Shown: positions 1-64,000 of the stretch, one piece after another
Numbering within the stretch: position 1 is the first letter of the stretch
Layout: each line of letters begins with the position of its first letter
NCBI GenBank assembly: GCA_030272155.1
Contig: CP126202.1
Span: 2,418,001 to 2,482,000 of the forward strand
DNA: 64,000 nt
DNA from: Tetradesmus obliquus
Lineage: Eukaryota; Chlorophyta; Chlorophyceae; Sphaeropleales; Scenedesmaceae
Reading direction: 5' to 3'
The notes under the pieces: generated by a model
The model's input: only the letters and a program-made list of their open reading frames with translations
Told to the model about the DNA's origin: nothing
Databases searched by the model: none
Translations under genes and position numbers: made by a program

Positions 1-23
1 TGCTTTCTATGTCTGCCGTGCAG

Positions 24-3000
24 TGCGAAGTGACTACAAACACAGGCCTAGAAGTGCTAGCCGCCCCACCACTCCCAGCAGGCGGAGCATCAGCAACATC
101 CCTCGCAGCTTATCTAGCAGCAACCTGCTGGATGGCCCAACTGCTGCCCACAATGGCAGTAGCAGCAGACCCACCACCCCTCGGCAGCAGCTGCAGCCAC
201 AGCTTAGTCCTCGAGCAGCCAGCATGCTGTCGACTGGCAACCCTGTGCTGGCAGCACCAGCAGCACATTGCTTTGCAGACTACTACCAGGCACGCAAGGC
301 AGGCAGCCTGACGGAGGCATTCTACAGCTGCAGCAGCCCCAGCAGCAGGCAGCAGCCTGTGCATGTGCCACCAGTGCAAGTGCGCAAGTCCCAAGACGCG
401 CCAAGCTACTACAAGGCAGAGGGCAACTCGCCAACAGGCCTGAAGCATGTGCTGTCGAAGCTGCAGCCAGTCCGCCCAGCACCTGTTGTGCTGCACCAGT
501 CACGCTGCGCTTCTGCAGATGCGTCCTGCACTGAGCGCCTACGCACTTGCAGCTGGGATGCCTCCATCAGCCAGCGCACAGCAGCCAACGTCAGCATTGC
601 ACAGAAGCGGCAGCAGGAGCAAAGCCTGCTGCTGCACGGGCTTGCAGGAAACAGTGCTCTCCTACAACAACGGCAACAGCAGCAGCAGCAGCAGCAATTT
701 GTGTACCAGCGCCAGCCCAGCCCTGTTGCAAGCATGGGGCTTCTGGCTCCCATTGCAAGGCCCTGGAGTGGTGCCCAGTCACCAGTGCAGCAGGACCGCC
801 CAGTTAGCCCACAGAACATGCTGGTGCTGCGCACATTGGCGCTGCACACGCCGCACAACATTGTACCTCCTGTTGTGCTGGAACACACAGCAGAGCCTCC
901 TTCCTGCAGGCAGGGGTGCTCAGGAGCTCGGTCCCCTTCTTCCACGCGGCTGATGAGCCCGCAGCTGCAGCATCTGGTGTGCTGCTGCTGCAGCCAACAA
1001 CACAGCCTGCAGCAGCACCAGAGCTGCTGCCACCGCTGCCCCAGCTGCTGTCAATGCAGCAGCACAGCAGGCCAGAAGCAGCAGCAGTGTGAGCCAGCAA
1101 CAGAGGCGAGTGCAGCATCAAGTGACACATGCAGCTGCCCCTGCATCAAGGCGTACAAGAAGGGCCAGAGAGATGCCCGCAAGGCAGCAACACAGCCAGG
1201 CGTGGCGATACCTGCTCCGACAGGCGGCAGCAGAGCACAGGCAGCGCAAGAGTTCAGGGCATCAGAGCTGGCATCTGGATGTGCTGACGCCATGGAGGCT
1301 CTGCAGCTCACAGATGCCTCGATGGCTGCTGCTTCAGCACACGCCCAGCATGACGCCAATGCAGCAGCGGCAGCAACAGCAGCAGCGGCCACCACCATGG
1401 ACGGCATGGCAGCCACTGCAGCAGAGGCTGAAAATGAGCAAGAGGCTCCTGCAGAAGACGGGCTGATGCGTGTGCTGCAGCAGCTGGCAGCATCGCAGGA
1501 GGAGCTGCTGCAGCAGGGGCCGCCTTTTGATGCTGATCAGATGGCAGAGCTGGCAGACCAACTGGCACAAGTGAGCATGGTCGAATGCGCTAGTGCCCTT
1601 GCACATATATGTAGTGCAGTGTAGGCAAGCATGTTGGTAAACTGAGGGCATGGGAGGGGGCAAGGGTGATAGAGATGTGTCCTGCAGAACAGCAGCACCA
1701 TGGTATGCAAAGCAGGCGGCTGTTTATAAGGCACGCCGCATGCGTCTGCCTCCTTCATTGGTTCACCCAGCGGCATGCTTGCATGTTGACACCGTTGTTT
1801 ACTTGCCTTGCCTGCTGCAGTGTGTGGGGCTGTCTGAGCCTCAGCATGAACATCTGCTGCGGCATGTGCTGGAGCAGCAGCAAGACATGCTGTCCATTCA
1901 GCAGCGTGCGCTGCTGGACTCCACGTCTGGCGCTGGAGGACAGCAGCAGGCACCACAGCTGCAGCTGAGGCCGCTGCAGCAGCGGCAGCAGCAGCAGCAG
2001 CAGGGCTGGGGGGACTTGGATGCTCTAGAACTTCCCGATGAGTTTGGTGGTGCAGCAGCAGCGGCAGAAGCAGCTGGTTTCCATGAAGCTCGTGACAGGA
2101 CAGGCTCCTGGGTGGCACAGCACAACAGTCAGCAGCAGCACCAACAGCAGCAGCTGCAGGAGTTGCTCTATGATGACCAGGGTGATAGCGCAGCTGAGGA
2201 CTATCCAGCCATGGTTGCTGGTGCTGATCCAGGTGGATCATATGGGGGTTCTGGATACGATGGCGGTTCACGGCAGGATTTTGATGGGCCCCTCGCTGCC
2301 AGGCTGCCGGCAGGGGCCATTGTCAGCAGCAGCCCTGCGGCAGTGATGCAGACAAAAGGCAGCAGCGCTCCAAGCACTGCTGTGTTCAAGTGGATGGGTG
2401 ACGACGGCATGACAGAGGAGGACAGGGCAGCCGTTGCTGCTGCAGCAGCATATGCGGCGGTGCCAGATCCTGTGAAGCCACCGGCTCAGCGCAGCGCAGC
2501 ATATGGCCATGCCAGTTACAGCCGAAGCAGCAGCGCTGCAGCTGGCAGGCACGGTGCGTTGGCAAGTCATGGTCAGGACCCTGGGGAGAACCTTCAGGGG
2601 CCTGGTGCTGCACCACAGACAATGCAAGAGCTAGCAGGAGCGCTGGCTGCCCCTGGCTACCCAGAGCAGCAGCAAAGGTTGACTGCTGGTCAACCAGGTG
2701 GCCGCAGGAGCAGGAAGCTACTGCTGCCAGGCATTGAAGAGATAGAATCAGTGCTGGCAGCGTACAGTGCAGCAGGAGTGTTCCCAGGAGGTGATGCAGG
2801 GGAGACACAGACCAGGGAGCCGCTGCTGCACTTCATGGTGAGGCCACAGGATGCACCAGGGGATGGTGCTGTGCTACACAGGGCCCCTCCGCAGGTGACT
2901 GCAGTAGCACAGGTGTGTGGAGGGAGCAATACCTTCTTCACTGCTTCCCGTTTGTTTTGTTCCTTTTGCGTGCACGTGCTGTGTGCTTCTGAATGTGATT

Positions 3001-3515
3001 GCAAGGAGCTGTAATGCATGAGAATGAACAAAGCTTTCATGCAGGTGCCGTGGCAGCGCCACACCTAATGCACTGATGCATGAAGTGCTCAATGGGGCCA
3101 ATACTGTTGGCTGTGCTCGCATTACATTGTGTGCCCTATCTGCTGCTGCTGCTGCTGCTGTTCTGCGTTTGCAGTTGGTGCAGGGCCAGCAAGCTCTGAG
3201 CAAGCTCTCGTCAGCTGCTAGCCGGCAGTCAGCAAGGGCTGGTGGCACATCTACTGCGGATGCAAACAGCCCCAATGCACACATGGCCAGCAGCCGTTCC
3301 ATCGCTGACTCGGCATGGTCGGTTGTTGCAGCAGGCCATGCAGCAGCGGCAGCAGGTGCTGTACCTGATGCATATGTAGGCAGCCTGACCGCAGCTGGGA
3401 CCAGCAACTATGAGGCACCAGCAAGCCCTTTGGCAGCTGCAACTGCTAGCAAAGGTAGCAGCAGGGTTTACTCAAGGCAGCAGAGCTTAGGGCTTCCCAG
3501 CCCAGCTCAAACATC

Positions 3516-3573
<58 letters not shown>

Positions 3574-6500
3574 GTGTTTGCCCGACAGCCATCCTCATCA
3601 AGCAAAGTACGAGGAACTGCTGCCACCCTGGAGCAACACATGCAGCAGGTGGAGCAGCAAGCTGATGCTGCCTGTGCAGCCGCAGCAGCGACAGCAGCAG
3701 CGGCAGCTGGCTTGGCTGGAGGGCCTCGGGCGCTTGCCAGCAGCCGTGCCAGCAGCATCAGGTCTGTGCAGCATTCTGGCAGCGAGAAGGACCACACCAT
3801 AGAGAGCCAGCTCAGCAGGCTGAGCAACATCTGGGGCAACTTGGGCAGCACACCTGGCAGTGCTGCCAGCACACCAAGGCCCTCCTCGCGCCTGGCGAGT
3901 GCAGCAGGTGGTGCTGCTTCTAGCCCTGGTGCAGGAGGCGCTGCGGGGCCGCAGGTCAGCACTTCTGGGGCCGGCTTTGGAGAGCAGCACAGCAGGTCGT
4001 TTGTGGCGGCTGGTAGCCAGAGTGGTGCGCAGCAACAGCAGCATGCTGCTGCTTGCGATGGTTTGAGCAGTCCGGGGCTGCGCTCACCACGCCTGTCCGT
4101 CAGGTTTGTGGACGAGCAGCACATGGAGGCTGCAGCAGCAGCTGTTAGTGTGGCTTCCGACGCAGCAGCTGCGGGCAGCCAGCAGCAGCAACAGCAGCAG
4201 GTACGACAAGCTCAAGTGCAGCATCAAGATAACCAGATGGTGCATTCACGTGCTGCAGAAATGCTACACAGCCGAAGGTCATCCTTTGCGCGTGCAGGCA
4301 GCTTTCAAGCACCTGATAGCGACCCGTCAAGTGCTGCTACTAGTGCCAGGCCTTCTATGAGCCAGGTGTCAGCGCCAGCCTCTGACTCACAGCGGAAGCG
4401 GCTCAGCATCAGTGAGCAGCTAGCGGCACTGCAACAAGCAGCAGGGAGCTCAAGGCGGAGCAGAGCAGCATCAACTAGTCAGAGCAGCATCAGCGCACAC
4501 TCAGCTGGCACCGCTGCAGTGCCAGGTGCAGCATCGCCTGCTGCTTTTGCAGGGCTGCCTCAGGCTAGAACCTCTGCTAGCCTGGCAGAAAGGCTTTCAG
4601 CTGCAGGTGGCAGCACAGCAGGGAGTGGGGCAAGCACACCAGCAGGAGCTAGGCTTTCAAATAGCGCAAGGATGCTTCAGGCAATGACTGCAGGGCTCAG
4701 CGCAGTTGGATCAACCAGCCGGGCATCACGTGCGAGTGAAGCCATCCGTGTGCATCATGGTACTGAGGCAGCTCAGCAGCAGCAGCAGCAGCAGCAGCAG
4801 CACAAGTCTGCGCTGGACCTGGAGCAGCTGGCAAGCCCCAAGGCATCTCTGCCTGGAAGCACACACAGCAGCATCTCCAACTTGCCATTTGCGCTACTCC
4901 AGCAGCAGCAGCAGCAGCAGCCTGGTCGAAGCACCCTTCAAGCTAGCAGCAGCTTGGCGGTGAGGCCGTCAGCAGCAGCTGTGCCTGCATCCACCACTGC
5001 AGCATCAGCGCCAGTATCCTCGTCAGGTGCATCAAGTGACTGGAAGCAGCAGCAGCTGGTGATGCAACATCAGCTGGCGGCACAGCAGCAGCAGCTGCGC
5101 CAGCTGCAGTCGCTCAGCAATAGCGTGGCGTCATCACCGAGGGCATCTGTCGCTGTCAGTCGCTCACCAACAGTTGGCAGGAGCAGTGAAGTGCCAGTTG
5201 GAGCAGGGGCAGGAACAGTGCTAGCAGCACCTGCTGCAGCTGCGGGCACCGTTACGGTGGCGGCTGCATCTCAAGCAAGCAGTCCACGGGCCAGAACACA
5301 GAGCACCAGACAGAGCATAAGTCAGGCAGCAGCTGTAGTCCTGTCAACAGTGCCAGCAGCTGTGGAGCTGCCTGCAGGTCTACTGGTTGAGAGTGACAGC
5401 GAGGATGGTCTGGGCAGCGACAGCAGCGCAGGCCGGCAGGATGGGCAGGCGCTGCTGCGGGGTGTGCTGCTGGAGCGGCTGCTGCAGCGCAGGAAGGGCA
5501 GGCTGATGCAGAAGGCGCTCAGCACCTGGTGGAGGTACACAGTAGGTGAGGTTCAGCCTGGCCCCGTGATCAGCGTGCCATACATATTGTACGCGGCTTG
5601 ACGTAGTAGCTCACAAGTAAAGCGCGGTGCAGCTAACGCATGTTATGGTTGTTGCAACACTCTGCCTTTTTTGTTTATCGCCGCTGGTGCCTTCAACCGA
5701 GCAACAAGCACACTCACACACCCTGCATTGTGCATGCCACCTGGTTACAGCTGTCCGGACCCTGACAGAGGGTGGCGTGTCCACTCCAGAGAGGAGCAGA
5801 CGCAGCAGCAGCAGCCAGCAGCAACCAGAGCAGGGGGTGAATGTGGAGTTCAGTGACTTGCAGGGCTTACGGCAGGGCCTTGCAGCAGCCATCACAGGCA
5901 GGAGCAGCAGCAGAGCGATGACAGCAGCTCGAGGCATGTGCAGTGACGATGTCGAGATTTTTGTGTCAGGGCAGGTGCGGCTGCAGTGCTCGCCTGTGCG
6001 CCAGCGGCAGCAGCTGTCAGATGCTGCGCAGTGCAATGCTGAGGAGGCGGCTGACGAGCAGGTGGCTAAAGCCTTGGCAGTGGCCGCTAGCCGCTCCCCT
6101 GACAGGTGCCGTGCTGCTGGCAGAGGCAAGGCTGCAGCAGCTGCTATGCAGCAGGCTGCTGATGAGAAGGCAGCAGCAGCGGCTGCAGCAGTGCTTGCTG
6201 CTCAGACCAAGCCGCTGAAGGCTGCACTGCAGGAGGTGCACGGCATGATTGCTGCGATGGAGAACATGTGCCATAGCTCGGGCCATGGCGGCAGCGGCAG
6301 CAGCAACTGCGACGGGGCAGGGCCAGCGCAGGTGCTGACATACAAGTCATCTTCGGCAGCTACAGCTGCTGCTGCTGCTGCAGCCAAGGCAGCTAGGGCA
6401 GGGAGTCCTTCCAGCTGCTGGCAGCGGCAGAGCTCTCCAGTGCCACGCAGCCACCAGCATCTGCCGCGGCAGCAGCAGCAGCGCATGAGGTCGCCGGACC

Positions 6501-6880
6501 GCTACAGGCTGCGTGGGCAGCTCAAGCATGTGCAGGAGCAGCTGGTGAAGCTGGAGGTGAAGATGAACCAGGCTGCTGCCATGCAGGAGGGCCCCTGCTT
6601 CTGCAGCACTGCAGCAGACAGCATGGCGGCAAGGAGCAGCTCTCCCACCAGGGGCAGCCCAGGGGGAAAGAGTATGGCCGGCAGTGGTGTGCTGCATAGC
6701 CCTGACTGCAGGGCTGGCAGTGGAGCAATTTCTGCAGCAGGGGGTGGTTGCAAGGGGGGTTGTGTGCGGAGGGTAGCTGGCAAGCGGCAGGTGCTGGTGG
6801 GGCGCATGCAGGATGAGATTGGGCTGCTGCAGCGGGAGCTGGCGGAGCTGCGTGAGATGATGCCTGGGGCGTACGCGTGA
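24..6880 (+). CDS. Large Ser/Gln/Ala-rich coiled-coil protein, 3' part only
   Basis: Not recognised. I read four exons at 24-1570, 1821-2912, 3175-5545 and 5751-6880, joined by GT-AG introns with consistent phases and ending in TGA. Positions 1-23 are the tail of an upstream intron, so the start is missing. About 2,046 residues are visible. The protein is low complexity: SP and TP motifs such as RPTTP and SPRAAS suggest a phosphorylated scaffold, and there are polyQ runs (one of 19) and polyA runs. The more ordered parts are C-terminal: a basic/aromatic stretch RRKGRLMQKALSTWWRY near 5490-5535, and two amphipathic heptad-like segments (RGQLKHVQEQLVKLEVKMN near 6512-6570 and GRMQDEIGLLQRELAELREM near 6800-6860) that look like coiled coil. 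A cytoskeletal or centrosomal role is only a guess. The exon structure is well supported; function is unknown. Confidence 0.7.
3517..3570 (+). repeat. (CAG)18 microsatellite encoding polyQ
   Basis: Eighteen uninterrupted CAG codons followed by one CAA lie inside exon 3 of the first gene, giving a run of 19 glutamines. Codon purity suggests the tract is length-variable. Confidence 0.95.
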
Positions 6881-7556
6881 TGGCGCTGTTTGCAGGACAG
6901 CGAGAGCTGAGGAGTGCGCAATTTGGCTGTGGTTCAGTCTGGGTAAGCAGTAAAAGGGTGGCTGTGCTTCACTTTGGGTGCTGGGTCGCGCAAGGTGATT
7001 CGATGACGTTTGGTCTGGATAGCTACTGGGGGGCTCACAGATGCCATCATTAGTGGATGCTTCCAGGGAATCGACATGCATGTGTTGAGGTGGCAAGTAG
7101 AGCAGATTGACCAGCCTGGCATGAGTCGTGCCATGGCCTATGGCGTACGCAACACACATACACTATTGATAACAATTGACTGCTTTTGTAATACTGACTT
7201 GACTGATGCATAGCACAGCAATGTGCAGGCGGACATTGTCTGCATGATGCTGACATGTGCGGTGACAGCGGTTCAGGTGCAAATGGCATGTGCTGCCAGC
7301 ACAGTGCTGGTAACCAGTAACACAGTGCTGCCGGGTAGCCAAGCCACCCAGTGCTGATGTATGTGATCACTGCATGTGATGTGACCAGATTAGGCTCCCT
7401 TTTTCTCAAGGACAAGCCTCTTTGTCAATTGATGCAGACAGTTGGCACCAGCATCGACGCACCAATTCTTCAGCCTTTTAGCTGCGTCTGCTAGCTACAA
7501 ACGTCAATATGTAAAGCTTTGCTGCTGGTCTAGCCTTGTCCGCGGCAGCAGCATGC
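6881..7556. other. Intergenic: 3' UTR of the first gene and 5' flank of the dsRBD/Z-alpha gene
   Basis: There is no open frame with coding character. The left part is presumably the 3' UTR of the first gene, up to the TGTAA signal at 7187. The remainder is leader or promoter of the next gene. I see no convincing TATA element. An out-of-frame ATG at 7553 overlaps the chosen start of the next gene. Confidence 0.6.
7187..7191 (+). terminator. TGTAA poly(A) signal
   Basis: TGTAA is the usual polyadenylation signal of chlorophyte nuclear genes. It lies about 307 bp after the stop codon of the first gene and before the next gene on the same strand. Confidence 0.55.
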
Positions 7557-9319
7557 ATGGCTGCGAAGTCCATCTTAAACGAACTGTATCAGCGACTGAG
7601 GACAGCTGCCCCCGTCTACAAGACACAAGCAGACGAACACAGCGATGGGTTTGTATGCTCCCTGACTCTGCCAGCTGTGGAGTCCGAATGGGAAGCCCTG
7701 TTAGCAGACCGGACCTTCCAGGGCAGTGGCAGCAGCAAGAAGGTGTGAAGCTGGTTCAAGCAGTAGATGCAGTGGATCTTCGTGCTGGTTTTCCACGTGT
7801 ATTGATTGTCAGTGCCTATCAGAGGATGCAGTCGCAATCCTGCGTGGTCCAGGGCGCGCAGGCAAGGATCCAGCACTGCTTGCAGCACCGCAGCAGCAGC
7901 AACAACAGAGCAACTGCCAAGCCCGCCTCATTCTATGCACTATCATAGAGACCCCATCTAATACTTCTCCATGCTGCAAATCTGCAGGAGGCTGAGCATG
8001 CAGCAGCAAATGCAGCGGTGGAATGGCTGACAGCAGAGAAGGTGCTGCGGCCAGACCAGCCTTCTGCATCACACAGCAGCAGGGGCACTGCAGTGACAGC
8101 AGCAGCAACAGCAGGAGGGCCATCACCCACTGTATCTTCAGCAACCTCTGGCGTTTCACTGCCTGGTGTTGGGTCAAAGCGCTCGAAAAGCAGCGTTGAC
8201 TGCGACGATGAGTCCACAGGTGTGCGCCACGTTCCGTAATGCATGTTTGCTGAGAGCATGTTGTATTTCATAAGGAGCTGTGCGCTTCCTGCAAGAGCCA
8301 GGATGCGTATACACCGACATATCAATGCTGCAGCTGCCTTCTGTGAGCCGCAGTGTGTCAGCTGCCTTGACTCTACTACAACAGCAGCTCATGCTTGCAG
8401 GAATGCCATGTGCTGTACTTGCTAGCGTCGCACACACAGCAGTGCAGCACTGCATGGGCTACTGCAGTGCCTAGCAGCCCTCTGTTGCACTCCTTTGATC
8501 TGTCTGTCGCTTTTCGCAGAGAGCCTGGAGCTGCGTATTTTGGAGGCACTTGCTGGTGTGTACCCGCGCACTCTCAATGGCGCTCAGCTGGCCAAGCTGT
8601 GTGGCCACTTCAAGCTGAAAAGCAAGGTGCGAGAATAATGTCACGAACACACGGGCTGCCTTGCTTTGTCGTACTGGTACGCTGCTGCTCATGCTGCAAG
8701 GCGTGCTTGTTGCTCAGTACTTGACATGAGCATGCCCAGCTTGCTGGCAGCTGTTGCAGCAGGTTCAGCAGCGCCAGGTGTCCTGCCGAGCGCTGGCTAT
8801 GCCAAATTTGCAGCTTGCACAGCCAGTTGCAACTAACCTCCACAGCTACAGCTACAGTGCTAGTGCTCCTGCAAGCGTACCCTAACCTGGGGAGTTCCGC
8901 TGTAACTGGTCGTGCCGCTGCTGTCGCTGGGAACTGCTGAATCGAAACCGCAGGTCAACCACCTGCTGTATATGAAGCTGCGTGCCTCAGGCTTGGTTGA
9001 AATGCTTGACACGCACCCGCCTGCATGGAGGGTGGCAGCCCCGGCCATCACAGCGGCAGCAGCAGCAGCCGCTGAGGCGCTGGCTGCAGCAGCTGAGGCA
9101 GCAGCACTGCCAGGAGCTGAAGCCGTCACAGCAGCAGCTGGTGCTGTAGGGGCAGCAGCTAAGCCTAGTGCTGGTCATGTGAGGGGTGCTGCTAGAAGTG
9201 CTGCTGTGCTTTTGAATCCTGATGTGGCGGCTGCCAGCCTGATAGCAGGCGCAGCAGCAGCAGCAGCAGCTGGTGAGGATGCTGGTGAGGTAACATCAGC
9301 AATGGCAGGTAGGTCTGCA

Positions 9320-9353
<34 letters not shown>

Positions 9354-10221
9354 TCAGTCATGGTTGCGTCAACAGCATCCTTTCTGCAGCAGATCTGGGG
9401 GTTGCAGGTACTATTGGTGGCGCAGTTTGTGCAGCTGCTGCTGCTGCTGCCGGCACTCCTGCTGTTGGTACTGGCTCCAACACTGGCAAGGACGGTCAAG
9501 GGCGTCAGCTGCTACCTGGGGCAGCAGCAGCAGCAGGAGTTGTCGCTCCTGCTGGCAGCGGCAGCCCTGCACCTCAAAGCAGGCTGGCTAGGCCTACAGG
9601 CAGGGCCACAGACCAGCAGCAGCTGGTGGCAGCTCTGCTGCAGCAGCACTTGAAGCAGCAGCAGCAGCAGCAGCAGCAGCAGGCGCGTGCGTCCACAGGC
9701 GAGCCAGCAAGGAGAGCAGCCGCACCAACTGCAGCGGCAGCAGCAGCTGCAGCGGGCAATGCAGGGGGCCTTGGCGCCACTCCGAGCTGCAGCTACGGCC
9801 ACAGCTTACAGCAGAGCCACAGCCACAGCTACAGCCAGCAGAGCCTAAATCAGCAGCAGCAGCAGCAGCGCAGCCAGTCCTGTGGGCGCAGCACGACTGC
9901 TGCTACTGCTGCTGCTGCACGCCAGCAGCAGCAAGCAGCAGCAGCAGTTCCTTCGCGTGCTGCTTCGCTGGCAGCTGCTGGGGTGCGGCCTTTGGCTGGC
10001 AGTGACAATGATACAGACGACGATGACATCTCGCCGGCTGTGCTGGCTGCAGCAAGCGAGGCAGCAGCGCTCGAGCCTGCACCCTTCTCAGCACGCCCTA
10101 GCAGCAGCAGCTTGAGCAGAGGTGGCAGCCAGCAGTTGCACAATGTGAGCAGTAGTAGTAACACCGCTGCCAGGGCATTGTTTCAGCAGCAGCAGCAGCC
10201 GCTGCAGCAGCAGCAGCCGCT

Positions 10222-10260
<39 letters not shown>

Positions 10261-11259
10261 TGATCAGTTTGGCTTCATGCTGCCGCACCTCGATCTGCTG
10301 GCTGCAATGCAGCTGAACGAGCAGCCAGCAGTGCAGCAGTTGCAGCAGCAGCAGGTGCCGCCGGCAGGACTGTTGCAACAGCAGCTGCCGCCGCGGCCAC
10401 AGCAGGCAGCAGTTGCTGTCGCTGGCAATGCTGCGCAGGAGCTGTTGTGTGCGTTGCCCAGGGTCCGTTCTAGCACTGGCAAGCCTCAGTTAGAGGCAGG
10501 TGTGAAGCGGAAGTACCCTGCTTTCTCATCCAGCACGTCTTGGGAGCAGGGTCAGAACACTGCAGCAGCAGGAGCTGACGTTATAGATGCTGCAGCAGCA
10601 GCTGCTGCTGGTGTGGGAGCAAATGACATGGTGGATGCCGCTGCAGCCATGGATGAAGGGCAGCAAACGCCAGCTGTGGAGCAGCTGCAACTCAATGCAG
10701 AGTTTCCCATGTTTGGGCAGCAGCAACAGCAAGGCCAGACACAGCAACAGCAGGGTGTTGCGATGCCAATCCATGCAGCTGAGCAGCAGCAGCAGCAGCT
10801 CAGCAGGCAGTTGGAGTCGCAGCCCGACCATCAGCAGCCACAACGGCGCCGCCGCAGATCTGGTGACGGCCCAACAGCAGTAACGGCAGCAGCGGGGGTG
10901 CGGGGACGTCTGCGGCAAACAGCTGCAGCAGATAGGCACGGCGCGCGCAGCGATGCAAGCCCTGCACTTTCAGATGCCGCATCGTCAGACGGCGGCAGCT
11001 GCGAAGTGTCAGACGACATGCAGAGCTCAGCACCAGCCGCCGGCCCTGCAGCAGCAGCCGCTGCTGCTGCTGTTGTGATGGGTGAATCAGCTGATGTGGG
11101 GGCAGGAGCAGCAGCAGACCTTGCAGCAGCGCTGCTGCACTTATCTGCTGGCTCCAGCACACCCCAGCAGCAGGCAGCAGGCGCGTTTGTGCAGCAGCAC
11201 GCGGCAGGCAGGCTGGCGCAGCAGCTCAATGCGCAGCCACAGCCACCGCCGCCGGCTCC

Positions 11260-11297
<38 letters not shown>

Positions 11298-12770
11298 GCC
11301 TGTTTGGCTTTCCAGCAGATGAGCAGCAGCAGCAGCAGCAGCAGCGCCAGCAGAATGCCTCAGCTGCTTGGCAGCCTTGGGGCTGGGAGGGCTCACCTGT
11401 TGTCAACCGCACACCAGGAGGGCCTATCTTGCAAGCCCCAACTGCCACACCTGCAGCTGGCAGCAACCCCTGGCAGTGGCAGTGGCAAGGGCAGCAGTGG
11501 GCTACTCAGGTCCTGGAGCAGCAGCAGCAGCAGCAGCAGCAGCCGCAAAGCTTGTGGGTTGCTGCTGCAGCTGATCACAGCAGGCAGTGGCAGCCATTGC
11601 TGCCACAGCAGCAGCAGCAGCAGCTGTGGGGCAATGATGCTGTCACACCTCCGCCTGCTGCACTGCCAGCAGACAGTGAAGGAAATGGCAGCTGCTTGGG
11701 CTGGCCTGTTGGCTCTGGTGCAAATGTCCAGGGGCAGCAGCAGCAGCCGCAGCAGAATGCACAGAGTGTGTGGCGTGCGGCTGCTGCGGCAGGCCTGAGC
11801 CAGCGGCAGCAGCAGCAGCAGCCTCACAGCCCAGTACCCTCTAGAGGGCTGCGGCAGCACAGCCCTAGTCCCTCAGGCCTGTCACTTGGTGCTTCTTCAG
11901 CTGTTGTGGGCGGGCCTGGCTCCGGTGCTGCTGCCGCTGCTGCTGGCTGGATGTCTCCCGGTCTGCCGCCCTCTAGTGCTGCAGCCAGCAGGATCTTGCG
12001 CGGTGCAAGCCCTGCAGCTTTTGGTGCTGCTGCAGCTCTGCCGACAGCAGCGCAGAGCAGCGTGCTTGCAACGCACGAGGTAGTGAGCGGTGTGAGGACA
12101 GCAGCAGCTGACCATCGCCAGCAGCAGCCAGTTGCAGACCTGCAGCAGTCAGAGGAGCAAGCGCTGCAGCTGCTGTCACGGCTTGCATTGCCTGGATCAG
12201 GCACAGCAGCAGCAGCAGCAGCAGCAGCAGCTGGTGGCTCAGATGGCACCTTGCAGCCACAAGGAAACTTAGGAATGTTAGGGTTGTCACAACCACCAGC
12301 AACGTTGGGCAATGCCGCTGCTGCTGCTTCTGCTGCTAGCAAAAGTATTGAAAGCAATGACTCCCTGTCAGTGGCAGTTGCGGCTGCTGCTGCAGCAGCC
12401 AAGGCGGCAGCTGCGATGGCAGCAGCTGCGAGCTTTGCTCGGCCAGGCCACACAGCGGCTGCTGCTGCAGCAGCAGCAGTGCCAGCTGCTAGCAGGAGCA
12501 GTGCAGGAGACATGGAGCAATCCGCGCCGTCCCAAGAGCAGCAGGCAGTGCCAGCAGCTGCACCTGGCACTGCTGCTGCAGCTGTGGAATTGGTTCACCA
12601 GGGCCAGCAGCAGCCTAGCAGCTGCACTGTGGAGGCGGATAGCGCGCTCACCAGTCAGCAAGCCGCTGCTGCTGCTGCTGATGTTGCGGCATCTGGTGCA
12701 GCTGCCGCTGGTGCTGCCGCTGGCGATGCTGCAGCTGCTGTGCCTGCCGGTGATGCTGCAGCAGCTGGCC

Positions 12771-12807
<37 letters not shown>

Positions 12808-12928
12808 GCCTGCCGAGCTGGCTCAGGAGTATGAGCGGCGCATGGGTGCTGTGCGTGAGCTGGTGCTGCAGCTCAACCAGGCGCTGCAGGGGCTGAACAG
12901 CATACGGGAGCAGGTGGAGGGCGGTTAG
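7557..12928 (+). CDS. dsRBD plus Z-alpha-like winged-helix protein with long polyQ/polyA tail
   Basis: Four exons with consistent phases: 7557-7742, 7988-8219, 8520-8626 and 8954-12928 (TAG), predicting 1,499 residues. Residues about 4-77 form a double-stranded RNA-binding domain: SILNELYQRL helix, YKT, a strand region, then GSGSSKKEAEHAAANAA across the first intron. Residues about 140-203 form a winged helix with the Z-alpha signature: K173, N177, Y181, P197, P198 and W200. Residues about 205-1460 are almost entirely Q, A and S runs. The last 40 residues, including YERRMGAVRELVLQLNQAL, are a probable helix. In animals and poxviruses these two domains occur in ADAR1 and E3 with Z-alpha first; here the order is reversed and there is no deaminase. 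The start is the ATG just before the dsRBD; an upstream coding exon is not excluded. The likely role is binding of dsRNA or Z-form nucleic acid. Confidence 0.85.
7566..8029 (+). other. Double-stranded RNA-binding domain (split by intron 1)
   Basis: The exon 1 part (7566-7742) gives the first helix and beta strands and ends in GSGSSKK. The exon 2 part (7988-8029) continues EAEHAAANAAVEWL. The join at K62/E63 recreates the classic third dsRBD region, with the two lysines that grip the RNA phosphate backbone and the alanine-rich second helix. The split of the domain itself confirms the intron. Confidence 0.9.
8520..9037 (+). other. Z-alpha-type winged helix (split by intron 3)
   Basis: Exon 3 encodes ESLELRILEALAG and LNGAQLAKLCGHFKLKSK (helices 1 and 2). 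Exon 4 continues with recognition helix VNHLLYMKLRASG and wing THPPAWRVA. Compared from memory with human ADAR1 Z-alpha (K169, N173, Y177, P192, P193, W195), the equivalents are K173, N177, Y181, P197, P198 and W200, with one extra residue in the wing. The asparagine-tyrosine spacing and the PPxW wing motif are the features that distinguish Z-alpha from generic winged helices. An ordinary winged helix is the main alternative. Confidence 0.75.
9654..11540 (+). repeat. Cluster of CAG/GCA trinucleotide runs
   Basis: Near-pure CAG runs occur near 9654-9681, 10219-10259, 11262-11293, 11325-11344 and 11517-11540, with CAG- and GCA-rich sequence between them. They encode the polyQ and polyA blocks of the dsRBD/Z-alpha protein tail. 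Confidence 0.9.
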
Positions 12929-13090
12929 CAGCACAGCTTAGATCAGCTGGCAGTCCTAGGTTACGTTTGTGTGTAGACAGCCAACCTAGGCCGGCTGGCT
13001 GCCTGGCGCTGCAGGGGCCGAACAGCATTAGGGAGCAGGTGCAGAGCGGTTAGAAGCGCCACCTTGGTGATCTGGCAGTCTTGCGTTATG
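12873..13090 (+). repeat. Tandem duplication of the 3' end of the dsRBD/Z-alpha gene
   Basis: The last coding bases and stop (about 12880-12960) recur in diverged form at about 13000-13085: GCGCTGCAGGGG, AACAGCAT, GAGCAGGTG and the terminal CGGTTAG are all repeated. The second copy is downstream of the real stop and is noncoding. Confidence 0.8.
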
Positions 13091-14062
13091 TGCGTGGATT
13101 GAGCAAAGGGTGTCTTACTGCTGTGTTTCATACAAGGTTTGGTGTTGTTGACGCTGCAGCGCATGACTGCTGCCGCCTGTACAGATGTTGCGGTGCAGCT
13201 GATCAGCCAAGAGTGCAGCATGTACATTAGCCAGTGGGATTGCACTGGTGCTGCACTCGGGACCTGAGCGCTGCTGTGTGTCAACGCAAGTTGCTGTGGA
13301 GAGGGTGGCTGGCATGTTGGGCGCGCATTGCCACTCTTGACTCAACTCAACGTGTTGAGGTTGTTGCGATTGGTGCCGTTGCTGGCAATGCATTTGCCCG
13401 GGTGTTCTGTGTTCTACTAGTAGCAGCAGTTTCCCTGCTGCACGGGCAGTGCAGCCTGAGGTTGGTGGCAGGTGGCGACGGTTTGGAGGTGAAATCACCA
13501 GAGTTGCTGTGGCGCATCGCTTTATGAACTGCGACGGCCTGACGTTCAGGTCATAGGGCGCAGTAATCATCAACAACCACCGTCCCGTCACCGTCAGCAT
13601 GCAACGGATGCTGTGCCACAGATGCAGCAGACTGCAGGGCAAGCAACTGCCCTGGCCAACAGTCAGGTCTGGGCTGGCAGTACAGGGCCGTCGGTAGCAA
13701 GCTTCTGACGACGACGAGTTCTCACTGCAATCTATAAAAACAATCAATCCACACATCGTTGTGACCCGCATCACAGTCCTTGCTAACCCACTGCCAGGCA
13801 GGACAAGTGGCACTAGCAGGAGGTGACACCACACATCGCACGGTCTCAACACATTCTGCTGATCGCTTGCAGTTTATTAGATTTGGCCGATTCGTTTAAT
13901 GGCTGCATCATAGCGTCATTGACTCTCCAACCCACGCTTCACGACAGTTGCAGTGCTACGGTCTTGCCTTTCAACAGGCATCGTCTGCTCACATCCAAAA
14001 ACCGAAACTTTGAGCAATAATTAGCAGATCTAATCGTTTCGGGGCCGCGGTTGCTGAACAGG
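13091..14062. other. Intergenic region between the dsRBD/Z-alpha gene and UGGT
   Basis: I see no supported gene. It holds the 3' UTR of the upstream gene (no clear TGTAA found) and the UGGT promoter region. A long minus-strand frame over 13115-13852 lacks coding character. Confidence 0.6.
13733..13739 (+). promoter_or_regulatory. Possible TATA element for UGGT
   Basis: TATAAAA sits about 330 bp upstream of the UGGT start codon in otherwise GC-rich sequence. Position and sequence are the only support. Confidence 0.25.
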
Positions 14063-17000
14063 ATGGGCAGAGCTGCTCCAGTGCTGCTTGCAGCAGTGGG
14101 CTGGCTCTGCCTACTGCTGGCTGTGCATGCTTCCAACCAGAAAGGGGCCAGCATCAGCGTCAGGGCCAGGTGGCAGGGCACGCCCTATCTGCTGGAGGCA
14201 GCAGAGTTCCTGGTGGGTTGGGGCGCTGCAGCAGTTGCAGCTGGATCAGCTGGATCAACTGCTTTCGGAGCTGCTTGTGTCCTGCTCGCCTTTTGTGCTA
14301 GATGTTGGGAAGCTAAGTGATCCCCCATCCTGATTATGCAAAAGCATTAGATGCAACACCCAACATAAGCATGCCTTGGTGTTGTGTTCAACAGGCGGAC
14401 GAATCGCAGCAGCTGTACTGGCAGTTCCTGGACAGCTTACAGCTCAGCGACAGCAGCAGCGGCACGGAGTGCTGGCACAGCATTGTGGACCAGGCATCCA
14501 AGCTGTGCTACCCACAAGTAGCAAAGGTGAGCAGATCAGCAGCAGCATTGTTGTTGCACGCGCTGCAGTGCTGTTTGATATTAGCGTGGCCCTGTGGTGT
14601 GGATCCTGCAATAACCCAGACCAACTTTCAAACGCCCAGCGTTGTTGTGGCATGCCAGTGGCTGCACAGCATGGCCGGGCACTGGGTGCTGTTCGATGTC
14701 TCTTATGGGTTTGTGCTGCGGTATATGCCCAGCCATTGCACTAGCACTGCAGAACTGTGCGCACAGGGGTGCTATTCTGGATGCTGGCCTGTGCATGCTG
14801 TTGGTGCTGTGCTACGAGCCTGCTGCTGCAGCTGCTTCACCTGTCTGTTGCTGCTGCTGCTGCTGCTACTGCTGCTGCAGATCCTGCCTGTGGTGCTGGG
14901 TGTGAGGCAGTACTCGGCTCGCCTGGAGATGTTCAGGCAGCTCACCAAGCAGCTGCACCCAGCTGCAGAGGTGAGGGTGTGCACAGCGGCAGCAGCAGCA
15001 GCAACAGCAGCATCGGCACTACGGCATACGAGCGAGCTGCAGCTGCTGCTGCTGCTGCATCCCTTGATGAACATGACTTAAGTGTGTTCTTGCAGGCATG
15101 CTTTCCTGCAACCCGCCAGTCATGCTGATCAAGCACGACTTGCAGTTGACTGTTCATCAAGGGATGCAGCAGCAGCTGCAGCTCGCTAGACACAGCAGCG
15201 GCAGGTGCACGCAACGCCTGCAGCACCGGCAACACGTACAGCGAGACCCGCTGCTACAGTGCTGTTGTTGAGCTGCCTTCCTGCCTGCTGCTGCTGCTGC
15301 TGCTGTTGCTTGCAGGAGCACTGCTGCTTTGTGGATGTGCACGGCAGTACCGTTACTGAGCCAGCGCAGCTGCCAGCAGCCATCCAGCAGGCGCGTGCAG
15401 CAGCAGGCAACAGCAGCAGCAGCAGCGCCGCGGGGCAGCTGCAGGAGGCAGACCATGTGTACAACCCGGACCAGCAGGATGCGCCAGGTGGGTTGGTGGC
15501 TTGGCAGCACCTGCAGGTGCAGCTCTGTGCGTGCCACCTTTTGTCTAATTGTTGTGGAAGCAGCTGCTGGCAACTGCAGTTCAGGGTAGCACACATGTGT
15601 TGTGCATCATTGTACATCAAACGTAAACGACGAACATGTCTGGTGCGTGCTAGCTGTCATGATGCTGACAGAGTGCTGACAGCAATGCCAGCGCAGCCGC
15701 AGATCACGTAAGCGCTGCATGCTGCAGTGCGGCTTGTTCACAAACCGTGTTGCTGCGCAACTGTAGACGTTGTTCTTGCATGTGCCCAACAGCTGCATGT
15801 GCTGCGTTGTCCTGCAGGTGCTGTTGCGGCAGTGCTGCATGCGTCTCCAGGCACAGACTGCTGGGCCGGCTTGCATGCTGCACTGAAGCAGGCAGTGAAG
15901 GATGCTGCTGCAGATGCTCCACTAGTGTATGCGCACCGGCCGCTGCTGCCAGCTGCATGCAAGGTAAACAACAGCAGCATGTTAGCATGTTAGCACGAGC
16001 AGAATGCAGCTGTAAATGCAGAAACATTGACCGCTTGAGTGTTTGGATGCGCTGCCTTCCTTGCGTCCCTCTGCATGTCCTGCTGGCACCATGTGAGCGC
16101 TACGTGCTGCTTGTTTTTGTATGGGTGAACGGTTCGGCTGCGTACGCTTGCACTGCCCTTTCTGCCGCTGCACTACCACACACATCCTGCACGTGAGCCT
16201 GCAATTGTTTTATGTGCTGATATGCTGCCACACGCATTGCAGGCGGTGCATGCATGCGCTGCCCTAGGCACAGAGGAGCAGCTAGTGCTCTCTTGTGGGC
16301 TAACTGCGCAATGGTGGTCGTGCTGCTGTGTTTTCTTGTGGCTTGCAGGCGGTGCATGCCTGTGCTTCCTTTAAACACAGAGGAGCAGCTAGTGCTCTGT
16401 TGTGAGCTGACTGTGCAATGGTGGTCGTGCTGCTGTGCTTTTTTGTGGCTTGCAGGCGGTGCATGCCTGTGCTTCCTTAGGCACAGAGGAGCAGCTAGTG
16501 CTCTGTTGTGAGCTGACTGTGCAATGGTGGTCGTGCTGCTGTGCTTTTTTGCGGCTTGCAGGCGGTGCATGCCTGTGCTTCCTTAGGCACAGAGGAGCAG
16601 CTAGTGCTCTGTTGTGAGCTGACTGCACAACGTTGACCGTGCTGCTGTACTTTTTTGTGGCATGCAGGCGGTGCATGCATGTGCTTCCTTGGGCACCGAA
16701 GAGCAGCTAGTGCTCCCCGGCTATGGCGTGGAAGCCGTCCTCAAAAACATGGAATACTCAGCCATGGACGAAAAGAGCAAGGCCGATGCCGCTGCAGCCG
16801 CCGCCAAGAAGAAGCTTGCAGGAAATGTGGATGACGCGCTTGCAGGACTTGATGCTTCGCAACTGGGGGAGGTCAAAGGCTTCAAGTTTGATGTGCTGGT
16901 GAAGCGGAAGCCGCAGCTGGTGCAGGAGTTGATGACGTTTAGGGACGTGCTGATGTCAAGTGACGAGGAGCAGAGCATCAAGGTGAGTGGAAGGATGGAG

Positions 17001-20000
17001 TTGGACGGCAGCTGGGAATCCGAACAAGTGTTGTGGCAGCTGGTGCAGGAGCTGATGACATTTAGGGACGTGCTGATGTCCAGCGATGAAGAGGAGAGCA
17101 TCAAGGTGCACATTAATCCCTATGAGCCTCTCGTTGGCTCCTGACTGGGGTTCCCACTCTTCGTTGAGTGGAGCATGTAATGTAATGTAATGTAATGTAA
17201 TGTAATGTAATGTAATTGAAGCTGGGGGTTTGCATCATGCTGTGTGACACGGTAGGCGCGCCGGCGTGCTATCTGCTGCAGCCAGCTTGCGCGGGGTATG
17301 CATGCCACCGCGTTGCTGCTGCAGCCAATCCCCGCTGACTGTACGACATGTCGCCTATCAGAGTGTCCTGCATGTGTGTATGCCGCAGGTGTGGGACGTG
17401 AAGGACGCCGGTCTTCAGGCAGCCAGCCGTATGGCGGCTGCCCACCCCACTGGCACTGTCGTCCTCAATAACCTTTGAATCTCTTCTTCTGCCATGCCGT
17501 CCTGCACCACACCTTGAATGCCACAGGTGTGGGACGTGAAGGACGCCGGTCTTCAGGCAGCCAGCCGTGTTGCTGCTGCCGCTGATCCGCTGGCGCTGCT
17601 GGCTGAGATCAGCCAGAACTTCCCTGCCATCGTGTCCAGCCTCACGAGGCAGCAGGTGAGAGAGATAGGCTTTGAGGCTTATGTTTGTAGGGTTTGAGTA
17701 CATCAAAGGGCGGCCACCAGCTGCCAGCTGCGTGCTGAGATCGGCCAGAACTTCCCTGCCAGCCTCACGCGGCAGCAGGTGAGCAGGACACACGCTCCAG
17801 GTAGTTGAATGCTGGTGATTACTAAATGCATGCAATGCAGGTGCTAGACAGCCTGCGCAGCGACACATCGCAACCAGCGCTGCATCATCAGCTGTGTGTA
17901 GCAGTGACGATTGCTTCTATGGCTATGTAATGGTGGTAAACTGTCTGCAACGCAGGTGCCGGACAGCCTGCGCAGCGACACGCGCTACAACCAGCGCTAC
18001 GTCAACCCGGGCGCCAACTTTGTGATACTCAACGGCATGCTCATGGATGTCAAGAACTTTGAGCTTTATAGTGAGTGGCACGTGACGAATGACAAGTGAC
18101 AGATGACGAGTGACAGTGACAGTGACATGTGGTAGTGGCAGGGGGCATGTAATGGCACTAGCAGCGCGGTCAGGCTTGTCTGTTGAAGAGTGCTGGTTGT
18201 GGTGTGTTTTGATGAAGTTGCGAGGTCGAGCTGTACATTGGACGGCGTGCAACATATGACTGTCATGTGGTATCTCACCGCCACTGCTGGCACATCATTT
18301 CGTCATTGCTGCAGCCTTCCTGGATCGCCTTCGCATCGAGCTGCGGCTGCAAGGGCAGCCTGCAGGGTTTGGCGCTGACCTTTGCCTGCTACTTACTGCT
18401 TCTTGCTGCTGCTGCTGCTGCTGCTGCTACCCTTAGCCTTCCTGGATCGCCTGCGCATCGAGCTGCGGGTGCAGGGCCAGTTGCAGGGTTTGGGGCTGGC
18501 CCCCGGCACAGTGCAGCGGCTGCTGGAAACCCGATTAGATCACGACCCCAATGGGCTGGCTGACCTGCGGCTAGATCTGTCCCCAATGAAGCACGTGAGT
18601 GACGCATACACATGATGTATGATACTGTCAGTACGTATGCATAGCCCGGTTAATCTGGCTGACCTGTGGCTGGACGTGGACCCTACTTTGTTTGAGCTGT
18701 GCATTGACTCCAACTAGCGGCTGCCGCGCGCGCTCGACATATGCAATCCCGCCTCTGACTCAGCTTGTTCCTGCTCTGTGTGCAGGTGCTGTGGCTGAAC
18801 AACCCCGCGCGTGACAAGTCTCACGCCCACCTCAGCAAGCACCTGCAGCACCTGCTGAACATGTACCCTGGGAGGCTGGGCCCCATGGCTGTGAACTTGA
18901 TGCACATCGTGTCAGTTGGGGACCCGCTGACTCCGGAGTGCATCGCGCTGGCTGGGAGCCTGCAGCGCACCGCGCAAAGGTGAGAAAGGAGGTCACCTAT
19001 TGCCGTATGAATTCGGCTGTGACGAATGTCACATTTAGATAAGGCATCCAGCATGTATCCTGGGAGGCTGGGCCCCATGGCTGTGAACTTGATGCACATT
19101 GTGTCAGTTGGGGACCCGCTGAGTCCGGAGTGCATTGCACTGGCTGGAAGCCTGCAGCGCACCGCGCAAAGGTGAGAGAAGAGGATACCTATTGGCATTT
19201 GCTTTGAAGTGTGACTAGTTTGGATCAAACAGGCATCCTGCATATATTCTGGGCGGCTTGGCCCCATGGCAGTCAACCTGATGCACATTGTGTCAGTTGG
19301 GGACCCGCTGAGTCCGGAGTGCATTGCACTGGCAGGGAGCTTGCAGCGCACAGCACAGAGGTAAGTAAGGCTACAGTGTGTCTTTTGTGGCTTGAAGGGT
19401 TACGAGATTCCGATCTTCATCGATGAAGAAGATATCCTACGTACCGGGCAAGCTGGAGCCTATGGCTGTGAACTTGATGCGCATCATGTTGGTGGGCAAC
19501 ATAAGTCCGCCTTGGTTGCCTGCAACCTCTGCACGCTGCCATTTCTTGCTGCTGCTGCAGGCTGCAGCCAACCCGTGCCGGCATGCTGCCTGTGGTGCCT
19601 GAATGCACGCTGCCATGTCTTTCTGCTGTTGCAGGCTGCAGCCGATCCGTGCCGGCATGCTGCCTGTGGTGCCTGAGGCCGTGGCGCGGGCAGAGGCGCG
19701 GCGCGCCAACCCGGGGCACACAGTGGACATGCCTACCTGGCAGGTGCGCGTGCTGTGTTGGTGCGCGTGCTGTTTCCAGCCGTTGGCGGTGTAGGTGCAC
19801 AATCATGTGACGCACCTACGTCTTTGGGCTAATTGAATCCTGTGGGCGCTGTTGCTCCTCTGATGCTTTTGGAGGCTGTCATAGCACATGCAATAATCAT
19901 GTTACATCGCACTCGGTCGCTCCTGAAGGGACGGTGCAGTCGTCAGCGCTGTTTGCTTCTGCTGATCAGTTGCAGGAGCTGCTCAGCTTGCAGGCGCTCC

Positions 20001-21657
20001 TCTTTGATTGTGCTGCTGATGCCGCCGCTGTCTTATTGTTCCTGCCTATTTATGCTGCTGCTGCTGCCGCCGTCTTATTGTTCCTGCTTGATTATGCTGC
20101 TGCTGCTGCTGCCGCTGTCTTATTGTTCCTGCTTGATTATGATGCTGCTGCTGCCGCTGTCTCATTGTTTCTGCTGCCTCTGTACATTCATCTAGACGAT
20201 GTCCAACTCCGAGAAGTTCACGCGCGCCATGCTGACCATTCGATCAGCTTTCGGCACGCCAGCTGCTTGGGAGTTCTGGGCTGGCATGGGCCGCGAGCAG
20301 ATGGAGAAAGCCTTGGCTTCTGGCGATGCTAAGAAGGTTGAGACTACGCTGCAGTCGATGTTTGTGGGCCAGTGGAGTGCTGCGGCGGGTCAGGCGCGCA
20401 CCAACAAAGCCAAGGTGGCTGCAAAGAAGGACAGCTACAAGGTGCGGGGATGGTATGTAGTGTTTTTTTGTGTGTGCGGATGCGCATGCGTATGCCTATG
20501 CAGAAAGTATGCGTGCCTGCATAGATGTACGCATGTTTGGGTGCGGGCGCATGCGTATGTGTGGAGTTGCGCCCCCGCGTTCAGGTGTGTTCGCTTGTGT
20601 TTGCGCACGTGTGTGCATGTGCTTGCGGGTATGCACGCGCGTGAGCGTATGGACTCGTGTTTGCGCATCTTGCATCTGCGCGTGTGTGCATGCACACTTG
20701 TGTGCGCATATGTGCATGCATGTGCGCCGTTTGCATGTGCGCGTGTGCATGCGCGGGTGTGTGTGCACGTATGCCCGTGCATCTGTGTGCTTGTGTGTGC
20801 TCGTGGGTGCTTGCGCCTTTCACTTGTGCTTGTGCATGTGTGCGTGTGTGTATATGTGCACGTGCTTGTGCAAGCGTGACCACGTGTGCGCACGTACATG
20901 CATGTATCAGCGAGTGTCTGTGCATCTGCGTATGCGGGTGAACACGCGAGTGCGGCACTGCCGCGCATGTGTGTATGCGTGCATGTGCTTATGTGGATGG
21001 TATGTTGCGTGTGCATGCGCATGCGCGTGCGCATATGCTTACTTGTGCGCGCATATGCATGCATGTGCGGATGTGCTTGCGTGCGCGCGCAGCAACTGTG
21101 TGCGCGTGTGTGCGCCTGTACTGCTTGCCCGCATGTGTGTGGTGTGCGTGCGCATGTGCGTGCGTGTACGTGCGTGGGCATGTGTGTGTGCTTGCGTGAG
21201 CGAGTGGCAAACCGTGTGCGATTGTGTGCGCTTGTGTGCGCGCGCTGCTTGCGCTCAAGACATGCGTGTGCGCGCAAGTGTGGGCGTGCGTGTATGCCTG
21301 CCTGCGCGCGCGTGTGCATCTCACTTCCTCGGCGCGGCGTCCGTGCGCGCGTGTGCGCGCATGCAGTTTCCCGCACACGTGGCATGGCCGCGCGCATGTG
21401 CGTGCGTGTGTGCCTGTACTTGCCTGCACGCGCGGATGTGCGTGCAAGTGCTCGAGTGCTTGCATGTGCGCTGCATCGGTGCGTGCTTGGGTGCGCGCGT
21501 GTGTGTACTTGCGCGCATACGGTGCAAATGTGCATGCTTGAGCATGTGCAGTGTGCATGCAGCACAGTGCAAGTGTGCCCTCTGCAGAGTTGCGAGAGCG
21601 CGTGTACTTGCGTGCTTGTGTGCATGTGTGCATGTGCGCGTCACAGCCGGCTTGACC

Positions 21658-21691
<34 letters not shown>

Positions 21692-24600
21692 ACTGCCTAC
21701 AACTTTCCCCAGGCGTGGGAGGAGCTCAAATCCGGCAGTGGCTATGCTTCAGAGGCCGGCATGCAGCTGGCCGACATATCCGGCTACCTGCTGAGCAAGG
21801 TGGGTGGGAACTGTGCGTATGGATTCAAAACAGGGTAGGTGGCAAGGCAATGATCTCTGCACGCCTGCGCTGGACGCATGCTACCATATACCTGAGCAAA
21901 AAGTATAGTATGAGCACACGAGGACCGGGTTTTTCCTGGCGAACCTGCCGTGGCCATCTTGGTGGCTCAATGGCAATGCTGCCGGCCTGATACCTGACCA
22001 AGAAAACCTGGTGTAACGCCTGCAATACCAAATGCTGTCTCCGCGCTTGCATAGTTGCGTTCATACCTGTATGTACGGTTTGAAGTCGCGTTGTGCAGGG
22101 CCTGTCGCACCTGCCCTGGCCGGCTTGGTGGATCAACGGCATGCTGGCAACCTTCCCTGATAACACCTGAGGGCGGCGCAGCAAAAGCCACCTCCAAAAA
22201 GGCAAATAAAACCGAACCAAGTGCGTCGGGCGCCAAGCGTGCGATACTCACTCTTGCATATCATATGCAAATGTGAGTCACACTTTGTCCCGCCTGTCAA
22301 CTGGCGCTGTGCAGGGCTTGGCGCACCTGCCGAAGCCGTCTTGGCGGCTCAACGGCATGCTGGCAGCCATCCCTGAGGGCAGCGGGGCTGCAGCAACTAT
22401 TTCTCAAAATGCTCAAACCCGACCGAAAACACCCGGCGCAACGCCTGCATTGCCAAATGATGTCTCCGCGCTTGTATAGTTGCGTGTTTACCTGTCTTAC
22501 GGTTCGACATCACACCGTGCAGGGCTTGGCGCATCTGCCGAAGCCGTCTTGGTGGCTCAACGGCATGCTGGCAGCCATCCCTGAAGGCGGCGGGGCTGCT
22601 GTGGACCAGGAGCTGAGTTATGCGGTGATGGGCGAGATGCAGCTGCTGCAGGAGCACATCTACTTCGGGCGCATCGACGGCGAGGAGCCGGTGAGTATTG
22701 GACTTGTGAAGTGGGTTCAAACATCAAGTTTGGGGACAGGAATGAGAGCTGGGGTGTGCTGGGCATGCAGCGCTTGGTATTGCATGCGCATTGCAGCGTC
22801 TGCACACCTGTTTTGCACAAGTCAGCCGTCAGCAGGAGCGCCGTCAGTGGTTGGGAGGGGGAGGGGGGATGTATCAGTGATGGGCGAGATGCAGCTGCTG
22901 CAGGAGCACATCTACTTCGGGCGCATCGACGGCGAGGAGCCGGTGAGTATTGGACTTGTGAAGTGGGTTCAAACATCAAGTTTGGGGACAGGAATGAGAG
23001 CTGGGGTGTGCTGGGCATGCAGCGCTTGGTATTGCATGCGCATTGCAGCGTCTGCACACCTGTTTTGCACAAGTCAGCCGTCAGCAGGAGCGCCGTCAGT
23101 GGTTGGGAGGGGGAGGGGGGATGTATCAGTGATGGGCGAGATGCAGCTGCTGCAGGAGCACATCTACTTTGGGCGCATCGACGGCGAGGAGCCGGTGAGG
23201 CGGGAGACCCAAGAAGTGTATTTGCGATTTATACTTTGAACAGACTTGCAGGGTAGCGCAACAATGCTACATGCACTGCAGAACAAACAGTGCCTGGTGT
23301 GCAACAAGAGCAGTAGCAGACAGAGCTAGTGCGGCGAAATCCTCCTGACAATGTGCGGATGTGCGGCTGCTGCTGCGCCTGCAGGTGATTGAGTCTCTGA
23401 TGGAGCTGCTGGTGTCGGTGCGTCACTGGAACCCGCGCGTGCTGGGCATGGACGATGACGGCGAGGCAAAGAAGGTGAGGCTTGAATCGAGTTTAAGGTT
23501 GTGCACAAGGCTTGTGCTGGTGTGTGCGTGTGCACGTGCGCGCTCGTGTGTCAGCGTGCGTGCATTGGAGCATGCATACGGCTGTCGACTTGTGCTGTGC
23601 GTTGAGCTTTGACATATTCGCCAGGAGACGGTGCCCTTCACCCAACCCTTCGTGCGCCTGCGACATAATACCGAATGCATGTTGAGTGCGGCTGCTCCTG
23701 CATGTGTGTTGTTTCTTGATTGCAGGCTGTGCTGAGCACCTCCCTCAGCCACCCAGGTGCCAAAGCCCTCACCTACTTCTCATGCATGTGCATGCCCGAT
23801 GTCTCCTGCCATGTTACCACAACCAAACATGCACACTTGTGACGTGCGGCTGCTCCTGCCTGTATGTTGTCTCGCTTGCAGACTGTGCTGAGCAGCGGCC
23901 TTAGCCACCCAGGTGCCAAAGCCCTCACGCATGTGCTCCAATCAACAGGTGCACGCGAGTTGAAAACCCAACTTTGCATGTAACGTGCAACTGCGCTTTG
24001 CCTTCCCTTTTGTGCAGACTGTGCTGAGCAGCGCCCTCAGCCACCCAGGTGCCAAAGCTCTCACCTACCTGCACCCCTCCAAGACAGCAGGCAGAGTGAA
24101 GCCCGTCACTCACTGGGTGGCAGTTGATCTATCACAGCAGCGCGGCAGGTCGCTTGCTGTTGCTGCTGTGGGCTTCCTGCAAGATGTGGAGGATGATTTT
24201 GAGCCTGCTGCTTCGCGTGTGGCGCTGCTGCTGGCGCCTGCAAAGGCAGCTACTGCGCTGGATGTGGCGGTTGCAACCGCACTCAAGGTGCGCGCGAGTA
24301 CGTCAACACATCCACATCATGCCATGTGCACATGCCTGGTTTGTTGCTGTGGGCTTAGCAGAGTGCTGTTTGTTGTGGAGCGGCTCTTGTGTTTTTGTAA
24401 GGTCGATTGCATGGGCTTCCTGCAAAATGTGGAGGATGATTTTGAGCCTGCTGCTTCGCGTGTGGCGCTGCTGCTGGCGCCGGCGAAGGCAGCTACTGCG
24501 CTGGATGTGGCGGTTGCAACTGCACGCAAGGTGCGCGCAAGCGCTTTAGCACTTGCACATTTCTTTGTTGGTCTTATGTGCGCATTGGGCTCTGCAGATG

Positions 24601-25294
24601 GATGTCTGTTGGTAGAGCGGCTCATGCTCTGTTGTTGAGGTCAGAAAGTATGCGCTAGCAGCACAAGCAGTGGTGCAGGAGAGACTCTTGTGCCTGCTGC
24701 TTCGCGCGTGGTGCTGCTGCTGGCACCAGCAAAGCTATTACTCTGACCTGTATACTCTATTGCAACCCACTCTCTTGCTCTTGTTGCTGCTGGTGCAGGC
24801 TTTTGCAGAGGATGCAAAGATCCTGTCATTGCTGGCACAGCTGCTGCAGCAGGAGCTCGGCTCCAAGCTTGCCGCGCTGCCTGCAGCAGAGCTGGCCAGC
24901 AGCCCTGACTGGCAGCAGCAGCTGCGGGCTGCTGCCAAGGAGGCTGGCGTTGCAGCAGCTGATTCGTGGGACTGCGGAGAAGCAGCGGTGAGTGCTTAGA
25001 AAAGGACAGCTGGTGCTGCTGTGTTGTGTTGTGTGCCACACCACGCAGCATGCTGCGTGGTGTGGCTGCTGTGCTTTGCAGTGAGCAGTGCTTATCCTGA
25101 AAGAGAGCGCCAGCTGCTCAAGGTTGTTCACCAAGGCACCCAGTAGCATGATGTCCTACGCTGCTCCTTCTGCTGCTGCTGCCACTGCTGCTGTTTGCTT
25201 GCTGCGCAGCGTAGGTCAAGGCAGCACTAAACAGCATCGCTACCTAACCTGGCAGTGACGCAGCTTCCTCACGTGCTTGAAACCTTTACATCTG

Positions 25295-25325
<31 letters not shown>

Positions 25326-25432
25326 ATCTGTAGCTGCAGTTCAAAGCAGCCCTGGATGCTATTGGCATCGCTGCCATGTCTGACCTGGCGGTAATGCTAT
25401 TTTTGATAAAAGTGTTTGAAGCCATTGCTTAC

Positions 25433-25486
<54 letters not shown>

Positions 25487-26307
25487 TTATTTGTGGTTGC
25501 AGGTCAAGGCAGCGTTGGACAGCATCGCTGCCATGTCTGACCTGGCGTTGACGCAGCTGCAGCTGCCGCTTGGATCAGCAGCAGTCGTCACTAATGGCCG
25601 CACTGTCATCGACTTCAACCCTGCTGCTGGCAATGCCACGCTGGCTCCAGGTGAGCTTGCACGCATCTAGAGCAGCCCTTCAATCAACTACATAATTGCC
25701 GCTGGCAGCATTACAGGGCCTCGCCTGGCACCACATCATGTGGTGCAGTAATTGCACAGATCTATTGCGCAGAACACGAAGGATGTCGCTGTAATGTGCC
25801 GCATCGCAACAGCGCATTATGCTACCATATCAGCTGTGTCTTGCATGCGTGCATGCGGCATGTCAGGCTGCTCCTTCACAGCTACTCATCATGCTGCTCT
25901 GCCTGAACTGCCTGATTGCGTTGGTTGCTGCTTCAACACACCACAACTTGCCTGCTTCCAACAGCTCTGCAGCCGGAGGACTTTGCTCTGCTGCAGCTTT
26001 ACGGCGCCTCATTCAGCATGGGAGATGCGCTGGCAAAGGCAGTGCGCGCTGCTCCAGTTGCTGCTCTGCCTGATGTTCCCAACTTGCTCTCGCCAAGTAA
26101 CTGCTGCTGCTGCTGCTGCTGCTGCCTGCTTTTGCTTCTGCATCTGCCTGCTTCCTGAACTTCTTTCAACAGCTTTGCAGCCGGAGGATTTCGCGCTGCT
26201 GCAGCTCTACGGGGCCTCATTCAGCATGGGCGATGCCCTGGCAAAAGCAGTGCGCGCTGCTCCAGTTGCTGCTCCGCCTGATGTGCCTCACCTGCTCTCG
26301 CCAAGTA

Positions 26308-26349
<42 letters not shown>

Positions 26350-29300
26350 TGCTTTTGCTTCTGCATCTGCCTGCCTCCTGTGTTCCTTTCAACAGCTTTG
26401 CAGCCGGAGGATTTCGCGCTGCTGCAGCTCTACGGTGCGTCATTTAGCATGGGCGATGCCCTGGCCAAGGCAGTGCGAGCAGCAAGGGCAAAGAAGGGAG
26501 CTGACCCGGTGCTAGCGGATGCTGCTGCTGCCAGTGACGTGGTCATGGTGGCTGCGTCGGCGCTGTCTGCGCAGGTCTACCCCGATAGCAGGTGCGCTGC
26601 TTTGTGTACGTACTCTATGTCCCATCCACGCATACAACTCAGTCAGCAGGCAGATTGTGAGCTGTGCAGCTTTCAAGGCAGCACTCTCTGCCTTGCACAC
26701 ATGGCTCAGCTCGCACGTCATGACAGTTCAGCTTGTGGCTGCAGCTGGGCTTGGTCAGCGCATAGGCTTGAGCACATTATGCGCTGCATTGCCCTGCCAC
26801 TGCCCTGTCATCGCAGGTTTGGGTCACTTGCTGCCAAGCAGATCAGTGAGGTGCTGGGCAGCTTGCGTGGCAGGGGCCTCAGCAGTGGGCCCCCAAAGGA
26901 GTCCAGCGAGCTGCATCTGATTTCCTTGCAACCCAAACATTGCCGCTGCAGGCTCAACTCTTAGTGCTGCCAAGCAGATTAGTGAGGTTGGAGCCCTGCA
27001 AGCGCATCAACATACACACACTCTTGCAAACATCATCTTTCACCCTGCCACTGCTCTGTTGCCGCAGGTTCGGCTCGCTTGCTGCCAAGCAAATCAGTGA
27101 GGTGCTGGGCAGCCTGCGTGGGAGGGGCCTGAGCAGTGGGCCCCCTAAGGAGTCCAGCGAGCTGCATCTGACGGCTATCATCAACCCACTGACACGAGAG
27201 GCGCAGCGACTCAGCCAGGTGAGGCTTGAATAATACATTGGACAAAGGCTGGGCAGAACTCTGTCAATCACATGCTCTCAGTGCGCCGGTTATGGTAGCA
27301 TTGTTGGGTTGGGGTTTGTGTCATGTTCAGGGCCTCAGCAGTGGGCCCCCAAAGGAGTCCAGCAAGCTGCACCTGACGGCTATTATCAACCCACTGACAC
27401 TGGAAGCACAGCGGCTCAGCCAGGTGTGTCTTCACATGATCTGAATGTCAAAGCATATTATGAGAGTTCCCAGCTCAAGGTTGGGCGTATGCATGTTGTA
27501 CGCATGCTTGCAAAGCAGTCTGTAGCTCAAGCTGCTGCGCTGCCTGATCTTAGCTGCACAGCAAAGCCCAACAGTGTAGTGCCACTAACTACAATGAACA
27601 TGCTGTGTTCCTTTTGCCTACTGTCCCTGCAGGTGCTGGTGCTGCTGGCTGACGTGCTCAGCCCATCGGTCCAGATCTACCTCAACCCCCAGATGGACCT
27701 GTCGGAGCTGCCACTCAAGAGCTTCTACAGGTGGGTGGGAGCCTCTCAGAGATGCTGCATTTGTTGTTTGGTTTCAGAGAACATGCACTTGAAGCTGCCA
27801 TGCTGGCATCCAGCTGCCACTCATAATTTTGCACAGGTGGTTGAGGGCTGAGCAGACCTGCACCTGCACCTGCATCAATGCAGCTACCAAGATATTCTTT
27901 TATGAGTGTGCGTGTCTTGGGTGTCGACTCGGTGTTGCCGGATCTGCTTTGCGTGCACGTGTGGTTGATTCATGGATGCATCTATCTGTCAATTGCATCA
28001 AGGCTTGTTCTTCTTTGCGCGCCGCTGTACATTGTGAGTTCTGATCTGCTGTGTGCGTGGCCGCTGTGCTGTGCCTGGAACGATTACAATTTGGCTACAG
28101 GTATGCCCTGCCGGACTTCAGCCGCGACGAGTCTGGCCGCATCGCCATGCCCGGCGCGCCATCAGCCTACTTCAACAGGTGAGCCGTACCAGCAGCAGCA
28201 GCAGCAGCAAACCTGTCTGGTGTGATGTTGAGTACCTGTGTCTTTGAAGATTACTGTCTAGGTGACTCACTATGTGGCTCTCATTATTGATACTGACATC
28301 GCCTGCGGGCTACCGCCGCGGTGCGTGTTCACACTCAGCTTAGAGCTGCGACACTGCACTCTGCTGACGCCACGTTGCTGCATTGCACTGCTGCTGTCAT
28401 GCTGCTGTCATGTTTGCAGGCTGCCTCAGCGGCGCGTGTTGACACTGAACTTGGAGCTGCCTGAGTCGTGGCTGGTGGAGCCTGTCATGGCGCTGCACGA
28501 CTTTGACAACCTGAGGCTGGCAGACGTGCATGAACAGGTGCGCACGTCCTCACAGTGGGCCATTAGCTTGTGAATGCTGCTGCTGCTGCTGCTGCTGCTG
28601 CCCTAGGGCTACCTGAGACACATTGTCATGGCTGTGCTGCTGCTGCTGCTGCTGATGCTGATGCTGATGCTGCTCCTGCTGATGTTGCTGCTGCAGGTCG
28701 CATATGCAGAATACGAATTTGAAGCAATCATGCTCAGCGGCAGCTGCTTGACCTCTTGTTTCTGTCGCCACCGCCGCTGCTGCTGCTGCTGCTGTTGCTG
28801 CTGCTACAGGTCGCTTATGCAGAGTATGAGCTCGAAGCGATCATGCTCAGCGGCAGCTGCAGCGAGGTGGGCAGTGACGCCTCGCGCAAGGCGCGGCTGC
28901 CGCCGCCACGCGGCCTGCAGCTGCACCTGGGCACGTCCGCGCAGCCACACCAGGTAAGGTTTCAGATTGGCAATGTCTTGTGGCATGGTGCTTCAGATGG
29001 CATGTTTGGTGTCTCTCTACTGCGCGGCGCGGCCTGCAGCTGCACCTAGGCACGTCCGCGCAGCCGCACCAGGTGAAGGTCGTAGATCAGCAGCACTGTG
29101 TGTTTCTTTGTCTGGTGTACGGCGTCGACCCCGCCGCGCGGCCTGCAGCTGCACCTGGGCACGCCTTCACAGCCGCGCCAGGTGGGGATTACGGCAGTGC
29201 TTTAGCAAGTATTCAATGGAGGTGCTGTTGACGAGCGCCTTGCACATGGTGTATATAGTGTAGTGATGCCATTGATGTGTGTGGCGTCCGCCACGCGGCC

Positions 29301-31558
29301 TGCAGCTGCACCTGGGCACGCCTTCACAGCCACACCAGGTGGGGGTGGGGGCTGGAAAGCTGTGGTGAAGATGGTGCGCTAAGGTTGTTGGTGGTTTGTG
29401 TGCTGTCTTGCTGCCGCCGCCATGCGGCCGGCAGCTGCACCTGGGCAGGCGCGGGCAGCCGCACCAGGTGAGCTTCACCAGTGCTCAATGCACTTGGCTG
29501 TTCCACTAAGCCATCAACAAAGCACTGTGCGCTGTAGGGGCACAGGCTGGTGGTGCACACCGACTGGCAGAAAGCTTTCGCGGATGATTACATCTGTGAT
29601 CGGTGCACAGCGCAAAAAAGGTGTGAGCTCCTGCTGCTCCCTCCTCCCATAGGTGGACACGTTGGTGATGCCGAAGCGTGCGCTGTTTTGAACCAGAAAG
29701 TTCCACTGTACTCATCCTTGGTGATCACCTGCTGCTGCCATGTTGCGACACTTTATTGTGCAGGTGGACCTGCTGGTGATGCAGAACCTGGGCTACTTCT
29801 AGTTAAAAGCCATAACAAATTGATTATATGCTGCTACTGCTGCTACTGCTGCTACTGCTGCTGCTGCTGCTGCTGGCTTACAGGTGGACACGCTGGTGAT
29901 GCAGAACCTGGGCTTCCAGCAAAGCCATGACGAAGTGACTTCATGCTGCTGCTTCTGCTGCTGCTGCTGCTGGCTCACAGGTGGACACGCTGGTGATGCA
30001 GAACCTGGGCTACTTCCAGCTCAAGGCCTCCCCAGGGCTGTGGACACTGTCCATCGCACCAGGTAGGCAACAACGTTCAATCTCAAAGTGCTGCAAATCA
30101 TCTCAGCAATGCGCTGTGACAAGATAGTGGTTGCTTGTGGTTGGCGCACAGCATGCACGGCTGTGGATGCTCTCCATCGCGCCAGGTGGGGGTAACAAAA
30201 AACAACACTTGCACTGCCGCCTCTCAGAGCAATGCACTGTTACCAGCGGTTCGTTGCTTGTGGTTGGTTGGCAGAATGCATAGCTGCGGACGCGCTCCAT
30301 TGTGTTGGGTTGGGCGGCGGCTGAGCTGCATCACATAGACATTGATAGCAAGGGTATGCATGTAAGGGATGTAAGGCATGTATGGTGTAAGGGATGTATG
30401 ATGCGTCACCATGGCTGTGGGGCCTCAGCTGCTTCTTAATTCAGTTGCACCCAACTGCTCAAGCACTACAGAGTCACTGTGGCGAGGCATCTTGGGTGAC
30501 CGTGCCATTGCCTTGACCCGTGTGCTGCTGCCGCCACGCACCTACTGCTGTGCCGTGCAGGCCGCAGCCGGGAGCTGTACCAGCTGCTGTCCATCCTCAT
30601 TGCACAAGCATCGCGGATAATTGTGGGGATTGTAACTATAGGACGACTGTTACTGTCACAAGCATGCAACCTCTGCCTTGCTCGGTGTGTTGTTTGTCTT
30701 TCACTGCATGCAGGCCGCAGCCAGGAGCTGTACCAGCTGCTGTCAAGCACAGGTGGCAGCAGCACGCACGTCACGCTGTGGGGCGGCTCGCGCAGCAGCG
30801 ACAGCAGCAGCAGCAGCAGCAGCCCGGCTGCAGCCAGCGAATCCAATGCCACCACAGACGTGTCCACGCAGGTGCTGCTGCACAGCTTCACTGGTGAGTG
30901 CCAGGTTGCAGAGTTTGCTGCAGATTCCTTTTGTGTTTCAAGCAGCATATGTATTTGTGGTGGTACAACTTTACTCCCTGCGTGATTTGGTGAGATCTTG
31001 GATGTTGATGCAGTTTCCTGCCTGCCCATTGTGCTGTAGGCTGGAGCCTGCATGCCACAGGCTTTGCAGACACGTGTGATGCAAACGCAGGACCCTACAA
31101 ACCAACATCAAACCAACAAATTCCTTTTGCTCGCAGGCAAGTACCTGCTGCTCAAGGTGCAGAAGCGCCCAGGCAAGGAGTCGGAGCCGCTGCTGCCAGC
31201 AGCAGATGACATGAACGCAGTGGCCGCCAGTGCAGCTGCCGCCAAGGCATCTAACGTCATTAACGTGTTCACCGTGGCCAGTGGGCACATGTATGAGCGG
31301 CTGCAGAAGATTATGATTCTGAGCGTGATCAAGAACACCAAGAGCAGGTATGATGTGATGGCAGATGTCTGCAGTCTTTGCAGCATGTCTTCTGTCAGAT
31401 GTAAACAGGAAATTATTCAATGATTTTCTCCGCTTTTGCTGGACTTTGAAGCATTTGAGCACTTTGAAGCAAGTTATCCGCATGCTATGGAAGAGCAGTT
31501 TCAGGCCTCATGCCTGCTGATGTGTGGTTGGCCCGGCGTCAAACTCATGCATGTCTTG

Positions 31559-31595
<37 letters not shown>

Positions 31596-34500
31596 CCCCA
31601 GGGTGAAGTTCTGGATCATCAAGAACTACATGTCGCCCCACCACAGGCGCATCATTCCAGCCATGGCGCAACAAGTGAGCCTAAGCAATGAGAGAGGATA
31701 GTTACATGTGGGTCCTGGCACCATCGTAGATAGTGTGAGCCACAACAGGTTGAACACATGGTCTGAGACCAGAAAAGGACAGTGAGCAATGCTCTTCTGC
31801 GGTTGATCACGCTGGGCAACACACACATGCTTCAGCTCGCTACGCTGCAGTGTGTGCACCCTCACCTGCACTATAAACACCCATTGGCACACATGGATAC
31901 TAGCACACATGTCTCATTCCTCACTGCGCTGCAGTACGGCTTGACTACGAGTTTGTGGCCTACAAGTGGCCGCACTGGCTGCATAATCAGTATACTGCAT
32001 GCTAAAGCACAAGCCTCACACCGCTTGCATTGTTGCTCACAACGCCCCGCTTGTGCCCTAGGGCGCAAGTGGACGGGTAGAGGGTGTGGAGCCCAGGGGC
32101 GCCGCCCCTGGCCACACACATCCTCTTAGCCTTAACTTACCCAGGAGCTGCAGAGCTGCCTGGGTAGTCACTCACTCAATCACATTGTTGCTCACATCTG
32201 CTGCAGTACGGCTTTGACTACGAGTTTGTGACCTACAAGTGGCCGCACTGGCTGCACAAGCAGACCGACAAGCAGCGCGTGATCTGGGCCTACAAGATCC
32301 TCTTCCTGGATGTGTTGTTCTCGCTGGATGTGCCCCGCATGATCTTTGTGGACAGTGACCAGGTCGTGCGCACAGACCTGGCGGAGCTGTACAACATAGA
32401 CCTGAAGGTGAGGCTCATCTTTTATGTCTTCTTGTCCTTTGGATGTGTTTTCAGGGCTTGTGTCTGATATTTGTATTCAGCTACCAGGTCGTCCGCACAG
32501 ACTTGGCAGAGCTCTACAACATGGACCTCAAGGTGAGCCTCCTTGTTGTGTCTTCTTATTCTTGGGTAGTGTTGCCGTGTCCTGTGTGATATCTTCATGG
32601 ACAGCGACCTCTACAACATGGACCTCAAGGTGAGCCTGCTTTGAAATGTATTTGAAGCGCTTTTCAGTCATTGGAGCAGCTGATTAACTTTGATCTTGGG
32701 AACCTAGTGGGTTAAGCGTGAGCTCTTCTTGTGAAAGGCTTGAGGTTACACTGCCACATGTACAGCTGCACAACGTGCCGCACATGGTCTATGTGGACAG
32801 CAACCACCAACCATTGACTTGGCTGAGCTGTACCAACATGGATTTGGATTCGGAGGTGAGCCTCGCGTTACGCATTACGTCTGACAGCAATGAGGTGTTT
32901 GTGACACATTCTGGTAACATTTCAAAGCTGCGTTATGTTGCTACTTATCGTGCCGCAGGGCGCGCCGCTGGCCTACACGCCGTTCCATGACAACAACAAG
33001 GAGATGACACCTAGAAAATCCACAAACCCTGCAACATATGTGTTTGTGCTGCAGGGCGCGCCGCTTGCGTACACGCCATCTTGCGACAACAACAAGGAGA
33101 TGGAGCCCTGGAAACCCAAACTATATCTGAATATATGAATATAAAATGTATCTTTATGCTGACTGCAATGCAGGGCGCGCCGCTGGCCTACACGCCCTTC
33201 TGTGACAACAACAAGGAGATGGAGCCGTACCGCTTCTGGAAGCAGGGCTTCTGGGAGGGCCACCTGCAGGGCAAGCCCTACCACATCAGTGCGCTGTACT
33301 TGATAGATCTTGTGCGCTTCAGGTGGGACAGCAAAAAAAGTTGTCAAAGATTAGCGTCACTGCATGTTTGAAATCTACTTGAAATCTACTTATATTATTT
33401 GCGTTTGTTTGACGGGAGGTTGAGTATTGCAAAGTTCTGGGTTGTGTATAAGGTGTTTTTGATGTTTTGGTAGAAGCAGGGCTTCTGGGAGGGCCACCTG
33501 CAGGGCAGGCCCTACCACATCAGTGCGCTGTACCTCATTGACCTCGTGCGCTTCAGGTGCGTTGTGTGGGATATGTTTTTGGGCGTTTTGTTGATTGGGC
33601 TTTTACAAATGGCGTTGAATGTGGCATCTGATTGCCCTCAACCTCTTTTCCAGTGCCAGCCCGCTGCCAGCGCTGTAATATGTGTGCAGCAGCAGCGCCA
33701 AAAGTGTGGCGGCATTTGATCGCAATGCTTGCACATCTAGAACTGCAATTGTTCTGGGAGGGCCACCTGCGGGGCAGGCCGTGCCATACATCAGCGCGCT
33801 GTACCTGATTGACCTCGTGCGTTTCAGGTGCCGTGGTACTTGTTTTTCTTTTGCAAATGGTATGTATGTTGATGAGAAAGCCATCCGACACGATGCACAA
33901 AGCACCGCCAACATGCAAACATGGCACAGATTGGCATTGCCATGTTGCTGCGGCAGCGCAAGACCTAACAAGCCTACGATTGTACTTGGGTGATCTTGTG
34001 CGCTTCAGCTGGGTATGGGAAGCGTCTGGTTGTTTCGTTGGTGCAACAACCAATAGCAAGCACCACTACTAGTGCTTGGGCTGAAACTGATGCAGCATTC
34101 ACAAAAAACCTGGCTACGCTTACGCTGTGCTGCTCGCTGCCTGCTTCGTTCTACACACACCGCAGGCAGCTGGGTGCTGGGGACCATTACCGTGTGGTTT
34201 ACGACAACCTGTCAAAAGACCCCAACAGCCTTGCCAACCTGGACCAGGACCTGCCTAATCATGCACAGCACACCATTGATTTTGAGTGTTAGTTCTGTGT
34301 GATTGTCACAGCGCAGGCAGCTGGGCTTGGGGCACCGGCACCGTGTGGTGTTTTGCTTCTGAGTACACTCAACCTACTGCTTGTCGCATTATCGTCTTGT
34401 GCCGCACCGCAGGCAGCTGGGTGCGGGTGATCACTACCGTGTGGTCTACGACAACCTGTCAAAGGACCCCAACAGCTTGGCAAACCTGGACCAGGACCTG

Positions 34501-35640
34501 CCTAATTATGCGCAGCACACGATACCTATCCACAGCCTGCCCCAGGAATGGCTGTGGTGCGAGAGTTGGTGCGGCGATGAGACCAAACCCAAGGTGAGTT
34601 TTCAAAAGGCAGGCACCTGTTCTGTGTACAGTTGCACAGCCTGCCCCAGGAGTGGCTGTGGTGCGAGAGCTGGTGCGGCAATGAGACAAAGCCCAAGGTG
34701 AGACACTTGGCAAGCATGCGATGCATTGCCTAGATACCTGGTTGACTGCAGCTGAAGGTGGCTGTGGTGCGAGAGCTGGTGCGGCGAGGAGACAAAGCCC
34801 AAGGTGGGTGTTGTTGAACAGCAGCAAGTGTGTTGCTTTTGAGTTTCAGACAATATGTGTATCTCAAGAAAGATGCGAGGGCTGGTGCGGCGGCGAGACC
34901 AAGCCCAAGGTGAGTTCACAACAGCAAATACGGGTGTAGACTTTCTAGATTTACAACCACCCCAAGATCAAGCTGCAGCTTGTTTGTGACTGTGGTTTAT
35001 TTGTTACACGTCATTGACGCAACAGTATGTCGTGTATTGATCAACTGCAGGCGCGCACCATCGACCTGTGCAACAACCCCAAGACGAAGGAGCCGAAGCT
35101 GCAGGCGGCGCGCCGCATTGTGGCTGAGTGGCCTGGCCTGGACCAGGAGCAGGCAGACTTCACGGCACAGGTGGGCTTTCCTTAGCATGCTTGGGTTTTC
35201 TGCCTGCAAAAGCAGAGCTGCGTGCTGTTCTCCTCAGCATTGGGCGTGGATGCTACGCTGTGTGGGGCATCACGCATCAGAGGAGGCATTTTAAACTACA
35301 TGACAGCTGCCCTGTGCACCTCTGCAATGCTTGTCCTTGCGCTGAGTGTTGCATGTTGTTTTACGCAAAACTTGAGCTGTTGATGTCAATCCGCTTGACT
35401 CTCCCTTTCAACCTTGGGTGGCTATCTAAAACCTTGGGTGGCTATCTAAACTGACACCTCTTTCCTTGACAACCTCCACAGGTTGATGCCAAGTTCAAGG
35501 CCCAGGAGGCAGCCTTTGCTGCTGACAACGAGGATGAAGCAGATCCAGCAGCAGCAGCAGCAGCAGCAGACGAAACAACTGATGCGACAGCAGGAGGTGC
35601 TGCCGGAGACTTCGCAGCTACGGACCACTCAGAGCTTTGA
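14063..35640 (+). CDS. UGGT: UDP-glucose:glycoprotein glucosyltransferase (UGGT)
   Basis: Reglucosylates misfolded N-glycoproteins in the ER lumen so that calnexin/calreticulin rebinds them. My 33 exons: 14063-14212, 14395-14526, 14881-14970, 15316-15487, 15818-15963, 16668-16982, 17527-17655, 17956-18070, 18437-18594, 18786-18979, 19635-19743, 20196-20441, 21713-21799, 22523-22690, 23385-23474, 24018-24287, 24799-24987, 25503-25650, 26396-26591, 27068-27218, 27633-27730, 28101-28178, 28420-28537, 28810-28953, 29981-30062, 30714-30893, 31137-31347, 31602-31674, 32207-32407, 33174-33322, 34413-34593, 35051-35170, 35482-35640. All phases agree and total 1,682 residues, close to the family's usual length. 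Seen: signal peptide [17 protein letters not shown]; folding-sensor region with [15 protein letters not shown]24 domain from about residue 1360 with [29 protein letters not shown] (DSD about 1462-1464), [22 protein letters not shown] and TIDLCNNP; an acidic/alanine tail ending in HSEL, an HDEL-like ER-retention signal. Confidence 0.97.
15930..16720 (+). repeat. About 107-bp array of five copies of UGGT exon 6 head
   Basis: The acceptor plus first 50-60 bases of exon 6 (gcaggcggtgcatgc, then a GAGGAGCAGCTAGTGCTC block) recurs near 16240, 16347, 16454 and 16560 before the real exon at 16668. Only the last copy continues into coding sequence. Each copy keeps an AG acceptor. Confidence 0.9.
17035..17106 (+). 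repeat. Copy of UGGT exon 6 tail
   Basis: The last 65 or so bases of exon 6 (CTGGTGCAGGAG through GAGAGCATCAAG and its gt donor) are repeated in intron 6 with a few substitutions. Confidence 0.9.
17176..17215 (+). repeat. (TGTAA)8 array in UGGT intron 6
   Basis: Eight perfect tandem TGTAA pentamers. TGTAA is the chlorophyte poly(A) signal, so this is an array of potential cleavage/polyadenylation signals on the sense strand, inside a gene. Confidence 0.95.
17389..18366 (+). repeat. Partial copies of UGGT exons 7, 8 and 9
   Basis: Exon 7 head is copied at 17389-17435 and exon 7 tail at about 17725-17779. Exon 8 head is copied at about 17841-17878 and exon 9 head at about 18309-18370. Each copy carries one of the exon's two splice sites and then diverges or lacks the other site, so none is a complete exon. 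Confidence 0.85.
19052..19610 (+). repeat. Copies of UGGT exon 10 tail and exon 11 head
   Basis: The exon 10 tail (CCTGGGAGGCTGGGCC through CAAAG and donor) is repeated at about 19052-19171 and 19243-19361, with a degraded piece at about 19437-19500. The exon 11 head is copied at about 19560-19605. The first copies are over 90 percent identical by eye. Confidence 0.88.
20455..21650 (+). repeat. 1.2-kb alternating purine-pyrimidine (TG/CG) tract
   Basis: Intron 12 of UGGT is filled with TGTG, TGCG, CGCG and TGCATG steps with few breaks. Such alternating sequence is the classic substrate for left-handed Z-DNA. It creates long meaningless open frames on both strands. A short related tract lies at 23515-23570. 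Confidence 0.9.
21942..22381 (+). repeat. Three copies of UGGT exon 14 head
   Basis: The block CATCTGCCGAAGCCGTCTTGG plus GGCTCAACGGCATGCTGGCA of exon 14 (real copy from 22523) is repeated in diverged form at about 21942-21985, 22097-22166 and 22313-22381. The latter two copies keep the upstream GTGCAG acceptor. Confidence 0.88.
22625..23196 (+). repeat. 252-bp tandem repeat covering UGGT exon 14 tail and donor
   Basis: The segment starting GTGATGGGCGAGATGCAG recurs at 22625, 22877 and 23129, exactly 252 bp apart and nearly identical. The unit contains the last 66 coding bases of exon 14, the GAGCCG|gtgag donor and part of intron 14. High identity indicates a recent duplication. Confidence 0.95.
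23724..23940 (+). repeat. Two copies of UGGT exon 16 head
   Basis: Acceptor plus GCCACCCAGGTGCCAAAGC of exon 16 is copied at about 23726-23780 and 23881-23940 before the real exon at 24018. Confidence 0.88.
24402..24530 (+). repeat. In-frame copy of UGGT exon 16 tail with both splice sites
   Basis: 129 bp flanked by tttgtaag and gtgcgc encodes a near-duplicate of the end of exon 16 (from [20 protein letters not shown] to ATARK). It has phase 0 on both sides and no stop, so it could be spliced in as a 43-residue optional exon. A shorter degraded copy follows at about 24685-24735. Confidence 0.8.
25205..26272 (+). repeat. Copies of UGGT exon 18 and exon 19 heads
   Basis: Exon 18 head is copied at about 25210-25262 and 25333-25390. 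Exon 19 head (CTCTGCAGCCGGAGGA through AAGGCAGTGCGCGCTGC) is copied at about 25966-26061 and 26172-26272, each with an aacag acceptor. The real exons start at 25503 and 26396. Confidence 0.88.
25435..25482 (+). repeat. (CTG)16 tract before the UGGT exon 18 acceptor
   Basis: A pure CTG run lies directly upstream of the exon 18 acceptor. Similar runs precede acceptors at 14881, 15316, 18437, 21713, 26396, 28810, 29981 and 31602. Confidence 0.9.
26816..27424 (+). repeat. Copies of UGGT exon 20
   Basis: A near-complete copy lies at 26816-26922: it has an acceptor but loses homology before the donor. A fragment lies at about 26953-26990, and a tail copy with its donor at about 27329-27424. The real exon is 27068-27218. 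Confidence 0.9.
28307..29468 (+). repeat. Copies of UGGT exon 23 head and exon 24 head and tail
   Basis: Exon 23 head is copied at about 28307-28347 and exon 24 head at 28697-28747. Exon 24 tail (GCGGCCTGCAGCTGCACC, then CACCAG and the donor) is repeated four times downstream, near 29028, 29138, 29296 and 29418. The four tail copies are spaced irregularly. Confidence 0.88.
29652..30602 (+). repeat. Copies of UGGT exon 25 head and exon 26 head
   Basis: GGTGGACACGCTGGTGATGC recurs at about 29652, 29762 and 29882 before the real exon 25 at 29981; the last two have CTG tracts before them. Short exon 25 tail echoes lie near 30150-30190 and 30270-30310. Exon 26 head is copied at about 30558-30602. 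Confidence 0.85.
31936..32632 (+). repeat. Copies of UGGT exon 29 head and tail
   Basis: Exon 29 head is copied at 31936-31990. The tail after the DSD motif is copied at 32488-32532 and, shorter, at about 32608-32632. The 32488-32532 copy is 45 bp, has a cag acceptor and gtgagc donor, and is phase 0 on both sides, encoding [15 protein letters not shown]. Confidence 0.88.
32800..34010 (+). repeat. Copies of UGGT exon 30 head and tail
   Basis: Exon 30 head (GGCGCGCCGCTGGCCTACAC to AACAAGGAGATG) is copied at about 32959-33007 and 33057-33110. The exon tail with its CTTCAG|gt donor is copied at about 33475-33556 and 33754-33828, with a trace near 33985-34010. The real exon is 33174-33322. Confidence 0.88.
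34166..34911 (+). repeat. Copies of UGGT exon 31 head and tail
   Basis: The exon 31 head is copied nearly whole at about 34166-34272 and as a fragment at about 34314-34350. The exon tail (GTGGTGCGAGAGCTGGTGCG to CCCAAG and donor) is copied at about 34634-34697, 34757-34803 and 34875-34911. Confidence 0.88.
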
Positions 35641-37815
35641 TGGTTGCTGGCGCTTGCTCGCCAAAGGGTTCAGGGAGTTGCCGCGTTAGCGCAGCTTGGT
35701 TGTACCTGGGTGATGGTCAAAATCGAGCATAGTGCTACCCACTAGGGAGATGTAGATTTACAGATCAGATGGCGACCAGACACGTGTGGTGGCTCGATTA
35801 AATCCCGGGACATGCGCGTTGCATGCGCATTTGCTTGCTGGCTGCGGTGTGTCAAGCGCTGCATGCATCTTTAGGGCTTCAGGCAGGTGCTTGTAACTGC
35901 AGCATGAGGCTGTGATCACCAGGACTCAGACATGTCTGCCTCTCAACCGACTGAGCTCATTCAGCAGCGACGTTCGCGCTATGCCGTGCATCCTGGACTT
36001 TTTCAGATCTTTTGAGCTGCGAGCAAAAGCACTGCAGTGCGTTGCCGCCACCACTGTGTGGGCGATTATTGGTTTAGAGCTGGCGCGTGACCTGCATTCA
36101 ACCTGGCGCACGACCTGGCAAGCTTTCAAGGCTTCAGCATGTTGCAGTGGCCACACAGTGCTCCCCACTACAGCGCCTGTAGAGTACTACCGGGCAATAG
36201 GACTGCTATAGTATAGCATTACAAAGGGTAAACATGACATTATATGCACTGAAAACCTTGGCTAGTGTCGGACCACCGTGGCAGTGCCTACACAGCACAA
36301 GCTCAACAACCATGGTGGCCACAGGCCCAGGCCCCACACCTGCGCGGTTCTAGACCTGATCACCAAACAACGACAGGCTGAACCCCACATCTGCACAGGG
36401 CCACCAGATGCTGCTAAAAGACGCAATTGTTTCATTCCATAGCCGTCAGTCATTGCTTCGCTGGCCCTTAACAAGCACAACCATCCAAAGCCCGTGCCCC
36501 AAGATTCCAACGTTCAGACAAGCAGCACTGCAGGGACTTGTCAAGCTTGCAGGCAAAGGAGTCCTTGCAAGTCCCTGTCTGTGTGCCTGCCTATCGACGT
36601 CCTTCAGCCCCTGAAATCAACATTTTTGAGTTGCTGTGCGCATGCTGTGCACGTGGCTTGCACCTGAGCAAACAGCAGTAACTAGCTGACATAGCAAGTG
36701 CATCTTCAACCGAATCATGTGCTGTGCACACCATCACACTGTGTGTACGACCTAGAATGATGCATGCCGTACAAAACTGTTGCAAATGCATTGAATGCTG
36801 TGCAGCCTCAAGAACTGCATTGCAAGTAGCTTCCTCCTGATCCCTCTAATGCATGTCATACATGCCCCACTTCAACAACCGCTGCAAGTGACCGTTGCAC
36901 TCCATGTCTGCAGACATCCCCTAGACGCTGTGTAAGGAATGCTGCAAATATGGAATTGTGGTGGCCAGCATTGACGCTCCAGCCATGCACGTGCACCCAG
37001 ACTTAGTGCTGACTACATGTTGAAGGCCGTGCGCGTGCTCCATAGCATGATTGCACAGCAGGGTACTGTGTGCTGTTTCAGTGGGTACATGCTGTAGCTG
37101 AGCACGCTGGTTCTGCAGGCGTTGAAGCTCTGTGTAGCTTGCCATGTGTCGTGAAGTATCGGCATTGTTGTTGATATGTGGTGTGTTGCTGTTCAAACAT
37201 GTATCATGCAGCATGCATATGCAAGACATCACCAGTGGCAAACATGATATGTAGTGCAGTGATGCCAAAGACGACAAGACTTCACATGCTGAGACCCACA
37301 GTATGTTGTTCAATCAGCAGTAATTGACACCATGACAGCGAGGTCTGCTGGTCATGCAGGCTGTACACACATGAGAAGCGCAGTGTCGGCACCACTTGTT
37401 TCATCATGCGTCCTGCAGCCCAGCTGTCAAGGCAGCTGCACCAAGCATAGCCACTCTTGTAAGCAGCGTCGCAGCAACCCTTGATCCTCAAGCACCAAGT
37501 GCAGCAGAGCAGGGGACAGGCTCTTCAAAACGGCAATGCAGCCACCTCCGATGCTATACCTAGGGGCAAGGAGCAGTGTGGATCTGCAACTTGAGCAACA
37601 AACACAGCTGTGTGTGCCAAACAGCAAGCAAGTCCACATGTGCTCCCATATGCAATGCAGAGCCTGCGTGATCCTGCTGCAGCTAGGACTTTAAAGGAGC
37701 AAGTGACTCAGCAACGGGCAGCAAACAACACACCAACACCTGCACCGACAACAAGAAACCCCGCACACGTTGATGCATGTCAGGCAGGGCCAGCCCGGTG
37801 CTGTTGTGGCGGCCT
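35641..37815. other. Intergenic region between convergent genes
   Basis: Downstream of UGGT and of the convergent minus-strand gene. It contains the UGGT 3' UTR (TGTAA at 35892). No frame with coding character, no known RNA and no repeat was seen in the rest. Confidence 0.6.
35892..35896 (+). terminator. TGTAA poly(A) signal of UGGT
   Basis: This is the TGTAA I found about 252 bp past the UGGT stop, matching the chlorophyte signal and a typical 3' UTR length. Confidence 0.5.
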
Positions 37816-40800
37816 TCAGCCTGCTGATGTGAAGCAAGCAAGCTTGCCGTCGATTGGGATTTCATCCCTGTAGAGCAGCTGCGGGTGGTTGATGCTTCCA
37901 AGGAAGCCAGCTAGACTCTCCTCAGGGCACTGCGTGGTGACCTGGGAGAAGCAGCCCCTGATGTATCCATTGTGGTATGCTGCGGTGCAGGTGCCACACC
38001 TGTTGAAGCCCACCGCCGTAATGAAACACTTGTACACCAGGTTGTTACCGGTGACAGCGGGCCCACCAGGAGCCAGCCAAAACTGGTACTCGGACTCCGT
38101 GCCTGCTCTGCCAACAGGCAGCTCAACAGGGCAGCCCGTGTTGCCAGCGAGTGAGGTGGCTGCTGACACACAGCCGATGACTGGAGCAGCAGCAGCATCT
38201 GCTGTGAGGCTGGCCACTATTGGGACACCTGGAAAATCAATTTCGGAGCTGCCTGTGCACGTTGGGGGCTTCCTGGCGCAAGCTGCAGCGGCGATGCCGT
38301 GCGGGTTGGGCAATGCCGCTGGCACTGCATTGTCCCAGTACGAAACATTGGCAGGCTGCAAGGAAGCATGGAAGTACCTGGCAGGAGGCAGCCAAACAGA
38401 TAGAGCAGGTGTAAAAGCAGGAAAAAAATATCACACTACTTTGGTTGACGCACAAACTCTGACAGTTTTGACAGCGCGAGTCCACCCAAATTTCACCAGC
38501 ACTGATGTAGCGTGCCTTCTAGGCTGAGGACGTAGCAAACTTGCTACGCCTTCCAGAACCAGCTTTGACACAACAACGTGCAAGGCTCAAGGGACGTTAT
38601 CTCACAGGTGAACTAGACTGCAAACAGAGCTGGCTGACGCCTGCTTACCTGAATGCGGTGGGGCACTGCATGTATGTAAAGCCTGCAGTGGACCCTGTCC
38701 AATACTTGTCGAGAGTGCAGCCTCGCAGCACAGTCTGGCCTAGGCCCGCTGGCCCGCTGGCAATTGTGCGTGCAATCTCTTCCCCCATCTCCACAGTGCT
38801 GCAAGAGCAGTCGACAGCAGTGCAATCGGCGAGCAGTGAAAGCCTGAAGGCGTGAAAACGCGCCACACTAAAGCAAGCAACACTAGAATGCTGCTTCAGG
38901 CGAATCATATGGTGTCCTGCATTGCCTTGCTGGCAAAATATGCTGTTGTGAGTTGATGCTTGCTTGCAGAGCTCAGAACTGATGCTGAGGCACACACGCA
39001 CACAGTCAGCTGTGCTGCTGTGCCTGTTGCCTTGCAAGTTAATTTGGTTTGGAGTAGTTGACTGGGTGGTGTATTTGGCATCATTGTGATTGCTGAGATA
39101 CCACAGCACAGCATGCTGTGTCACCCGCATGTGCTGCATAGCTGATCTGGACCATTTTTGCAGGACATCGACATCAAAGCCCACAGAAACACTACATGCT
39201 AAGTTGGCTGGGACACAGCAAATTGAGCCTAAAGCCCAAGAGCCTACCTCTCCCCGAAGTTTGTGTTGCTGCAAGCAGAAAAGCGTGCAGCAGGGCGCGT
39301 CAAGTCCTTGAAACAGCAGCTTTGCAGTGATACATGTCACTGTTGTACATGCAATACTCGTCGTGTGCGTCACTTTGATCAGAGCTAGCTAGCTATAGTG
39401 GCAACACCCTTGGGTTGTGCAAAGCAACACACACTGGCGTAAGGGGGATTTTCATCACACACGTGTTGTCCGATGTGCAGCAACTTGGAGATGGCGCTGT
39501 CTGGACATATGACTGTCATAGGCTTGACGCAGCTGTGATCATCTTCCTATGCACTCTGGAAATGCAGGGTACTGCTGCCTTGACCTCAGCGATGCATTGA
39601 AACTGTCTTGCCATCACTCAACAGCACGGTCGCCGCGCATCTGTGTCCAGCAAGCATTGATTTCAAGTTCAAGTAAACCAAAACTGTGCACAGCTAGCAG
39701 ACACAGCTGTGTTCTCACCAGTTGGCATTGCCGCCATTTGTCTTCCAGCATTCCTTCAATATCGGCAGTCTAATTGGATTGTTGGGCTTCTTGTACCAAG
39801 CAAAGTCATAACCTTCTGGGCAGTTCTGGTCAGCACCATCTTCCTGCCAATTAGCTGTCTTTTCCAAGCAGCCAACCTCTAATCCCCCAGAGGTGTCAGC
39901 CCCGTCGCGCAGAACAATGTAGTCCAGTGTGCCATACTTTTCAGCACATGCATTTGGAACCTTTGTGCCGCATTGCGCCAGCTCGGCTGCATTGCTGCGC
40001 TCTTCGTACATCAGCAGCTCAGTCACAGGGTTGCAAGGCGCAACACATCCCGCCAACTCGGTTGGAAAGTACATATTCATCGCAGGTTGGGGGTATGCGC
40101 CAGCATACAAGTCGGCGCAGCTCTTGCCGGCAGGTAAGCCCTGCTGGCATGCAACTGGCTTTGCTCTGAACCCATCTTTCCCAAAGTAAAAGTAGTACGG
40201 CCAGGGGCAATCATAAGAGGTGCTCTCACTGCAGCCCTTGAGAGCTGTACCTGAATTGTCGAAGAGCTGGAAGGTGCCAGCCACAGTGGAGTCTTTTGCT
40301 GTATAATCTGCGCACGTGGTGATGCTGCCAGGATCAGGCACACACTGCGCAGTGGGGCAGCAAGTATGCGGCACAATGCACGCGCTGTGGTTAGCTCGCA
40401 AGACTGGCTTCCTTGGTGGCGTCACTCGATGCCCATCAGCTTCAAATGCGCACAGTTGCTTGCCGTGTCGGCCTCCCTCGCCCCTCATGCAAGACACTAC
40501 AATCTGCTGTTTCAGCCAGGCAGCAAGTATCATCAGTGTGCAGTGCGCACAATGCATCACGCATGGGGTTCAACTGCTTCCAATAATGCGGCACCCACAC
40601 ATGCATAAGCTGCCTAGTTACTTGGGACCCAGATGCACGTCAAAGCCTCTTGGCTGCTGCAGCACTTACGAACATAACAGGAGACGAGATGTCGGGTATC
40701 CCTGCCGACATCAGCGTGAACGGGTGGCTTGGGACATCCCGATCGCACAAGATGTCCAGCTGACCCTGCGGGTCAAAGGTACTGCCAACACACCCCGTGA

Positions 40801-43800
40801 TGATATCAGCGGTCGCTGAAGGTAGCGCCTGCAGCGGGTTGACACTGTCAGTTCGGATAACACTCAGCACTGATGGGCACGTGTACCGCACGGCAGGGGT
40901 GACACCTACACCGGGGCCGGATGCTGCCCTGATGCAAGCTTCCAGCGTTGAGCGAATGTATCCAGGCGTGCTGTAGGATAGCTGAGGGGCTGCCGGCGCC
41001 TCGCAGGCTGCAGGGGAGCCAGCTTGGCTGCAGCGGTCAAGCGTGAAAGTGCCTTTTGAAGCCGTCACCGTGAGGAACTGGATACGGTATGCACCAGGGC
41101 AGTACTTGACGCTCGAGTGCACACAGCCCATCAGTGTGCCATCTCTCTTGCTGACTGGCAGGGGGTAACTAGCAGCTTGTCCAGCACCGCATGCTGGGAG
41201 ATCGCTTGGGGCATAGCAATCCAATGCAAGCAGTGTCTCATCGTTATACCCTATGCCGGGGCTTTCTCTGTAGAGGCCAATGCGGTATGCTGAAGGACAG
41301 TTGGACCCCAGTGCCATGCATTGCACCTTATCGTTGACCGTGCCCCACACTGCAATCGGGTACGCCGAGTGACAGTATGCACTCCTTGATTGGCAGCCTT
41401 GGATTACTCCAAGCTTGTTGACCAGAGGAATCAGCCCAGAGCCACACCAAGCCTGGCAGCTGGCACATGCTGCTTGCAGAATTTGAAGCAGGTGCAGAGC
41501 ATGCGTGTGTCAGGTGGCTTGCAGAAAAATACTGTCAGCATATGGGTCTCAACACAGCAGCCGCACAGCCTGCCAGGTGTTGTGTTGTATGGACGGTCCA
41601 ACGGCATCCTGCTGGCAGCTGCAGCATGACAGCAAGCTGAACAAACAGTGTTCATGTCTGATCAAGACATTACACGACATATTCTTGTTGACATGGCTGC
41701 TCCTGCATACTGCAGCTGCCACAGATTCAGCCCCGCTTTTTTATGCTCACTTGCGCAAGTACCAGATTGGCACGTGGATGGATAGTTAGGTGGGAACGTG
41801 GGTGGGTCCATGATTGCTCCCATAATGCGAACAGTCCTTTCCAGTGCCCGTCTGCTGACCGGAGGAGTGCACAGCTGCCCTTCATTCACGCTGGTGTAGT
41901 TGCAGAACTCGGCGCCGGCACAGTAGCCAACCCGGCACGTGGTGTTGGTGCAGGGGGTGGCCACGCAGGCACCTGCATAGTCAGGCACACAGCAGCAACA
42001 AATGCAAGAGCAGGCGTTGCACTTGCAGATCATCTGTGCACACAATTTTTGTTGCTGAAAGCTGCTCCGTCTACTTGACACATCGGCCTGCAGCTTCCAA
42101 GGTTTTGTGCATCAATGCAAAGAAACTATTTAAGCAGCTAACCAGCGCAGTGCTGCAACATTCTGGTGCATCCAAATGTGCTGAAGCAAGCAGTGGACAA
42201 GAAACAAACAGAACACTTGCCAGAGTGCTGTTGCGTCTGAAGCCGCATCTAGTTCTCATAAAAAGCAGCGCCACATGAAAGCAGAACAGCTGCCACCTTA
42301 CAAAAACATGATGCGGTGGCTGCATCTGCATTCCATCAAGACGCGTTGAGACTGGCAATTTTGATAAAACATTTGTACCTGAGCCATTTGCATAACAAGG
42401 AGTGCAACGCTGGACAGCAAAACCACTGTTGGTTGACTCACCCACACATGATGCTGTGGCTGCATCCCATTTGTAGCCTGGCTGGCACTGACAGTTGAAG
42501 CCATATCCAGGAGCCGGCACATCGCTGCAGCTGTCAGGCACGGCATTTTGAACTGTATTACAGGGGCTGTACAGGCAGCCATTCTCATCCACGCACAGCT
42601 TCACAACATCATTCCAAACGTAGCCCCAGCTGCAGCCACACATGTAGCCTGTAGGTGTGTTGAAACAGGCACCTGGGAAGGCGTGGGGTATGCCGCTGCA
42701 TACGTCAAACTGCTTGCACACGTCGATGCCTGCGGCAGCAGTTGGAATTAGCAGCAGCATTGGTGATGTGGGCTGCAATGCAGCCGTGAAACATGTTTTT
42801 TCATTGCGGCTGCCGTGCTTCAATCGGATCGAGCAACGTGCATGGCTTGCCTGGGCTTCACATTTACATGACAGTGTGTGACTGGGCAGTCAGCCGTCTA
42901 GCACATTTAGTGCAGTGTACAGCAACACAGGTTCTACTTGACGTACGATGCGGGTGCTTGAAGCACTTGAGCGATTTGGATGGCTTGCCTGGCCTGCAAA
43001 TTTCATGAGAGTGGGTGGCTGTCACAGGCAGCCATATCTAGCAGTTAGCAGCGCATGCAGTGCAGAGTACAGCAGCACATGTGATGTACATCAGCTTGTT
43101 TGACAACAAACCACGCACTCCACTCACGTGTGCATGTGCTGATAGCCCTGTTCCACTCATAGCCCGCAGTGCATGTGCAATCGAAGCCGCTGCCAGCCAG
43201 CACGCAGCTGTTGTTGACTGCAAAGGTGATGCTGTTGCAGGGACTGCTGGCGCATGCTGTCACAATCTCTGTTGCCATTAAAGAAAGGTGAAGCACACAC
43301 AGTGCATAGTCTGAGCAATGGAACAAAACAGTCAGCAACAGTGATCACAGTGGACACACCTGCATGCATATATATGCACATCCAAGGCCTCCTTTAGAGG
43401 CCTGCTGCTAGGATTGCATGATATCATACAGAGCAATGCATTTGAAGATTTGTGTCAACAGCAAGTCACTGCGAGGATTGCATGATGTCATACAGAGCAA
43501 TGCATTTGAAGATTTGTGTCAACATTAAGTCACAACGTTGCCAGGTTGCTGATGTGGTGCTGCTGCTTTGCCGCTCATGATCGCACCATACACTCTGAAA
43601 AAGGTGGCCAAACTCAAACAAAACCCACTCACGTGTGCATTTTGTGGTCGTCCGATTCCACTCATAGCCCGCAGTGCAGGCACAGTCAAAGCCGCTGGCA
43701 ACCAGCACGCAGCTGTTGTTGACTGCAAAGGTGATGCTGTCGCAGGGACTGCCGGTGCACGCAGTTGCAGGCGCCTCTGTTGCAACCACAGACAGTTGCA

Positions 43801-44025
43801 GCACACACAGGGCAAAGATTAAATTAGCTGGGAGACTTCCAGCAGCAGAGACATGCCCCCTGTCTGCAGCTATGAATGACGCAAATTTTCAAAGTTGCCG
43901 CATCATCATAAAGCACAACTCAGCTATTTGAAGCAGACATACTGAGCACCAGTGCTGTGCCGAACACCTGACAACATGTGCTTACCCCTATGAATTTCAG
44001 GCGCTGTGTGTGCGACCTAACCAAT

Positions 44026-44074
<49 letters not shown>

Positions 44075-46781
44075 CGTCCTCACCTTTGACGCAGGCTGCA
44101 GCGCTGCCGTTCCACACCCAACCGCTCTCACAGCTGCAGCTGTACTGGCTGCTGCTGCCTGGCAGGGGCATGCAGGAGGTGCTGAGGGCATGCGACTGGC
44201 TGCTGCATGGGCTGGTTGAGCAGCCGTTAAACTCTGTTGCAGGCGATAGACAGGTTCACAAGCAGACATGAGTACGCAACTGCTGTCCTCATCACATGCT
44301 TGGATGGATCATGACACAATCAAGTGCTGCTGCAGGCTGCAGCACTGCTTGCCTTTAGTGTGCAGCTGGCTGTACCGTGCAAGCCAGCATTGTGCAGTGC
44401 AACTCCCTGCAATTGCACAGCTTGCTGTGATAGTAGACTTTGAATTGAAACAGATGAGCCGCTTCGGATCTAACAAGCCTGCTGCTGCAAATGACTATGC
44501 GGCTGGCTCTCACCGCATGCTCCTGCACGGCACGTGCCGGTGTGTGTGGCATTTGCACATGCAGCGCCATTGGCCAAGGTTGTCACATTGCAGGCCCCAG
44601 TCAGAGGGTCACATGCAGCCATCTCACACAGAGCGCCTGTGCCGCACTGCCGCAGCTTGCAGTAGTCTGCAGCAGCAGATACATGGCAAACAATGCCAGC
44701 AGTCAGGCCCGGCCCGATTGGCTCTGCTGGGCTGAGCAGCACCTCCAGGTTTGCTCACTTGTGTGCTAAGTTGTGACTACTAGTGTGACAGTTGGTGCTC
44801 TGCAGCGTGTTCAAACACGCTCAAGTGTGCTTGCCACACCAAGCCCTGATTGACATGTTTTATGCTCGCGTGTGATTGCTAGCGTGCCAGATTTCTAGAG
44901 TGTGCTCTGCAGCGTATTCAAACAGGCTGAAGTGTGCTCAATCCCATGTCTCCTGATAAAACGGCTCATGAGCCTCACCTAATGGGGTCTTCACATTGCC
45001 GTTCTCATCACAACCAGCAACAATGTACTCACAAAGATGCTAAAACAGCACGCTCACTAGTGGGCTCACCAGCAACTCTAGTGCCGCTCACCCACTGGGT
45101 TCTTCACGTTGCCATTCTCATCGCACTCCTGTGCAGTCAGCCCCGGCCCAAACGGCTCCGCAGGGCTGAACAGCGCAGGCAAGGGCAGCGCCTGGAAGCC
45201 AAAGCTGGCAGCCAGCAACTTCAGTGTGCTCACCTAATGGGGTCTTCACGTTGCTAATCCCATCGCACTCAGCAGCAGTGTACTCTCAACTATGCTCACA
45301 ACCAGCCTGCTCACTAATGTGCTCACCAGCAACTCTAGTGCCGCTCACCAACTGGGTTCTTCACGTTGCCGTTCTCATCACACTCCTGTGCCGGCAGCCC
45401 TGGCCCAAACGGCTCTGCAGGGCTGAACAGCGCAGGCAAGGGCAGCGCCTGGAAGCCAAAGCTGGCAGCCAGCGACTTCAGTGTGCTCAGCTAATGGGGT
45501 CTTCACGTTGCTAATCCCATCGCACTCAGCAGCAGTGTACTTACCACTATGCTCGCAACAGCGCGCTCACTAGTGCGCTCAACCAGCAACTCTAGTACCG
45601 CTCACCCACTGGGTTCTTCACGTTGCCACTCCCATCACACTCAGCAGCACTGTACTCACCAATATGCTCAACAGCGCGCTCAACCAGCAAATCTAGTGCC
45701 GCTCACCCACTGGGTTCTTCACGTTGCCGTTCGCATCACACTTCCACGAAGTTGCTTGTGACATGCTGGATACTGTGCACAAGGGCCCTGACTGGTGCGT
45801 GTGCTGTCAAGGCTGTGCTAAGCCACTCACCCACTGGGTTTTTGACGTTGCCGTTCTCATCACACTCCTGTGCCGTCAGCCCCGGCCCAAACGGCTCTGC
45901 AGGGCTGAACAGCGCAGGCGAGGGCAGCGCCTGGATGTCAAAGCTGGCAGCCAGCAACTTCAGTGTGCTCGCCTTCACGTTGCCATCCACGTCACACTCT
46001 GTAGTATTGTACTCACCAATATGCTCACAACAGCGCGCTCACTAGTGGGCTCACCAGCAACTCTAGTGCCGCTCACCAACTGAGTTCTTCTCGTTGCCAC
46101 TCCCATCACACTCAGCAGCAGTGTACTTACCACTATGCTCACAACAGCGCGCTCACTAGTGCGCTCAACCAGCAAATCTAGTGCCGCTCACCCACTGGGT
46201 TCTTCACGTTGCCACTCCCATCACACTCAGCAGCACTGTACTCACCAATATGCTCAACAGCGCGCTCACTAGTGGGCTCAACCAGCAAATCTAGTGCCGC
46301 TCACCCACTGGGTTCTTCACGTTGCCGTTCTCATCACACTCCTGGGCCGTCAGCCCCGGCCCAAACGGCTCTGCAGGGCTGAACAGCGCAGGCGAGGGCA
46401 GCGTCTGGAAGCCAAAGCTTGCAGCCAGTGAGCCCTGCGGCAGATCTGCAACAGCTGCTCTGACGACTGCAGAAGACACGCCACCCGCAAGCCGCGGATT
46501 TGTGGCTGTTTGTGTAGCTGCTGCTGCAGCGGCAGGGGCCTCAACCCCGGGCAGGGAGTTGGCGGCTTCAGCACTTGCTGGAGCGCTGCGTATGCGTGTC
46601 AGAGGTTTGGGGATTGCGATGCTGATGCTTGAGAGGGGGTAGGAGGGTGGGAGGCCCATGGATGCCCGCACTGCAGCCTGCAGTGCTGCAAGGGCTGGGG
46701 AGCTGCCTACAGGGCTTGGGAAGCTGCTGCTGGGGCCAGAAAGCAAGTAGTGAATGGTGTAGACACCTGCAGCAGCAGCAG

Positions 46782-46816
<35 letters not shown>

Positions 46817-49800
46817 TCAGCATCAGCAGCAGTGAAGCAGGCACTGAAACAAGAGCAGTTGAGTGCAGCCTGCAGTGCAGCCAGTGCTGGGGAGCTGCCC
46901 ACTGGGCTTGGGAAGCTGCTGCTGGGGCCAGACAGCGAGTAGTGGATGGTGTAAACGCCTGCAGCAGCAGCAGCAGCAGCGGCAGCGGCACGTGAACACT
47001 AGGTGAAACTGCTCAGCACCCCCGCGGCGGGGCCGACAGCAGGAAATGGATGGTGTACACACCTGCAGCAGCAGCAGCTTCTCTCATGCCTTCACAGCTA
47101 CGGTGGTTTCGGGTTGGAACCAACGGCTGACAGCCAACAGCAATTGACAACTGGGAGCTAGTAAAACAGGAGCGTGTCTCTGCTGGTGCTACTCACGTGT
47201 GCAGTATCCGGACACGCAGTTGCCAGGCCCGCCCTGGTACGCGCATGCTGTGCCATCGGCCATGTTTGAAATGCGGCAGAGGCCTGTGTTGGGGTGGCAG
47301 ATGAGTATCGGTGTCTTCACTGTGCTGCCATCTTCTTGCAGCAGCTGCTGACAAGGCGGGGTGCTGCAGACTGGCGCCTTGCAGAGATCTGTAGCACGGG
47401 CAGTCACCCAGAACTTGCCTCAGGGTTTCAGTCTGCAGGGCTCACTGCGCAATATGCTGCATGCAAAGGACAGGGAAGCACAGAACACTGCCCTGCACTG
47501 CTTTGCTGTTGCTGCAAGCAGGTTTAAGCATAGCATTGTTGATTATAGGCATGCCACATGTAGGGCTGGATCAGGCGGAAGCAGCATGCATGGATATGAG
47601 GGCATACAAGTCATAAGCAGGAGCAACATCGTCTTCATGCACACTCACCCATGCACTTGCCATCCTTGCAGGTGCTCGGCCTGCCCCTGAGCACACACGC
47701 CTCCCCATCTGCCTTATCACAGCATGATGTGTCACATGTTCCAGTCAGGGAGCTGCACAGCGGCTCTTTTGCAGCACAGGCCGGCGGCTGCGGGCACTCT
47801 ACTCCGCTGCACTTGAGCGCACACTGGTCCTGCAGTGTGGAGTTGAACCTGAATGTGTACGACCTAAACCTCGCCCCTGTTACTTTGTCGGCTGCGCCGG
47901 TTCCGGGGTAGCTGTTCACTACGCCACCCTGCAGCAGGTGCTTTGCAATTGCCACCCCAGGCGATGGCTCTGCCGATGTAGTAGTATTGAAGTTGTGGCA
48001 GAGGTATCCATCATAGCCAGCATAACTTGCAGATCCCCGTATGCCGTAAAAAGCGCTGACAAAACCGCGTAGCTGCTGCTCCTGGAAGCTCCCAGAAGTG
48101 ACAGCTGACCTGTCTGCTGCCAGGTAGACGACTGTGCGGGCAGGGGTGCTGCTTGCAGGGTCGTTGCGGTACTTTTCAAACCAGCTGGGCCTGCGGCATA
48201 GCAGCCACGTGCAGGATAACTGCTGTTATGCAATGTGTGATTACCTAATGTGTGACGTCATCACCTAGAGAGCATGGTGCAATCAATGTAAAAGGCCTCA
48301 TCTGCCTGATTTCGGTTTACTGTCCCCGACCCATGAAAGAAAGAACGGAACCGGCACCCCGCTGGTAAAACGCAGACATCACAAAACTGCCCAGCTCACG
48401 TCAGTGACATGTCACATAACATGTTACATGTTTGACTCACCTCAGCGCAAACAGGCCGTCGCCAGTCAACACCATGCGGCCAGCTTGCCAGTCCCTCATC
48501 CGCTCATCACTGAAGTCAGTTGGAGCCCTTGCCAGAATGATTGGCTCCTCCCCACTCAAATCAGCATCTCCAATTGTTATAACAGCCACAAATGCATACT
48601 TTGACCAGCCGATGAAGTCTTCCAGGGAGGGCGGGCCTTCCGGGCACACTGTTATATTGTTACATTTGAATGTGACGCTGTAGCCTTGCCGCTGGAAGAG
48701 GGCCGCAATCTCGGATGACTCATCGCCATACGCACAGCTGTTTTCGGAGTAGAATGGGGAAAGAACCAGCACCAGACCCTTTGAGTTTGAGCACTGAGAC
48801 TGAGAGGTGTCTTGCAGGACTGACCTGCTGGGGAAACTGTGCATTTCAGGTGGTGTCTCACTGTCAGTAGGCCTGCTGTGCCGGCTGAATGGAGGTTGAA
48901 CCAGGGCTGTTTGTTCTGCTGCAGAAGCTGCAGCTGCGCTGTGTATGACTTGATGCTGCTGTACTCCCTGATGCTGCTGCTGCTGCTGCTGCTGAGATGC
49001 ATCCATCCCTGCACCCTCTGCTGCACTGTACAGCAGCTGGCGCCGCCCTGCTCGGCTGCCGCACTTGCTGCCGCCCAGCACACTTGCCGAGTAATCAGCA
49101 GTAGCCAGCACCATGCAAGGGAAGCCATCCACAGTAGAGAACTCCACGCGCCGCTCACTGCCCCTCCTCACACTTGCAGGATCCACCTTGGCTATCAGCT
49201 CAGTGATGTTGACAGCTTGTGAGGACCTGTTGGACTGGACTGGGCTGCCTTGTGCCACCTGGAAGCTTGCTGCTGCTGCTGCTGCTGCTGCTGCCGGGGT
49301 GCTCCTGGTACCCTTGTTCAGCTGAAGCAGTAGGTCATAGACTTGCTGGGTGGCACTCTCAGGGCTCGCGCCGCCATCTAGCAGTTGCTCCAGCTTCTGC
49401 TGTGCACTTTCCACAAGCTTTTTCGTTGGGAAGACTTGCAGGAGCGTGTCGTAGTCCGTCGTGATGGCTGCCACGCGCCAATGTGCCAATGCAGCATACA
49501 TAACATCCCGAAGCAACATGGCAGCAGCAACAGGACGGCAGCAATCACAGAGGGAACATTGGCATGCCCATGTAAATGCGGGGCAGATCTACAGCCAAAC
49601 ACCAGCTGTGCAACTATGCAATAGTCCAGGAACTGCTGATTATGTATGCAGCAGCCAGGCGCACACACAGAGACCAGTAGTGGCGCAGGGGCACCTATTC
49701 TGTGTGAACACCTGCCATCTCCTGCCATACAACATTGCATACATAACTTCGGTAGTATTGTATGCGCAGGTAATCGCAAGCATACACATCCACAATCGGT

Positions 49801-50008
49801 AACGGGGTACCTTTCCCGCCCACCTGAAATCTCCACAGTAGAGCTCACGATCTGCTCAAGCAGCGACACGTAGAACTCCTTGTAAACCGCCTGGCCCGTC
49901 TTTTTGAACTGAATGTATACCATATTTGAATAAAGGCCATCGCCCGCGTAGCGGTCGTCGTGTTCCCTCCCACCATCATCGTAAAGGATGCCGACCTGGT
50001 CGGCCAGC

Positions 50009-50041
<33 letters not shown>

Positions 50042-50864
50042 TTGCCATTGTCACCAAGGCCTTGCAGCACCACTTGCTTGCCCTGGTTGGCAAATCTTGC
50101 ATGCGGAAAGGAAATGAAGAAGATTGCAAGCTGTAGGTGCGGGCAGTAGTAAAACCCTGCCAGCAAGGTGCATGCACACAACCCTGTTGCTGTTGCTGTT
50201 GCTGCACTTGCACACGACCTTGCCTCAGCTTTCAAGGGTCGGCGCAAAGCCAGCGGTCGCTGCAGTGTGTATGAAGTGGCTGCACGCGTAGGTCGCTCTT
50301 GCCACCGATGTGGAGCCAAGATGACATACGCCCGCAGCGACTCTGTACCCACTGCGCAGACCGCTCACTCTTTGCTGAGCCCTCAAACACCTGCCAGCAT
50401 GGCATCTGCAGCATATGCCCCCTGCCTCACCTGGCCTTGAAGATGTCCAGTTCACTGACGCCTCGCAATGCTCAACTGTCTGTGCCGCAAGAGTCAGGCA
50501 GCCACGCACTGCTGCTGCTGCTGCTGCTGCCCCCTGCCTCACCTGGTCTTGAAGTGACCCCCTCAGTGGCGCTTTGCAATGCTCAACTGTCTGTGCTGAA
50601 TGAGTCGGGCAGCCACACGCTGCTGTTGCTGCTGCCCCTTGCCTCACCTGGCCTTGAAGATGACCCCCTTATTGACACAGCACTTGTTGCATCTCGTCAC
50701 TTTGACAGCAACTGCCTGACAGTCACCACCCAGACACACATGCAACACTGTTCAACACACTGCCGCATCCATAGCACCAGCCCTCACCTGGCCTGGAAGA
50801 TTACCTCTTCAGTGACGCTTTGCAACGCTCCACTGTCTGTGCTGAATGAGTCTCGCAGCCCCGC

Positions 50865-50900
<36 letters not shown>

Positions 50901-50996
50901 CTGCCCCTGCCTCACCTGGCCTTGAAGATGACCTCCTCAGTGACGCCCTGTGAGGCTGATGCGATGTTGGCCTTGAGGCCCTCACACACACCTGGC

Positions 50997-51033
<37 letters not shown>

Positions 51034-51237
51034 TGTTTGCACCAGCATCAACCAGGTGACAGCAGCAGTTGGTGGCGCTCGGGCGCTGACACAGCAGCAG
51101 CGCGCAATAGCTACTCTGCTGCAAGCAGGCCAAAGACGCCTCGTACGCCACACTTGAGTGGATCCAGCCACTGCTTGAATTGACAGCACCAGGTGAGACC
51201 AGCGCAAAGACGTCACCGTATCATCAGCCTCCACTGC

Positions 51238-51270
<33 letters not shown>

Positions 51271-51482
51271 AACAGCAGCAGCAGCATGCGATCCTCTCAC
51301 CTATCCTGCACCTGCCGGGCACTGGTCCATCAACGCATGCTGTGGCGTCAGGCAAGGTCGTGTAGCTGCAGGTCCCGGCCCTGCAGACTCCTGCCTGGCA
51401 GGCCCTGTCATCACACTTTGGAGGCACGCACACTGGGACAGGCAGGCAGGCAGGCAGGCAGGACACAGGAGGGTGATGAGCT

Positions 51483-51514
<32 letters not shown>

Positions 51515-54500
51515 TTCTGGCCTTGCAGACTCCTGCCTGGCATGCCCTTTCGTCGCATTTAGCTGGCACGCACACTGCGGCAGGCAGGCAGGCAGGACAT
51601 AGCAGGTTGATGAAATGCGTTTGCAGCAGCAGCAGCAGCATCCACTCTGCCGGTACCCTCTTTCATGATGATGCACTGCACGGTGGCTGATGCACGTCCC
51701 TGCATTGTATGATCCTGCCTGGCAGGCCCTGTTGTTGCACTTGGCTGGTACACACACTGCGGCAAGGCAGGCAGGCAGGCAGGCAGGGCACAGGAGGCCG
51801 ATGAAGTGCATGATGAACTGCACCAGATGCAGCCACAACTTGCGCCTCGGTATGCGCGGCGAAGGGACACACAATGCACACCATGCCTGCCTGCCGTCGT
51901 AAGCCCATATGCACAGACAGGCGGCCACTATCCATACCACCACCAGCAGCACGCATCACATGATCAATCACATGATCAATGCGTTGCTGCACCCGCCTGG
52001 TGCTCTCACCATCTTAGAAGGTCTTGGTAGCATTGCGGCTGCGCAAGCCACGGCAGCAGAGCACCAGTCACCTTGCTGAACTAGTATTGCTGCATCCAGC
52101 ATGCAACAGCTCCCTGCTGGGCCAACACAATGCACCTTGCAGAAAATACACACCATGCCTGCCTGCTGTTATAACTGTTACGCCATCTTTGCACCCAGCC
52201 ACTCTTCACAATGCCAGCAGCAGCACGCTGCTCTCACCATCAGAGAAGGTCTTGGTAGTGTTTGCTGCCGCGCCTGCCGCAGCAGCAGCCCCCCTTGATG
52301 CTGCCTTCACTGCATCACACACTTTGAACTGGCACATGCCCTGCAGCTTGTTCATTGCATCCATCATGCCCCGCACAGCAGCATCCTTGCTGGGCCAACA
52401 CCACTGCACTTTGCACACAATGCACACCATGCCTGCCTGCTGTTGTAAGCCTATTTGCACAGCCGACCACTCCACATAACATCAGCAGCAGCATGCATAA
52501 TCGCCGCAGCAGCATGCAACATTGATCTCACCATCAGAGAAGGTCTTGGCAGTGTTTGCTGCTGCGCCTGCCACAGCAGCAGCTCCCCTGGATGCTGCCT
52601 TCACTGCATCACACACTTTGAACTGGCACATGCCTTGTGGCGTGTTGATTGCATCCATCATGCCCCGCACAGCAGCAAAGCGGCTGCGCGCATCTCTCCC
52701 ATAGTATGTGAGCGAGATGTTGACGTTCCACTGCGCTCCTGCTGCTGCTGCTGCCGGCTCCGCCTGGGACGTCTGCAGCGCACATGGTACAAACACGCAG
52801 GGCGCAATTGGACAGCTAGCTCTAGCTGCACGACTACAGAGCATCAGCAATGCTGCTGGGACAGGCGTCTGCAGTAGGGTCAGCCTTCTGCAGCTGCTGC
52901 TTGCATGCGTATCCCTGCCAGCTGTGCAAACAACTTCACATACCTCGAGCTCACCTTGGCAATGGCACAACCAGTAAACAGCACGAGGCTCTTTTCAGGC
53001 ACCTTGGCGGTTCGCATCAGCGCTGACTTGAGCTTGGCAGCGGCTGCTGCGCCGACCACAGGAGCGCACAGCGCGCCGCTGCTGGCCACTTGATAGACCA
53101 CCTACACAGGATGCACAGGGTGCCGCCATCTGTGTGAATGCGGGTGGAGATTGCTGGAGCAACTGAGAGCTAGCTAGCGTCACAGCAGTAGTCAACAAAA
53201 AACACTTCTGATTGGTTCCAACGCACCTGCAGGCTGCAGGAAGCTAGTCTGGGCAAGCACGCTGGCTAGCTAGCGTCACAGCAGCTGCAGTAGCACACCA
53301 AAATGCCAAGCTGTCAAAACGCACCTGCATACTGCAGGAAGGCAGTCTGGGCAAGCATGCTGCAGCAGGAGAGGTTTGCAACATCACAGCTACAGCCAGT
53401 GAAACACAATATGTGTTTTTGCCCACGCACCTGTAGGCTGCAGGAAAGCAGTCTGGGCGAGCACGCTGCAGCAGGAGAGGCTGGCATCATCGCAGCTATA
53501 GCCAGTGAAACACTTCATGTGTTTTTTGCCAACGCACCTGCATGCTACAGGAAGGCAGTCTGGGCAAGCATGCCGCAGCAGGAGAGGCTGGCATCAGCTA
53601 TAGCCAGTGAAACACATTATGTGTTTTTGCCAACGCACCTGTAGGCTGCAGGAGGGCAGTCTGGGCAAGCATGCTGCAGCAGGAGACGCGAGTGTGTTGC
53701 CGCCCGGTGCAGTGAAGCCAGCAGGGCAGCGGAAGCAGAAGCACTTGCCCTTGGCCTTGCCTGGCGGCTTAAAAGTGACGCTGCTGTTGTACGCTGGATC
53801 CTTGCCGGGGTTGTGATACTGCACAGCAGCAGGTGTACACGGCAAATATGCCCATAGATGCAGGAGCCCCCCGGGTAGAGTGCACTCGTCCTGGTGTAGA
53901 TATGAGTTTATTTGCGGTTCAGGGTGGTTTGTTTACATGTCTGTCTGCCGATAATGTATTGCTGATGAAACATCTTCCGCACCACAGCAGTGACAACACA
54001 CAGCTAACAATGTTGCTGCTTCAGCTGTTGCAGACAGGAAACAGCACGTTGAAGCAGCATGAGGATAAAGAGTAGCAAAGCACATGTTGTTAGCACCGAT
54101 ACACCAATGTGATAAACTATGTTGCGCAAAACTGCCGTTGCTGACACATAGCTGCAGCTGCACAGACTGTACGACTGCTGGCCTGCTCGCAGCCCCTTGG
54201 GCGTGAACACCATCTGATCCAAGTGAAGAACACTTTTCAATCGCGGCGTTTGCCGTGAGCAGTGCAACAAACGTAGGCAAGAACACTCTTGTAATCAGGC
54301 AGCTGGTTATGTGGCACCGTGCGGTGTGGCGACCATCCTGCTACACATGACAATTTGATAATCCCTATGGCAATGACAACTGATACGAGGACACTATTCA
54401 CATAACGCGTGGTGGAGCAACGGTAACCAAAAAACATCGCATGTGAATATTGTAGAGCAGTTGATTGTGATGCAAGCAACATTGGACAATGCGGCACCAA

Positions 54501-56290
54501 TGCAACAGCTGCTACCAAAGCTACTACTTTGAAGGATCAGCAATTGCTAGCATGCACAAAAGGGGCCTGTTGCTGGTTGCTGATGACAACATCTTTGGGG
54601 GGGGGCCCTCCCAAGGAAGGGCCCCCCCAAAGCACTTACAACCCACAGCTAACCGTGTTAACACAACGTTGCTGCTGCAGCTGTTGCTGACAGGTACCAG
54701 CACGTTGTAAGCAACATAGAGCATAAGAATACGAAGATAGAAAAGCACGTGTTTCCAGCACACATGCACCGATGATGACAAACAATGTTGCGCAGAACTG
54801 CTGTGCCTCCTGCTGTTGCTGACGCACAATTGCAACTGCAGCTGCACATACATACCTTGGGAATGCGGACCTGCTCGCAGCGCCATGGGCGTTGACAGCA
54901 CTTGCTGTAGTTCATGTTTGAGTTTAAACCTACGTTGTTGGCAGATAAGCCTGATGCCGTAAACCAAAGGAACAGCTTGAGTGTTCCGAAACAAAGATGG
55001 ACATGCCCTACTGCCACAAGACGTGACAGCTGAGACAGCTGCAGAGTGCATCGCTATAACTTCAGTCGGAAAGACACATCAGTCAGCAAGACGTGCTGCG
55101 AGATCGCTGCACGAAGCAAACACCGTGACTGACGTGTAGCATGAGCAGACGATACTGCGAAGCTACGACGCAATGGCATCATTCCTCAAAAGCGTTAAAC
55201 GAAGAAAAGACCACGAATCTGCAATGCTGACGGACGGAGCAGAAAAAGTGCTTGCACCCCACGCCAGGAGCATCTGCTGCTGGTGCTGCTCGCACGCAGC
55301 AGCGCGCACAGTAGCATACTACACAACAGTAAGTTGTGAGCTGAACTGGAGCTGCGGTTGCACTGCCTTCAAATCGTGCTTGCGGCCTCTTCATATGATA
55401 GGGCCGTCAATTTTGCGAATTGCTCGCAGCTACCTGGCTCGCTCGCGCAGCAGGCACTGCACTTTTGCTTTCACTGTTATGAAGGACATATCGAAACTTG
55501 TCCTAGCCAACTGCGAAGCAGCCATGAAAGTGACACTTCGAGCGGGAACTGCTCTCTGCGACAGAAAATACTCACGCTGCATCGAACAGCGACAGCAGAT
55601 TTACCGGACACTACTAACTTGTTGCTTTATTTTACAATAGCGCTGGAAAATGCAAAGCAATTAATCGCCATATCTTAAATCACCGAGGTAAGCTTATACC
55701 CTGGGGGCAAATAAAACATTTGCCCACCGCTTCGCTCGCGCGCTTACACGCTGAATACAATCTCTCCGTGAACAGCAGCATGCTGTGGTTGCTTGAGGAT
55801 GAGGAGCTTGGAATGTTGCAGGCGCGCGCCAATTGCATGCTGCAGATATGCAAATTGATGTATGCGAGATGTGGCAGAAGGACCTGTGGTATTGAATTAG
55901 AGCCTTGGGTGCGTGCATCGGTGCCAGATGTGCAACACAACAAGCACAACCACACGCGCGTATGGTGAGTGCATTCAGCTGCATCTGCTGCATCGGCTGC
56001 TCTGGAGGGGTTTGTCAGCGTGGTCCCTGCCACTACTGTGTTGGTGCCTGCTGCTGCTGCTGCTGCTGCCGCAGCTGCTGCTGCTGCTGCTGGTGGTGGT
56101 GCTGCTGCTGCTGCAGTGAGTGGTCATTATCATCATGTTACTCTGCAGTGTGGTGCAAGAGCTGCACAGCTGTTTCGCAACCCCTGCCATCATGCATGCA
56201 GTGAGGCCACCGCCATGCGTAACATGGAGGACATGCAGCTCTTATGAGTGTATAACAGCACAGGTGCTGCTGGTTTCACAGGCATGAGCG

Positions 56291-56321
<31 letters not shown>

Positions 56322-58857
56322 ACCTGGCACGGCGGCGGCAGCGTTGGGTAGCTCTCATTTGCCCAGTTTGGCACGTACGAGCCGAATCCAGGGGCGCACA
56401 CTGCAGCCACAGACGCACAGTTGCACAGCATAGTCATCATTTAAGCATCTGTATGCACTCCACAAAGACAAGGCCTGATGATGTCACGCCCCCTGCAGGG
56501 CAGCTGTGTCCCGGGCAGACCATGGGGAGCAGCAAGCAGCTGCTGCTACTGCTGCATAAGGCAGATAACCTCAGGGACCTTATCACAGAAGTTGGTTTGG
56601 GGATGTTTTATTATGTTCGAGATGAATGATGGTAAAGGGTGAACAGGCATATGCTACTCACCACACAATTTCCCTGCAGGCTTGTATCCTGCGCAAAACT
56701 GCCGTTGCTGACACATAGCTGCAGCTGCACAGACTGTACGACTGCTGGCCTGCTCGCAGCCCCTTGGGCGTGAACACCATCTGATCCAAGTGAAGAACAC
56801 TTTTCAATCGCGGCGTTTGCCGTGAGCAGTGCAACAAACGTAGGCAAGAACACTCTTGTAATCAGGCAGCTGGTTATGTGGCACCGTGCGGTGTGGCGAC
56901 CATCCTGCTACACATGACAATTTGATAATCCCTATGGCAATGACAACTGATACGAGGACACTATTCACATAACGCGTGGTGGAGCAACGGTAACCAAAAA
57001 ACATCGCATGTGAATATTGTAGAGCAGTTGATTGTGATGCAAGCAACATTGGACAATGCGGCACCAATGCAACAGCTGCTACCAAAGCTACTACTTTGAA
57101 GGATCAGCAATTGCTAGCATGCACAAAAGGGGCCTGTTGCTGGTTGCTGATGACAACATCTTTGGGGGGGGGCCCTCCCAAGGAAGGGCCCCCCCAAAGC
57201 ACTTACAACCCACAGCTAACCGTGTTAACACAACGTTGCTGCTGCAGCTGTTGCTGACAGGTACCAGCACATTGTAAGCAACATAGAGCATAAGAATACG
57301 AAGATAGAAAAGCACGTGTTTCCAGCACACATGCACCGATGATGACAAACAATGTTGCGCAGAACTGCTGTGCCTCCTGCTGTTGCTGACGCACAATTGC
57401 AACTGCAGCTGCACATACATACCTTGGGAATGCGGACCTGCTCGCAGCGCCATGGGCGTTGACAGCACTTGCTGTAGTTCATGTTTGAGTTTAAACCTAC
57501 GTTGTTGGCAGATAAGCCTGATGCCGTAAACCAAAGGAACAGCTTGAGTGTTCCGAAACAAAGATGGACATGCCCTACTGCCACAAGACGTGACAGCTGA
57601 GACAGCTGCAGAGTGCATCGCTATAACTTCAGTCGGAAAGACACATCAGTCAGCAAGACGTGCTGCGAGATCGCTGCACGAAGCAAACACCGTGACTGAC
57701 GTGTAGCATGAGCAGACGATACTGCGAAGCTACGACGCAATGGCATCATTCCTCAAAAGCGTTAAACGAAGAAAAGACCACGAATCTGCAATGCTGACGG
57801 ACGGAGCAGAAAAAGTGCTTGCACCCCACGCCAGGAGCATCTGCTGCTGGTGCTGCTCGCACGCAGCAGCGCGCACAGTAGCATACTACACAACAGTAAG
57901 TTGTGAGCTGAACTGGAGCTGCGGTTGCACTGCCTTCAAATCGTGCTTGCGGCCTCTTCATATGATAGGGCCGTCAATTTTGCGAATTGCTCGCAGCTAC
58001 CTGGCTCGCTCGCGCAGCAGGCACTGCACTTTTGCTTTCACTGTTATGAAGGACATATCGAAACTTGTCCTAGCCAACTGCGAAGCAGCCATGAAAGTGA
58101 CACTTCGAGCGGGAACTGCTCTCTGCGACAGAAAATACTCACGCTGCATCGAACAGCGACAGCAGATTTACCGGACACTACTAACTTGTTGCTTTATTTT
58201 ACAATAGCGCTGGAAAATGCAAAGCAATTAATCGCCATATCTTAAATCACCGAGGTAAGCTTATACCCTGGGGGCAAATAAAACATTTGCCCACCGCTTC
58301 GCTCGCGCGCTTACACGCTGAATACAATCTCTCCGTGAACAGCAGCATGCTGTGGTTGCTTGAGGATGAGGAGCTTGGAATGTTGCAGGCGCGCGCCAAT
58401 TGCATGCTGCAGATATGCAAATTGATGTATGCGAGATGTGGCAGAAGGACCTGTGGTATTGAATTAGAGCCTTGGGTGCGTGCATCGGTGCCAGATGTGC
58501 AACACAACAAGCACAACCACACGCGCGTATGGTGAGTGCATTCAGCTGCATCTGCTGCATCGGCTGCTCTGGAGGGGTTTGTCAGCGTGGTCCCTGCCAC
58601 TACTGTGTTGGTGCCTGCTGCTGCTGCTGCTGCTGCCGCAGCTGCTGCTGCTGCTGCTGGTGGTGGTGCTGCTGCTGCTGCAGTGAGTGGTCATTATCAT
58701 CATGTTACTCTGCAGTGTGGTGCAAGAGCTGCACAGCTGTTTCGCAACCCCTGCCATCATGCATGCAGTGAGGCCACCGCCATGCGTAACATGGAGGACA
58801 TGCAGCTCTTATGAGTGTATAACAGCACAGGTGCTGCTGGTTTCACAGGCATGAGCG

Positions 58858-58888
<31 letters not shown>

Positions 58889-59508
58889 ACCTGGCACGGC
58901 GGCGGCAGCGTTGGGTAGCTCTCATTTGCCCAGTTTGGCACGTACGAGCCGAATCCAGGGGCGCACACTGCAGCCACAGACGCACAGTTGCACAGCATAG
59001 TCATCATTTAAGCATCTGTATGCACTCCACAAAGACAAGGCCTGATGATGTCACGCCCCCTGCAGGGCAGCTGTGTCCCGGGCAGACCATGGGGAGCAGC
59101 AAGCAGCTGCTGCTACTGCTGCATAAGGCAGATAACCTCAGGGACCTTATCACAGAAGTTGGTTTGGGGATGTTTTATTATGTTCGAGATGAATGATGGT
59201 AAAGGGTGAACAGGCATATGCTACTCACCACACAATTTCCCTGCAGGCTTGTATCCTGCTTTGCACAGCCCCGCTGCATCAACCTGCTGTGCAGCGTCAA
59301 CTGCTTGCTGCGTAGCCTCGTCCGTCACTGTTAAACCTTCATCATTGTTCGATGGAAGCTGCTCTACCAACAAGTGGCGGCGGTCACTTGCTGCAGAGTC
59401 TGTCAGCCACGGCTCTGCTGCTGTGGGTGTAGCGGAAGCCGAATTTGACCTGGAAACCACCACTCCAGGCAGACACGACGCCAATAAAAGCAGATTCAGC
59501 ACGTTCAT
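37816..59508 (-). CDS. Large secreted cysteine-rich protein with EGF-like modules
   Basis: Not a recognised named protein. My 22 exons, 5' to 3': 59508-59229, 54929-54856 (or its twin 57496-57423), 53818-53639, 53101-52955, 52772-52532, 51432-51312, 51170-50916, 50095-49824, 49467-48441, 48190-47649, 47388-47197, 46766-46305, 44666-44514, 44233-44084, 43776-43633, 43268-43128, 42729-42442, 41972-41751, 41397-40670, 40344-39719, 38798-38649, 38377-37816. All phases agree; 2,318 residues. It starts with signal peptide MNVLNLLLLASCLPGVVVS. Order: Cys-rich N-terminus; a CxxxxC module (PPKCDDRACQAGVCRAGTC); an Ig-like domain with the DDGGREHDDRYAGDGLYS calcium-loop motif (about 433-523); a possible caspase/gingipain-like domain (about 750-960); Cys-rich and five EGF-like modules (about 1315-1556); then repeated GC...CP cysteine modules to the end. 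Over ten N-X-S/T sequons. Probably a cell-wall or surface glycoprotein. The exon 1 to exon 2 join and the exon 6/7 boundary are the least certain. Confidence 0.75.
43411..43535 (-). repeat. About 62-bp direct repeat in an intron
   Basis: GAGGATTGCATGATRTCATA followed by CAGAGCAATGCATTTGAAG occurs twice, near 43411 and 43473. It is noncoding. Confidence 0.85.
44027..44071 (-). repeat. (CAG)15 tract, CTG on the coding strand
   Basis: Fifteen CAG units lie just inside the intron after the donor of exon 44233-44084, that is (CTG)15 in the transcript. Unlike most CTG tracts in this window, it is at the donor end of the intron. Confidence 0.9.
44930..46300 (-). repeat. Array of about ten degenerate copies of an exon tail plus donor
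   Basis: The 3' end of exon 46766-46305 and its donor (plus-strand CGCTCACCCACTGGGTTCTT, then TCACACTCCTG, CCCAAACGGCTCTGCAGGG and the CAGCGCAGGCGAGG block) recurs near 44975, 45085, 45230, 45345, 45490, 45595, 45705, 45825, 46070 and 46190. Three copies (45085, 45345, 45825) are long, about 140 bp; the others are short. All lie in the intron after the real exon. Confidence 0.9.
46855..47064 (-). repeat. Two copies of an exon head upstream of the real exon
   Basis: The head of exon 46766-46305, encoding YTIHYLLSGPSSSFPSPVGS and what follows, is copied at about 46962-46863 and, more degraded, at about 47064-47023. Each copy has a CTGCAG acceptor. Confidence 0.88.
50435..50850 (-). repeat. Several copies of an exon tail plus donor
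   Basis: The tail of exon 51170-50916, with plus-strand CTCACCTGGCCTTGAAGATG and TGACGC blocks, is repeated in the following intron near 50430, 50540, 50645 and 50790, interleaved with CTG runs. Confidence 0.85.
51382..51800 (-). repeat. Copies of a CxxxxC exon with (GGCA)n acceptor tracts
   Basis: Exon 51432-51312 is preceded by diverged copies at about 51570-51525 and 51760-51710. Each has a plus-strand GGCAGGCAGGCAGGCA tract, so TGCC repeats form the pyrimidine-rich tract before the acceptor. These copies explain the long Cys/Ala-rich shadow frames here. Confidence 0.82.
52012..52375 (-). repeat. Copies of an exon tail encoding AANTAKTFSD
   Basis: The tail of exon 52772-52532 is copied at about 52370-52225 (long, with AANTTKTFSDG and donor) and at about 52050-52012 (short). 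Both lie in the intron after the real exon. Confidence 0.87.
53219..53690 (-). repeat. About 105-bp array of five exon-tail/donor copies
   Basis: Plus-strand GCACCTGYAGGCTGCAGG, AGTCTGGGCAAGCA and the linker TATAGCCAGTGAAACAC recur near 53225, 53325, 53430, 53535 and 53637. Only the 53637 copy is joined to the full exon 53818-53639; the others are intronic. Confidence 0.92.
54123..56689. repeat. 2,567-bp tandem duplication, copy A
   Basis: Copy A begins at TGCGCAAAACTGCC (54123) and ends where the same sequence restarts at 56690. It is essentially identical to copy B; one difference I saw is GCACGTTG at 54710 against GCACATTG in B. It carries one copy of the 74-bp exon 54929-54856 and, at its right end, the last 31 bp of exon 1 with its donor. 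An older, diverged internal duplication relates about 54120-54230 to about 54790-54900. Confidence 0.97.
54593..54632. repeat. G/C-rich near-perfect palindrome (also at 57160-57199)
   Basis: CTTT, nine G and CCCT are followed after a short spacer by AGGG, seven C and AAAG, forming a strong hairpin. It is present once in each 2,567-bp copy. It could be a cruciform, a block to replication, or just an old insertion footprint. Confidence 0.85.
56690..59256. repeat. 2,567-bp tandem duplication, copy B
   Basis: Offset from copy A by exactly 2,567 bp throughout. The outer breakpoints share only TGC, so microhomology or replication slippage is likely. Its right end overlaps the 3' end of the true exon 1. 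Near-identity of about 2.5 kb of mostly intronic DNA implies a very recent event, or an assembly artefact. Confidence 0.97.
57423..57496 (-). other. Twin of exon 2 of the secreted-protein gene
   Basis: Copy B equivalent of exon 54929-54856. Both have a GTAG acceptor and a gtatgt donor and encode GLNSNMNYSKCCQRPWRCEQ plus VRIPK. The length of 74 bp means using both copies would shift the frame, so one copy per transcript is expected. Confidence 0.75.
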
Positions 59509-60420
59509 CGCATTGCTATCGCGGTATCCATGCCTGTTGAGCACATCACCGTGTCGGAAGAACAGGGCGGAACAGACGTTGTCAGGGAACGTGTATCTCT
59601 GATCGCATAGTGCTGCAATCACATCTGAAACCCATCGTGTTGAAATGAACTTTAAGCAGCTAGAACGATTACTGATCCAGTACGTCTGCCTGGTTGGTCA
59701 CGACCGTATATATTTGTGACACGCTCGCTAACGCCTAGATAGCAGCTGTGATGAGCCCCGACACCACAAATAAGTCGATCAATGAACAATTTTAACCAAA
59801 AATGCCGGCCACGGCGTGTTCCTGCAACGTGATACTGGAGTGTCATCACTCGACAGTACTGACAGCAAATTGACAGCAACCTCAGCTAGCACCCCTGAAG
59901 ACTTGCGCATGCGACCAGTATATAAATGGTACAACGTGCAAGCAGGTCAATCATTTCAAGTATAATGCAGCATAATGAGTACTCACTACAGCACACACCA
60001 GCACGGCTCCAATGCACAATGCAAACAAACACATGAAAAGATGATAACAACTCAATAACCTGTACAGAGCTCCAAAATGAACAGCATACCATGAATGCAG
60101 CCAACCCAGCTGCTGTGTGTGAAGTGGCCTCCAGCAACATGTACAGCCCCAGATGCGCAGCCTGGAATGTGCGGCACATCATGATTAATGATCGGCTATG
60201 AGGCCGGACAAAGAACCAGCATGCTCGCTTCAATCGTACAGCCTGTCCATGGGATGCACAGGACAGCTTGGCATGTACAGCCTGGAATGCACACCCGGAC
60301 CAATGGCGCTATCCAACAGCAGTGCCATGGCATGGTAGGTGATACTTTGACAAGCCTGAAACGCACAGCTTTGGCTCTTTGGCCTCCAGGATCCAAATAC
60401 ATTCGTCCTTTTGCACCCCA
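59509..60420. other. 5' flank of the secreted-protein gene
   Basis: No supported gene. AT-richer than the rest, with TATA-like TATATATT near 59707-59714 (minus-strand reading, about 200 bp upstream of the ATG) and TATATAAA near 59920. A minus-strand hydrophobic frame at 60233-59886 is not supported as a gene. Confidence 0.45.
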
Positions 60421-60423
60421 CAG

Positions 60424-60970
60424 TCCTCAGGGGCGCGTCCTCCGGTAGTCATGGCCAGGCACAAACGCCTCACACGGGTTAGCTGCTGGCACCGGCCCTC
60501 CATGGATGATGTTGTAGGACACCAGGTACAAAAAACCACAGGCCCACCCGCAATGGAGCCAAACAAGGCTCAGGAGGTTCACTAATCTACAACATATAAG
60601 ATCACACACTTAAATTTTCCAATTTACTTCCAAAGGTAAATATATGGTAAATATATGGGCGCGTCCTCCGCTATTCATGGCCAGCCACAAACACCTCACA
60701 TGGGTTGGCTGCTGGCCCCGCGACCTCCACGGAAGATGTTGTAGGACACCAGGTGCACAAAACCACAGGCCCACCCAAAAAGACACCACACAAAGCTCTT
60801 AGGGTCCATAAAACATCAAGACAAAGGATCACAGGCTCAGGGATTCTGATGCACATCCAAAGACCTCAGGGGCGCGTCCTCCGGTAATCATGGCCAGCCA
60901 CAAACGCCTCACACGGGTTGGCTGCTGGCACCGGCCCTCCATGGATGATGTTGTAAGACACCAGGTGTGT
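60424..60970 (-). repeat. Three diverged copies of a roughly 125-bp segment
   Basis: Plus-strand GGGGCGCGTCCTCCGG, CATGGCCAGCCACAAACGCC and GATGTTGTARGACACCAGGT occur at about 60424-60549, 60657-60783 and 60864-60966. On the minus strand, copies 1 and 3 read SYNIIHGGPVPAANPCEAF then GHDYRRTRP and stop; copy 2 is frame-disrupted. It may be the last exon of an unrecognised minus-strand gene with two partial copies. Confidence 0.75.
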
Positions 60971-61033
60971 TGCTGGGCAGCCCGCGGGCTTGCTGTTGGC
61001 TGCCCGCCACTGCTCTGTGCTGTGTGCCTGGGC

Positions 61034-61068
<35 letters not shown>

Positions 61069-61296
61069 CGGCCAGCATCAGGCAACGTTTGATGTCTGCT
61101 GCAGTTGATCTGCCAACTGCCTGCTTGCAGACTGCCGTGTCATTGCAATCTGTTGTCGCACGAGGCCTCATGTGCATGTGCTAGCATGAAGCTGTTGCTG
61201 GCATGCTGTGCCTACCTTGAATGTGCATGCAGTCTGCGTGTTGAAATCTGGCGCTGTCACTGCTGCTCCCTGCAGGGGGTTGCCGGAATCTTGCAG

Positions 61297-61946
61297 CCTG
61301 CTGCCTCTGCAGGGTGGCCCTGCGCGCTGCAACACATCTGGCTGGTAGTCCGCCCTAGTAACACTCCTGCAAGACATGCAGACAGGTTTGCAATCGGTTG
61401 AACAGGTTGCGTTTCTGACATGCCAGCCTGCTGCCTCTGCAGGGTGGACCGGCGCGCTGTAACACATCTGGCTGGTAGTCCGCCCTAGTCACACTCCTGC
61501 AAGACATGCAGCCAGGTTTGCAGTTTGTTGACCAAGTTGTGTTGTTGACATGCCAGCCGGCTGCCTCTGCAGGGCGGGCCTGCGCGCAGCAACACATCTG
61601 GCTGGTAGTCCGCCCTAGTCACACTCCTGCAAGACACGCAGACAGGTTTGCAATTAGTTGACCAAGTTGTGTTGTTGACATGCCAGCCTGCTGCCTATGC
61701 AAGGCGGGCCTGTGCGCTGCAACACATCTGGCTGGTAGTCCGCCCTAGTCACACTCCTGCAAGACATGTAGACAGGTTTGCAGTTAGTTGACCAAGTTGT
61801 GTTGTTGACATGCCAGCCTGCTGCCTCTGCAGCGCGGGCCTGCGCGCTGCAACATATCTGGCGGAAAATCTGCCCTGGTCACACTCCTGCAAGACATGGT
61901 CATGTATACAGTTAGTTGCATGGATTGCTGGAATGCCAGCAGAGAA
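61297..61946 (-). repeat. 130-bp tandem array, five copies
   Basis: The block CCTGCTGCCTCTGCAGGG occurs at 61297, 61427, 61557, 61687 and 61817, exactly 130 bp apart. Minus-strand frame SVTRADYQPDVLQRAGPPCR stays open in every copy I checked. A TTGCAG acceptor-like site precedes it on the minus strand. Probably another exon-plus-intron array, but the parent gene is not resolved. Confidence 0.88.
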
Positions 61947-62299
61947 TTTGCTCCTGCATCTGTGCATAAGCCATGACTGAATCTGGGCTGACGCCAGTTG
62001 CTGGCCGCTGCCATGCTCTGCTTTGTCCAGACACGGCAGGGAGAGAGCCGCATCCAAATGCTGACGGAATATGCTGCCATGCCTGCTGCCGTTTTGTGTT
62101 TGCTGCTGTATGCATACCAGATTGCCGCACTCACTGCAGCACTGTTGGGTAGTCTGCTTGAGGTATCTGGCTCCCAGGTGGCTTGACTGGCACCTGCACC
62201 GTACAAAAGTAAAAAAGGGGCTGTGACCACTGCTGCTATAAGCTAGCTGACACAGCAACACCTGTTGCAGCTGGATAAGGTGCGTGCATGTGCATGTAC

Positions 62300-62307
62300 T
62301 ATATAAA
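62300..62307 (+). promoter_or_regulatory. Possible TATA element
   Basis: TATATAAA about 90 bp upstream of the ATG at 62392, on the same strand as the small secreted-protein candidate. Confidence 0.3.
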
Positions 62308-62391
62308 TCGTCTTTTTGAGTACAGCACCACCTGCATGAAACACTAGACGCAGAGCGGCAGGTGCAAGTAAACTGGCTGACTCTGCACACC

Positions 62392-62604
62392 ATGACTGAC
62401 AGGAATTGTGCAGCTGTGCTGCTGACAGTGCTGCTGCTGCCCCTGCTACTTATGCCTGATGCACTGTGCTGCTACTGCGGTTGTTATGCTGAGAGTCAGC
62501 TGCCAGGAGCTGCAGCCTGCACACCTGCCGTGTGGTGCCTGCTGGTGGGGGCTTGTATGCCGCTCGTGCTTCTGTCTTTGTTTGAAGCTTGCAGCTGCCA
62601 TTAG
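62392..62604 (+). CDS. Candidate small secreted cysteine-rich protein or first exon
   Basis: Not recognised. ATG at 62392 opens a 70-codon frame to TAG or TAA-type stop at 62604. It begins with a strong signal peptide (MTDRNCAAVLLTVLLLPLLL) followed by a cysteine cluster (CCYCGCY). A plausible donor (CTGCTG|gtgggg) about 150 bp in means it may instead be the first exon of a longer gene. A short upstream ORF starts near 62335. A TATA-like element lies upstream. Codon bias alone could produce such a Leu/Cys-rich frame, so support is modest. Confidence 0.35.
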   Translation: MTDRNCAAVLLTVLLLPLLLMPDALCCYCGCYAESQLPGAAACTPAVWCLLVGACMPLVLLSLFEACSCH

Positions 62605-63588
62605 CTTCAGCAGTGTTCCAAAGGCTGCTGCTGCAGGTGCTCTGCATGGCATAGCAGCGGGCAAACAGGGCAACCGCTTGCAGCTGCTGTTGCCAACATG
62701 CTGACATCAGCACCATCGCATGGTGAGGGAATCACAAGTGGGAAGAGCTAAGAGAGACGCCTGCACACGTGCACACGTGCAGAAACGTCCATTGGCTTCG
62801 TGAACCAGCACAAGATATCCATTGATGTTTGTCTTCAGTCACACACGAGCCAGAAACACAATGATGTACCAATGAACTGTGCTGGAGCAGTACCTGTTTA
62901 CGTAGCCTGCCACAGCCTGTGCTAACTCCTGCAGCTGGCAACGCGGCTGGGTCTGGCCTCGAGACCTGCGGTTGTCGGGATTCAGCTGCTGTCAAGTCAG
63001 CAAAGGAGAGTCCCTGTTGCTGGGGTTCCTTCATGAGTGCTGGTGTGTCAGATGTACTGCTGTCACAGTGTGCTGCCCTGAAGCCCCTCGAAACTGCGAT
63101 GAAGTTGTGGTGTACATCATATCAACCCATACGCGTTAAGAGCATGGCTGACCAGCTGTTGGTGTTTAACTGTGGTGAGTCAGTGACACTTTTTGGTTGC
63201 ATGTGTGTGGATTGACATAGCTTCACCACAAACACATTCAACTGCCTTCGAGTGAACTGTTGCAGCGCCGATTGTGGCGTGTCGTTGCTGAAGAAGAATC
63301 GGGGTTGTCTTCAGCGGGTGGACACCTCACATAGCCATGCGGAGCTGCATCATGCAGCAACAGCACCTAGTGCAGCATAATGGCTCGTTTAGCACCCGGC
63401 AAGTGCGTCGGATGCTGGTCAGGGCCAGTGCTGCCAAGCCCCGCGTGGTGCCCTCCACCACACGGCAGCAATTGCTTGCACCAGCCAAGCAGCCAGCGCC
63501 CACGCAGCAGCATGCAGCTGAGGTCAGCCAGGTGGGGCCCTCCTGTCGTTGCGAGGCCTCAAACACACGCTGGGCCATGCCATCATGG
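62605..63588. other. Unassigned region
   Basis: Short open frames on both strands, none with a recognisable domain. A plus frame at 62919-63215 has some coding character but no supported splice structure. I cannot assign a gene. Confidence 0.4.
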
Positions 63589-63846
63589 CTAGCTGGTGGT
63601 CCAGGCACCACGCTGCTTGGCATTGCAGCAGCGGGCGCAGCAGGCATGCTGGGCAGGTGCGTCGCCAGCTGCAGCAGCAACTGAAGCAGCAGAGACATCA
63701 CCTGAACCATCTGCTGGTTGGCCTTTGGCAGTTGCAGCATGCAGCAGCGCTCTCACCATGCGTACAGTTCCCAGCCTGGCCACACATGTCAAGAGTGCTG
63801 TCCCACCAGACAAAGCCTTTTTACAAGCATGCGGCTCAGCACACAC
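63589..63846 (-). CDS. Possible ankyrin-repeat-like exon fragment
   Basis: A minus-strand frame contains GGTALLTCVARLGTVRMVRA then LLHAA, which fits the ankyrin consensus (G-TAL--A---G---VV--LL-A). Only one repeat is visible and exon boundaries are unclear. A second minus-strand frame at 63740-63327 (LPSMPAAPAAAMPSSVVPGP) could be its continuation after an intron. Confidence 0.28.
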   Translation of the reverse strand: MCAEPHACKKALSGGTALLTCVARLGTVRMVRALLHAATAKGQPADGSGDVSAASVAAAAGDAPAQHACCARCCNAKQRGAWTTS

Positions 63847-64000
63847 ACATCCTGCAACTTGATGTCTTTACATCACATCTCATTGTGGCCTCTGATTCTG
63901 TGTCTGACTGTATCCCCTGCATGCCCTACCGCAAAATCATCATGTTATGCAGTGGCTTCCAGGCAGACGGCCCAGCCTCAACAGCGCAAGCCCTGGGGGT

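Follow-up and report, generated by a model that had tools for sequence, protein, structure and literature searches.

What is understood of Z-form RNA recognition comes mostly from innate immunity in animals and from their viruses. ADAR1 p150 is laid out as Z-alpha, Z-beta, double-stranded RNA-binding domains (dsRBDs) and deaminase, and poxvirus E3 carries its Z-alpha before its dsRBD. According to the available portions of two articles, Z-alpha has been reported in chloro- and streptophyta, linked to PC4/p15 in chlorophytes (PMC11293857), and also in a p15-annotated phytoplankton protein and an acetate-CoA-ligase-annotated protein of Symbiodiniaceae (PMC11298590). The occurrence of Z-alpha in a green alga is thus not in itself new, being already published for chlorophytes, and the available portions of both articles make no mention of a dsRBD alongside the algal Z-alpha. 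A further algal protein, DUS16 of the Chlamydomonas microRNA pathway, is described in the accessible part of its source as an RNA-binding motif plus a dsRBD, associated with DCL3 (PMC12026948).

The gene described here, located in a 64-kb stretch of algal DNA that was analysed as a whole (the window), is predicted to encode a dsRBD followed by a Z-alpha-like winged helix. Like ADAR1 p150, it joins a dsRBD to a winged helix of putative Z-alpha type in which N, Y, PP, W and the first K are kept, whereas the order is reversed, a single dsRBD is present, no deaminase was found, a long low-complexity tail follows, and the winged helix differs from that of ADAR1 by two insertions around the recognition helix. 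It shares with poxvirus E3 the lack of an enzyme and the combination of one winged helix with one dsRBD; unlike E3, the algal gene is cellular and much larger, with the reversed order and an additional C-terminal helix. PC4 (p15)-Z-alpha proteins likewise have a Z-alpha-type fold in algae but are set apart, by their descriptions in the available text, through a PC4/p15 partner in place of the dsRBD (PMC11293857, PMC11298590). DUS16 is also an algal dsRBD protein for which the accessible description mentions no enzyme domain, and by that description it differs in having an RNA-binding motif where a winged helix stands here (PMC12026948). A limited literature search, covering parts of the sources, returned no dsRBD-first Z-alpha pairing without an enzyme. 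Judged on the predicted protein, what is new is best called the pairing of a dsRBD with a Z-alpha-like domain in reversed order, with no enzyme, in an alga.

Four exons on the forward strand, the last spanning 8954-12928, are spliced into an open frame of 1,499 aa, and all three introns have GT-AG ends (Table 1). The initial annotation had placed the feature at 7557..9037; the start was retained, whereas the end falls just past the winged helix, such that only the first ~203 residues were covered and coding continues to 12928. Among the matches listed in a protein-database search with aa 1-215 as the query (7,989 candidates scored), we obtained one relative, the 973-aa protein P0001 (E 3e-37; 46% of residues identical across 93% of the query). 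The joining of exons 2, 3 and 4, on which the earlier proposal depended, is borne out by P0001, which runs collinear and uninterrupted over all three junctions (GSGSSKK|EAEHAAAN, DDEST|ESLELR and KLKSK|VNHLLY). Because P0001 aligns through every junction and the dsRBD, the winged helix and the C-terminal helix are common to both proteins, the predicted gene model is real and extends past 9037. When P0001 was searched against the window by tblastn, five segments were matched, all within this gene and in order, including exon 1 (47% over 59 aa), exon 3 (68% over 37 aa) and the start of exon 4 (63% over 30 aa); neither exon 2 nor tail motif 1 was matched in this search, and no second copy of the gene was found in the window. 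The winged helices of the two proteins are 67% identical, with the block CGHFKLKSKVNH and the PPAWR end of the wing identical in both, while the linker and tail diverge. With the P0001 winged helix as the query, the 90 candidates of a protein-database search yielded no protein other than P0001.

Table 1. Predicted features of the dsRBD/winged-helix gene (positions in the window).
Feature	Position	Strand	Content	Evidence
Exon 1	7557..7742	+	Start codon and aa 1-62; dsRBD helix 1 and strands; ends ...GSGSSKK	Splice; dsrm aa 3-76
Intron 1	7743..7987	+	GT..AG, 245 nt, in-frame stops inside	
Exon 2	7988..8219	+	dsRBD C-terminal helix up to about 8029, then variable linker	Splice; Pfam; P0001 alignment
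Intron 2	8220..8519	+	GT..AG, 300 nt	
Exon 3	8520..8626	+	First half of winged helix (...QLAKLCGHFKLKSK), aa 140-175	Splice
Intron 3	8627..8953	+	GT..AG, 327 nt; interrupts winged helix where recognition helix begins	
Exon 4, start	8954..9034	+	Putative recognition helix and wing (VNHLLY...HPPAWRV), aa 176-202; holds N177, Y181, P197, P198, W200	
Exon 4, remainder	9035..12826	+	Long low-complexity tail	Composition; phmmer; tblastn; Pfam
Tail motif 1 (PAVLAAASEAAALEPAPFS)	about 10022-10126	+	Weakly conserved	phmmer vs P0001
Tail motif 2 (SEEQALQLLSRLALP)	12152-12262	+	Weakly conserved	phmmer vs P0001; tblastn E 0.054
C-terminal conserved helix (EYERRMGAVRELVLQLNQALQGLNSIREQVEGG) and stop codon	12827..12928	+		phmmer and tblastn vs P0001; P0001 fold model

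The dsRBD assignment is secure, with Pfam dsrm (PF00035) matching aa 3-76 of the window protein at 36.8 bits (E 5.8e-9) and P0001 at 29.6 bits, both above the cut-off of 23. Known RNA-contact motifs of dsRBDs are the GPxH loop and KKxAK. Inspection of the two sequences revealed no GPxH in loop 2 of either dsRBD, and the KKxAK position reads KKEAE in both, the last K being replaced by E; the domain stands as a dsRBD, but calling it canonical, as had been done, is slightly strong, and dsRNA affinity of the canonical kind is likely from these residues rather than assured. Of solved sequences, only the PKR dsRBD region was listed at an E of 0.01 or below (E 7.6e-4), and NCBIfam RNaseIII gave a weak match to the algal dsRBD.

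For the winged helix (about aa 141-202), z-alpha (PF02295) ranked first among Pfam families when the domain was scanned in isolation, in the window protein (17.1 bits, E 0.0059) as in P0001 (17.4 bits, E 0.0046). Because both scores lie below the curated cut-off of 21 bits, we label the domain Z-alpha-like and not a member of PF02295; the earlier assignment as Z-alpha thus holds as to the best family in both proteins but not as to membership. Residues K173, N177, Y181, P197, P198 and W200 are present at the positions originally given, as seen in the translation and the P0001 alignment. Nine positions are presumably those of Z-alpha contact in ADAR1, and six of these (K169, N173, Y177, P192, P193 and W195 in ADAR1 numbering) are kept in both proteins, while in the window protein K170 is changed to S, R174 to H and T191 to H. 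The available text of one article calls N173 and Y177 of ADAR1 Z-alpha crucial (PMC11298590). Profile alignment by hhalign of the algal pair with four cellular Z-alpha-type sequences (human ADAR1 Z-alpha, human ADAR1 Z-beta, human ZBP1 and mouse ZBP1) gave a probability of 95.6 and a score of 43.1. A phmmer search of the PDB at E up to 10 placed Z-alpha-containing entries in four of its six matches (12.5-13.6 bits, E 0.65-1.4). The structural predictions agree weakly with Z-alpha: Z-alpha has an alpha1-beta1-alpha2-alpha3-beta2-beta3 winged-helix fold, a low-confidence model of the algal domain has the order helix-bridge-helix-helix-bridge, and DNA-bound ADAR1 Z-alpha ranked 3 of 16 in Foldseek (E 4.9). 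The domain is probably a conserved Z-alpha variant in an unusual arrangement, whose function we infer from sequence.

Our main reading, to which we give a probability of roughly 50%, is that the gene encodes a non-enzymatic double-stranded nucleic-acid-binding protein, with the dsRBD acting on A-form dsRNA and the putative Z-alpha-like winged helix on the Z form. The dsRBD would grip A-form dsRNA, and stretches of the same duplex that convert to Z form, or else Z-DNA in the wake of transcription, would be captured by the winged helix. Self-association, dimerisation or partner binding may fall to the C-terminal helix, and the protein would then be an adaptor or binder by which dsRNA is marked, sequestered or passed on, comparable to the binding half of ADAR1 minus its deaminase. 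Whether the two domains jointly read Z-form RNA with no enzyme attached, so that the algal protein would sense dsRNA of viral, transposon or inverted-repeat origin or act as an adaptor in its silencing, is doubtful, and sensing of viral or transposon RNA is speculative. If true, this would extend coupled recognition of dsRNA and Z-RNA beyond animals and their viruses, to a pathway other than interferon, editing and necroptosis. Such a conserved algal protein, in which no editing or kinase domain was found, would offer a simple system for Z-RNA function outside animals, and could help to show whether dsRBD and Z-alpha were paired anciently or on more than one occasion.

The domain could instead be an ordinary winged helix that binds right-handed DNA or a protein ligand, its Z-alpha residues being partly convergent, in a transcription or chromatin factor equipped with a dsRBD as well; we consider this a genuine possibility that falls short of an even chance. 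The sub-threshold z-alpha scores of both proteins and the three changed contact positions favour it. The z-alpha match weakens to E 0.05 in a 225-aa construct and is absent from the Pfam listing (E up to 10) of full-length P0001, and alignment to Z-alphas requires insertions of two residues and one residue flanking the recognition helix. The pair profile returned three PDB matches, none of them Z-alpha, which also favours an ordinary winged helix, and the top two phmmer matches in the PDB were unrelated proteins (15.2 and 14.4 bits) that scored above the Z-alpha entries. An HMM built from the four Z-alpha-type sequences scored the algal domain at only 7.9 bits. Searched with ADAR1 Z-alpha, known non-ADAR1 Z-alphas reach 20-24 bits and an isolated Z-beta chain reaches 20.7 bits; therefore, the algal domain is more distant. 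Single-sequence hhalign scores of the pair are weak and overlap, again in line with an ordinary winged helix: ADAR1 (17.7) and human ZBP1 (25.2) outscored all four other winged helices (RPA32C 10.7, LexA 11.4, BirA 9.6 and ArsR 14.5), mouse ZBP1 (12.5) fell below ArsR, and ADAR1 Z-alpha scored higher with BirA (19.0) than with the algal pair. Fold models were of low confidence (mean pLDDT 42 and 55), none of the PDB fold matches reached E 0.001, and GntR, RecX and MarR chains ranked beside Z-alpha, with RecX above it. By contrast, the residues conserved with P0001 cluster in the putative recognition helix and in the PPAWR wing, and none of 500 column shuffles matched the hhalign score (best 18.2), although the shuffle preserves composition and does not control for other winged helices, for which the Pfam scan is the nearest control. 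That scan of both isolated domains placed no winged-helix family above z-alpha, the runner-up being HTH_69 (E 0.096, P0001 only). A better match to RPC34- or RPA32-type families, which the initial annotation had named as an example of a finding that would count against Z-alpha, was not listed at E up to 10, in a scan limited by HMMER filters that discard most matches above about 0.1.

An unlikely alternative is a role as a dsRNA-binding partner of Dicer in an algal small-RNA pathway, like that of DUS16 or the plant DRBs, with the winged helix serving for docking and the Z form irrelevant. A single dsRBD with no enzyme domain and a conserved C-terminal helix would suit such a role, as would a weak Pfam match of Dicer_dimer to the dsRBD region (E 8.4e-4, below cut-off), the dsRBDs of DRB4 and DRB2 among the non-significant fold matches (E 1.3-3.5) and, in the accessible description, the dsRBD and DCL3 association of DUS16 (PMC12026948). 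Against this, DUS16 is described with an RNA-binding motif and not a winged helix, and Pfam listed no RRM family in the window protein or P0001. A gene-model artefact, in which exons of separate genes were wrongly joined, would undo the Z-alpha signature, which depends on the joining of exons 3 and 4 in a sequence-based model; the intron ends and the collinearity of P0001 at all junctions, and again at the C-terminus, make it very improbable.

The order of dsRBD followed by winged helix was supported by Pfam and the alignment, and the proposed lack of a further enzyme domain agrees with the Pfam scan, which covered aa 1-225, the whole of exon 4 and the complete P0001 and found no other domain. 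Pfam listed no match in exon 4 at E values of 1 or less, and no deaminase, kinase or PC4 domain was found there; an adenosine deaminase domain was likewise not found in P0001 outside the dsRBD. The C-terminal 33 aa match P0001 at 54.5% (phmmer E 6e-6; tblastn E 1e-4), and the corresponding helix of P0001 (919-952) is modelled as a block of pLDDT 77-92. Weak phmmer matches to P0001 were also obtained for tail motifs 1 and 2 (phmmer domains 2 and 4; 5.9 and 2.5 bits). A makes up 26% and Q 15% of residues 204-1499, a region with numerous homopolymer runs, and P0001 has no run of at least five Q or at least six A. Since three neighbouring open frames are A/Q-rich too, these runs look like a genome trait rather than a functional feature.

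Scanning viral contigs with the winged helix gave seven loci, L005-L007 lying on the same three contigs as L001-L003. The L001 match is antisense to a listed ORF and the L004 match is a short stretch within an ORF of other content, and both were set aside as chance. No viral contig was found with the dsRBD plus winged helix as the query. A family search of the alga's own genome (104.66 Mb, 17 contigs), in which the window occupies 2418001-2482000 of its contig, with PF02295 and PF00035 gave no match; the genome was read exon by exon and the known dsRBD was likewise missed, so this search is uninformative. The 7-base repeat CCCTAAA/TTTAGGG was present at all three contig starts inspected, of the 17 contigs, which fits a telomere repeat of the plant/green-algal type.

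Upstream, at 1641-6880, there are three large forward-strand open frames with abundant A, Q and S; a Pfam scan gave no domain for them at an E of 0.01 or less, and they are perhaps one gene. Downstream, the open frames at 14317-15081 and 22277-23239 matched Thioredoxin_12 (E 1.8e-5) and Thioredoxin_14 (E 0.0033), neither match reaching the cut-off; because we take these families to be parts of UDP-glucose:glycoprotein glucosyltransferase (UGGT), a UGGT-like gene may lie there. Long overlapping open frames on both strands at 20435-21990 are rich in C, H, A and T and have a repetitive, non-coding look, and a repeated stretch inside the 22277-23239 frame looks like a local tandem duplication.
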